Program-made: the position numbers and the translations under genes
Notes under the pieces: generated by a model
The model's input: the letters and a program-made list of their open reading frames with translations, nothing else
Databases searched by the model: none
Told to the model about the DNA's origin: nothing
Shown: positions 1 through 37,382 of the stretch, piece after piece
How the letters are laid out: every line of letters begins with the position of its first letter
Numbering within the stretch: position 1 is the first letter of the stretch
From: Planctomycetota bacterium
Lineage (GTDB): Bacteria > Planctomycetota > Planctomycetia > Pirellulales > Pirellulaceae
Reading direction: 5' to 3'
Length of the DNA stretch: 37,382 nt
NCBI GenBank assembly: GCA_018970165.1
Contig: JAGWWZ010000030.1
Coordinates: 1-37,382 of the forward strand

Positions 1-857
1 CTTGCCGTAACGGCTCGCAACGATTGTTCGATACCGGTCGTATCCCAGGGAGCGTCCGGTACCGACAAGCATTCATGCATCGAATCGGCTACCGATGAGT
101 CGATTCGAGCCAGCAATCGCATTTCCGCGCGTTGTACCGCAAATTGAATGAACATCGCAATCATTGTCAGAATCAGACCGACAGCGGTGGTATCGAATGC
201 CACATACAAGCCGCCGGTCAGGCTGTTCATTGCTTCTTGTGAACCGCTGGCAAGCGCTTGGGCGTCCATGTGACCCAGAGTGTCGGAAATACCTAGAACT
301 GTTCCAAGAAACCCTAGCATCGGCATCGCCCAGCAGATGATTCGAATCATCGCATGGCTTGCATGCTGCGAATCACTGTCGAGATCCGCCAGATCACGCA
401 GGTCGTCATCCATTTGCTTGTTACTGCGTCGCTTCACCTGCCGCGACAAAAACTCGGTCACACGCTGACCATACCAACTTCTATGTACCTTCGACTTTTG
501 GGATCGCCAAAGTGTATCTAGCCACTGACTCAAGACGACTGCATTCCCGTGTGTCGCCGCGTCGAGATCATGACGGGCATCTACAAGGCATCGCAGAACC
601 TCAGCACCCTCGTTGGACGCACGAGCTTGCATGAAAGCCATCCAGGACTTGTATGCTAAAGCCACACTCGCAATGCAAAAGAGCCACACCGATGCTACCG
701 CCACCCAGTGACAAAGGGCGTAGCGAATCAAAATCGGGTTCGGGAAAATCGGAGAGAGAATCGATCCGTAGAAAAGACCGCACAGCACACTCCCCAAGAC
801 CGCTACTTGAAACAGCGGTACCTGAAAAGCCGAATCCATCCGTTTGCGTTGAAACAT
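1..857 (-). CDS. MotA/TolQ/ExbB proton channel family protein (3' end cut by window edge)
   Basis: Inner-membrane proton-channel subunit of the MotA/TolQ/ExbB type, which normally pairs with an ExbD/TolR or MotB partner to turn proton flow into work at the envelope. Reading the minus strand from ATG 857 gives 285 codons without a stop, running off the left edge. Two N-terminal membrane segments (about residues 13-34 and 43-67) are followed by a cytoplasmic stretch. Then comes the signature pair of helices: one with PMLGFLGTVLGI and one with LTGGLYVAFDTTAVGLIL, the conserved core of the family. An AAGGA ribosome site lies 9 nt before ATG 857; ATG 866 is in frame but sits directly on that site. 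The partner gene would lie beyond the window. Family is certain; the specific system (ExbB, TolQ or MotA) cannot be told. Confidence 0.9.
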   Translation of the reverse strand, partial: MFQRKRMDSAFQVPLFQVAVLGSVLCGLFYGSILSPIFPNPILIRYALCHWVAVASVWLFCIASVALAYKSWMAFMQARASNEGAEVLRCLVDARHDLDAATHGNAVVLSQWLDTLWRSQKSKVHRSWYGQRVTEFLSRQVKRRSNKQMDDDLRDLADLDSDSQHASHAMIRIICWAMPMLGFLGTVLGISDTLGHMDAQALASGSQEAMNSLTGGLYVAFDTTAVGLILTMIAMFIQFAVQRAEMRLLARIDSSVADSMHECLSVPDAPWDTTGIEQSLRAVTA

Positions 858-1286
858 CCTGGGCATTCCTTGCCGTGTAATGATTGGCTAACTGTAGGTA
901 GTATCGTCCGAACCAACAGTTCCGCTGTGGTTTGTACCAATTGTTTCCTGCCAATCGCAAGTCAGCTTGCTTGGTTTGCTTGCATTCGGCAAGGGTGCAT
1001 TCCATGCAACCAGCCAGCTCGGGAAGCCAGACAAAAACAGGCTAGGAAAGCGGGGTTGTTTCGGTTGAGACTAACGGGGCCGAATGATCGATGCATGACC
1101 AGATGGCGCTCGTCCGATACTCAACTCACCGATTCACTTTCATACCCCAGGGGGAGGAGACTTTCTCAAGGCGTTGACCGTTAGGTGCGATGCGGTCAAA
1201 CGCCTTGGGAGAGTCACCACGATCTGTAATGCTTGCAAAGCTCCTCCGCATGCTTTGGTATCAAGCGGTTCGCCACCGTAGCTGTA
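858..1286. other. Intergenic region without a supported gene
   Basis: About 430 bases between the start of the proton-channel gene and the stop of the decarboxylase. Open frames here lack family-like features or a plausible ribosome site. The only structure I see is the inverted repeat described separately at 1162-1212. The part next to 858 should hold the promoter of the minus-strand channel gene, but no convincing -35/-10 pair was identified. Confidence 0.5.
1162..1212 (-). terminator. Inverted repeat, possible terminator after the decarboxylase gene
   Basis: Arms TCTC-AAGGCGTT-GACCG (about 1164-1180) and CGGTCAAACGCCTTGGGAGA (1193-1212) pair over some 16 bases with small bulges, around a 12-base loop. 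It lies about 75 bases downstream of the stop of the minus-strand decarboxylase, where a transcript end is expected. There is no U-tract after the stem, so a classical intrinsic terminator is not proven. Confidence 0.4.
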
Positions 1287-2885
1287 TTACAGTTCTTCGA
1301 TGCTCTGAGCGATCCGATCGACGATTTCGTCGGTGGTTTTCGGATTGAAAAGGACGGCCTTCCAGGCAGGGATTTCGATTCCGTGAGGACAGTAGCCGAA
1401 GTTGGTGGTGAAGCCCAGGCGCGCGTCGATTGCCGGGTCCATGGTTTTGAGCCGCTTGTCAAATAGATGTCGAATTTCACGGGCATACCTTTGCCGTTGG
1501 TCAGGGCTCAACTCATTGCGAACCATGCGTTGGTAGATTTCTTCTGCATTGCGTCCCTTGGGCAACACCCACCAATTGACGCTTGGTCCGTGGGTTGCAG
1601 CATTCAATACTTTGCAGTATTCGAGGTGTGCGAGGCGGTCCTTCAATCGCTGGGCGAGTTCTAGAGAGCGGGCAATAAGCAGTTGCCAGCCGGTCAGGCC
1701 AATTCCATTCAAGGATGCGATCGCAACGTAGGGACCGATCGCTGGTCGTGAGCATTCAAGCGTGAAGAGTGCAGGATCGCGTCGGGCATCGGCATCGGAA
1801 AAGTACGGGGTATCATGTACGGATCGGACCAGATACTTTAGGTCGTCCCGACGATTGACGATGAATGCGCTGGATGGGTAATGACCACGCCCCATTTTGT
1901 GAAAGTCGATGGTAACACTGTCTGCAAATTGCAAGCCAACATTTTTGCGCTGTGCATGTAGGACCAATTCCTGAAGACGAGGTTCCAGTTTCAATGGGTT
2001 GGTGTTGAGGTTGTAGTCGGTCAACATACACATGGCCCACCCGACTGCCGCATCGACGTGGATCTGCGGCATGGGGACACTGTATTCTCCGCATTTGCGT
2101 TCTATGCATTCGCGAATCGCGCGAATATCGTCGATGCCGAAGCCATCGGTTGTTCCGAACGTCGCGCATACGTATGCGATCTTGGCTTTCTCCCGCAGCA
2201 ATTCGTCTACCTTTTGCTCGAGAAGATCGATGCGCATGCTCAACTTGTCATCGGTCGGGATCGAGATGAGATTATTAGTTCCGATTCCGAGCCAACCGGC
2301 AACGGTCATATTCGAATAATGGCCGGCTTCGGAGCAAATCCCGACGATGCGATGTCCCCCGAGTCCCGCTTGCATGGCACCCGGGAGGACCCGCTCGAGT
2401 CCGATTTTTCCGCCATACAGATTCGATATGGTCCCTCCGATCGTGAACACACCCCATGGATCTTGTGTGTGGTAGAAAATCAAGTTCGCGAGGGTGGTGA
2501 TCGCTTTTACCTCTAGTTCATTGGATCGTTGGCTATATCGGTCGGTGCAAAGATTTGGGTTCTTTAGCAAACACGCAATCGCGCCGATGAGGGAAGCTTG
2601 GTTGGCAGGTCCACGCACGTTTTCGAGGTGGAGCGGGTTGTTCCAGCTGTCGGTTCCCCAGAAATACGGGAAGATCGCATCGCGTGCGTCTTTGAGGTTT
2701 CCCGGCAGTACATGAATCTCCGGATTCGCACGAGCCGTTTCGTAGTTTTGGCTCATGATCTGGGCGGGGGTGAGGGACTTTTCTGCCGCTACCGCCGCCA
2801 AGAGTTCAGAAAAAATTTGGGTGATATCACCCTGTCTCCATTCGAAGAAGGTTTCGACAACTTCCTGATATTTTTGACGATCCAT
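1287..2885 (-). CDS. Group II pyridoxal-phosphate-dependent decarboxylase (amino acid decarboxylase family)
   Basis: PLP-dependent decarboxylase of the glutamate/aromatic amino acid type (fold type I), about 532 residues, cytoplasmic. Visible landmarks are the phosphate-binding GGTISNL (about 152-156), a His in EAGHYS that should stack on the cofactor (about 189), the Asp in HVDAAVG that contacts the pyridine nitrogen (about 278) and the Schiff-base Lys in IDFHKMG (about 330). The substrate cannot be read from sequence. The ATG at 2885 is preferred over the longer frame from 2969, because the longer form would overlap the upstream gene; 2885 lies 13 nt after that gene's stop. The two genes therefore look like one minus-strand operon. 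The family assignment is secure; substrates such as glutamate, tyrosine or a diamine precursor remain open. Confidence 0.88.
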   Translation of the reverse strand: MDRQKYQEVVETFFEWRQGDITQIFSELLAAVAAEKSLTPAQIMSQNYETARANPEIHVLPGNLKDARDAIFPYFWGTDSWNNPLHLENVRGPANQASLIGAIACLLKNPNLCTDRYSQRSNELEVKAITTLANLIFYHTQDPWGVFTIGGTISNLYGGKIGLERVLPGAMQAGLGGHRIVGICSEAGHYSNMTVAGWLGIGTNNLISIPTDDKLSMRIDLLEQKVDELLREKAKIAYVCATFGTTDGFGIDDIRAIRECIERKCGEYSVPMPQIHVDAAVGWAMCMLTDYNLNTNPLKLEPRLQELVLHAQRKNVGLQFADSVTIDFHKMGRGHYPSSAFIVNRRDDLKYLVRSVHDTPYFSDADARRDPALFTLECSRPAIGPYVAIASLNGIGLTGWQLLIARSLELAQRLKDRLAHLEYCKVLNAATHGPSVNWWVLPKGRNAEEIYQRMVRNELSPDQRQRYAREIRHLFDKRLKTMDPAIDARLGFTTNFGYCPHGIEIPAWKAVLFNPKTTDEIVDRIAQSIEEL

Positions 2886-2898
2886 GAGTGTTTCTGCT

Positions 2899-4665
2899 TT
2901 ACCTTTGTTTCCCCTGTCCGCTTCGATATGCTTGACGTTGCTGTTCGACGGCTTCCAGGGTGATATCAAATTCGCTACCGGTCAATGAGTGTGCAGCTTC
3001 GAGTAGAAGGGCCCGAAACAGCGGTTGCTCAAAATCACTTCGGTGCCCCAGAGAAGTATAGAACGACTTCCCAGCGTCGCCCCGTACGAATGTCCATGCA
3101 ATCGGTTGGCTGGGTTGCTCGGGGATGGTCCCTTTCCAGAGAACACGCGTGGCGGGGTGCAGCGGCAAGACTCGATAAAGGGAGCCTTGACTCTGCAGAA
3201 TCGCGTTTCCGTCTACACGATGTGCGGCGATGACGTTTGAAAATCCTGGCAGGACACTTTCGTCCACGCTTTCCACCTGCGCGATCACATCATCGCGATG
3301 GTGACCGTTGTAATTCCCGCCGAAAACCTCAGCGTCGAATTCAGGCCATTGTTCCAATTCGGGAGACGGGGCATTCTCGCGAAGACAAAACGCATGGCTC
3401 GAGGTCCGGATCCCCAGAATCGCTCCCCCTCGGGCGATGTACGAACGGATCGTACTCATCGTCTCGGACTTGAGAGGTCGACGCCGGACGCTCAGCAATA
3501 ACCCGTCGGCATTCGCCAATGCTTCCATGCCTGGGAATCGACCAGGCTCATTAGGATCCTCGAAGACGAATCGCACTTCGCAATCTTTCGCCAGGTGCAT
3601 GCGGGCCCATGCGGTGAGTGTTTCCTCCGTCCGGTATTCGTCCTCGGAAATCATGATGACCCAGCGAGGGCGACGGTCCGATTTGAAGCGAAACGGTTCT
3701 CCTCCAAGAACTTGATCGCTTGTGATCGTCTGGCAGACGCTCCGTTCGATGTGGTCGATGACTAGATCGGTTCCCGAAAAGTGATTGACGTAGGGCCAGC
3801 ACTTGGGGTTGTACATCGTATCGGTCAAATCGCGAACCAGTACAGCATGGAAACCATGCGCGGTCAGTTGCCGCAGACCAAAGGGTCTTCCAAGGACACA
3901 GACGTTGGTATGGACTCCGCACAGTAGTACATGTTCGATACCGTGCTGTTTCAAGATTTGCCAAATCTCAGTCCCCGAGTCGCTGATGTAGTCCTGATCG
4001 CTATCGATTCGGATCGCAGGCGTTTGCTGTAACCACGGTAGCTTCGGATCCCTACCCATCGAAGCGAGGGTTGCTTGCCACTGCTCGTGCTCTATGCGTT
4101 CATCGTCTTCGCCCCCATCGGACTGATCGACGGGATAGGGGAAACCGGACTCACTCTCGATGGCATTGCACCATGATCGAATCGTATCGGGAGCCTGGGT
4201 TGGGTGCATGGTTTCCTTGGACCTGGCTCGGCTAGGATGTTTTTCATAATGTGGCATGCAATCGCTCGGAGCGTGAATAATCGTCGCTCCTTGCTCCCGC
4301 ATACGATTGACGAACGCATCGATTCTTGGGGCGAGTTCCCCGACTCGCCGCACAGCATTGAGGCAATGATGGGAATCCCACACATCGCAGATGATCACGG
4401 CGACGCGATCGGCAGGCCATGTCTGCGATTCGACAACTGGAAGATACCGCTCCGTACCCTTGCTCTGGGGAATCTGTTTTCGAAGTTGAACAGAGATAGC
4501 CGCCGACGGATCAACGGCTACCACGGGCTCGATAAAAATCGTTGTTGCGAAAAGACAAACCAAGTTTCTGAAACAGAAAAGGTCGCCGAATCGCGCACCG
4601 TTCCAACGTAAAAAGCTGGACAGGATTTGCATCGCGGGGAGGGCAGTGACGGGGTATGGATACAT
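2899..4665 (-). CDS. Isochorismatase-like hydrolase fused to a ThuA-like domain, secreted
   Basis: Two-domain protein of 588 residues. An N-terminal hydrophobic stretch (about 29-50) ending in VVA looks like a signal peptide, so the protein is probably exported. Residues about 85-315 form an isochorismatase-like cysteine hydrolase: the Asp in VIICDVWDSHH (about 94) and the nucleophile Cys in GVHTNVCVLG (about 256). The usual middle Lys of the Asp-Lys-Cys triad is not evident; the aligned stretch reads AIRIDSDQDY. Residues about 332-580 match the ThuA/trehalose-utilisation glutamine-amidotransferase-like fold (GGAILGIRTSSHAF, FGGNYNGHH, a late LGH). Such domains recur in planctomycetes beside Gfo/Idh/MocA oxidoreductases, as here. 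ATG 4632 is an alternative start. Substrate unknown. Confidence 0.82.
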   Translation of the reverse strand: MYPYPVTALPAMQILSSFLRWNGARFGDLFCFRNLVCLFATTIFIEPVVAVDPSAAISVQLRKQIPQSKGTERYLPVVESQTWPADRVAVIICDVWDSHHCLNAVRRVGELAPRIDAFVNRMREQGATIIHAPSDCMPHYEKHPSRARSKETMHPTQAPDTIRSWCNAIESESGFPYPVDQSDGGEDDERIEHEQWQATLASMGRDPKLPWLQQTPAIRIDSDQDYISDSGTEIWQILKQHGIEHVLLCGVHTNVCVLGRPFGLRQLTAHGFHAVLVRDLTDTMYNPKCWPYVNHFSGTDLVIDHIERSVCQTITSDQVLGGEPFRFKSDRRPRWVIMISEDEYRTEETLTAWARMHLAKDCEVRFVFEDPNEPGRFPGMEALANADGLLLSVRRRPLKSETMSTIRSYIARGGAILGIRTSSHAFCLRENAPSPELEQWPEFDAEVFGGNYNGHHRDDVIAQVESVDESVLPGFSNVIAAHRVDGNAILQSQGSLYRVLPLHPATRVLWKGTIPEQPSQPIAWTFVRGDAGKSFYTSLGHRSDFEQPLFRALLLEAAHSLTGSEFDITLEAVEQQRQAYRSGQGKQR

Positions 4666-4754
4666 TGCGGTTCTCGGTTTTGCAAACTAAACTTCCGACG
4701 CGCACGCTCGTGCGTGCTCGTTCCGAATCCGAAGTATACGCAAAAGAGTCGACC

Positions 4755-5852
4755 ATGATGCCACTGCCACATCAAGAATGCCGTTGGGGTATCCTCTCCA
4801 CCGCGGGAATTGCCCGCAAAAATTGGCGAGCGATCGCCAAATCGCACATCGGCCGGGTCGCCGCAGTCGCTAGTCGCGATGTCGTAGCGGCCGAGACGTT
4901 CATCCGCGAGTGCCAGGCGAGTTGTCCCCAAAAATCGACTCCTAGCGCGATCGGTAGCTACCTAGGGTTGCTCGAGGATCCTGGGGTCGACGCTGTCTAC
5001 ATTCCGTTGCCCACCGCGATTCGCAAAGAGTGGATCATCAAAGCCGCTCAGCATGGCAAGCATGTCCTCGCCGAAAAACCATCGGCCCTAAACGCAGAGG
5101 AACTCCAAGAGGTCCTTGACGCATGCCAAAAGCATCAAGTGCAGTACATGGATGGTGTCATGTTCATGCACAGTGCCAGACTTCCGAGGATTCGCGAAGT
5201 TCTCGATGATCACGAACGGATCGGAAACATTCGCCGCATCGCGTCGCATTTTTCGTTTTGCGGCGATGACGTATTCCGAAGCGCCAACATTCGATCCAAT
5301 TCGATGTACGAACCGCATGGTTGCTTGGGGGACCTCGGCTGGTACAACATTCGATTCATTCTTTGGGCCAATCAATGGCGTATGCCGACCAGGGTTACCG
5401 CGACTTGTCTGGCGACGATCCAAGGCAAAGGAAGCCCGAAGCCTGTGCCGTCGGAGTTCTCGGCGGAACTTTGGTTCGATCATGGCGTGACAGCCAGTTT
5501 CTACTGTTCATTCATCACGGTGAACCAACAGTGGTCGCATGTCAGTGGCGATCGAGGAAGCCTGTTTGTAGATGACTTCGTATTGCCGTTTTATGGTTCC
5601 GAGGTCGGATTCGAAGTGTCTCGTCCTCAATTAACGATCGATGGATGCGACTATCACATGCATCGGCGCAGCGAGCGCGTATCGGTATCCGAATACGCAG
5701 CCGGTTTTTCCACAGCGCAGGAGGTGAACATGTTCGACACCTTCCACGATACTCTCCGATCCCCGCATCCTAATCCGAAGTGGGGCGAAATGACCATGGC
5801 AACGCAGCGCGTGATCGACGCTGCGTTTCATGCGGCAGGACTGAGCATTTGA
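4755..5852 (+). CDS. Gfo/Idh/MocA family oxidoreductase
   Basis: NAD(P)-dependent sugar or polyol dehydrogenase family, 365 residues, with no signal peptide. The N-terminal Rossmann region reads WGILSTAGIARKNW (about 11-24) and the family's catalytic-lysine motif is AEKPSAL (about 106-112). A GDLGWYNIR stretch sits where the substrate-binding DxGxH-type motif lies in relatives. The ATG at 4755 starts directly before the conserved beta strand. An upstream in-frame ATG (4656) would add a 33-residue tail unlike the family and overlap the divergent gene. It is divergently arranged with the isochorismatase-ThuA gene, so the roughly 90 bases between them must carry both promoters. The physiological substrate is not deducible. 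Confidence 0.88.
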   Translation: MMPLPHQECRWGILSTAGIARKNWRAIAKSHIGRVAAVASRDVVAAETFIRECQASCPQKSTPSAIGSYLGLLEDPGVDAVYIPLPTAIRKEWIIKAAQHGKHVLAEKPSALNAEELQEVLDACQKHQVQYMDGVMFMHSARLPRIREVLDDHERIGNIRRIASHFSFCGDDVFRSANIRSNSMYEPHGCLGDLGWYNIRFILWANQWRMPTRVTATCLATIQGKGSPKPVPSEFSAELWFDHGVTASFYCSFITVNQQWSHVSGDRGSLFVDDFVLPFYGSEVGFEVSRPQLTIDGCDYHMHRRSERVSVSEYAAGFSTAQEVNMFDTFHDTLRSPHPNPKWGEMTMATQRVIDAAFHAAGLSI

Positions 5853-5915
5853 AGCTCAGGCAACAAACGGTCCATCACCCTACGAAATCTCTATCGACTG
5901 CGCTATGAACCAGTG

Positions 5916-6368
5916 TTACTCATGCGCGAAGTAATCGATCACCTGCACTTTATCCAAGTGCGGTTTGAGAACGTCGACGAAGGCCTTGTGTGCAGGATGT
6001 GGTAGGTATGCAGCGCGCCCCGCTTCGTCCTTGAATGTGATCAAAAAACAGTGGGTGAACCCGTTGGCCAATCCTTCGGGACTGTTGTCGGTCCCATATT
6101 CGAAGGCGCTGATTTCAGGGATTTTTCCCTTCAAAGCTCGGAAGGCATCGACCACTTTTTGGATATCCGCATCAGCGGTGCCGTCCTTGAACTTGAACAT
6201 GACCACATGCCTCAAAACTCGCATCGATTCATCCTTTGTATTGCCGCTCGCGGACATCGCTCCCTGGTACATTACACCAAACACAACCAAGCAAAGTGCG
6301 GCCGACATAACGCAGGCCGACCGCCAGAGAGTTCCTGGGCTTGTCGCCGAAATGTTTCGTGTCATCAT
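5916..6368 (-). CDS. Dabb (stress-responsive A/B barrel) domain protein with signal peptide
   Basis: A 150-residue protein. A basic N-terminus and hydrophobic stretch (about 16-39, ACVMSAALCLVVFGVM...) look like a signal peptide or membrane anchor. Residues 50-150 form a dimeric ferredoxin-like barrel of the Dabb type: LRHVVMFKFKDGT, then SAFEYGTDNSPEG and HPAHKAFVDVLKPHLDK close to the end. In the family, the H-V-x-F-K-F start and the HPxH motif are the conserved marks. Function is generally unknown; some relatives are polyketide cyclases or stress proteins. Exported forms are frequent in planctomycetes. It is convergent with the oxidoreductase and divergent from the PstS-like gene. Confidence 0.85.
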   Translation of the reverse strand: MMTRNISATSPGTLWRSACVMSAALCLVVFGVMYQGAMSASGNTKDESMRVLRHVVMFKFKDGTADADIQKVVDAFRALKGKIPEISAFEYGTDNSPEGLANGFTHCFLITFKDEAGRAAYLPHPAHKAFVDVLKPHLDKVQVIDYFAHE

Positions 6369-6443
6369 CTTTCCTTCTGCAAAAGTTTTTCGATTTCCAA
6401 CGCGAGCTTCGGAGCGAAGTTCGTCAGTTCGTCACATCTCTAG

Positions 6444-6449
6444 ATTATA
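6444..6449 (-). promoter_or_regulatory. Candidate -10 element for the Dabb gene
   Basis: On the minus strand these six bases read TATAAT, an exact match to the housekeeping -10 consensus, 75 bases before the Dabb start codon. No good -35 hexamer is found 16-18 bases upstream, so the call rests on the -10 and its position only. Confidence 0.3.
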
Positions 6450-6506
6450 TTGTTTCTTTCATCGCTTTGCTTGACTGGTACTCCGGTAGATAGGATCGAT
6501 TTTATC

Positions 6507-7487
6507 ATGCGGATGATTGGGTTCGCTATCTCGGCATTTCTTCTTCATAGTGCATTTGTCGGTTCACCTCTGGCGGCCCAGCAGGGGGATACATTCGGAT
6601 ATCCTTACGCACCGGAAAAGCCACTTGCCGGGGAGTTGCAGTTGGTGGGTTCAACCCTAATGCAACCGTTGGCGTCCCTCTGGGTCGAGGATTTTCGAGA
6701 TACGCACCCCGAGATGCAAGCGATGATCGATTGCAAGGGTTCCGAGTCATCGTTCCCGTTATTCAAATCGGACAAACCGACGATCGGCATGTTCAGCCGA
6801 GCGATCAGCGACGACGAGTTGAAGACAGCCTCTGCGAAGCAAAATGTATCGCTCCATGCCACGACCGTTGCATACGACGTTCTCGCAGTCATCGTTCATC
6901 CGGAGAATCCGATCGATATGCTTCGCTGGGATGCCGAGCGATCCTCTTTGTGGAGCGGCAGAGGCAACACAACCATCACGAAATGGAGCGATTTGGGGGT
7001 CGACACGCCACTCGGCGATGCGTCTATCCTGCTGCAGTTGCCGACCGCAGAGCATGGCCTGCGGACCCTGGCCGAGCGGTTCCTTGTTGCGGATCTCAAG
7101 CGAGAACAGTATCAAGCAAACGAAGTAGCGAATCCTGCGGACATCGGTGATGCAGTACTGAAAAACCCAAATGCCATGTCATTGATCAGTGCGACACGCG
7201 CTCGCGGACAAAAAGTAAAGGTTCTTCCTATTCAGATCAACGGCAGTCGCGTTGTGTCTCCATTCGATGAAGACAGCGCAACTGAGGGTTACCCACTCGT
7301 GCGGGAACTGACCCTGGTTTTTCCGTTAGACGCCAAAGGCCAACGTCATCCACTGATTGATGAGTTTCTGAGTTTTGTTCTGAGTATCAGGGGACAGCGA
7401 ATCGTGCAGCAAGATGGATTCGTACCGCTCGGGGCATCGGTCTTGGATGGGCAGCGGGAACGTCTCGGATGGGAGGTTGTGAAATGA
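6507..7487 (+). CDS. PstS-like periplasmic substrate-binding protein
   Basis: Exported binding protein of the phosphate-ABC-transporter (PstS/PBP-like) family, 326 residues. MRMIGFAISAFLLHSAFVGS...LAAQQG is a clear signal peptide. The ligand-site loops of the family are visible: VGSTLMQPLA near residue 40, CKGSESSFPLF near 68 and MFSRAISDDE near 88. A second-lobe region (SLISATRARG) and a C-terminal LSFVLSIRGQRIVQQDGFVPL stretch correspond to the usual 'QGFVPL' end of PstS proteins. No pstA, pstB, pstC or phoU is nearby, so it may not feed a transporter here. ATG 6507 is chosen because the signal peptide starts there and TAGGAT precedes it; an upstream frame start at 6450 adds a non-signal tail. 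It is translationally coupled to the next gene. Confidence 0.82.
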   Translation: MRMIGFAISAFLLHSAFVGSPLAAQQGDTFGYPYAPEKPLAGELQLVGSTLMQPLASLWVEDFRDTHPEMQAMIDCKGSESSFPLFKSDKPTIGMFSRAISDDELKTASAKQNVSLHATTVAYDVLAVIVHPENPIDMLRWDAERSSLWSGRGNTTITKWSDLGVDTPLGDASILLQLPTAEHGLRTLAERFLVADLKREQYQANEVANPADIGDAVLKNPNAMSLISATRARGQKVKVLPIQINGSRVVSPFDEDSATEGYPLVRELTLVFPLDAKGQRHPLIDEFLSFVLSIRGQRIVQQDGFVPLGASVLDGQRERLGWEVVK

Positions 7488-8677
7488 GCATGGGTACCAG
7501 AAGCGACTTTAAGACCGAGACAAATTTACAGGGGCCGATTGGGAAACCACAAAGTATGTATCGCAAACCAGTACTCTTCCTCACTTTCTCAGCGATATTC
7601 GGAGGGGTTCTCGCCCTGGTGGCAAACGGTCAAGAGATTCGCGACCGAGATGCGGATTCGGATGCGGCAGGACAAGCCCAAGGGCGATACTACCAGCCCG
7701 CACAACCTGCATCTTCGCAATTTCGATTGGGTGTTCAGATTCGGAATACGAACACGGGCGTAGTCATCACACGGGTTGTTCCTGGTTCCATCGCTCAGCA
7801 AATCGGGCTCGAGACCAACGATACCATCATCGCTGTTAGCGGTTACCAAGTTGGCGTCGTCGAGGGCCGAACTTATGATGTCGGTGAAGAATTGGTGCGC
7901 CGCATGTCGAGACAGGGGACCGCAACACTGCTGGTGCTGAATCATCGCAATGGACAACTAGTGAACATCCCTGTGCCATCGGATCCATCGCCAGCAGCCG
8001 CTGTGCTCGGGACCGTGAACACCAATGACCGCACAAATGCCTACCCAAGCATGACGCTCGAAGTACGTTTGGTCGATATCACGCACCCTCAGTGGCGCGA
8101 TGTTGTTATTGCGGAAACGCAGACGGTTGTCACCGGTAGATGGCCGCTAGGGTTCCGGCTCGATTACGATCCCGCAGCGATACGGCCTAACCATCGTTAT
8201 GCGGTTGAAGCCCAAATCAGTTTGCGCGGCCAAACAGTCCAACGTACGCTTGCTCCGGTAGCAGTGAATTTGTCAGTGCCATCGCCGCGCGTTGACTTGA
8301 CGCTCACATCGTCCTCGCAACCCAACGTATATCCCAACCCTGGAGCGAGTACATTGTCCCCGATCGATCAAGTGGATAGCTGGTATGTAGAATTGTTAGG
8401 TAGGAAGTTGACCGATCGTGAGAGTACGGTCTGGCAACGGGAACTGTCGCGTGGAAAGCCACCTCAGGAGATACTTGCGACGATTCTCGGCAGCTCGGAA
8501 TACTCGGATCGGTTTCGCGGAGATCAGCGAGCGTACATCACCGCCGTCTTCCAGTATCTCAATAGCCGAAGTCCATCCCTGCAGGAATTGACCCGCTGGC
8601 AAGCGCGATTAGTACAGTTGCGTGACGTTCGTTTGACATTGGTCCAAGAAATGCTTCGAGAGAGTATGAAGCGTTAA
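7484..8677 (+). CDS. Exported PDZ protein with YbaY-like and DUF4214-like domains
   Basis: A 397-residue envelope protein of mixed domains. A hydrophobic segment (about 29-49, VLFLTFSAIFGGVLALVANG) serves as signal peptide or anchor. A PDZ domain follows (about 75-150): RLGVQIRNTNTGVVITRVVPG, then GLETNDTIIAVSG. Residues about 185-255 resemble the YbaY/YscW beta-sandwich (MTLEVRLVDIT, VIAETQTVV, FRLDYDPAAI). The C-terminal 95 residues, with WYVELLGRKLTDRE and ILGSSEYSDRF, look like a DUF4214-type helical repeat. The ATG overlaps the previous stop as ATGA with GGGAGG 7 nt before it, giving translational coupling. ATG 7556 is an alternative with a shorter signal peptide. Probably a binding or adaptor protein; no protease catalytic domain is present. 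Confidence 0.75.
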   Translation: MSMGTRSDFKTETNLQGPIGKPQSMYRKPVLFLTFSAIFGGVLALVANGQEIRDRDADSDAAGQAQGRYYQPAQPASSQFRLGVQIRNTNTGVVITRVVPGSIAQQIGLETNDTIIAVSGYQVGVVEGRTYDVGEELVRRMSRQGTATLLVLNHRNGQLVNIPVPSDPSPAAAVLGTVNTNDRTNAYPSMTLEVRLVDITHPQWRDVVIAETQTVVTGRWPLGFRLDYDPAAIRPNHRYAVEAQISLRGQTVQRTLAPVAVNLSVPSPRVDLTLTSSSQPNVYPNPGASTLSPIDQVDSWYVELLGRKLTDRESTVWQRELSRGKPPQEILATILGSSEYSDRFRGDQRAYITAVFQYLNSRSPSLQELTRWQARLVQLRDVRLTLVQEMLRESMKR

Positions 8678-8707
8678 GTTCTTCGAGCGCGTGGAAAGCT
8701 GCATTGG

Positions 8708-9541
8708 ATGAAAAAGCCTTGGCATGACAAGCTAGCCATTCTCTCCGGGGCCAGTTCTGGTTTTGGGCTGCATCTCGCATTGGTATTGGCGCAACAAGGC
8801 ACGAGGCTGGTTATCATCGGACGGGATCGCGGACGGCTTGAAAGGAGTTGCGAGTTGGTTCGCAATGCAGGTGCCCCAGAAGCGATCGCATTTTCTGTGG
8901 ATATCACCGACGAGGAATCTTGGAATGGAAATCTGGGGGATACCGCGGGTTTGCGAACCTTCGTCGAAAATCATGCGATCGATTTACTGGTCAATATCGT
9001 CGGCCGCTCGGATCGAGGACTGCTGGAAACGATGAAAGACTCGGATCTGATTGGGCAGTTTCAAGTCAATGTCCTATCTACATTCAGGATGACCAAGATC
9101 TGTTTGCCAGGCTTGAAGCGAGCCAGAGGCACAGTCGTGGACATCGCCTCTTTGGCTGGGATACTCGCCGGGTCAGGTATGGGGGCTTATTCGTTGTCGA
9201 AACATGCGTTGGTGGGGATGCATCGCCAGTGGCGCATGGAGATGCATGAAAGCAACGTCCACTTCATGCTCGTATGTCCCGGGCCCATTGATCGCGGCGA
9301 TAGCGGGGATCGCTATAGCGAACTGGTCGAAGCGAGAAACCTGGATCGCGCAATGTCGAAGCCAGGTGGCGGCGTTCGACTGAATCGTTTGGACCCAGAA
9401 CTGCTGGCGAAAAAGGTTGTTGATGCCGCCGCTCAACGCAAAGTGGAGTTGGTTATCCCATCAAAAGCCCGATGGCTGGTGGCATTGATGTCGCTCTGCC
9501 CAAGCTGGGGAATGCGGATTCTGCGCAATCGCTTCAGGTAG
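8708..9541 (+). CDS. Short-chain dehydrogenase/reductase (SDR) family protein
   Basis: Classical NAD(P)-binding SDR, 277 residues. The glycine motif is GASSGFG (14-20). A serine of the triad lies in DIASLAG (about 148), and YSLSK gives Tyr161 and Lys165. An Asn in QVNVLS (about 121) completes the catalytic tetrad. The NNAG position reads VNIVG, a departure from the usual NNAG. A C-terminal patch (SKARWLVALMSLCPSWGMRIL) is hydrophobic and could touch membrane, as in some lipid-acting SDRs. It begins 30 bases after the PDZ gene. Substrate unknown. Confidence 0.88.
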   Translation: MKKPWHDKLAILSGASSGFGLHLALVLAQQGTRLVIIGRDRGRLERSCELVRNAGAPEAIAFSVDITDEESWNGNLGDTAGLRTFVENHAIDLLVNIVGRSDRGLLETMKDSDLIGQFQVNVLSTFRMTKICLPGLKRARGTVVDIASLAGILAGSGMGAYSLSKHALVGMHRQWRMEMHESNVHFMLVCPGPIDRGDSGDRYSELVEARNLDRAMSKPGGGVRLNRLDPELLAKKVVDAAAQRKVELVIPSKARWLVALMSLCPSWGMRILRNRFR

Positions 9542-9613
9542 AGGCTCGTGACAGCTCCTCGTATGATTCAGTCAGACCCTTTGGTCAGAATCTTGTCCCG
9601 ATCCTGAGGGTGA

Positions 9614-10780
9614 TCATTGCGATACTACTTTTTTATCGCACAGCGAGATCGGAAATCGGACCGAGAGAATGAACGGCTGTTCCCCCTCGATCCAATGACC
9701 ATACGTTGTGGTCACAATCGTACCGTCGGGGAGAAGTTCGACTCCCGGATAAGCACAATCGGAACCTTTGTAGTTCTTTTTGAGGCGGATGCGGTATTGT
9801 CCGGGTAGGCCTTGAACCAGGTCATCGTAGGTCCCAACCCACGCTACCCAATCTCCCTTGGTCTTGGAAGTATTCCCCGACCGAGGAACATCGCGAAACG
9901 AGATAAAGAGTCGGCCATCGGGAAGATACTTGGCAACATGGCGATCTCCCGAGAGAGTATCAGGCAATTCCCTAGGTTCCGACCATGTGTCCCCGTTATT
10001 GGAACTGAACATGACATGGGAGTTTTTCACTCGGCGATTTTCTCGAAGTAGCATCGCAAGTTGTCGTTTATCTGGAGAGAACACGGTACCGGGCTCACAC
10101 AGGTGAACGTCCTTTGAGGTCTGCAAAGTTGTAGGTATTGACCATGTCAGCCCGCCGTCGTCGGATCGCGATGAATAGAGAGTAAACCGCCCTTTCTCCG
10201 AAGATGGTTCGCGCTGAAAAAAACGTCCGTCATCGTGGAACAATGCTCGGTAGGAACCTGGAGAAGATAGGATGGGGATGACGGAACCCATGGTTACTAT
10301 GCCGCCCCACTCTCCGACCGGCGTTAACTCCGACCAAGTGACACCGTCGTCGGTGCTATTGGCCATGCGTACTGGATACAGACCGCTGAAGAGAATAAGT
10401 CTCTTGGTGCCCTGCGAATCAATCACACGGTGAATGGTGGGCGTTTCTTTGGATGTCTCCCAAGACTTTGGAGTGGGTAGTCGCTCGGACCAAGTCTTTC
10501 CGCCATCGGTGCTTCGCTTGTAGTAGATTGGCCCCTTGCCGTGACCACCCGGATAAACGCAAAGAATCGTCTTGCCGTCTTCCAATAGAACGGTCGTTGG
10601 ATGGCCCAGGTATTTTCCTCTTTCGCGATCAACGACGACCTGCAGATCCGATGCATCATTCAAATCGACCAATGGAAACTCTTGGGATAACGCGGGGTTG
10701 TTCGAAAAAATCCAAAGGGCAAGTGCGACTAGGAACGGTGTGGAACAGCCAAGGGTGAATATCTGTTTTATTTGGTGCAT
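9614..10780 (-). CDS. Exported BNR-repeat (sialidase-like beta-propeller) protein
   Basis: A 388-residue secreted six-bladed beta-propeller of the BNR/sialidase superfamily. The signal peptide is FLVALALWIFSNNPALSQ. Four Asp-box motifs mark the blades: STDGGKTWSE, STDDGVTWSE, SDDGGLTWSI and SNNGDTWSE. The start of the propeller reads YLGHPTTVLLEDGKTI in place of the YRIP arginine motif of true sialidases, so sialic acid cleavage is doubtful; a glycan-related or binding function is more likely. ATG 10780 begins the signal peptide, with GGAAAA just before it. The upstream frame from 10870 would overlap rnhA. It lies 19 nt after the RNase H stop, implying co-transcription although the roles seem unrelated. 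Confidence 0.85.
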   Translation of the reverse strand: MHQIKQIFTLGCSTPFLVALALWIFSNNPALSQEFPLVDLNDASDLQVVVDRERGKYLGHPTTVLLEDGKTILCVYPGGHGKGPIYYKRSTDGGKTWSERLPTPKSWETSKETPTIHRVIDSQGTKRLILFSGLYPVRMANSTDDGVTWSELTPVGEWGGIVTMGSVIPILSSPGSYRALFHDDGRFFQREPSSEKGRFTLYSSRSDDGGLTWSIPTTLQTSKDVHLCEPGTVFSPDKRQLAMLLRENRRVKNSHVMFSSNNGDTWSEPRELPDTLSGDRHVAKYLPDGRLFISFRDVPRSGNTSKTKGDWVAWVGTYDDLVQGLPGQYRIRLKKNYKGSDCAYPGVELLPDGTIVTTTYGHWIEGEQPFILSVRFPISLCDKKVVSQ

Positions 10781-10799
10781 GATGTTTTCCGTGGAGTTG

Positions 10800-11537
10800 T
10801 TACAGCATCCGCTTGGCTGCTTCGACCATGTACATGGTGCCGCAACCGGGGCAGAGTAGATACCAATCATAGCAATATGCTTGGCCAGGTTTTGGGGCTT
10901 TCTTTTTCGTCTCTTTTTTCATCAAGGGTGTTTGGCATTTACGACATGCTCCCCCCTCTTGAACCTCAGCGGAATCGGAATTTTCTGAGGGCAGTGATGC
11001 CTTTTGGGACGAATCCGATTTCGTGGCTAGAACGGTTGCGGCATCTTCTTCGTAGCCCGAGTCGGGCGGCAGGCCATATTGCTGTGCGGCCTGGACAGCA
11101 AGTTCATCGCAACGTTCGTTTTCTTGAACTCCTGCGTGCCCTTTCACCCATTTGAACTCGACAGTGTGCCTTTCGAAGACTTCGAGAAATCGCTTCCAAA
11201 GATCGACGTTTTTTGCTCTTTCACCGGGCGCTCGAAACCAGTTGTTGCGATTCCATTTCATCACGGATCCACGAGAAACAGAATCCACGACGTACTTCGA
11301 GTCGCTGAAGAGTGTTACATTGCACGGGCGTTTTAGGCTTTCTAGGGCGACGATTACCGCCATCAATTCCATGCGATTGTTAGTGGTCTTGCGAAATCCT
11401 CCCGACAATTCTTTACGGTGCTTCCCTGACATCAGCACAACGCCGTATCCTCCTGGCCCGGGGTTGGGTTCCGCCGCCCCATCGGTATAGATCGTCACCC
11501 GCTCTCTTTTCGAATCGTTGCGAATTTCTGTTGTCAC
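10800..11537 (-). CDS. rnhA: Ribonuclease HI with C-terminal zinc-ribbon extension
   Basis: Hydrolyses the RNA strand of RNA-DNA hybrids (R-loops, primers), in the cytoplasm. The N-terminal 155 residues carry the complete active site: Asp19 (IYTDGAAEPNPGPGG), Glu57 (NRMELMA), Asp79 (FSDSKYV), His134 (KGHAG) and Asp144 (RCDELA). E. coli RNase HI is about 155 residues, so the remaining 90 are an addition: an acidic/Ser-rich linker, then CRKC (198-201) and CPGC (229-232) framing a basic stretch KKETKKKAPK. This looks like a four-cysteine zinc ribbon that could bind nucleic acid. It is first in a minus-strand pair with the BNR protein and divergent from the giant secreted protein. Confidence 0.92.
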   Translation of the reverse strand: MTTEIRNDSKRERVTIYTDGAAEPNPGPGGYGVVLMSGKHRKELSGGFRKTTNNRMELMAVIVALESLKRPCNVTLFSDSKYVVDSVSRGSVMKWNRNNWFRAPGERAKNVDLWKRFLEVFERHTVEFKWVKGHAGVQENERCDELAVQAAQQYGLPPDSGYEEDAATVLATKSDSSQKASLPSENSDSAEVQEGGACRKCQTPLMKKETKKKAPKPGQAYCYDWYLLCPGCGTMYMVEAAKRML

Positions 11538-11880
11538 TTCGGTGCAATTGCTTGTTAATTTGGGATGTGATCACGCGGCGTTGAAAAGCGTTCTGCTTCC
11601 TTGCATGCTCGCTGATAGTATAACGAAATCGCAGAGCATGTCTGATTCCGAGTGATAGGTACTCATCCGCCCATGTTCCGGCTGACTGGTCGTGGGACCC
11701 AACGGACTTAGCAGGATTCCCAGGCGGTTTGGTACCGGTTGTAGCGATTGCATCGGCGACAAAAACAGGCTTAATTCGGAATCAGGCTCAAGTCTCCCGG
11801 TGGTCAAGGGCCTTTTCGAACTAGTTTTTCACTTGAACAGCCCTTCTCCATAGTTCTGTCTCCTCAGGATTGTCAGGTTG
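11538..11880. other. Divergent intergenic region between rnhA and the calpain-like gene
   Basis: About 340 bases with no supported gene; small open frames here have no family features. It must hold both divergent promoters. TAGTATAACG near 11615-11624 resembles a -10 element on the plus strand but lacks a well-spaced -35. An AGGAT and an AGG precede the ATG at 11881. Confidence 0.4.
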
Positions 11881-14800
11881 ATGATGAAACGTCGAAATCG
11901 AGTTGCAGCCAAGCGTGATTCGGGGAAGAAACGTCAAACCAGGCCACTTCAAGTCGAGCAATTGGAAGCACGGTTGATGAACGCGATCGATACGATCGAA
12001 CTGGGGCTTGAAGCGTTTAGCTCGTCGCATCTACAGAGTCAATCCAACAAGGAGATTGCAGGAGAGTTTGGTTTCGGCAGTACTCGGGGAAGAGGTCTAA
12101 GCAATCAAGCACCAGTAATCGTCAGCCCGATTTCGTTTTCTACCGGATCGATTGCTACAGGTAACACGGCTCGTGCCTCTGTTCTCGCATTCGCAAGTTC
12201 GGGTGAACAAGGGTTGATCTATCGGTGGTCAGTGGTAAGGGCACCAAGTGGCTCTAATCCCATTTTCTCAGCCAACAATTCGAATGCTGCGAAAAACATA
12301 ACGTTATCTTTCGATCAAGCAGGGGAGTATGAGATCATGGCTACTGCGGTTGGACGAACCGGTCTGACTGCATCATTCACCTCTCGGCTCACGGTCAGCC
12401 CGACCTTGACTTCGCTAAGAGTGATCTCAGCCGATGGAAGAGTAGTCAATCCAAACCTTGCCTTCAACACAGCGACCATTGATCCTGCGTTTCGAGTGCA
12501 AGGTCTCGACCAATTCGGTCAGGTGATGCAGCAATCGATTTCACCAACATGGACGATGCGTACTGGGCCTGCCAACGGCAGGATGACTCCGGTGTCACAA
12601 GGCGAATTCACCCGGTTCCAATTCAGTCATTTCGATCAATTCGGAATTCAAGCGACGGTGGGTGACAAATTCGTTCGCTTTACCGTGCAGAATGTTCGCG
12701 CCACTGCTCGGATGGATTTGCTCGATTCGTCCGGGGCCTTGATTCTCGATGGAACACCGGTTTCCGTTTCGAGCGACCGGTCGATTGTAACGATGCGAGT
12801 ATTCGATCAGTCGGGCAATTTGGTTGCCTCTCCGACCAATGTTTTGTGGACAACGCAATTAGCACCAACGGGTGGAACTGCACGAGTCACAATGAATGGC
12901 ACGCAAGCCACCATAATCTTCAATCGAGTGGGGACTTACGATCTTTTAGCTCAAGCCAATGGTTTGTCGAGGGTTGTTCGTTTTCAGGTCAATCCTGTTT
13001 TGACTTCGCTCGCGTTGACACCGAACAACGCTTCTGTGCAAACTGGGCAAACGCGACAGTTCGCAGTCCAAGGCCTAGATCAGTTCGGTGTGGCGGTTGC
13101 GACGGTGCCGGCAGTTGCATGGACCGCAAGTGGCGGAACGGTATCTTCGAGTGGATTGTTCACTGCCGGTCAACTAACAGGCCCTGGTTCAGTGACGGCG
13201 GCTAGCGGTGCAGTACGGTCAACCGTTCAGTTAACGATCACGGCACCGACCACAACCACGACATTACAGCTTCGCGATGCCGCAGGAAATATCCTGAGCG
13301 ATGTGAATCCGGTGACCGTTACCGGTACACAGCTTCGAGTGGATCCTCGCATCGTCAACTCGACGGGCGGGATCGTGAACAGTGCGCCGGCAGTCACGAT
13401 GGCTGTCAGTCTAGCCCCTACAGGCGGGACGGCCACATATACCCAAAGCGGATCCACTGGAAACATCGTATTCACTCGTTCGGGCAGCTACGATTTAAAT
13501 TTCTCCAGTGCTGGAATGACCCGACGCCTTCGCGTTACCGTGAGCGCTACCTTAACGACCCTGCAGCTAACTCCCTCTTCCGTCTCCATTCAGTCAGGCC
13601 AAACTCGACAATTCAGCGCAGCGGGGTTGGATCAATTCGGGCAGACCATGGCCACTGTTCCGACAATTACATGGACCGCAACAGGTGGAACGATTTCGAC
13701 GAGCGGGCTGTTCACTGCTGGGCAGGTAATCGGTGCGGGCTCGGTCACGGGGGCTAATGGAACGGTCGTGGCGACTGCTCAAGTCACGATAACGGCACCT
13801 CCGGCAACAACGACCACCCTGCAGCTGCGCGATGCCGCTGGAAATGTTTTGAGCGATGTCAATCCGATTGCAGTGACCGGAACGCAACTTCGAGTTGATC
13901 CTCGGATTGTCGATGGGGGCGGAGCAGTCGTGAATAGTGCTCCCACGGTTACGATGACCGTAACGTCAGCACCCACGAGTGGAACGGCGACACTGACCCA
14001 AAGCGGCTCAATAGCGAATATTCAGTTCAGCCGAGTAGGCAGCTACGACTTGAACTTCTCCAGCGGAGCAATGACGCGTCGACTTCGCGTCACCGTGAGC
14101 GCAACGCTGACTTCGCTGCAGGTCACCCCGGGCTCGGTATCCGTGCAAACGGGCCGTACACAGCAATTCAATGTGGCTGGTCTCGATCAGTTCGCCCAAG
14201 CGATGGCTACTGCACCGACAGTGACATGGTCTGCCACCGGTGGAACCGTATCATCAAGCGGCCTGTTCACCGCAGGCTCTGTTGCCGGATCGGGGAGCGT
14301 TCGAGCGACTGCTGGCGCGATTTCAGCGACGGCAGCAATTACTGTGACAACGGCGCCTTTGGTGCCATTCCAGAACGCTGCGTTATCGCAACTTGTGCAA
14401 ACCTATTATGTCGATCAGATGCTCAGTCGCACGGAAGTCATGGCGATACTGCGTTCGGTAGGAAGCGATTCCGTGGTGGATTCAGTAGAACTCAACGATC
14501 TTCGCACATTGGTCAACAGTACTCAATACGTGATGCCAGCGCATGTGCGTGGATTGGCTCGCAACACGGTTACCGACAACCCCGCGAACCTTAGATTCCA
14601 AGGACAAGCGGCTGGCAACTTGACCGCAGGCTCATCGTCGACGTTGCTCAATCGGTTGGTCGATAAGTGGTTCCTCGGTGCCGACTTGCCGACAGTGACG
14701 GTGTCTTCTTTGGCTTACTCATCGGCTGTCGGAACTCTTTTCAATGTCGGACCTTCGCTTGCGGATGTTAAGCAGGGAATGGTTGGAGATTGCTACTTCC

Positions 14801-15765
14801 TGGCTGCTGCCGGATCGATTGCGAGCAGAAACCAGCAAGCGATTCGCGATATCTTCGACGACAACGGGGATGGAACGTTTACTGTTCGCTTCTTCGGACG
14901 CAACAGTAGCGGCGTTGCGACACCGGACTACGTAACGGTCGATCGTCGTCTCCCGACCTACTCGGGAGTCTACTTGTATTATGCCGGTTACGGGTTTACT
15001 TCAAACAGTCCTTCGACTGTTCTTTGGGTTGCGTTGGCTGAAAAGGCATACGCTCAATGGAATGAGACCGGCCGCGCTGGTCGCGATGGCACCAATAGCT
15101 ATGCGGGGATCGAAGGGGGCTGGATGTCGGATGTCAATTTCCAAATATTAGGATACAACTCCACCAATTACAGCTTCACGACGACAACTCAGCAAACATT
15201 GATCAATGCTATTGGGAGCGGTCAAGCGGTCACCGCGGGGACGAAAGCCACTGTAGCCAGTGGTTTGGTAGCTACTCATGCGTATTCGATCACAGCATAC
15301 AATAGCTCGACGGGTCGATTCACTTTGCACAATCCATGGGGCAACACCCATCCTGCGCCGTTAACGTGGGGTGAATTGCAGGCCAATTTCAGCATGTTTA
15401 CGACCACGGCACCACAGGGGTCTGGTGGTGAAGTTGTTTCTAGCGGATTCCGCAGTCAATTGTTGGTGAGGGGGGAATTGGTCACTGCGCCCACTTCACT
15501 AGCGCATCGTCTTGAGATAGGTCTAGTGTCCAGTCGATCAGAGCAACTGCAGCGGTCTGCCGGTTGCGAAGCAGAATGGATTGCGATGGCATGGCTGGAA
15601 ACGGATCCGTCAACGGAATCATCAGCATTGGAGATAATAGATCTCCCGAGCAATGTCTTGGAAGAAGCATCGGATGATATCGAAATCGAAGGTGATGCGA
15701 CGAGAAATCGCGTGCTGAAGGATCTCGCCTTAATGGACTTGTACATCAGCATGGCCTCGCGTTAG
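11881..15765 (+). CDS. Large secreted protein: Ig-like repeats with a calpain-type cysteine protease domain
   Basis: A 1294-residue surface or secreted protein. The basic N-terminus followed by LQVEQLEARLMNA is the N-terminal motif found on many giant planctomycete exported proteins. Residues about 75-175 form a PKD/Ig-like module. About 175-830 alternate BIG2-like modules (SVQTGQTRQF, GLDQFG, WTATGGT, SSGLFTAG) with TLQLRDAAGN-type modules. The C-terminal third is a family C2 (calpain) peptidase: Cys971 in QGMVGDCYFLAA, His1133 in THAYSI and Asn1151 in LHNPWG, so the triad is intact. An acidic tail of about 85 residues ends the protein. Family C2 enzymes are usually calcium-linked and cytosolic in eukaryotes; here the enzyme looks exported. 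ATG 11881 is chosen; TTG 11878 and ATG 11884 are also possible. The gene stands alone and ends at a strong terminator. Confidence 0.88.
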   Translation: MMKRRNRVAAKRDSGKKRQTRPLQVEQLEARLMNAIDTIELGLEAFSSSHLQSQSNKEIAGEFGFGSTRGRGLSNQAPVIVSPISFSTGSIATGNTARASVLAFASSGEQGLIYRWSVVRAPSGSNPIFSANNSNAAKNITLSFDQAGEYEIMATAVGRTGLTASFTSRLTVSPTLTSLRVISADGRVVNPNLAFNTATIDPAFRVQGLDQFGQVMQQSISPTWTMRTGPANGRMTPVSQGEFTRFQFSHFDQFGIQATVGDKFVRFTVQNVRATARMDLLDSSGALILDGTPVSVSSDRSIVTMRVFDQSGNLVASPTNVLWTTQLAPTGGTARVTMNGTQATIIFNRVGTYDLLAQANGLSRVVRFQVNPVLTSLALTPNNASVQTGQTRQFAVQGLDQFGVAVATVPAVAWTASGGTVSSSGLFTAGQLTGPGSVTAASGAVRSTVQLTITAPTTTTTLQLRDAAGNILSDVNPVTVTGTQLRVDPRIVNSTGGIVNSAPAVTMAVSLAPTGGTATYTQSGSTGNIVFTRSGSYDLNFSSAGMTRRLRVTVSATLTTLQLTPSSVSIQSGQTRQFSAAGLDQFGQTMATVPTITWTATGGTISTSGLFTAGQVIGAGSVTGANGTVVATAQVTITAPPATTTTLQLRDAAGNVLSDVNPIAVTGTQLRVDPRIVDGGGAVVNSAPTVTMTVTSAPTSGTATLTQSGSIANIQFSRVGSYDLNFSSGAMTRRLRVTVSATLTSLQVTPGSVSVQTGRTQQFNVAGLDQFAQAMATAPTVTWSATGGTVSSSGLFTAGSVAGSGSVRATAGAISATAAITVTTAPLVPFQNAALSQLVQTYYVDQMLSRTEVMAILRSVGSDSVVDSVELNDLRTLVNSTQYVMPAHVRGLARNTVTDNPANLRFQGQAAGNLTAGSSSTLLNRLVDKWFLGADLPTVTVSSLAYSSAVGTLFNVGPSLADVKQGMVGDCYFLAAAGSIASRNQQAIRDIFDDNGDGTFTVRFFGRNSSGVATPDYVTVDRRLPTYSGVYLYYAGYGFTSNSPSTVLWVALAEKAYAQWNETGRAGRDGTNSYAGIEGGWMSDVNFQILGYNSTNYSFTTTTQQTLINAIGSGQAVTAGTKATVASGLVATHAYSITAYNSSTGRFTLHNPWGNTHPAPLTWGELQANFSMFTTTAPQGSGGEVVSSGFRSQLLVRGELVTAPTSLAHRLEIGLVSSRSEQLQRSAGCEAEWIAMAWLETDPSTESSALEIIDLPSNVLEEASDDIEIEGDATRNRVLKDLALMDLYISMASR
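12406..14355 (+). repeat. Tandem Ig-like module repeat inside the calpain-like gene
   Basis: Units start near 12406, 13006, 13549 and 14104, giving periods of about 600, 543 and 555 bases. Each begins with a 'LTSLxxTP'-type strand and contains GLDQF followed by the A-T-x-TW region; the last three also share SSGLFTAG-like ends. Between the last three lie near-identical TLQLRDAAGN...LRVDPRIV blocks. The DNA similarity of the 13006 and 13549 units is high enough to suggest recent duplication. The start and end of the array are approximate. Confidence 0.8.
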
Positions 15766-15808
15766 GCCTTTGAATTGCGATCTTGGCTTATGAATCTTTT
15801 GAAGTAGA

Positions 15809-15843
15809 TAAAAAAAGGCTCGGGGATATCCCGAGCCTTTTTC
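15809..15843. terminator. Bidirectional intrinsic terminator
   Basis: GGCTCGGG (15817-15824) and CCCGAGCC (15830-15837) form a perfect 8-bp GC-rich stem with loop GATAT, flanked by six A on the left and five T on the right, which extend the pairing. It can end transcription on both strands. It lies 45 bases after the calpain-like gene and 42 bases beyond the stop of the convergent Cys-rich gene. Confidence 0.9.
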
Positions 15844-15884
15844 GTATCAACTATACGTATCAAATATTCCGGCCTAACCGCAGC

Positions 15885-16610
15885 TTAGGTGCTTGCGGCT
15901 GGAGCAACCGGGGCGGCGGGTACGGCTGGTGTTACCGGTGCGACTGGTGTGTTGCTTGGTGATACCGGTGCTGGTGGAACAACAGGCATGACCTGCATGG
16001 TACCCGAGTCGACTGCGGTTCCGCAGTCGCTGCATGGTGCAGCGGTCATCGCAGCGGACGAACCGCAACCGCAGTCGCTGGCCGAACCGCAGCCACCGCA
16101 AGCAGGTGTGGCTTCGCAGCCACAAGCTGGTGCTGGAGCTGGTTCGCAGCAGCTAGGAGCAGCACCGCAATCGCAGCGGGAAGCCTTGCGTGCATGAAGA
16201 CGAGCGAACAAGCCTACGCGACCACCGCAATCCGAGCCACCGCATGCGGGTGCTGGAGCGGGTGCACAGCAATCCGAATGAGCTCCGCAAGAAGCCTTCT
16301 TCGAATGCAAACGTGCGAGCAATCCAACGCGTCCGCCGCAGTCCGAGCCACCACACGCAGGTGCTGGAGCGGGTGCACAGCAATCCGAATGAGCTCCGCA
16401 AGAAGCCTTCTTCGAATGCAAACGTGCGAGCAATCCCCCACGGCCACCACAATCGGATCCGCCGCAGTGGTTTGCATGACAATCAGATGCACCGCTGCAT
16501 CCATGCGAGCGGCCGAACAAACGACCGCCGCAATCGGCCATCGCCGAAGAACTAAACGTTGCCACCGCCAAGGCGGCAAAAGCCATACCGGCCAAACGAA
16601 TTCTAACCAT
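15885..16610 (-). CDS. Secreted cysteine-rich repeat protein with Pro/Ala/Val tail
   Basis: A 241-residue exported protein of unknown function. MVRIRLAGMAFAALAVATFSSSAMA is a clean signal peptide, and ATG 16610 has GGGAGGAAG 7-8 nt before it. The mature protein holds three copies of a 37-residue unit, each with CGGSDCGG, a GLLARLHSKKAS-like basic helix, CGAHSDCC and APAPA. A further Cys/Gly-rich part follows (CGCEATPACGGCGSASDCGCGS). The last 45 residues are proline/valine/alanine repeats. Many cysteines outside the cytoplasm point to a disulfide-bonded structural protein or metal binding. Planctomycete envelopes are known to be cysteine-rich, which fits a wall or surface role, but that is inference. 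It shares the terminator with the convergent giant gene. Confidence 0.8.
   Translation of the reverse strand: MVRIRLAGMAFAALAVATFSSSAMADCGGRLFGRSHGCSGASDCHANHCGGSDCGGRGGLLARLHSKKASCGAHSDCCAPAPAPACGGSDCGGRVGLLARLHSKKASCGAHSDCCAPAPAPACGGSDCGGRVGLFARLHARKASRCDCGAAPSCCEPAPAPACGCEATPACGGCGSASDCGCGSSAAMTAAPCSDCGTAVDSGTMQVMPVVPPAPVSPSNTPVAPVTPAVPAAPVAPAAST
16249..16436. repeat. 111-bp direct repeat within the Cys-rich gene
   Basis: A stretch of 77 bases (16249-16325) recurs without a change at 16360-16436, a period of 111 bases (37 codons), inside the gene for the Cys-rich secreted protein. A third, more diverged copy lies at the 16200 side. Exact identity, including third codon positions, indicates recent duplication or gene conversion. 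Confidence 0.85.
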
Positions 16611-17050
16611 ACTACACTTCCTCCCGAGAGAACAAGAAACATGATCCACGCAAAACACCTCGATGCACATCCTGATTTATGGATCCGAGCCTGACTGTAC
16701 CTCGTCGTCCCGACCGTGCGGCAACTCTTCGCAAGCAACTGCTCTGTAAAGATTTGCCGGTTAGGGGCTTTGCGCAATTTAGGTAAAACGGAAGAGTAGC
16801 AAACTTCCCATGGCCGTCAACACGGGGAGCAAAGACTTTCAGGGACAAAATCAGCCCCCCGAATGGGAGCAGCTGCACTGTGCGATGAAACCGCAAAAAT
16901 ACGAGAAGTTTGATTCATTCACTTCGAGGACGCCTCAACAGGAACGCTGGAATCGTGTATCTTCGAATCTTCGGAGGCGTGGGCCATCGAACCGAAGCGG
17001 GTTTTTCCATCTGATCGCATACATCCGATCGCAAAAGAGGGTTACGAATA
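16611..17050. other. Divergent intergenic region between the Cys-rich gene and secG
   Basis: About 440 bases with no supported gene. Longer open frames that cross it (for example the plus frame from 16810) have no family features and run into secG in another frame. It must carry the promoters of the Cys-rich gene (minus) and of the long secG operon (plus). I could not identify convincing promoter hexamers. Confidence 0.45.
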
Positions 17051-17605
17051 GTGTTTCTGCCATTGGGCGTTTTCTCATTTTCGCAATATATCTTCGGATC
17101 TCTGTTGTTCTTGCTGTCCACGTTCATCATCGGGATTATCCTTCTGCAACGAGGCAAAGGAGGGGGCCTGACGGGTGCGTTGGGGGGGCTGGGAGGTCAA
17201 AGTGCCTTTGGAGTGAAGGCAGGAGACCTTTTCACTCGCATCACTGCCGTCGCCGTCTTGATTTGGATTTTTGTTTGTGCCTTGGCATGCCGCTGGTACC
17301 TACCAGAGGATCTCGACATCGTAGCTGATCCAGGGAGCAGCACATCGATTAGCGGTCTATCGAACGAACGTTCGGAAAGCCCTGGGTTGGACCTAAATAC
17401 GGAACCCGTACCAGGCTTGGCACCGTCGGCTAATTTGCCGGGCGATTCTTCGACACTCCCTACGGTTCCATCTCCCGCGATACAAAACCTGCCTCCACAA
17501 ACACCTGCAACCAACCCAGAGGCCTCCAACACCGAAAACGCCACCACCCAACCACAGGGCTCGGATCCGCCGACTTCTCCTCCGCCTTCCGAAAAACAGC
17601 AATAG
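17051..17605 (+). CDS. secG: Preprotein translocase subunit SecG with long C-terminal tail
   Basis: Accessory subunit of the SecYEG channel in the inner membrane, helping SecA-driven export. Two membrane helices (about 12-32 and 57-78) flank the family signature LLQRGKGGGLTGALGG (about 32-47) and GGQSAFG. SecG is usually 70-110 residues; here 184, because the last 95 residues form a Pro/Ser/Thr/Asn-rich disordered tail. The start is GTG 17051, the only initiation codon placed just before the first helix. First gene of a plus-strand run ending at 22257. Confidence 0.9.
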   Translation: MFLPLGVFSFSQYIFGSLLFLLSTFIIGIILLQRGKGGGLTGALGGLGGQSAFGVKAGDLFTRITAVAVLIWIFVCALACRWYLPEDLDIVADPGSSTSISGLSNERSESPGLDLNTEPVPGLAPSANLPGDSSTLPTVPSPAIQNLPPQTPATNPEASNTENATTQPQGSDPPTSPPPSEKQQ

Positions 17606-17622
17606 CTCCCAGGAGCGTTCCT

Positions 17623-18501
17623 TTGTTGCAAAGCATGACAGGCCACGGGCATGCATCTGTAAGGCATGAACCGTATACGATCGACGTCGAGGTGAGGACT
17701 GTAAACAATCGGTTTCTCAAGATCTCGCCAAAAGTTTCGGATTTGGTCTCCCCAATCGAAGTTCAGCTGGAAAGTATCGTCCGCGAATTTGTACGTCGTG
17801 GAACAGTGTCCCTCTCGGTACGAGTGATGCGGGAGGATCAGGCCACAGCCGCCCGGGTTTGCCAAACCACGTTAAAGAACTACATAAATGCTGCCAAAGC
17901 CGCAATCCAAGCTGCAGGAATGCCTTGTTCCGTTGAAATTGGGGCCATGCTCCAACTGCCAGGAGTGCTCGAATCCACGGGGGCAATAGACTCCGAGGAA
18001 CTCCTAGATTGGGTGGCTCAGGCGATCAGGAGTTCCCTTCAGAATCTCAATTGCATGCGATCCCAGGAGGGGCAGGCCATGGCGCAACAACTGAGCCACG
18101 GCATCCAGCAGATTCGTGGGCTGAAGGCAAGAATTGAAGAGCGCGCACCGCAGGTCCTCGAGGAATACCGCAACCGATTGGAGTCGCGAGTACGAACAGG
18201 GCTGTCCGATCTAGGGCACTCGGTCGATCAAGTCGATATCGTCCGGGAAGTTTTGCTCTACTCTGACAGATGCGATATTCGCGAAGAGATCGTGCGTTTA
18301 ACAAGTCATCTGAACCAGTTCGAGCAAACGATGCAGAGCGGCGATTCCCAAGGAAGGCGATTGGATTTTTTGATCCAGGAGTTGCTCAGGGAAACCAATA
18401 CGATCGGCTCGAAGGCTAACGATGCTGCAATCGCACACGATGTCGTGAGCATCAAGACCGTCATCGAGCAGTTGCGGGAATTGGTCCAGAACGTGGAGTG
18501 A
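17623..18501 (+). CDS. YicC family endoribonuclease
   Basis: Member of the YicC/YloC family, characterised in E. coli as an endoribonuclease that affects small-RNA turnover. The 292-residue length is typical. The N-terminal SMTGHGHASV and VRTVNNRFLK, the middle RGTVSLSVRV, and the C-terminal LDFLIQELLRETNTIGSKA followed by VVSIKTVIEQLRE are all diagnostic. The start is TTG 17623 (or the adjacent TTG 17626), with AGGAG 7 nt before it; the family normally begins a few residues before SMTG, as here. It lies 17 nt after secG and its stop meets the start region of gmk. YicC next to guanylate kinase and RpoZ is a widespread bacterial arrangement. Confidence 0.93.
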   Translation: MLQSMTGHGHASVRHEPYTIDVEVRTVNNRFLKISPKVSDLVSPIEVQLESIVREFVRRGTVSLSVRVMREDQATAARVCQTTLKNYINAAKAAIQAAGMPCSVEIGAMLQLPGVLESTGAIDSEELLDWVAQAIRSSLQNLNCMRSQEGQAMAQQLSHGIQQIRGLKARIEERAPQVLEEYRNRLESRVRTGLSDLGHSVDQVDIVREVLLYSDRCDIREEIVRLTSHLNQFEQTMQSGDSQGRRLDFLIQELLRETNTIGSKANDAAIAHDVVSIKTVIEQLRELVQNVE

Positions 18502-18503
18502 GT

Positions 18504-19082
18504 ATGTCCAATCCTCCGGGTAAATTGATCATTATTTCCGGTCCCTCAGGTGCCGGAAAATCAACGGTTGTGAACCGCTTGCTCGCGGAATGCACCCTTC
18601 CCCTCACGCTCAGCGTTTCAGCCACGACTCGTCATCCTCGGCCTGGTGAAACCCACGGGAAAGAGTACTGGTTTCTCTCCCCAGAGGATTTCGCAGCCCG
18701 AAAGGCGCGAGGGGACTTTTTGGAGGCAAAAGAGGTTTTCGGACGTGGATACTGGTATGGAACCCTCGCGGAGACCGTTTCGTCTGGTCTAAAGTCTGGG
18801 AAATGGGTAATCTTGGAGATTGACGTGCACGGGGCAGCGACTGTACTGGAAGTTCACCCCGACGCGATCACTATTTTTATCCATCCCGGTTCCTTGGCGG
18901 AATTGGAACGGAGGTTGCGCAACCGAGGAACGGAAAGCGAAGCCAACATTTCGAGACGGTTGGAGGTTGCTTCGGAAGAATTGGCGATGATGCATCGCTA
19001 TACGCACGAGGTGATTAACCGAGAAGTAGATCAAGCGGTCGCAGAGCTCTGTACTCTGCTTCAGAAATACGATTTAGGGTGA
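18504..19082 (+). CDS. gmk: Guanylate kinase
   Basis: Phosphorylates GMP to GDP with ATP, an essential cytoplasmic step of guanine nucleotide supply. 192 residues, the usual length. P-loop GPSGAGKST (13-21), the GMP-binding region [13 protein letters not shown], then EYWFLS, and the EIDVHGA stretch are all present; the usual DVQGA reads DVHGA here. ATG 18504 has GGAG 5 nt upstream. A GTG at 18498 overlaps the yicC stop and would add two residues. Coupled to yicC and followed within 8 bases by rpoZ. Confidence 0.95.
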
Positions 19083-19089
19083 GGTTCGA

Positions 19090-19353
19090 ATGCTTGAAGA
19101 GTTGAAAGAAGAAGAAATCGTCAACAAGGTGGGTGGTCGGTTCAAGTTGTCGACCCTTATCCAAAAAAGATTGGTTCAACTCAATCGAGGGGGACGCCCC
19201 TTGGTCAATACCGAATCCGATGACAAGATGGAGATCGTCATCCAAGAGATCCTGCAAGACAAGATATTCTTAACCACCAAGGGTGAGTTGAAGATGGTCG
19301 GAGAAACGCCGGATCTCGGTGATCTTCTCGACCTGGATGTCGGAGATTCATAG
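19090..19353 (+). CDS. rpoZ: DNA-directed RNA polymerase omega subunit
   Basis: Small subunit that helps fold and hold the beta-prime subunit of RNA polymerase. 87 residues. The conserved core is visible: a start helix with [20 protein letters not shown], then LNRGGRPLV and the acidic patch at [14 protein letters not shown]. The usual 'ARQI' style of proteobacteria is replaced by the KLSTLIQKR form. The position after gmk is the classical gmk-rpoZ order. Residues 60-87 form a short acidic tail. Confidence 0.9.
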
Positions 19354-19358
19354 CGGAG

Positions 19359-19895
19359 ATGAAACCCAAGAGAGTCGTCCTGGGAGTCGCTGGCGGAATA
19401 GCGGCGTTTAAGTCTGCGACCATCGCAAGCCGACTTGCCCAGGCCGGTCACTCTATCTCGGTAGTTCTGTCTGAAAACGCGACGCGGTTCGTAGGTGCAG
19501 CGACCTTCACTGCTCTGTGCGGCAACCCACCTGTGATCGATGGTTTCGATTCCAGATACCCTTTGGGACCGCATATCGAGTTGGCCAACGGTTGCGATCT
19601 CTGCATCATCGCGCCAGCCACAGCGAGGATTCTCGCCAGTTGCGCTCTTGGGTTGGCGGACGACCTGCTGTCGACTCTCTACCTCAATCTCGACTGCCCA
19701 GTTCTCTTCGCTCCAGCGATGAGTACACCCATGTGGAACGCCCCAGCGGTTCAGCGCAATGTTGCGCAATTGGTGAGCGATGGTCATCACATCGTTGGAC
19801 CGGCCGAAGGTTGGTTGTCATGCCGCCGCACTGGTGTTGGGCGCATGGCGGAACCGGATGTCATCTTGAGCGCATGTCAGGAATGGCTCAATTAG
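19359..19895 (+). CDS. coaC: Phosphopantothenoylcysteine decarboxylase (stand-alone CoaC flavoprotein)
   Basis: FMN flavoprotein of the HFCD family that oxidatively decarboxylates phosphopantothenoylcysteine to phosphopantetheine in CoA biosynthesis. 178 residues: only the decarboxylase half of the usual CoaBC fusion. Landmarks are the FMN loop GVAGGIAAFKS (9-19), the active-site His in PHIELA, the ASCALGLADDLLS stretch and the substrate clamp WLSCRRTGVGRMAEPD with its Cys. The motif normally written PxMNxxMW reads PAMSTPMW here, with Ser for the Asn. The gene ends 7 bases before coaB, so the two halves are encoded as separate neighbours. Confidence 0.88.
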   Translation: MKPKRVVLGVAGGIAAFKSATIASRLAQAGHSISVVLSENATRFVGAATFTALCGNPPVIDGFDSRYPLGPHIELANGCDLCIIAPATARILASCALGLADDLLSTLYLNLDCPVLFAPAMSTPMWNAPAVQRNVAQLVSDGHHIVGPAEGWLSCRRTGVGRMAEPDVILSACQEWLN

Positions 19896-19902
19896 GGTTG
19901 CC

Positions 19903-20541
19903 ATGGCACATATCTTGATCACCTCCGGTCCGACACGGCAGTATCTCGACCCAGTGCGATATCTCACGAACGCGTCGAGTGGTCGCATGGGAACCGCGCT
20001 CGCGACTGCAGCCCTTGAAAACGGGCATGAAGTCACGATCGTTTCGGGGCCAGTGGAAGTCGATTATCCGGACGCCGCGAAAATCATCCGAGTGATGACC
20101 ACTCTGGAAATGATGGATGCCGCTGCGATGGTTTTCCAAAAGGCCGATGGACTGATCGGCGCGGCTGCTCCCTGCGACTACATGCCGCGAAAAGTCGAGG
20201 CCTCAAAATTGTCAAAGACCGGCCAACCTCTGCAACTTGAGTTGATAGAAACCCCCGATATCGTCGCGACTCTCGGAGCATCCAAGAGATCAGATCAATG
20301 GGTCGTCGGTTTTGCGCTCGAAACCGATGACGTTCGCTTTCGTTCGATCGTCAAAATGTCCAAGAAGTGCTGTGATATGATCGTTTCCAATCGCGCCGAT
20401 GCGATGAACTCCGAAAATAATTCCGTGGAGATACTCTTCACCGACGGTCAACTCCTTGAACAAATCGATGGACCGAAGCTGGAGGTCGCTCGAGGCATAC
20501 TGTCATGGATCGCGAAACGCTTGATCAAGGAATCGCCGTGA
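19903..20541 (+). CDS. coaB: Phosphopantothenate-cysteine ligase (stand-alone CoaB domain)
   Basis: Joins 4-phosphopantothenate and cysteine using a nucleotide triphosphate, the step before CoaC. 212 residues corresponding to the C-terminal DFP domain of CoaBC. Diagnostic are ITSGPTRQYLDPVRYLTNASSGRMG at the N-terminus, AAAPCDYMPRKVEASKLSK (family AAVADY...K) and VGFALET. The first methionine (19903) lies directly before the conserved strand, with AGGG upstream. Its last codons overlap the next gene (GTGA), so CoaC, CoaB and the deacetylase are probably coupled in translation. Confidence 0.9.
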   Translation: MAHILITSGPTRQYLDPVRYLTNASSGRMGTALATAALENGHEVTIVSGPVEVDYPDAAKIIRVMTTLEMMDAAAMVFQKADGLIGAAAPCDYMPRKVEASKLSKTGQPLQLELIETPDIVATLGASKRSDQWVVGFALETDDVRFRSIVKMSKKCCDMIVSNRADAMNSENNSVEILFTDGQLLEQIDGPKLEVARGILSWIAKRLIKESP

Positions 20542-21269
20542 GTCTGGAAGCTTATCCCAACATCATCATCCCCGAGCGGCCGCTCGATATTCTGGTTGTG
20601 GCACCGCATCCGGACGATGCGGAATTGGGGATGGGCGGGACTATCTGCAAGCTCCTCAATCGAGGATGGAACATCGGTATTGTCGACTTGACCGATGGCG
20701 AGCCAACTCCGCATGGCTCACCGGAGCTGCGTGCCGAGGAGACTCGGCAAGCGAACGGCATACTTGGGAATCCTTGGCGTTACAATTTGGGATTGAGAAA
20801 TAGATTTCTCGAACCAACGCTAGAAAACCGACGTTGTCTCGCAGGCTTGATTCGCCTAATCCGCCCCCGTTGGCTCTTTGCACCCTACTGGCAAGACGCG
20901 CATCCCGATCACACAGCAGCAACCGAACTGGTCGAGGCAGCACGTTTTTGGAGCAAGTTATCCAATTCGGATCTCGCTGGTACCCCTTTCCATCCCGAGC
21001 GAGTCTTTTACTACTACTGCATCCATCTCAAACTGCATGCGCAACCAACATGGATTATGGACATCAGCCAGGAATGGGATATTAAAGCTCGTGCTATTCA
21101 GGCTTATCGTAGCCAATTCATTGCGGGGCGGGAGTCTGCGGAACCATCGTTCATGGAGCGTTTTCGGGAAGAAGCCGCATATTGGGGTAAACTGATCGGT
21201 GTGCGATACGGAGAACCCTTCGCATCCAAAGAGCCAATAGGACTGCGAGATCTTGCACACCTCGTTTGA
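20538..21269 (+). CDS. bshB1: PIG-L/BshB1-like N-acetylglucosaminyl-malate deacetylase
   Basis: Zinc-dependent LmbE/PIG-L deacetylase; the closest type I recognise is BshB1, which makes glucosaminyl-malate in bacillithiol synthesis. Zinc ligands are in APHPDDAELG (His24, Asp27) and DAHPDHTAA (His at about 122 and 125). DLTDGEPTPHGSPE, NLGLRNR, ARFWSKL and the C-terminal YWGKLIGVRYGEPFASKEP are BshB1-like. GTG 20538 overlaps the coaB stop as GTGA with AAGGA 7 nt before; ATG 20505 would add 11 residues but has no ribosome site. No bshA or bshC is in the window, so whether the product is bacillithiol or another thiol or glycoside is open. Confidence 0.85.
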   Translation: MSLEAYPNIIIPERPLDILVVAPHPDDAELGMGGTICKLLNRGWNIGIVDLTDGEPTPHGSPELRAEETRQANGILGNPWRYNLGLRNRFLEPTLENRRCLAGLIRLIRPRWLFAPYWQDAHPDHTAATELVEAARFWSKLSNSDLAGTPFHPERVFYYYCIHLKLHAQPTWIMDISQEWDIKARAIQAYRSQFIAGRESAEPSFMERFREEAAYWGKLIGVRYGEPFASKEPIGLRDLAHLV

Positions 21270-22257
21270 CAAACATTCACCTAGGAATCTTTATCCGACT
21301 TCGGATCGGAGGCGATTTCTGTCCGAAATGCTCTGCTTGGGCAGCGCATTAACGTTCGGCATCGCGGGATGTGATTCCAACAAAATGCCAGGACAACCAG
21401 GGAGCGGAAAACTCAAAACGGTTGCAACGACTGGGATGATCGCAGATCTGGTGCTGGCAATAGGCGGAGATCATATCGCGATGACTCAACTGATCGGAGC
21501 GGGCGTTGATCCTCATCTATACAAGCCGATTCGAGATGACATTGTTCAAGTCCTCGGATCGGATCTTGTCTTTTACAACGGACTGCTGCTTGAAGGGCGA
21601 ATGGCCGAACTGTTTGCGAGGGCGTCTACGGCAGATCGCAGAGTGCTTGCTCTATCCGACGCCATTCCGGCTGAAAAGCACATGAGTGAGCCAGGCACCG
21701 ATGCGACAGACCCCCATATCTGGATGGATGTTTCCATGTGGTCGATCGCGACGCATTCCATTGAGCAAGTTCTGTCGACAGCACTTCCAGATCATGTATC
21801 GGAGTTTCAAGAGCGCGGCGAATCGCTTCGAAAACGTCTTGACGCTCTGGATCGTCAAGGACTTGCCGCCCTAAGTTCTGTTCCCATTCATCAGCGTGTT
21901 TTGATCACATCGCATGATGCGTTTCAGTACTTTGGCCGACGTTACGGGATCGAAGTCCAAGGCATTCAAGGGATGTCGACTGCATCGGAGGCGGGTTTGC
22001 AGCGGATTCCGGAGTTGCTCGATTTGATTATCGCCAGATCCGTGAAGGCTGTCTTTCGCGAATCGAGCGTGGCTGGAAAACTCATCGAAGCATTGGTAGA
22101 GGGGGCGGCATCACGCGGCTACCAGTTGAAAGTCGGAGAGGAACTCTTCTCCGATGCGCTGGGTCCGCGAGGTTCAGGGGCGGACTCGTACATCGGAATG
22201 ATGGAGCATAATTTCCGAGAGATATCCACTGCCCTCGGAGGGGAGTGGCAAAACTGA
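21253..22257 (+). CDS. Zinc/manganese-binding lipoprotein of the ZnuA/TroA family
   Basis: Metal-binding solute receptor of an ABC importer, 334 residues. DRRRFLSEML followed by a hydrophobic stretch ending in GIAGC (Cys40) gives a lipobox preceded by a Tat-like twin arginine. The four ligand positions of the cluster A-I family are all present: His88 (GVDPHLY), His155 (DPHIWMD), His221 (SHDAFQYFG) and Asp311 (GADSYIGMM). The His-rich loop common in zinc-specific ZnuA is short, so manganese or zinc are both possible. TTG 21253, overlapping the previous gene by 17 bases, is the only start that keeps the twin arginine; ATG 21328 would remove it. No ATPase or permease gene follows: the next gene is on the other strand. 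Confidence 0.87.
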   Translation: MHTSFDKHSPRNLYPTSDRRRFLSEMLCLGSALTFGIAGCDSNKMPGQPGSGKLKTVATTGMIADLVLAIGGDHIAMTQLIGAGVDPHLYKPIRDDIVQVLGSDLVFYNGLLLEGRMAELFARASTADRRVLALSDAIPAEKHMSEPGTDATDPHIWMDVSMWSIATHSIEQVLSTALPDHVSEFQERGESLRKRLDALDRQGLAALSSVPIHQRVLITSHDAFQYFGRRYGIEVQGIQGMSTASEAGLQRIPELLDLIIARSVKAVFRESSVAGKLIEALVEGAASRGYQLKVGEELFSDALGPRGSGADSYIGMMEHNFREISTALGGEWQN

Positions 22258-22334
22258 CCCTCGGGTATCGCTATACGTTGCGAGGATTTCGCTGCAGCAT
22301 CACTTAAGAAGCAAGGGATCATCGAGGTCGTCGA

Positions 22335-23657
22335 TCAATCGCCCCGCAACTTCAGCCCCAAGCCGGTTAGCTTTTCGCGAACTTCGGTCAAGCTGGTTAC
22401 GCCGAAGTTTTTGCATTCGAGCAGATCGTCACCTGTCTTTCGGATCAATTCGCCGATCGTGTTGAGCTGCAATCGGACCATGCACTTGCGAGCACGTACC
22501 GAGAGGTTGAGTTCAGAGATCGGTCGGTCAAGCAACATTTGCTGATCCGGAGTCATGCCGCTCAAATCCAAAGGTGGCTCCGCCTCTCGCTTTTCGTGAG
22601 CGAACTGGCCCAAGGAGAGCCCTCTGGCTGTGAGCATTTCTTTGATTTCAACGAGCGATGTTTCGCCAAAGTTCTTGCTCGAGAGCAGTGTTTGCTCGGA
22701 AACACGAGTTAGGTCGCCGAGGGTGCGAATACCCATCTTCTGCAGGCAGTTGCGTGAACGAACGGAAAGTTCGAAATCGGTTACTGGAATATTGAGAAGC
22801 TGAGCGAGTCGCTCATTCTTCTTTTGGGAATCTTCGTCGTACAGGATGTTTCCGCCAGCTGCGGCATCCTTCAGGTACAGCTTCGCGATGTCGTGATTGG
22901 GGTCTGTTTCGAGAATGCGACGGTAGCAGGCCTGTGCTCGATTGAAATCGCTGCGATCTTCGTACATCAATCCGAGGTTCAGGAGCGTTCCAACGTGCGA
23001 AGGAATCAGCCCAGCACCCCGTTGATACAGTTCGAACGCTTGCTGGTCGTTACCCATGCGGTCATATTCGACGGCGAGTCCGAAAAGTGCGCCCGCGTGC
23101 TTGGGGTTGTGCTGCAATGCCCGCTGGTACAGTGCGATCACTTCAGGCAGATTCCCGCCGATCGCTGCAAGAGTGGCTGCACGTTGGTAGGGGTATTCAG
23201 GATGTTGTTCGACAGGGCCGAAAATGTTATCGAGGAGCTTCAAAGCATCCTCTTTCTTTCCGATGTAACGGTAGACTTCCGCACGCGAAAGTTGACACCA
23301 TTCGGTCGTGTATCCTGATTTTTCCGCAGCATCGTAATACTCGAGGGCCCGTTCGTACTGCTCCATCTGAAAGCACGATTTCCCGAGATAGTATTGCGCC
23401 AGAGCGCCGCCATCCCCTTGCCGAAGTGTCTGTTCGGCTTCGCGGAACTTGCCGAGCAAATATTGGCTGACCCCCAGTCGCGTCATCGTCGCAGGCGAAA
23501 GATTGCTGGACTGTTGCAACTCGCTGACGGCATCTCTCAACAGAGCTACTTGAGTTAAGTCCTCTTCGATGGCTCTAGTGATACGTTCGATGTCCTGTGG
23601 ACCGAACGACTGATTGGACAGTACAATCTCGCGGATATCGATTCCGGGTGTCACCAT
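22335..23657 (-). CDS. TPR protein with two C-terminal RNA polymerase alpha-CTD-like domains
   Basis: A 440-residue cytoplasmic protein. Residues about 55-265 are roughly six tetratricopeptide repeats (for example YERALEYYDAAEKSG, PKHAGALFGLAVEYDR, FNRAQACYRRILETDP). Then come two copies of the alpha-CTD helix-hairpin-helix fold, about 289-350 and 378-438. Copy 1 reads LSVRSRNCLQKMGI and KNFGETSLVEIKE; copy 2 reads LSVRARKCMVRLQL and KNFGVTSLTEVRE. Aligned with E. coli alpha, copy 1 keeps Arg265, Asn268, Cys269, Gly296, Ser299 and Glu302 (here Arg300, Asn303, Cys304, Gly331, Ser334, Glu337), while Lys298 is Thr. Copy 2 has Lys for Asn268. It is not RpoA, since no alpha N-terminal domain exists. 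It could bind AT-rich DNA or a partner of RNA polymerase. Function unproven. Confidence 0.85.
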   Translation of the reverse strand: MVTPGIDIREIVLSNQSFGPQDIERITRAIEEDLTQVALLRDAVSELQQSSNLSPATMTRLGVSQYLLGKFREAEQTLRQGDGGALAQYYLGKSCFQMEQYERALEYYDAAEKSGYTTEWCQLSRAEVYRYIGKKEDALKLLDNIFGPVEQHPEYPYQRAATLAAIGGNLPEVIALYQRALQHNPKHAGALFGLAVEYDRMGNDQQAFELYQRGAGLIPSHVGTLLNLGLMYEDRSDFNRAQACYRRILETDPNHDIAKLYLKDAAAGGNILYDEDSQKKNERLAQLLNIPVTDFELSVRSRNCLQKMGIRTLGDLTRVSEQTLLSSKNFGETSLVEIKEMLTARGLSLGQFAHEKREAEPPLDLSGMTPDQQMLLDRPISELNLSVRARKCMVRLQLNTIGELIRKTGDDLLECKNFGVTSLTEVREKLTGLGLKLRGD

Positions 23658-23696
23658 GCGGTCATTTCCCTAAAAAACTTTCGGAGTCTGATCAAA

Positions 23697-23769
23697 GCCG
23701 GCAGTGGGAGTCGAACCCACAACCCCCGCATTACGAATGCGGTGCTCTGCCAATTGAAGCTATGCCGGC
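23697..23769 (-). tRNA. tRNA-Thr (anticodon CGT)
   Basis: On the minus strand the 73 bases fold as a complete cloverleaf. The acceptor is GCCGGCA with TGCCGGC, the D arm GCTT...GAGC, the anticodon stem CCGCA/TGCGG with loop TTCGTAA, the variable loop GGGTT and the T arm GTGGG-TTCGACT-CCCAC. The anticodon CGT reads threonine codon ACG. CCA is not encoded. It lies 39 bases upstream of the TPR/alpha-CTD gene in the same orientation. Confidence 0.95.
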
Positions 23770-23891
23770 GACAGCTGCCCTTGCTACGTCCAATCCGCAA
23801 TTCCCGCCACAAGCATTCCCCCAATGGAGGTACCGCTTCCTGGATTCGTAAGGTCCTAAGAATACGGACCTTGTGCGGGAATCGTCAAGGG

Positions 23892-24212
23892 CTACGCGGT
23901 ACGGTTAGCCATGGCTCGACCAGGAGCACTGGCCCGGCGGGGGAAGCGATCCGCATAGAAAAGCCGTTCCCACCAGGAAGGATGTCGTAATCTGCGGTCA
24001 TTCATCGCGACCCGATGCTGCTTTCCAGTCCGAGTCTCCAGAATCAGGCTGTCCTGGTGCACTTGGCTCACCACCCAGTACTTATCGACCTCGTAAGAAT
24101 ACATCTCGCCATGGGTAGACGGACTTATATTCTTAGCCCGAGGCCCTGGGGAAAGACTGTGCTTTTCGCGGGTGTATACCACCCAGTCGTTTACTTTGAA
24201 TCGAAAATCCAT
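23892..24212 (-). CDS. Conserved hypothetical protein, small basic
   Basis: A 106-residue protein I cannot assign to a named family. It starts MDFRFKVNDWVVYTREKHS, continues with a loop rich in Ser/Pro (LSPGPRAKNISPSTHGE) and then YSYEVDKYWVVSQV and LETRTGKQHRV. This reads as a small beta-barrel of the kind used for RNA or protein binding (KOW/SH3-like), an inference from the V-W-V and R-T-G-K patterns only. The last 30 residues (RRLRHPSWWERLFYADRFPRR) are basic and aromatic. The frame is open across its full length and pattern-rich, unlike shadow frames nearby. It may be co-transcribed with the downstream tRNA. Confidence 0.65.
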   Translation of the reverse strand: MDFRFKVNDWVVYTREKHSLSPGPRAKNISPSTHGEMYSYEVDKYWVVSQVHQDSLILETRTGKQHRVAMNDRRLRHPSWWERLFYADRFPRRASAPGRAMANRTA

Positions 24213-24530
24213 GGCCGAACTCCGGACGGACCAAAAGATCCTTGTATCTCATCAAACCATACTCTGTAGCCTCAACCACTCGAGCCCTCGCAACAAAAAA
24301 TCGCAAGTCGTCGAAGGACGATTCAGAGGTGGCGTTTAATCCTTAAGCCACTGAACTGATTTTCACAACTCTCCTGCTTGAATCTACTGCAATCTGGCCG
24401 AAAAGCCGGTAAATTTACAGGATTTCATCCTGCCTTCGCATTCCGCAAAAGTCACCTAGCTTTTCCGATTCATTAAAACCGGCATAATGCCGATATTCAG
24501 AACAACTCGTTGCCCCGGAGCGTGACTCGC
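24213..24530. other. Intergenic region upstream of the phosphatase, with small palindromes
   Basis: About 320 bases without a gene, between divergent genes. Short symmetric elements lie close together: GTAAATTTAC (24409-24418), CAGGAT-TTC-ATCCTG (24418-24432) and CGGCAT-A-ATGCCG (24480-24492). The last includes CATAAT, a possible -10 about 40 bases before the phosphatase start. An operator is possible but unproven. Confidence 0.35.
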
Positions 24531-25007
24531 TTGAAACGTATTCTGTTTGTCTGTTTGGGGAATATCTGCCGATCACCGGCCGCCCATGGGATCGCCGAGT
24601 CGATGATCGCCGTTCGGGGTTGGGGGGAGCGAATTTCGGTGGATTCGGCAGGAACCTCGAATTATCAAGTGGGGAAACCCGCCGATCCGTACATGCAACG
24701 CGCCGCCCAGGCCCGAGGCTATTCTTTGCAGACACGCTCCAAACAACTTACTGACCGCATGATTCGTGAGCACGATCTAGTGATCGCGATGGACCGGGAT
24801 AATTACCGGGAAATTCATCTGATTTCCCGAAGTAATCCCTCTAATGTTCGGCTCCTCAGCGACTATTTGGATGCTCGTTGGCCTAGGGATGTGCCGGATC
24901 CCTATCAAGGGCCCGAACAGGGTTTTGAATATGTGTTGGACATGCTGGAATCCGCCTTGCCTGCCATTTTGGATTCCTTGGATACCGCACCGTCGGAGGA
25001 ATGCTAG
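24531..25007 (+). CDS. Low-molecular-weight protein-tyrosine phosphatase
   Basis: Cytoplasmic phosphatase of the LMW-PTP/arsenate-reductase-like family, 158 residues. The P-loop is VCLGNICRSP, giving nucleophile Cys8 and Arg14 with the following Ser. The general-acid Asp is in VPDPYQG (about 123), matching the family DPY motif. VDSAGT is also typical. TTG 24531 is preferred: GGAG lies 10 nt before it and the protein then starts with KRILFVCLGN as relatives do; TTG 24510 and GTG 24522 are longer options. In bacteria such enzymes often act on tyrosine kinases for exopolysaccharide, but no such kinase gene is nearby. Confidence 0.9.
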   Translation: MKRILFVCLGNICRSPAAHGIAESMIAVRGWGERISVDSAGTSNYQVGKPADPYMQRAAQARGYSLQTRSKQLTDRMIREHDLVIAMDRDNYREIHLISRSNPSNVRLLSDYLDARWPRDVPDPYQGPEQGFEYVLDMLESALPAILDSLDTAPSEEC

Positions 25008-25138
25008 CCAACGACAGGTGCCTGGAACAAAGGATACTCGTTGTGAGAACCTAGGGATGGCGTTATGATTACGAACGGGTTCCGGGGAGTCTCGGAAGCC
25101 CAACACTCGCGTCAAGCAGAAGGACTCTCGCACGTTTT

Positions 25139-26464
25139 ATGTCCGATCATTGGAACTCCCTGGCCAACTTGCTTGGCACCCCCTCCCTCGCCCCTCAAAA
25201 ACCCAAAACAGAAAGCTCGGCCAAAACAGAAAGCTCGGTACGGGTAGCCGCAGAACATCCTGCGGTTTCCCCAAGCGATCGAGATGCTTCTCCCGAGGTG
25301 GCTTCGGAAAACGAGTTGGCTCCGGAGCAGCCGAAGACGGAGAAGTCGCGGCTGAAGACCTCTTGGGACGCCGTTGCCAATTTCTTCGGAGTGACGACGA
25401 AAGAACCCGAGGTCGTTCGGGAACCGCAAGTTGAGGAAGCACCTCCCCCAATGGTTGCCACCACTCCTAAATCTAGCGCTGTTTCGCCGAAACCTGCCGC
25501 GAGAAAGGGAAAGCCAAGCATGTGGGAATCGGCTACCGACATGTCGGAGGAAGATTCAGCAATTTCAACTTCCACGGAAACTCTTAAGGGTGAATCTCCT
25601 TCGAACGAAACACCAGATCGACGGGAATCTGCCAAACGAGAATCAGTGCGTCGCGATTCACAGGCTCGAGAACCTGCGCACCGTCGAGAGAGCGGCGCAC
25701 GGGGTGAGAGCGGCGCACGGGGTGAGAGCGGCGCACGGGGTGAGAGCGGCTCCGATGAAGGCATAAAATCCGACGGCGAACCAGAACGACGATCTCATCG
25801 TCGTCCCCCTCGACGCGGCCGCGATGCCGAACCTCGAGGCCGCGATTCGCAACCGCGCGACGTTGTATCGGTTAAGGATCGCGAGCAACCTCGCCACTCT
25901 GATCGTCAGGAATCCCGTGCTGAAAGGAATGTTTCCCCTCGCAACGCGGTCCAACGTCCTCACGAACCACAGACTAGCACATCAAACCAAGAGTCTCGCC
26001 CAGCGAAAAAGCAGTCTGGGTTTGGTGCTGGCATTGTTGGTGAGGATGACGATTTCGGCCGAAAGGGCAGCACCTTTGATGATGAATTTCAAGGGGACGA
26101 AACCCATGCTCGCACACACGATGGGCGAGATGACGTGGACGAGCTTTCGCACGACGATGGCTCTGCTCATAGTGAAGAGGATTCCAGACCGCGTCGTCGG
26201 CGTCGTCGCGGCAGCCGCGGAAGAAAGCATCGCGATGATGCGGACATCAAAGATGAAGATCGAGACGTCGATGCTCGCACAAGCCGTACATCTCGAGATG
26301 ATGACTCCGATGAGCAACCTTCAGACGATGGCCCTTCTGTTCGGCAAGTGAAGATTCCATCATGGACCGAAACGATTAGTGTCCTAGTGGAAGCAAACAT
26401 GTTGAACCATCAACGATCTCAGAGCTCTCCTCGTGGAAATTCAAGAGGACGAGGGCGCCGTTGA
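25139..26464 (+). CDS. Intrinsically disordered, highly charged protein, possible RNA-binding scaffold
   Basis: A 441-residue protein with no fold I recognise. Composition is dominated by Arg, Ser, Glu, Asp and Pro. Two similar aromatic motifs stand out near the N-terminus: WNSLANLLGTP (about 5-15) and WDAVANFFGVT (about 76-86). A third short motif, IPSWTETISVLVEANM, sits near residue 413. A 6-residue repeat GESGAR occurs about 3.5 times (181-200). Alternating acidic and basic blocks follow, including an eight-residue Arg-rich run near 365, and the last residues are RGRGRR. Such Arg/Gly and Arg/Ser-rich tails are seen in RNA-binding and RNase E-like scaffold proteins, an inference only. The start ATG is supported by the conserved-looking first aromatic motif. 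Confidence 0.7.
   Translation: MSDHWNSLANLLGTPSLAPQKPKTESSAKTESSVRVAAEHPAVSPSDRDASPEVASENELAPEQPKTEKSRLKTSWDAVANFFGVTTKEPEVVREPQVEEAPPPMVATTPKSSAVSPKPAARKGKPSMWESATDMSEEDSAISTSTETLKGESPSNETPDRRESAKRESVRRDSQAREPAHRRESGARGESGARGESGARGESGSDEGIKSDGEPERRSHRRPPRRGRDAEPRGRDSQPRDVVSVKDREQPRHSDRQESRAERNVSPRNAVQRPHEPQTSTSNQESRPAKKQSGFGAGIVGEDDDFGRKGSTFDDEFQGDETHARTHDGRDDVDELSHDDGSAHSEEDSRPRRRRRRGSRGRKHRDDADIKDEDRDVDARTSRTSRDDDSDEQPSDDGPSVRQVKIPSWTETISVLVEANMLNHQRSQSSPRGNSRGRGRR
25688..25750 (+). repeat. 18-bp tandem repeat, 3.5 copies
   Basis: Unit GAGAGCGGCGCACGGGGT occurs at 25688, 25706 and 25724, followed by a half copy up to 25750. It stays in frame within the disordered protein, encoding Glu-Ser-Gly-Ala-Arg-Gly. 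The perfect copies suggest replication slippage, and the copy number is expected to vary between strains. Confidence 0.9.
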
Positions 26465-26638
26465 TCTATTCGCATCTCTCTATTTCGCCTTGATAGCTGC
26501 ACCATTTTTGCGATACTCCAACGCCCGCTGTGACTTCGAAGGCAACCCCCCTAAGAGTCTCGGTCGTAATCTTGTGGTGAACTGGCAGTAGGCCAAGTGC
26601 CAACAATTACTCTGTACTCAAACAAGGATTAACTACCT

Positions 26639-27568
26639 GTGTATAAAAACCTCAACGCAACGATTCTTGGTGTTTCTGGGCGACAAAGCGAACTGATCGA
26701 ATTGGCGATGACATATGGCTTCCAAGGATTGGACATCGATGCGGAAGACCTAGTCAAGCGGGTGCAACGAAGCGACTTTGATCGAGCAACTCGATTCCTG
26801 ACCAGTTCCAAGATGAAAGTCAGTGGCTTTGATCTTGCGATTGATTTGGATGCCGATGACACCGTCTTTGAAAAGTCGTTGACCTTGATTCCCACAACGG
26901 CCGAGATCGCTGGCAAGCTTCAAGCTCGGGCTGGATTCTTGCCTCTTCCTGCTGCTACCGATCGCATGGCGTTTCCTGAGTTCTTTGAAGTGATCAGTAA
27001 GCGAGTGGAACGAGTCGCACAGATTTTTGAGAAGAACAACCTACTGCTCGGACTGAGTTTTTCTACCGCGGAAGAACATCGCCAAGGGAAACAGTATAAA
27101 TTCATCCAGGATGTCGAAAGCTTCCTTGCTCTGTTCCGGTCATTCAAGAATCCATCGATTGCCGTCATCATTGACAGTTTTGACTGGATTGTCGGCGGCG
27201 GAACGTGGGAGCAATTGGCTTCCATCCCCGGGAATCGGGTGGCGTCTCTCCGGATCGCCGATACCGAATCGATACCAACCATCGCTCAGTCCACGCTGGA
27301 CAATCGGCAAATCTCCGGCACAAGCGGGTCGATCGATAATGTCCGATTCCTGCAGGTTTTGAGCAAAAATGGGTACAATGGTCCACTGACTAGCTTCGCT
27401 GCCGCTAGCCAGTTCGCGGGAATGAAACGCGATTCGATCGTAGCGAAAACCCAAGATGCCTTGGATCACGTTTTGGCAGGGGCTGGACTACCGACTTTCA
27501 CCCGCCGACCAGATATGATATTAGAATCCACTGCCCCGATCCTCGAGGATATTGGTCTCGAGGCATAG
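26639..27568 (+). CDS. Xylose isomerase-like TIM-barrel (sugar phosphate isomerase/epimerase) protein
   Basis: A 309-residue protein of the AP-endonuclease-2/xylose-isomerase-like TIM barrel family. The N-terminal strand ATILGVSGRQSELIELAMTYGFQGLDID is the usual barrel opening, and IDSFDWIVGGGTWEQL with the preceding SIAVIIDSFD gives the metal-side strand. SLRIADTES and GYNGPLTSFAA resemble later strands of the family. The typical Glu and His metal ligands are only partly evident, so enzyme activity is not assured. The start is GTG 26639, directly before the first strand. It begins 174 bases after the disordered protein and is followed 72 bases later by the FHA gene. Confidence 0.72.
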   Translation: MYKNLNATILGVSGRQSELIELAMTYGFQGLDIDAEDLVKRVQRSDFDRATRFLTSSKMKVSGFDLAIDLDADDTVFEKSLTLIPTTAEIAGKLQARAGFLPLPAATDRMAFPEFFEVISKRVERVAQIFEKNNLLLGLSFSTAEEHRQGKQYKFIQDVESFLALFRSFKNPSIAVIIDSFDWIVGGGTWEQLASIPGNRVASLRIADTESIPTIAQSTLDNRQISGTSGSIDNVRFLQVLSKNGYNGPLTSFAAASQFAGMKRDSIVAKTQDALDHVLAGAGLPTFTRRPDMILESTAPILEDIGLEA

Positions 27569-27640
27569 ATCGCCAGTCGAGCTCTTCGCCTCGAACGGTA
27601 AGTCGTAGTGGCTTGTGCAAAAGTTGATTGAGAGGTTGGT

Positions 27641-28303
27641 ATGACCAGATTGACCCTGCGCGTTGTCCAAGGGGCAGATCGGGGCCGTGTGTTTTCAGAT
27701 CTTAGGCCACCAATCACAATCGGTCGCGAGGAAGGGAATACCATCCAACTCAACGACGAACGAATCAGCCGGTTCCATTGCAAGATCCAAGAAGACAACA
27801 ACCACTTGGTACTCACCGATCTCGAAAGCACCAACGGAACGCGGGTCAATGGACAAGATTGTCAATTGCGGATTCTCCGGTTCGGCGACATCATCTTCTT
27901 GGGCCGCAGCATGCTGTTATTTGGTACACACGATCAAATCGCCAAGAGCCTACAGGACGATTTGACTAGCGAGGGCGATCACTCAGCCGTCGCACACACG
28001 AAAGATGTCGCGGACTTTGACCTCGACATGGATTTTGACCAAACCGTCACCCAGTCGGGTTCGCTGAGCGTACTCCCCGACATCCCTGAGCGGTTGAGTC
28101 CGAGCCAATCAGCGCAGTTGGCTGAGTTGCTTGAGTACTTCCATGATCGAATTGGAGAGATCGTCAACGCAGTCCAAGTCGATGAAAAAAATCCTAAGAT
28201 CCAACTCGACTTGGCGACCTGGCAACACATTCTCCAAGTCTACAGTCGTCTCGCGGAAATGATCCGCGGTATCTCCGATCCAGACTTCAGGCTACCCGGT
28301 TAA
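27641..28303 (+). CDS. FHA domain protein
   Basis: A 220-residue protein with an N-terminal forkhead-associated domain (about 1-100), a phosphothreonine-binding module. Its binding signature is complete: GRE (28-30), SRFHC (43-47) and STNGT (63-67). After an acidic linker (DFDLDMDFDQTVTQ), the C-terminal 90 residues form helices (SPSQSAQLAELLEYFHDRI) ending in ISDPDFRLPG. Ser/Thr kinase signalling is widespread in planctomycetes and an FHA adaptor fits there, though no kinase lies in this window. ATG 27641 gives the first strand MTRLTLRVVQG. Confidence 0.9.
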   Translation: MTRLTLRVVQGADRGRVFSDLRPPITIGREEGNTIQLNDERISRFHCKIQEDNNHLVLTDLESTNGTRVNGQDCQLRILRFGDIIFLGRSMLLFGTHDQIAKSLQDDLTSEGDHSAVAHTKDVADFDLDMDFDQTVTQSGSLSVLPDIPERLSPSQSAQLAELLEYFHDRIGEIVNAVQVDEKNPKIQLDLATWQHILQVYSRLAEMIRGISDPDFRLPG

Positions 28304-28308
28304 GTTCT

Positions 28309-28326
28309 GTCCCATCGGTGTGGGAC
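28309..28326. terminator. Short hairpin between convergent FHA and amidase-NamZ genes
   Basis: GTCCCA (28309-28314) and TGGGAC (28321-28326) form a 6-bp stem with loop TCGGTG, six bases after the FHA stop. There is no T-tract, so it is a weak candidate for transcript ending. Confidence 0.3.
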
Positions 28327-28391
28327 TCGTTAATGTGGACCTTCATTCACGCATCTCAGTGAGCCCTTCGATATCAGCGGATGCTCGTTCT

Positions 28392-30734
28392 CTACGGATA
28401 TAAAAAGTACTGGGCTCGTCGCGTCAAGAAATCGCTGACCCCCTCGCGAACTCGAGGATCATCGGCATGGACCAGCGAGCCATCGCGGATTCCCTCTACC
28501 ACCGCCCGACTTCCGAGCAATCGATGAAGCGAACGGGTCTCCCATTCCGATTCATGGAGGCGACGCAAAGCTGCTGCGATCGCAATCCCGATCCCTACCG
28601 GCTCGCATCGGGCGCGGTCGGTGACAATCACCTCAACTCCGTGACACAACTCGCCTTGGAACTTGCTGCCGTTCGGCGTGAAGGAACGGGGGATAAAGGC
28701 GACTCCGGCCAGCCCTTGTCGATTGAGTTCCTGAGCCAACGGCCCCGACTTGATCCATGGTGCCCCAAGAATCTCAAAGGGTGTGTCCGTACCGCGACCT
28801 ACGGAGATGTTCGTGGTCTCTAAAAATCCGATCCCAGGATACAGAAACGCTTGGCGAAGGCTCCGCATGTTCGGCGAAGGATTCACCCAAGGCAATCCTG
28901 TAACGTCCCAAGCACCGGCTCGATTCCAGTTCTCGCACGGGACCACCGTCAATTCAAGATCCAACTTTCGTTCCTCCCGAAACATCATCGCGATCTCACC
29001 GATGGTCATGCCGTGACGAAGAGGCATCGAGTGATAACCTACAAACGACTCGGTTCCTGCGTCGAGCATGGGACCGGAGACGTCGATCCCATTGATCGGA
29101 TTGGGATGATCGAGCACGATGAACTCTCGCTTCTGTTCTGCGGCCGCTGTCATCGCTTCACCCATCGTAGAGATATAGGTGTAGTATCGCGTCCCGATAT
29201 CTTGGATATCAAAAACCAAGGCATCGATTTCAGAGAGCATCTCAGCGGTCGGCTTTCTCGTTTCTCCATAAAGACTGTAGATGGTCAGTCCTGTCGCACG
29301 ATCGACGCCATTCTCGATGCGACTGACATCGAGATTACCCGCAAAGCCGTGTTCCGGGCTGAATAGCGCGCTCAACTTGATTCCCTCCGCATTCATCAAG
29401 ATCTGGGTCGTGGGGACTCCCTGCGAGTCGAGTCCGGTTTGGTTGGTGATCAGTCCGATGCGTTTCCCTTGCAAGGGCTCGAAGCCTCGCTCTTGAATCA
29501 CATCGATGCCGAGTTTCACGGGTTTCGGACTTTCGGTCCAGACGTCGCTTCGAGCAGCGGAACTCGCGATGAGGTTGACGATCTGGCCCGCTAATCCGTT
29601 GACCGATCCCTCTCCGTCCGGATGGAGTCGATTGCTCAAAAACACGAAGAAAAAATCGCGATCCGGATCGATCCATAGGACGGTACCTGTGAAGCCGCCG
29701 TGACCAAACGCTCGCGGGCTCAGCAAATCACCTCGATTCGATGAAAAGCCGGTTTGCATATCCCACCCCAAACCTCGCATACCTCCGGGGACACGGTTCG
29801 CACTGGTCATCAATCGTTTGGTTGCCGGTTGGAGCCATGCGATGCTTTTCCCATCAGCGCCAACCGGTTGCGATTGCAACATCGCCTGGGCATACTTCCG
29901 AAGATCATCCAGGGTTGAGAACAATCCTGCGTGACCAGCAATTCCGGCCAACGCCCAGGCTCTCGGATCATGGACAGTACCGACAATCCATTCCCCATCC
30001 CGCTTCTCAGTCGGGGCACAGCGATGACGTTGCTCTGGCGGAACTCCATAACCGGAATCAACCATTCCCAACGGCTCGAGCGTTTTGACTCGCACGTACT
30101 GGTCGAGCGACATGCCGGATCGCTTTTCAATCAGCTTCCCCAGAACGATAAAGTTCACATCGGAATACTTAAAGGCCTTGCCCGGTTGAGCTTGAGGCTT
30201 GAGTTCGCAAATTTTTTGCCACGCAACTTCGGGGCCATCGTTGTAATCGCTCATTGGATTGTCGGGGATCAATCCGCTGGTGTGAATCAGCAGTTGCCGA
30301 ACGGAGATTTCCTTTTTTCCCTCACGTCCGAATTCAGGGAGATATTCAGAGGCTTGGGCATCGAGGCGGATCAACCCCGCCTCGATCAAGTGCATCACTC
30401 CCGTTGCGGTTGCCACCGGCTTGGTGATCGAAGCCATGTCGAAGATCGTATCGAGCGTCATCGGCTCCGGTTTCGGCTCCACGCTTCGCAGTCCGTAGGC
30501 TTTGCTCCACGTCAGCCCTTGGCTCGATCCAAATCCGATCACACAGCCCGGCATCTTGCCCGCTTCAATCGCCTGCTCCACCAATCGGTCTACCGATTCA
30601 ACCCACTTGGCATCACCTTGACCGAATTGGCTCTGTTTTGATTGGCCAACTTCGCCTTCTTGCGCAAGTGCCATTGTTCCCGTAGCAACTAATCCCCAAG
30701 CAATCAGTCCGCATGCATGAGCCATATATGCCAT
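28392..30734 (-). CDS. Secreted serine hydrolase (class C beta-lactamase fold) fused to DUF1343/NamZ exo-N-acetylmuramidase
   Basis: A 780-residue bifunctional exoenzyme. MAYMAHACGLIAWGLVATGTMALAQ is a signal peptide. Residues about 40-390 are a class C beta-lactamase/penicillin-binding fold: SITK gives the Ser102/Lys105 pair, YSDVN has Tyr190, and HGGFTG (345) replaces KTG. This is the family of Bacillus AmiE (YbbE), an N-acetylmuramyl-L-alanine amidase. Residues about 407-780 are DUF1343, the NamZ family (GH171), which release MurNAc from the non-reducing end. Seen signatures are RIGLITNQTGLD, FSPEHGFAG and FDIQDIGTRYYTY. ATG 30734 has AAGGA 11 nt upstream; longer frames overlap murQ. The domain border lies near nucleotide 29516. 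It is divergent from murQ. The peptide-cleaving role of the first half is inferred; an esterase is an alternative. Confidence 0.88.
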   Translation of the reverse strand: MAYMAHACGLIAWGLVATGTMALAQEGEVGQSKQSQFGQGDAKWVESVDRLVEQAIEAGKMPGCVIGFGSSQGLTWSKAYGLRSVEPKPEPMTLDTIFDMASITKPVATATGVMHLIEAGLIRLDAQASEYLPEFGREGKKEISVRQLLIHTSGLIPDNPMSDYNDGPEVAWQKICELKPQAQPGKAFKYSDVNFIVLGKLIEKRSGMSLDQYVRVKTLEPLGMVDSGYGVPPEQRHRCAPTEKRDGEWIVGTVHDPRAWALAGIAGHAGLFSTLDDLRKYAQAMLQSQPVGADGKSIAWLQPATKRLMTSANRVPGGMRGLGWDMQTGFSSNRGDLLSPRAFGHGGFTGTVLWIDPDRDFFFVFLSNRLHPDGEGSVNGLAGQIVNLIASSAARSDVWTESPKPVKLGIDVIQERGFEPLQGKRIGLITNQTGLDSQGVPTTQILMNAEGIKLSALFSPEHGFAGNLDVSRIENGVDRATGLTIYSLYGETRKPTAEMLSEIDALVFDIQDIGTRYYTYISTMGEAMTAAAEQKREFIVLDHPNPINGIDVSGPMLDAGTESFVGYHSMPLRHGMTIGEIAMMFREERKLDLELTVVPCENWNRAGAWDVTGLPWVNPSPNMRSLRQAFLYPGIGFLETTNISVGRGTDTPFEILGAPWIKSGPLAQELNRQGLAGVAFIPRSFTPNGSKFQGELCHGVEVIVTDRARCEPVGIGIAIAAALRRLHESEWETRSLHRLLGSRAVVEGIRDGSLVHADDPRVREGVSDFLTRRAQYFLYP

Positions 30735-30849
30735 GGCATCTCGGATCCTTAAACACAACAACATATGGGAGCCCTTTCGGAATGCAACGAAACGTGAGAT
30801 CATCATCGTAGTCATTTTTTCGCTCGTAAATACTAGGAGTCCATTCTCA
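30735..30849. promoter_or_regulatory. Divergent control region of the amino-sugar salvage locus
   Basis: These 115 bases separate the amidase-NamZ fusion (minus) from murQ (plus) and must contain both promoters. I found no clear -35/-10 pair or operator and no riboswitch-like fold. A MurR/RpiR regulator gene, common near murQ elsewhere, is absent from the window. Confidence 0.4.
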
Positions 30850-31773
30850 GTGACAAAGGATTTACCCCTCACCGAATGGGACCATCCCGAATCCAAGCAA
30901 TTGGACTCGTTGTCCCCGTTGGAAATCGTCCACCTGATGAATCGCCAGGATCGTCTGGTCGTGGATGCGATCGAGCGTGTGGCGGACGCGGTGGCCGAGG
31001 CGATTTCCATCGTCACGGACCGATTGCGTCGATCGGGGCGACTAATCTATGTGGGTGCAGGAACCTCGGGACGATTGGGGGTGCTCGATGCTTCGGAATG
31101 CCCACCGACTTTTAGCACGCCTCCCGAAATGGTGGTCGGTGTAATCGCAGGAGGAAACACGGCGTTGACTCGGGCTATCGAAGGAGCCGAAGATGACATG
31201 GATGCCGCGGTGGCGGATCTCGAACCGCTCGATATCCAACCCAATGATGTCCTGGTAGGAATCGCTACCAGCGGCAGTACCCCCTACGTTGTCTCCGCGA
31301 TTCGGTTTGCTGCTTCTCGCGGTGCTGAGACGATTGGTATCGCGTGCACCGAAGGTTCCATGCTCGCCGAGTGTGCTCAGCATATGATCTGTCTTTTGGT
31401 CGGACCGGAGATTCTAAGCGGTTCCACTCGACTCAAAGCTGGAACCGCCACGAAGATGGTTCTCAACATGATCAGCACCGGTGCCATGGTCGGCCTCGGT
31501 AAGACCTACGGCAACCGAATGGTCGATCTCAAACCGACCAACGCAAAGCTGAAACGCAGAAGTGTCCGACTCGTTTCCGACATCTGCGGAGTTGATGCCG
31601 ACATCGCAAGCGAATTGCTCGCGCAGTGCGACGGGGAAGTAAAGACCGCTATCGTCGTGCATCTTGGAAAATGCAATGCCGATGCGGCACGCGATGCCCT
31701 AGCGAAATCCAACGGTCAACTGCGTCGTGCACTGGAGCAATTCACCGCCATTGTTCATGAGGATACCGTCTGA
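30850..31773 (+). CDS. murQ: N-acetylmuramic acid 6-phosphate etherase
   Basis: Cleaves the lactyl ether of MurNAc-6-phosphate to give GlcNAc-6-phosphate and D-lactate, in the cytoplasm. 307 residues with the SIS fold. LTEWDHPESKQLD at the N-terminus, YVGAGTSGRLGVLDASECPPTF, and AGGNTALTRAIEGAEDD are diagnostic. Glu83 and Glu114, the catalytic pair in E. coli MurQ, fall at the same numbers here. The C-terminal half contains RLKAGTATKMVLNMISTGAM. The GTG at 30850 has AGGAG 10 nt before it and gives the family's N-terminus; an ATG at 30733 would add 39 residues and run into the divergent gene. The next gene starts one base after its stop. Confidence 0.95.
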   Translation: MTKDLPLTEWDHPESKQLDSLSPLEIVHLMNRQDRLVVDAIERVADAVAEAISIVTDRLRRSGRLIYVGAGTSGRLGVLDASECPPTFSTPPEMVVGVIAGGNTALTRAIEGAEDDMDAAVADLEPLDIQPNDVLVGIATSGSTPYVVSAIRFAASRGAETIGIACTEGSMLAECAQHMICLLVGPEILSGSTRLKAGTATKMVLNMISTGAMVGLGKTYGNRMVDLKPTNAKLKRRSVRLVSDICGVDADIASELLAQCDGEVKTAIVVHLGKCNADAARDALAKSNGQLRRALEQFTAIVHEDTV

Positions 31774-31774
31774 C

Positions 31775-32797
31775 ATGAACAGACTGATTCTCGGTTTGGA
31801 CTGTGGCGGAACGAAGACGACTGCTGCCCTCGCAACAATCGCCGAGGAGTCCTCCGATGGTCGGGATTTCGAGATACTCGGCACAGGTGTCGCTGGCCCG
31901 TCGAATCCTTGTTCGGTGGGCGAAGAACTCGCCTATGCCACCGTGAGAACAGCGATTCGCAGTGCCTTTGAGATCGCAGCAGTGACTCCGGAATCGGTCG
32001 ATTCACTCGCATTGTGTATGGCCGGCATCGGTCGACCGGAAGAGATGCAGCGAGTCCGTGAGTGGGCCCAATCGCAATCGCTCGCGAATCGCATCATCGT
32101 CACTGAAGACATCGAGCCTGTCCGTTGGGCCGCTCTGTGGGAAACAGGACACTTCTCAATTCAATCGTTACCTTCCGACCCGCCATCCTGGGAACGGATC
32201 GTCACGCTGATTTCGGGGACGGGTTCCATCGCTTGTTGCACGGATATGCCAGTAGGCACGGAGAAGCCAGGAACGACCGAGCGTGTCGGAGGCTGGGGCT
32301 ATCTGCTCGGAGATGAAGGGAGTGGATTCTCGATCGGGCTCCTGGGATTGAAGAGTGCTATTGCGACACATGATCGCGGTATGCCGACTACTGAGATGCA
32401 CCGCGAGTTGCTCGATGCGCTGCATTGTCGAACAGTCCCGCAATTGATACCCACTGTGTATCGCATTCCGTTACCAAGAGCGGAGATTGCAGCCCTGAGT
32501 CGGATCGTTCTGCGATATGCGGATCATGATCCACAGGCTCGCGATATTGCGGATCAGACAATCGCGTCTCTATCCTTGCTAGTTCGACTCGCACTGCAAC
32601 GGAACCCAGCGAGCCAAGGCGATTATCTTCTCGCTGTTACAGGAGGTCTCTTGGATGCAGAATCCCCTATCTTAAAGGGAATCCAGGAGTCGCTTGAGGA
32701 CTTGCAATGCGGCCCTTCTCTCGTTCACGTGGTTCAAGCCTCCGTTCACGGGGCTCTTTACATGGCTGCAAAAGCAATCAAGAAACCGCAAGCATGA
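31775..32797 (+). CDS. BadF/BadG-type N-acetyl amino-sugar kinase (MurK/NagK-like)
   Basis: ATP-dependent kinase of the BadF/BadG/BcrA/BcrD ASKHA family, 340 residues. Phosphate-1 loop GLDCGGTKT (7-15), phosphate-2 ISGTGSIA, GGWGYLLGDEGSGFSIG and the late TGGLL are all clear. In Clostridium, MurK of this family phosphorylates MurNAc and GlcNAc at the 6-position; here the gene directly follows murQ, which needs MurNAc-6-P. The context therefore argues for a MurNAc/GlcNAc kinase that replaces the phosphotransferase system used by E. coli and Bacillus. ATG 31775 is placed before the phosphate-1 strand, one base after the murQ stop; AGGA lies 12 nt upstream. Confidence 0.9.
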   Translation: MNRLILGLDCGGTKTTAALATIAEESSDGRDFEILGTGVAGPSNPCSVGEELAYATVRTAIRSAFEIAAVTPESVDSLALCMAGIGRPEEMQRVREWAQSQSLANRIIVTEDIEPVRWAALWETGHFSIQSLPSDPPSWERIVTLISGTGSIACCTDMPVGTEKPGTTERVGGWGYLLGDEGSGFSIGLLGLKSAIATHDRGMPTTEMHRELLDALHCRTVPQLIPTVYRIPLPRAEIAALSRIVLRYADHDPQARDIADQTIASLSLLVRLALQRNPASQGDYLLAVTGGLLDAESPILKGIQESLEDLQCGPSLVHVVQASVHGALYMAAKAIKKPQA

Positions 32798-33423
32798 TCG
32801 AATACTGTGAGGAAAACATCGTCGTCAAAATCGGCGGGGCCTCCTTGTTTGGTGGATCCGGGTTTCTGAACTCGATGCACGCGATGGTTCATGGTGAGCC
32901 TAGACGCCGTGTTTTTGTCCTCTTGGGAGGAGGCGAGACGGTTGAGTCGATGCGATCTTTGCACGATCGGTTTCCCCAACTTGATCCCGAGCAGATGCAT
33001 TGGAGATGCGTGCGGCTATTGGATGCCACCTGGGAAATAGGCTGTGAGTTGTTTCCTGGAGCCATTGGTATCACCGATTGGGACGATTTAATGACTGAGG
33101 CTGTCGGCGGGCAACCGGGTTCGATCTACCTAGTTTGCGCATCTGCTTTCTACTCGCCGGCAGTCTTGTCTCGCATCCCGCAGGAACTACGACCCGCCCA
33201 CGACTGGGATACAACAACCGATGCCTTAAGTTGGGTTCTCTCGAAATTGATTGGTGCCGCTGAGCTTCGAATTGCAAAACGTTGCCCTGTGGATTCTCAG
33301 ATGACAATCGCTCGAGCCGCGAGGTTGGGTATGATAGATTCCGAATTAGTCCGGTTGGTCGGTCTCAGCTCATCTGCGAATACCCCGTCAATCCGCTTTG
33401 TTCAATTAAAGGAGTCCCCATGA
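32794..33423 (+). CDS. Amino-acid-kinase-fold protein of unknown substrate
   Basis: A 209-residue single-domain kinase-like protein. The N-terminal VVKIGGASLFGGSGF and FVLLGGGETVESM correspond to the first and second glycine loops of the amino acid kinase (AAK) fold. A later HDWDTTTDALSWVLSKLIGAAELRIAK stretch is like the (D/E)WDxTSDS...LGA region of small archaeal-type AAK proteins (COG2054-like, the group that includes MfnE). It overlaps the kinase gene by ATGA and the next gene also by ATGA, so it is fully embedded in the murQ operon. Whether it phosphorylates a sugar, a peptide piece or a coenzyme precursor is unknown; the assignment to COG2054 is from pattern only. Confidence 0.72.
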   Translation: MIEYCEENIVVKIGGASLFGGSGFLNSMHAMVHGEPRRRVFVLLGGGETVESMRSLHDRFPQLDPEQMHWRCVRLLDATWEIGCELFPGAIGITDWDDLMTEAVGGQPGSIYLVCASAFYSPAVLSRIPQELRPAHDWDTTTDALSWVLSKLIGAAELRIAKRCPVDSQMTIARAARLGMIDSELVRLVGLSSSANTPSIRFVQLKESP

Positions 33424-34550
33424 TTCAGCGAATGCAGAGTGGAGCATTGGCTATACCAGCTTTGCTTCTTTGCTTGGGAGTGATCGCATGCAACCCTAGC
33501 ATCGCATCAGCTTGGTCCTTTCAAGCGAGCCCCGCGGATGCTGCCCAAGCGCAAAGGATCTCCGAATTGGTCGCCGCCCAGGATTGGCTCGGTCCGATAT
33601 CAGCGATCGCTCTGTCTCCATTCTTTGGTCTTGCCTGCTTGTCCGGTATTGCAACCTACGGACCGGACTGGGTTCGAAACTCGCCGTTGTTGTCCGTCTC
33701 GGGGCCGCTCAACAATCCGGTTCTCTTTTGGATTATGGCTGCGCTTACGGTCGTTACAAGTCTGCCGCGATGGACGAAATTCAGCAAGCCGATCGCGATG
33801 GCTCTGGAGAAAGTGGAAGCCTATTCTGCGATTATCATCCTGATCGCGATTCGAATCTCTGCGAGCGCCGTGGATGCTTCGACAAGTCCGGAGGTGGCAA
33901 TGACCACGCCCGTACTCTATCAGGCCGGTGTGCTCTCGCTCCCCCTTGAGATCTTGCTGTCTTTGGCGTTGGCCATCAACTTAATCGTCGTCAATACGGT
34001 CAAAATCGTCATTGACTTTCTGGTCTGGTTGACTCCGATTCCCGCCATCGATGTCACCTTGGATGCGATCGGAAAAGGAATCGTTGCGATACTGCTCGGG
34101 CTCTATGCCTTTAGCCCGCTACTTGCGACGTTCCTGAATTTTCTGATCTTCTTTTTTTCTGCGATGGTCTTCTTCTCTGCCAAGCGATTGATCGTGTATT
34201 TCCGAGAGATCTATATCCGACCTACGATCCAAAGAGTGCTCGGAATTTCGCCGTCAGCCGCGAGCTTGCAAACTGTCTTTTTGTTGCGAGCCTGGAACGG
34301 TTACCCGCGCCGTACAAAAGCAAAATGGGTTTCGAGTGCAAACGGCAAAGCGAGCAAATTGTCCGTGACTCGCTGGTTCACGACTCGCGAATTCGAACTT
34401 CAGCCATCCACAGAGAAAACAACCGTTGGTTTGGTCTCCGATACGGCCCTATTCAACTCCCCGAATGGGCCTATCGTTTTGGAAGCCCGCAAAGGGGTTT
34501 TCGCAGCCACCGAAACGAGTTCCCTCACTCCGATTCCTCAAGGAGTCTGA
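33420..34550 (+). CDS. Polytopic inner-membrane protein of unknown function
   Basis: A 376-residue hydrophobic protein. A first hydrophobic stretch (about 9-27) may be a signal peptide or helix. Others include about 50-75 (ISAIALSPFFGLACLSGI), 97-115, 138-155, and a long region 165-260 with three or four helices (VLSLPLEILLSLALAINLIVV; FLNFLIFFFSAMVFFSA). The last 110 residues are soluble, with FLLRAWNGYPRRTKAKWVSS and SVTRWFTTREFEL. I do not recognise a transporter family motif. GGAG lies 5 nt before ATG 33420, which overlaps the upstream stop as ATGA. Within this operon a role in sugar uptake is tempting but only contextual. Confidence 0.7.
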   Translation: MIQRMQSGALAIPALLLCLGVIACNPSIASAWSFQASPADAAQAQRISELVAAQDWLGPISAIALSPFFGLACLSGIATYGPDWVRNSPLLSVSGPLNNPVLFWIMAALTVVTSLPRWTKFSKPIAMALEKVEAYSAIIILIAIRISASAVDASTSPEVAMTTPVLYQAGVLSLPLEILLSLALAINLIVVNTVKIVIDFLVWLTPIPAIDVTLDAIGKGIVAILLGLYAFSPLLATFLNFLIFFFSAMVFFSAKRLIVYFREIYIRPTIQRVLGISPSAASLQTVFLLRAWNGYPRRTKAKWVSSANGKASKLSVTRWFTTREFELQPSTEKTTVGLVSDTALFNSPNGPIVLEARKGVFAATETSSLTPIPQGV

Positions 34551-34553
34551 TCG

Positions 34554-35660
34554 ATGTATCTGCATAAGAACAAAGAATTCATTCGCCGCTTTATTTTGTC
34601 AGTTGGCGTGATTGTGTGTTGCGGCATGCTTTCGCTTGGATCGATAGCTCAGGAGAGCAAACAGTCGAGTGTGAAACCTCAAGGCGAATTCATCTACGAT
34701 TCCGCATCTTTCCCCAGTTGCCATGCTTCCACCGTAGCCGAGACCGACCAAGGATTAATCGCGGCATGGTTTGGCGGCACTCACGAAAAACATCCCGATG
34801 TCGGTATTTGGATATCGCGTCGAGAAAAGGACTCATGGTCCGAGCCCATCGAAGTTGCGAACGGCGTCGTGTCCCCTAGTGAGCGTTATCCCACTTGGAA
34901 TCCGGTTCTATTTCAACCACGATCGCGCAGCGGTGCTGCCGCGCCTCTCATTCTCTTCTATAAAGTTGGCCCCAGCCCTGAGACTTGGTGGGGCATGATG
35001 ATGACCAGTTCCGATGGCGGTTCGACATGGTCGAAACCCACCCGACTTCCGGAGGGAATCCTCGGCCCGATCAAGAACAAACCGATCGAACTTGCGGACG
35101 GTACATGGTTATGTCCATCCAGCAGCGAAACGGAAGAGGAACCTAGCAAGTGGCAAGTCCATTTCGAATGGACCAAGGATGCAGGCAAGACATGGTCGCG
35201 GACTGCGTCACTCAATGATGGTGTCGCGGTTCAAGCGATTCAGCCAAGCATTCTGCAACTCGACACCAATCGACTGCGCGCGATCGGACGAAGTCGTCAA
35301 GATCGGATCTTTGAAACGGACTCGGTCGATGGCGGAAAAACTTGGTCGCCATTGCGACTGGGCGAATTGCCTAACAACAACTCCGGCATCGATGCGATGA
35401 CGTTGGCTTCCGGTCTGCATGTGATTGTCTACAACCATGTCCCGGGCACCCCTGGGGAATGGGGAGGGAAACGTACTCCGCTCAATGTTGCTACTTCAAA
35501 GGATGGCGTTACATGGAGGCCATCGGTGGTTCTCGAGAATACGCCCGGCGAATACAGCTATCCGGCCCTAATTCAAACACGCGATGGCCGCATTCATATC
35601 ACCTACACGTGGAACCGCAAAAAGATCAAGCATGTAGTGCTCGATCCGTCATCGCTCTAA
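34554..35660 (+). CDS. Exported BNR/sialidase-family protein
   Basis: A 368-residue secreted beta-propeller of the BNR_2 type. The signal peptide is FILSVGVIVCCGMLSLGSIAQ. The first blade reads SCHASTVAETDQGLIAAWFGG, typical of this subfamily (CHAST in place of YRIP). Asp-box-like motifs are SSDGGSTWSK, TKDAGKTWSR, SVDGGKTWSP and SKDGVTWRP. Residues following (NSGIDAMTLASGLHVIVYNH and SYPALIQTRDGRIHITYTW) are also typical. It starts three bases after the membrane protein gene with AAGGAG nine nt upstream, so it belongs to the murQ operon. Relatives act on complex glycans; sialic acid is not demanded by the motif set. Confidence 0.85.
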   Translation: MYLHKNKEFIRRFILSVGVIVCCGMLSLGSIAQESKQSSVKPQGEFIYDSASFPSCHASTVAETDQGLIAAWFGGTHEKHPDVGIWISRREKDSWSEPIEVANGVVSPSERYPTWNPVLFQPRSRSGAAAPLILFYKVGPSPETWWGMMMTSSDGGSTWSKPTRLPEGILGPIKNKPIELADGTWLCPSSSETEEEPSKWQVHFEWTKDAGKTWSRTASLNDGVAVQAIQPSILQLDTNRLRAIGRSRQDRIFETDSVDGGKTWSPLRLGELPNNNSGIDAMTLASGLHVIVYNHVPGTPGEWGGKRTPLNVATSKDGVTWRPSVVLENTPGEYSYPALIQTRDGRIHITYTWNRKKIKHVVLDPSSL

Positions 35661-35683
35661 TCTTTTTGGGTCACACATTGCGA

Positions 35684-36991
35684 TCACTCGAGCGGTAGCT
35701 TCTGTAGATCGATCTCGGGTGGAGTGGGTGAAAACGTCTGCCGCTCGAAGGTCTCTCCCGGTTTCTTGGTGCCGTTAAAGAAGCCGCAGTTTCTCAAGTA
35801 GAAAATTGAGTCCGACGAACCACCGTCGAAGTCCAATCGATGTTTACCTTGCCCGGTCGCATCGACGGAAAACCTCGCCTTCAAGCACTCGTGCCACATT
35901 CCTTCTTTATCGCGTACCCAGATGTTTCCATGCTGACCTCGTCGCATTTGATCTCCGGTGCTCGGATCAAAGTTCTCCAAGAACGAATGGAACCCTCGCA
36001 GATAGGTATTCGTCTTCGGGCGTCGAAAACTCGCAATCAATCGCCACTCGTTATTTGCTTTATCGCCAAACCATGACGTGTAAACCGTGCTGCCATTCTC
36101 GTCCGGCACGACGCGTGTGAGGAACCGATAAGTACGTCCTGCTTGCCAGGGGTAGATCAAGTAGCTTTGGCCTCCGGATCCTTCGTTACCAAACTCGCCC
36201 GTCTTGACCTCGGGGCCTTTCGCGAGCAATTGCACGCGTTGATCCTCAGGGATCTTGCGAGGGTCATCGGTTTGGAACGGACTCCAGACCGAGAACAAGA
36301 CACGGCGCTCAGTAGGACTGTTCACTTGAATACCGAAGTAGCCCTCGCCAAAACCATTGGCCATGAAGTAAGAACCGATGGGGTCTTCTCCGTCGGCGAC
36401 CGTGATCTCACTGTATCCATATTCAACCGAGATATCGCGAGGAACTTGGTAACTCAAATGTACCGATGGACCGCGGCGTCCCCAATAAAACATGTTCCCT
36501 TCGTTGGTAGCTACACACGTCACTTGTAGTCCTTCGGTGTTGGAGCGAACGACGAGTCCTTTGATTTCGACAGCAGCGCTGCTGTTTGTCGTTTCTTGCG
36601 TCCGTAGATCGACTCGCACATAGCCTGCTTGCTGCACATTGAGCGTTCCCACGCTATGAGATGCAAATGCATCTCCGCGCACGGATAGTTTCCGTTCCTC
36701 CCCTCCGATGATGGCAATGAGGCTGGTCGCGTCCGTGCCTGCCTTCGCCTCGACATCAATCTCGATCTTGGCCGAGCGATCGACGTGAAAGTACATCGAC
36801 AGGACGGTATCGGCATCCAGCAACTTCAGGAAAGACCCTCCGTTGCGACGACGACCTGTTGTGCTAGAGAACGACTGGAAACTGTTCCCCGCGGCGGGGA
36901 TGGTCCATGATTGCGAGTCGCTGGCACGCGAATCGGGGCTTGGAAACAAGCAGAGCATCGCGAGGACCGCAGGAACAATCAGATTTTTCAT
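35684..36991 (-). CDS. Secreted DUF5077-DUF3472 protein
   Basis: A 435-residue exported protein. The signal peptide is MKNLIVPAVLAMLCLFPSPDSRAS. Residues about 30-150 match DUF5077, a beta-sandwich: DTVLSMYFHVDRSAKIEIDVEAK, then VQQAGYVRVDLR. The remainder matches DUF3472: YWGRRGPSVHLSY, IGSYFMANGFGEGYFGIQVNS, RRVLFSVWSPF, FGNEGSGGQSYL and FHSFLENFDPSTG. Function is unknown; the pair is common in Bacteroidetes and planctomycetes near carbohydrate genes. ATG 36991 is chosen at the signal peptide; no strong ribosome site. It is convergent with the BNR gene 24 bases away and divergent from the PSCyt1 gene. Confidence 0.88.
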   Translation of the reverse strand: MKNLIVPAVLAMLCLFPSPDSRASDSQSWTIPAAGNSFQSFSSTTGRRRNGGSFLKLLDADTVLSMYFHVDRSAKIEIDVEAKAGTDATSLIAIIGGEERKLSVRGDAFASHSVGTLNVQQAGYVRVDLRTQETTNSSAAVEIKGLVVRSNTEGLQVTCVATNEGNMFYWGRRGPSVHLSYQVPRDISVEYGYSEITVADGEDPIGSYFMANGFGEGYFGIQVNSPTERRVLFSVWSPFQTDDPRKIPEDQRVQLLAKGPEVKTGEFGNEGSGGQSYLIYPWQAGRTYRFLTRVVPDENGSTVYTSWFGDKANNEWRLIASFRRPKTNTYLRGFHSFLENFDPSTGDQMRRGQHGNIWVRDKEGMWHECLKARFSVDATGQGKHRLDFDGGSSDSIFYLRNCGFFNGTKKPGETFERQTFSPTPPEIDLQKLPLE

Positions 36992-37125
36992 AAAGATGCG
37001 TTGAGTTATGGATAGAGAGGGATCTACGAAGGGGAAATTGATCAGCCATTCCATGATATCGCACGTTTGGCAAAGACTCCGCAAGTTTAATCCCCTTCGC
37101 CAAAAGCGGCCAATGGCTTTCGGAT

Positions 37126-37138
37126 AGCCTCTTAGGCT
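37126..37138. promoter_or_regulatory. Short inverted repeat with an AT-rich -10-like box
   Basis: AGCCT (37126-37130) and AGGCT (37134-37138) form a 5-bp dyad; the following TAAAAT (37138-37143) resembles a -10 element. It lies about 85 bases before the PSCyt1 start. No good -35 is apparent, so this is a weak candidate. Confidence 0.25.
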
Positions 37139-37224
37139 AAAATGAGGATCGGAAATGGATACTTTTTAGCGGGTAGGTCGCTTTCCATTTCGGGCACTAC
37201 GCTCAATTGCCACGAAAGATCGGA

Positions 37225-37382
37225 ATGATTGCAGGATTGGAAACAAGACGATGCCGCGATGCGTTGCTATTCGCTTTTCTCTTTCTCCCGTCCCCTTTCT
37301 TGGCACCCGTTCTTGGTGCGGACGACCAGAAGCCGACAGCACCTAACTATGAGGATCAGGTCAAACCGATCCTTCGCAAGTA
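37225..37382 (+). CDS. Planctomycete cytochrome c (PSCyt1) domain protein, truncated by window edge
   Basis: Fifty-two codons visible to the right edge. The signal peptide runs through LLFAFLFLPSPFLAPVLGA, then DDQKPTAPNYEDQVKPILRKY. The FxxxVxPIL(x)xxC start is typical of the PSCyt1 domain (heme-binding CxxCH just beyond the edge), usually followed by DUF1549 and DUF1553 in long planctomycete proteins. Here the Cys itself is cut off, so the heme site cannot be checked. Confidence 0.75.
   Translation, partial: MIAGLETRRCRDALLFAFLFLPSPFLAPVLGADDQKPTAPNYEDQVKPILRK

Follow-up and report, generated by a model that had tools for sequence, protein, structure and literature searches.

A serine hydrolase-NamZ fusion facing murQ in a planctomycete: a candidate enzyme of extracytoplasmic murein salvage

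Can one secreted protein both relieve MurNAc of its stem peptide and cut the sugar off the glycan chain? NamZ (YbbC) of Bacillus subtilis is a tested exo-beta-N-acetylmuramidase of family GH171 and prefers peptide-free MurNAc. In the window (the whole stretch of 37,382 nucleotides analysed here), NamZ is joined to a serine hydrolase in a single stop-free ORF on the minus strand (P0001, 28392-30734). Starting with the ATG at 30734, it encodes 780 aa; the mechanical frame starts at 31016, and a further possible ATG is found at 30764. Pfam places PF00144 (Beta-lactamase) at residues 48-378 (E 1.8e-71, far above the curated cut-off), NamZ_N at residues 426-626 (E 8.1e-84, 280.5 bits, cut-off 26.9) and NamZ_C at residues 630-779 (E 4.7e-42, 144.8 bits, cut-off 25). 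An earlier reading of the sequence only had proposed one polypeptide with a domain border near nucleotide 29516 and intact active-site landmarks. The 780-aa frame with PF00144 and complete NamZ_N and NamZ_C domains agrees with this, homology of the NamZ half to PDB 4k05 begins at nucleotide 29519 (residue 406), and every landmark is present. The N-terminus resembles a signal peptide when judged by eye, and the protein is probably secreted. An AlphaFold model, for which the alignment consisted of the window protein and five related-locus proteins, was too poor for use (mean pLDDT 52.9). The features of the fusion are the following:

28392..30734, minus strand: serine hydrolase-NamZ fusion, 780 aa (P0001; ORF and Pfam)
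30663..30734, minus strand: probable signal peptide, residues 1-24 (by eye, hydrophobic stretch ending ALA-Q)
29601..30593, minus strand: serine hydrolase half, PF00144, residues 48-378 (Pfam)
30420..30431, minus strand: SITK, the SxxK nucleophile motif, residues 102-105
30159..30167, minus strand: YSD motif, residues 190-192 (Y[ST]D is a clade mark; YxN in the other members compared)
29919..29936, minus strand: GHAGLF, residues 267-272 (clade signature)
29694..29702, minus strand: HGG, the third motif, residues 345-347
29460..29600, minus strand: stretch between the Pfam domains, residues 379-425 (4k05 homology starts within it)
28857..29459, minus strand: NamZ_N, residues 426-626 (Pfam)
29337..29363, minus strand: FSPEHGFAG motif, residues 458-466
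29181..29213, minus strand: FDIQDIGTRYY motif, residues 508-518
28398..28847, minus strand: NamZ_C, residues 630-779 (Pfam)

The best solved matches of the second half are 4k05 and 4jja. It resembles these two and B. subtilis NamZ in full-length homology and in the landmark residues. Unlike the Bacillus protein, it is fused behind a hydrolase, belongs to a planctomycete branch and has H543 instead of Arg. Of 38 alignment columns with a conservation of 93% or more across 92 NamZ rows, the window protein keeps 37. H543 replaces a near-invariant residue (R in 90/92 rows), a change common to one Bacilli protein. Because of this replacement, the second half is likely, but not certain, to be active as NamZ. 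H543 would also fit a fusion with one inactive half. Likewise, a title cited in PMC5061867, according to which planctomycetes have peptidoglycan, would fit a protein that serves mainly the turnover of the own wall and not scavenging from others. The 37 conserved columns and the complete set of hydrolase motifs argue against such explanations, which we consider quite improbable.

In the NamZ tree, from which repeat copies, L037, L039, L074 and rows below 330 aa were dropped, the window NamZ half falls among the other fusions of planctomycetes. Some planctomycete NamZs that lack the hydrolase are placed within this fused group, which suggests that the hydrolase was lost in some planctomycete lines. 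Three long NamZ proteins without hydrolase (L048 7271-9841, L055 5864-7864, L064 5727-7661) have N-terminal regions of about 260-480 residues, for which no Pfam family was matched; L048 reaches the contig end. Here, the hydrolase may have been replaced. In one Bacilli locus (L141 3921-6191, minus strand), NamZ is fused to a polysaccharide deacetylase.

What does the first half do? In a single-sequence search against 59 other collected domains (fragments L084, L087-L089 and L169 and repeat copies of loci had been dropped), the window hydrolase domain scored at least 108.7 bits with 43 and at most 76.0 bits with the other 16. The 43 include PBP4B (YfeW) of E. coli and the hydrolase of L122, a locus of the B. 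subtilis type (murQ..hydrolase-NagZ-NamZ). In a quick tree with long outgroup branches that comprised 53 of the 60 domains (the fragments L077, L083, L085, L086 and L168 and the near-copies L037 and L039 were further dropped), the high scorers form one clade of 42 rows including the window (SH-aLRT 99). The first part of this clade contains the hydrolase-first fusions, near which one haloarchaeal and two Bacilli proteins are placed, the second Bacilli operon hydrolases and reverse fusions (support 90) and the third AmiE-type proteins with PBP4B (support 100). The branch that sets the hydrolase-first fusions apart has a support of only 19. The clade has a signature of its own: D192 of the Y[ST]D motif is present in 41/42 members and in 0/11 others of the fold, all of which have YxN. 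D99, T242, A269 and F272 are each found in 42/42 and 0/11, H268 in 39/42 and 0/11. Since the tree itself supplied the 42 rows, and the profile used for the fusion calls had been seeded with many of them, these counts describe the clade and are not a test of it.

The first half had been called AmiE-like in the sequence-only reading. The label AmiE was given here to L122 and L130 based on gene order (murQ ... hydrolase, NagZ, NamZ), not on a name. The NagZ beside the L122 hydrolase matches the solved YbbD of B. subtilis with 926.5 bits. AmiE (YbbE) falls in the same serine hydrolase clade as the fusion, SxxK, YSD, GHAGLF and HxGxTG are common to both, and the AmiE gene shares an operon with namZ. 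However, AmiE is encoded separately and groups in the tree with PBP4B, not with the window protein. A group of AmiE and the fusions without PBP4B, which was named after the tree had been seen, was rejected (AU p 2.8e-5), and the wider clade is favoured over AmiE orthology. This means, judged from sequence relationships, 'AmiE-like' is correct at the family level, and this family spans two reported activities. In PMC5061867, AmiE is termed an extracellular MurNAc-L-alanine amidase, and a title cited there concerns DD-carboxypeptidase activity of PBP4B. The YSD and HxG motifs fail to tell amidase from DD-carboxypeptidase.

Two further family assignments fall short of their cut-offs. The best NCBIfam match of the fusion is the PBP4B equivalog, but it reaches 123.1 bits compared to a cut-off of 385. 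Class C beta-lactamase yields 65.0 bits compared to a cut-off of 415, and YSD is found in place of YxN.

The first half could nevertheless act like PBP4B, i.e. as DD-carboxypeptidase or endopeptidase that trims D-Ala. The NamZ half would then work on ends bared by other enzymes, and salvage would proceed without peptide stripping. PBP4B shares clade and signature with the window hydrolase, its gene follows murQ-murP in one operon, and both the NCBIfam match and the cited title point in this direction. PBP4B itself is unfused, with no NamZ annotated within the 16 kb read. Against a PBP4B-like activity, the match lies far under the equivalog cut-off. Furthermore, trimming of D-Ala alone would leave MurNAc substituted, given the preference of NamZ stated at the outset. 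In addition, the closest kin of PBP4B in the tree includes AmiE, the enzyme designated an amidase in PMC5061867. Overall, such an activity appears unlikely.

The best solved matches of the first half are carboxylesterases and beta-lactamase-fold enzymes, with EstG-like proteins among them (4ivi, 7u1b). They would be compatible with an esterase, or with an enzyme acting on another cell-surface polymer, in a fusion that targets a modified or non-murein glycan. The two fetched Burkholderiaceae fusions (L161, L162) would fit as well: their neighbours are genes for a polysaccharide deacetylase and for a putative glycoside hydrolase (DUF4015 in L162), not murQ. Most fused loci also lack murQ nearby in the stretch read. 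Three observations speak against this reading, which is very unlikely: the first half shares its clade with proteins encoded in MurNAc loci (AmiE-type ones and PBP4B), a fusion of reverse order adjoins NagZ in three Bacilli, and NamZ co-occurs with MurQ in planctomycete genomes (see below).

The enzymes missing from the own genome (95.9% complete) bear on the same question. GH3 (NagZ family), GH20, Amidase_3, Amidase_2 and AnmK were each found in 0/1, compared to 10/14, 4/14, 8/14, 6/14 and 5/14 control genomes, respectively; absence of a single family from an incomplete assembly is weak evidence, and the amidase search covered Amidase_2 and Amidase_3. As neither of these amidase families was found, the first half is a candidate for the amidase task. 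Taken together, its identification as an N-acetylmuramyl-L-alanine amidase has, on the grounds of family and genome content, not quite an even chance. The absence of a separate NagZ, which had been noted for the window, extends to the genome as assembled for GH3. The Bacillus AmiE-NagZ-NamZ pathway, in contrast, has a GH3 NagZ. Without GH3 and GH20, the GlcNAc that follows each MurNAc, and would cap the next one, needs another enzyme, or only chain ends and disaccharides are used; this gap counts against the salvage role proposed below.

Upstream of the fusion and divergent from it, two genes were assigned by profile searches, in line with the sequence-only reading:

30868..31773, plus strand: murQ, MurNAc-6-phosphate etherase (start from family homology; mechanical ORF from 30733, true start slightly upstream)
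31763..32797, plus strand: MurK-like sugar kinase of the BadF/BcrAD family (Pfam and solved relative; mechanical ORF from 31727)

MurQ matches TIGR00274 with 374.5 bits (cut-off 302). The best solved relative of the kinase is the MurNAc/GlcNAc kinase 8zo3 (E 1e-21); with the NagK_SO3507 equivalog it scores 82.2 bits, the cut-off being 370. We propose that the fusion, with both halves active, probably serves extracytoplasmic murein salvage. It would be a secreted enzyme with two active sites, whose serine hydrolase half removes or trims the MurNAc stem peptide, with amidase favoured and DD-carboxypeptidase possible. Next, the NamZ half would cut the exposed non-reducing MurNAc off GlcNAc. Free MurNAc may be imported via a sodium:solute symporter, as suggested by gene order. 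The MurK-like kinase would phosphorylate it, and MurQ would convert phosphorylated MurNAc to GlcNAc-6-phosphate and lactate; for both, the family was tested and the activity is deduced from it. Uptake, kinase and etherase as proposed here resemble MurT-MurK-MurQ of Tannerella forsythia. There, MurT is a transporter described as a novel family, whereas an SSF-family symporter is suggested here.

The symporter was found in related loci. In some relatives, the locus is a divergon with murQ and the kinase in one direction and the symporter and NamZ in the opposite direction. Six symporter copies were scanned with Pfam and belong to SSF (PF00474); the remaining copies were recognized because they resemble that of L033. 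In this locus, the mechanical frame of the fusion opens at 5869 and the symporter frame closes at 5872, and in L043 four bases are shared by the symporter and an unfused NamZ. Within the window, no symporter was found. An orthologue is present on contig 22 of the own genome (46% identity, 407 bits; next best 25%), where it adjoins a second, unfused NamZ (L047 2266-4951, minus strand). This indicates that the pathway is present and that the salvage locus of this genome is seemingly split in two.

The link to murQ and the symporter is not fixed. Of 26 fused planctomycete loci, 7 have murQ, 9 the symporter and 10 at least one of them in the stretch fetched; in an eighth fused locus with murQ (G165), this gene lies just outside. 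Neither murQ nor the symporter is found in 16/26 in the stretch read, and in L032, the closest relative (5.2 kb contig), murQ and the kinase do not adjoin the fusion. At the level of whole genomes, MurQ (limit E <=1e-40, chosen after the first MurQ results had been seen) is present in 52/56 planctomycete genomes with NamZ and in 113/238 without (Fisher p 5e-11, kinship not corrected).

Several neighbours were recorded in passing. A single protein of 635 residues combines MurQ with the MurK-like kinase in L044 (2391-4298, minus strand), opposite to a hydrolase-NamZ fusion. The window encodes FHA and TIM-barrel proteins at 25139-28303 (plus strand), whose order beside the fusion is kept in the Pirellula MAGs L033 and L036; a weaker match concerns the 441-residue protein adjoining this pair. 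The frame after the kinase (32707-33423, plus strand) has a weak likeness to MfnE, a kinase of the methanofuran pathway (23 bits, cut-off 300), and is probably unrelated to murein.

How widespread is the fusion? NamZ_N was detected in 56/294 planctomycete genomes, with 71 matches listed. The 40 stretches fetched comprise every planctomycete NamZ_N match with an open frame of at least 600 residues, because shorter frames are too small for both halves. Three NamZ matches, those of G179, G199 and G246, are fragmented or run off their contigs and were left out of the fusion judgement. The search of planctomycete genomes for the same domain order, which the earlier note had proposed, yielded a single frame encoding the hydrolase followed by NamZ in 23/56 NamZ-bearing genomes, the own genome included (profiles). 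Three further fused planctomycete loci come from Pirellula MAGs (L032, L033, L036). By fusion protein, Pirellula MAGs are also the nearest relatives, L032 being the closest with 66% identity. The same fusion is carried by five genomes from two other genera that are each assembled as one contig (L037-L040, L044), and since it recurs in these and in several genera, misassembly or chance joining of the halves is ruled out. Four plasmid records from Cupriavidus and Burkholderia match at least 92% of the fusion protein in one piece. Two of them are annotated, as 'serine hydrolase' or 'exo-beta-N-acetylmuramidase NamZ domain-containing protein', and the plasmid fusions L161 and L162, both fetched, were confirmed by profile. 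Among viral contigs, 2 stretches fit the pattern searched and 0 were confirmed. Bacteroidota were left out of the sampling.

The architecture itself is already known. A table in PMC2605481 (BMC Genomics 2008), at a time when DUF1343 was of unknown function, contains an S12 peptidase-DUF1343 protein, DDPept-DUF1343, with one member, YP_439122.1. Its domain listing, PF00144 and PF07075 in one protein in the same order, is the basis for likening it to the window protein. This paper also lists Glyco_hydro_3-DDPept, which may be the pairing of NagZ and the hydrolase. A functional study of the hydrolase-NamZ fusion was not found in the literature searched, whose result lists were covered in part. 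The salvage interpretation of the sequence-only reading thus retains its basis in the AmiE-clade hydrolase joined to NamZ, in murQ and the kinase, in the landmarks and in the missing GH3; the fusion is, however, neither special to this window nor new. What this analysis adds is the description of the Y[ST]D clade, a fusion in reverse order and a salvage locus that is seemingly split.

The reverse-order fusion was found in Bacilli, where 52/151 genomes have a NamZ_N match, 51 of them over the cut-off. Among the first 20 stretches fetched from Bacilli, 9 encode a hydrolase of this kind in a gene of its own close to NamZ. In L145, L147 and L150, NamZ comes first in a fusion with the hydrolase, and a NagZ gene is next in each. 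On the NamZ halves, one clade for both fusion orders was rejected with p 0.005 (48/92 rows, without the unfused NamZs of planctomycetes and a part of the Bacilli rows). An earlier test with the 92-row set gave p 2.8e-76. This was unclean, because planctomycete NamZs without the hydrolase fall within the fused group, and has been superseded. When the hydrolase halves were tested, one common origin of the fusions was not rejected (p 0.121). All tested groups were named after the trees had been seen, and the trees were quick and came with long-branch warnings. The opposite order together with the result for the NamZ halves favours two fusions, and the reverse-order Bacilli fusion apparently arose independently of the hydrolase-first fusion.

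The existence of fusions between a Y[ST]D-type hydrolase and NamZ in either order provides good evidence for a common substrate of the two. One might go further and regard the Y[ST]D clade as one family of murein-salvage hydrolases, comprising AmiE, PBP4B and the fused enzymes, all of which would cut MurNAc-L-Ala ahead of NamZ, with two or more separate fusion events to NamZ in opposite orders. At present, this generalization is rather doubtful. If true, the name PBP4B would be a misnomer for an amidase, and in the planctomycete protein a single chain would first strip MurNAc of its peptide and then clip it off. The joining in both orders yields a testable statement on PBP4B of E. coli, whose gene is in a MurNAc operon. 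It also suggests that planctomycetes salvage MurNAc, with a sodium-coupled symporter as a candidate component. In addition, the fusion is a handy single protein for asking whether cutting by an exo-muramidase needs prior removal of the peptide.

Outside the bacteria, a plasmid of Haladaptatus halobius (L163, 527-8196) carries a cluster of AnmK, HAD hydrolase, serine hydrolase, an unknown protein, NamZ and NagZ, an apparent case of archaeal use of bacterial murein. Its serine hydrolase belongs to the same clade as that of the fusion, with YSC in place of YSD. On other haloarchaeal plasmids, serine hydrolase and DUF1343 genes are located near each other.
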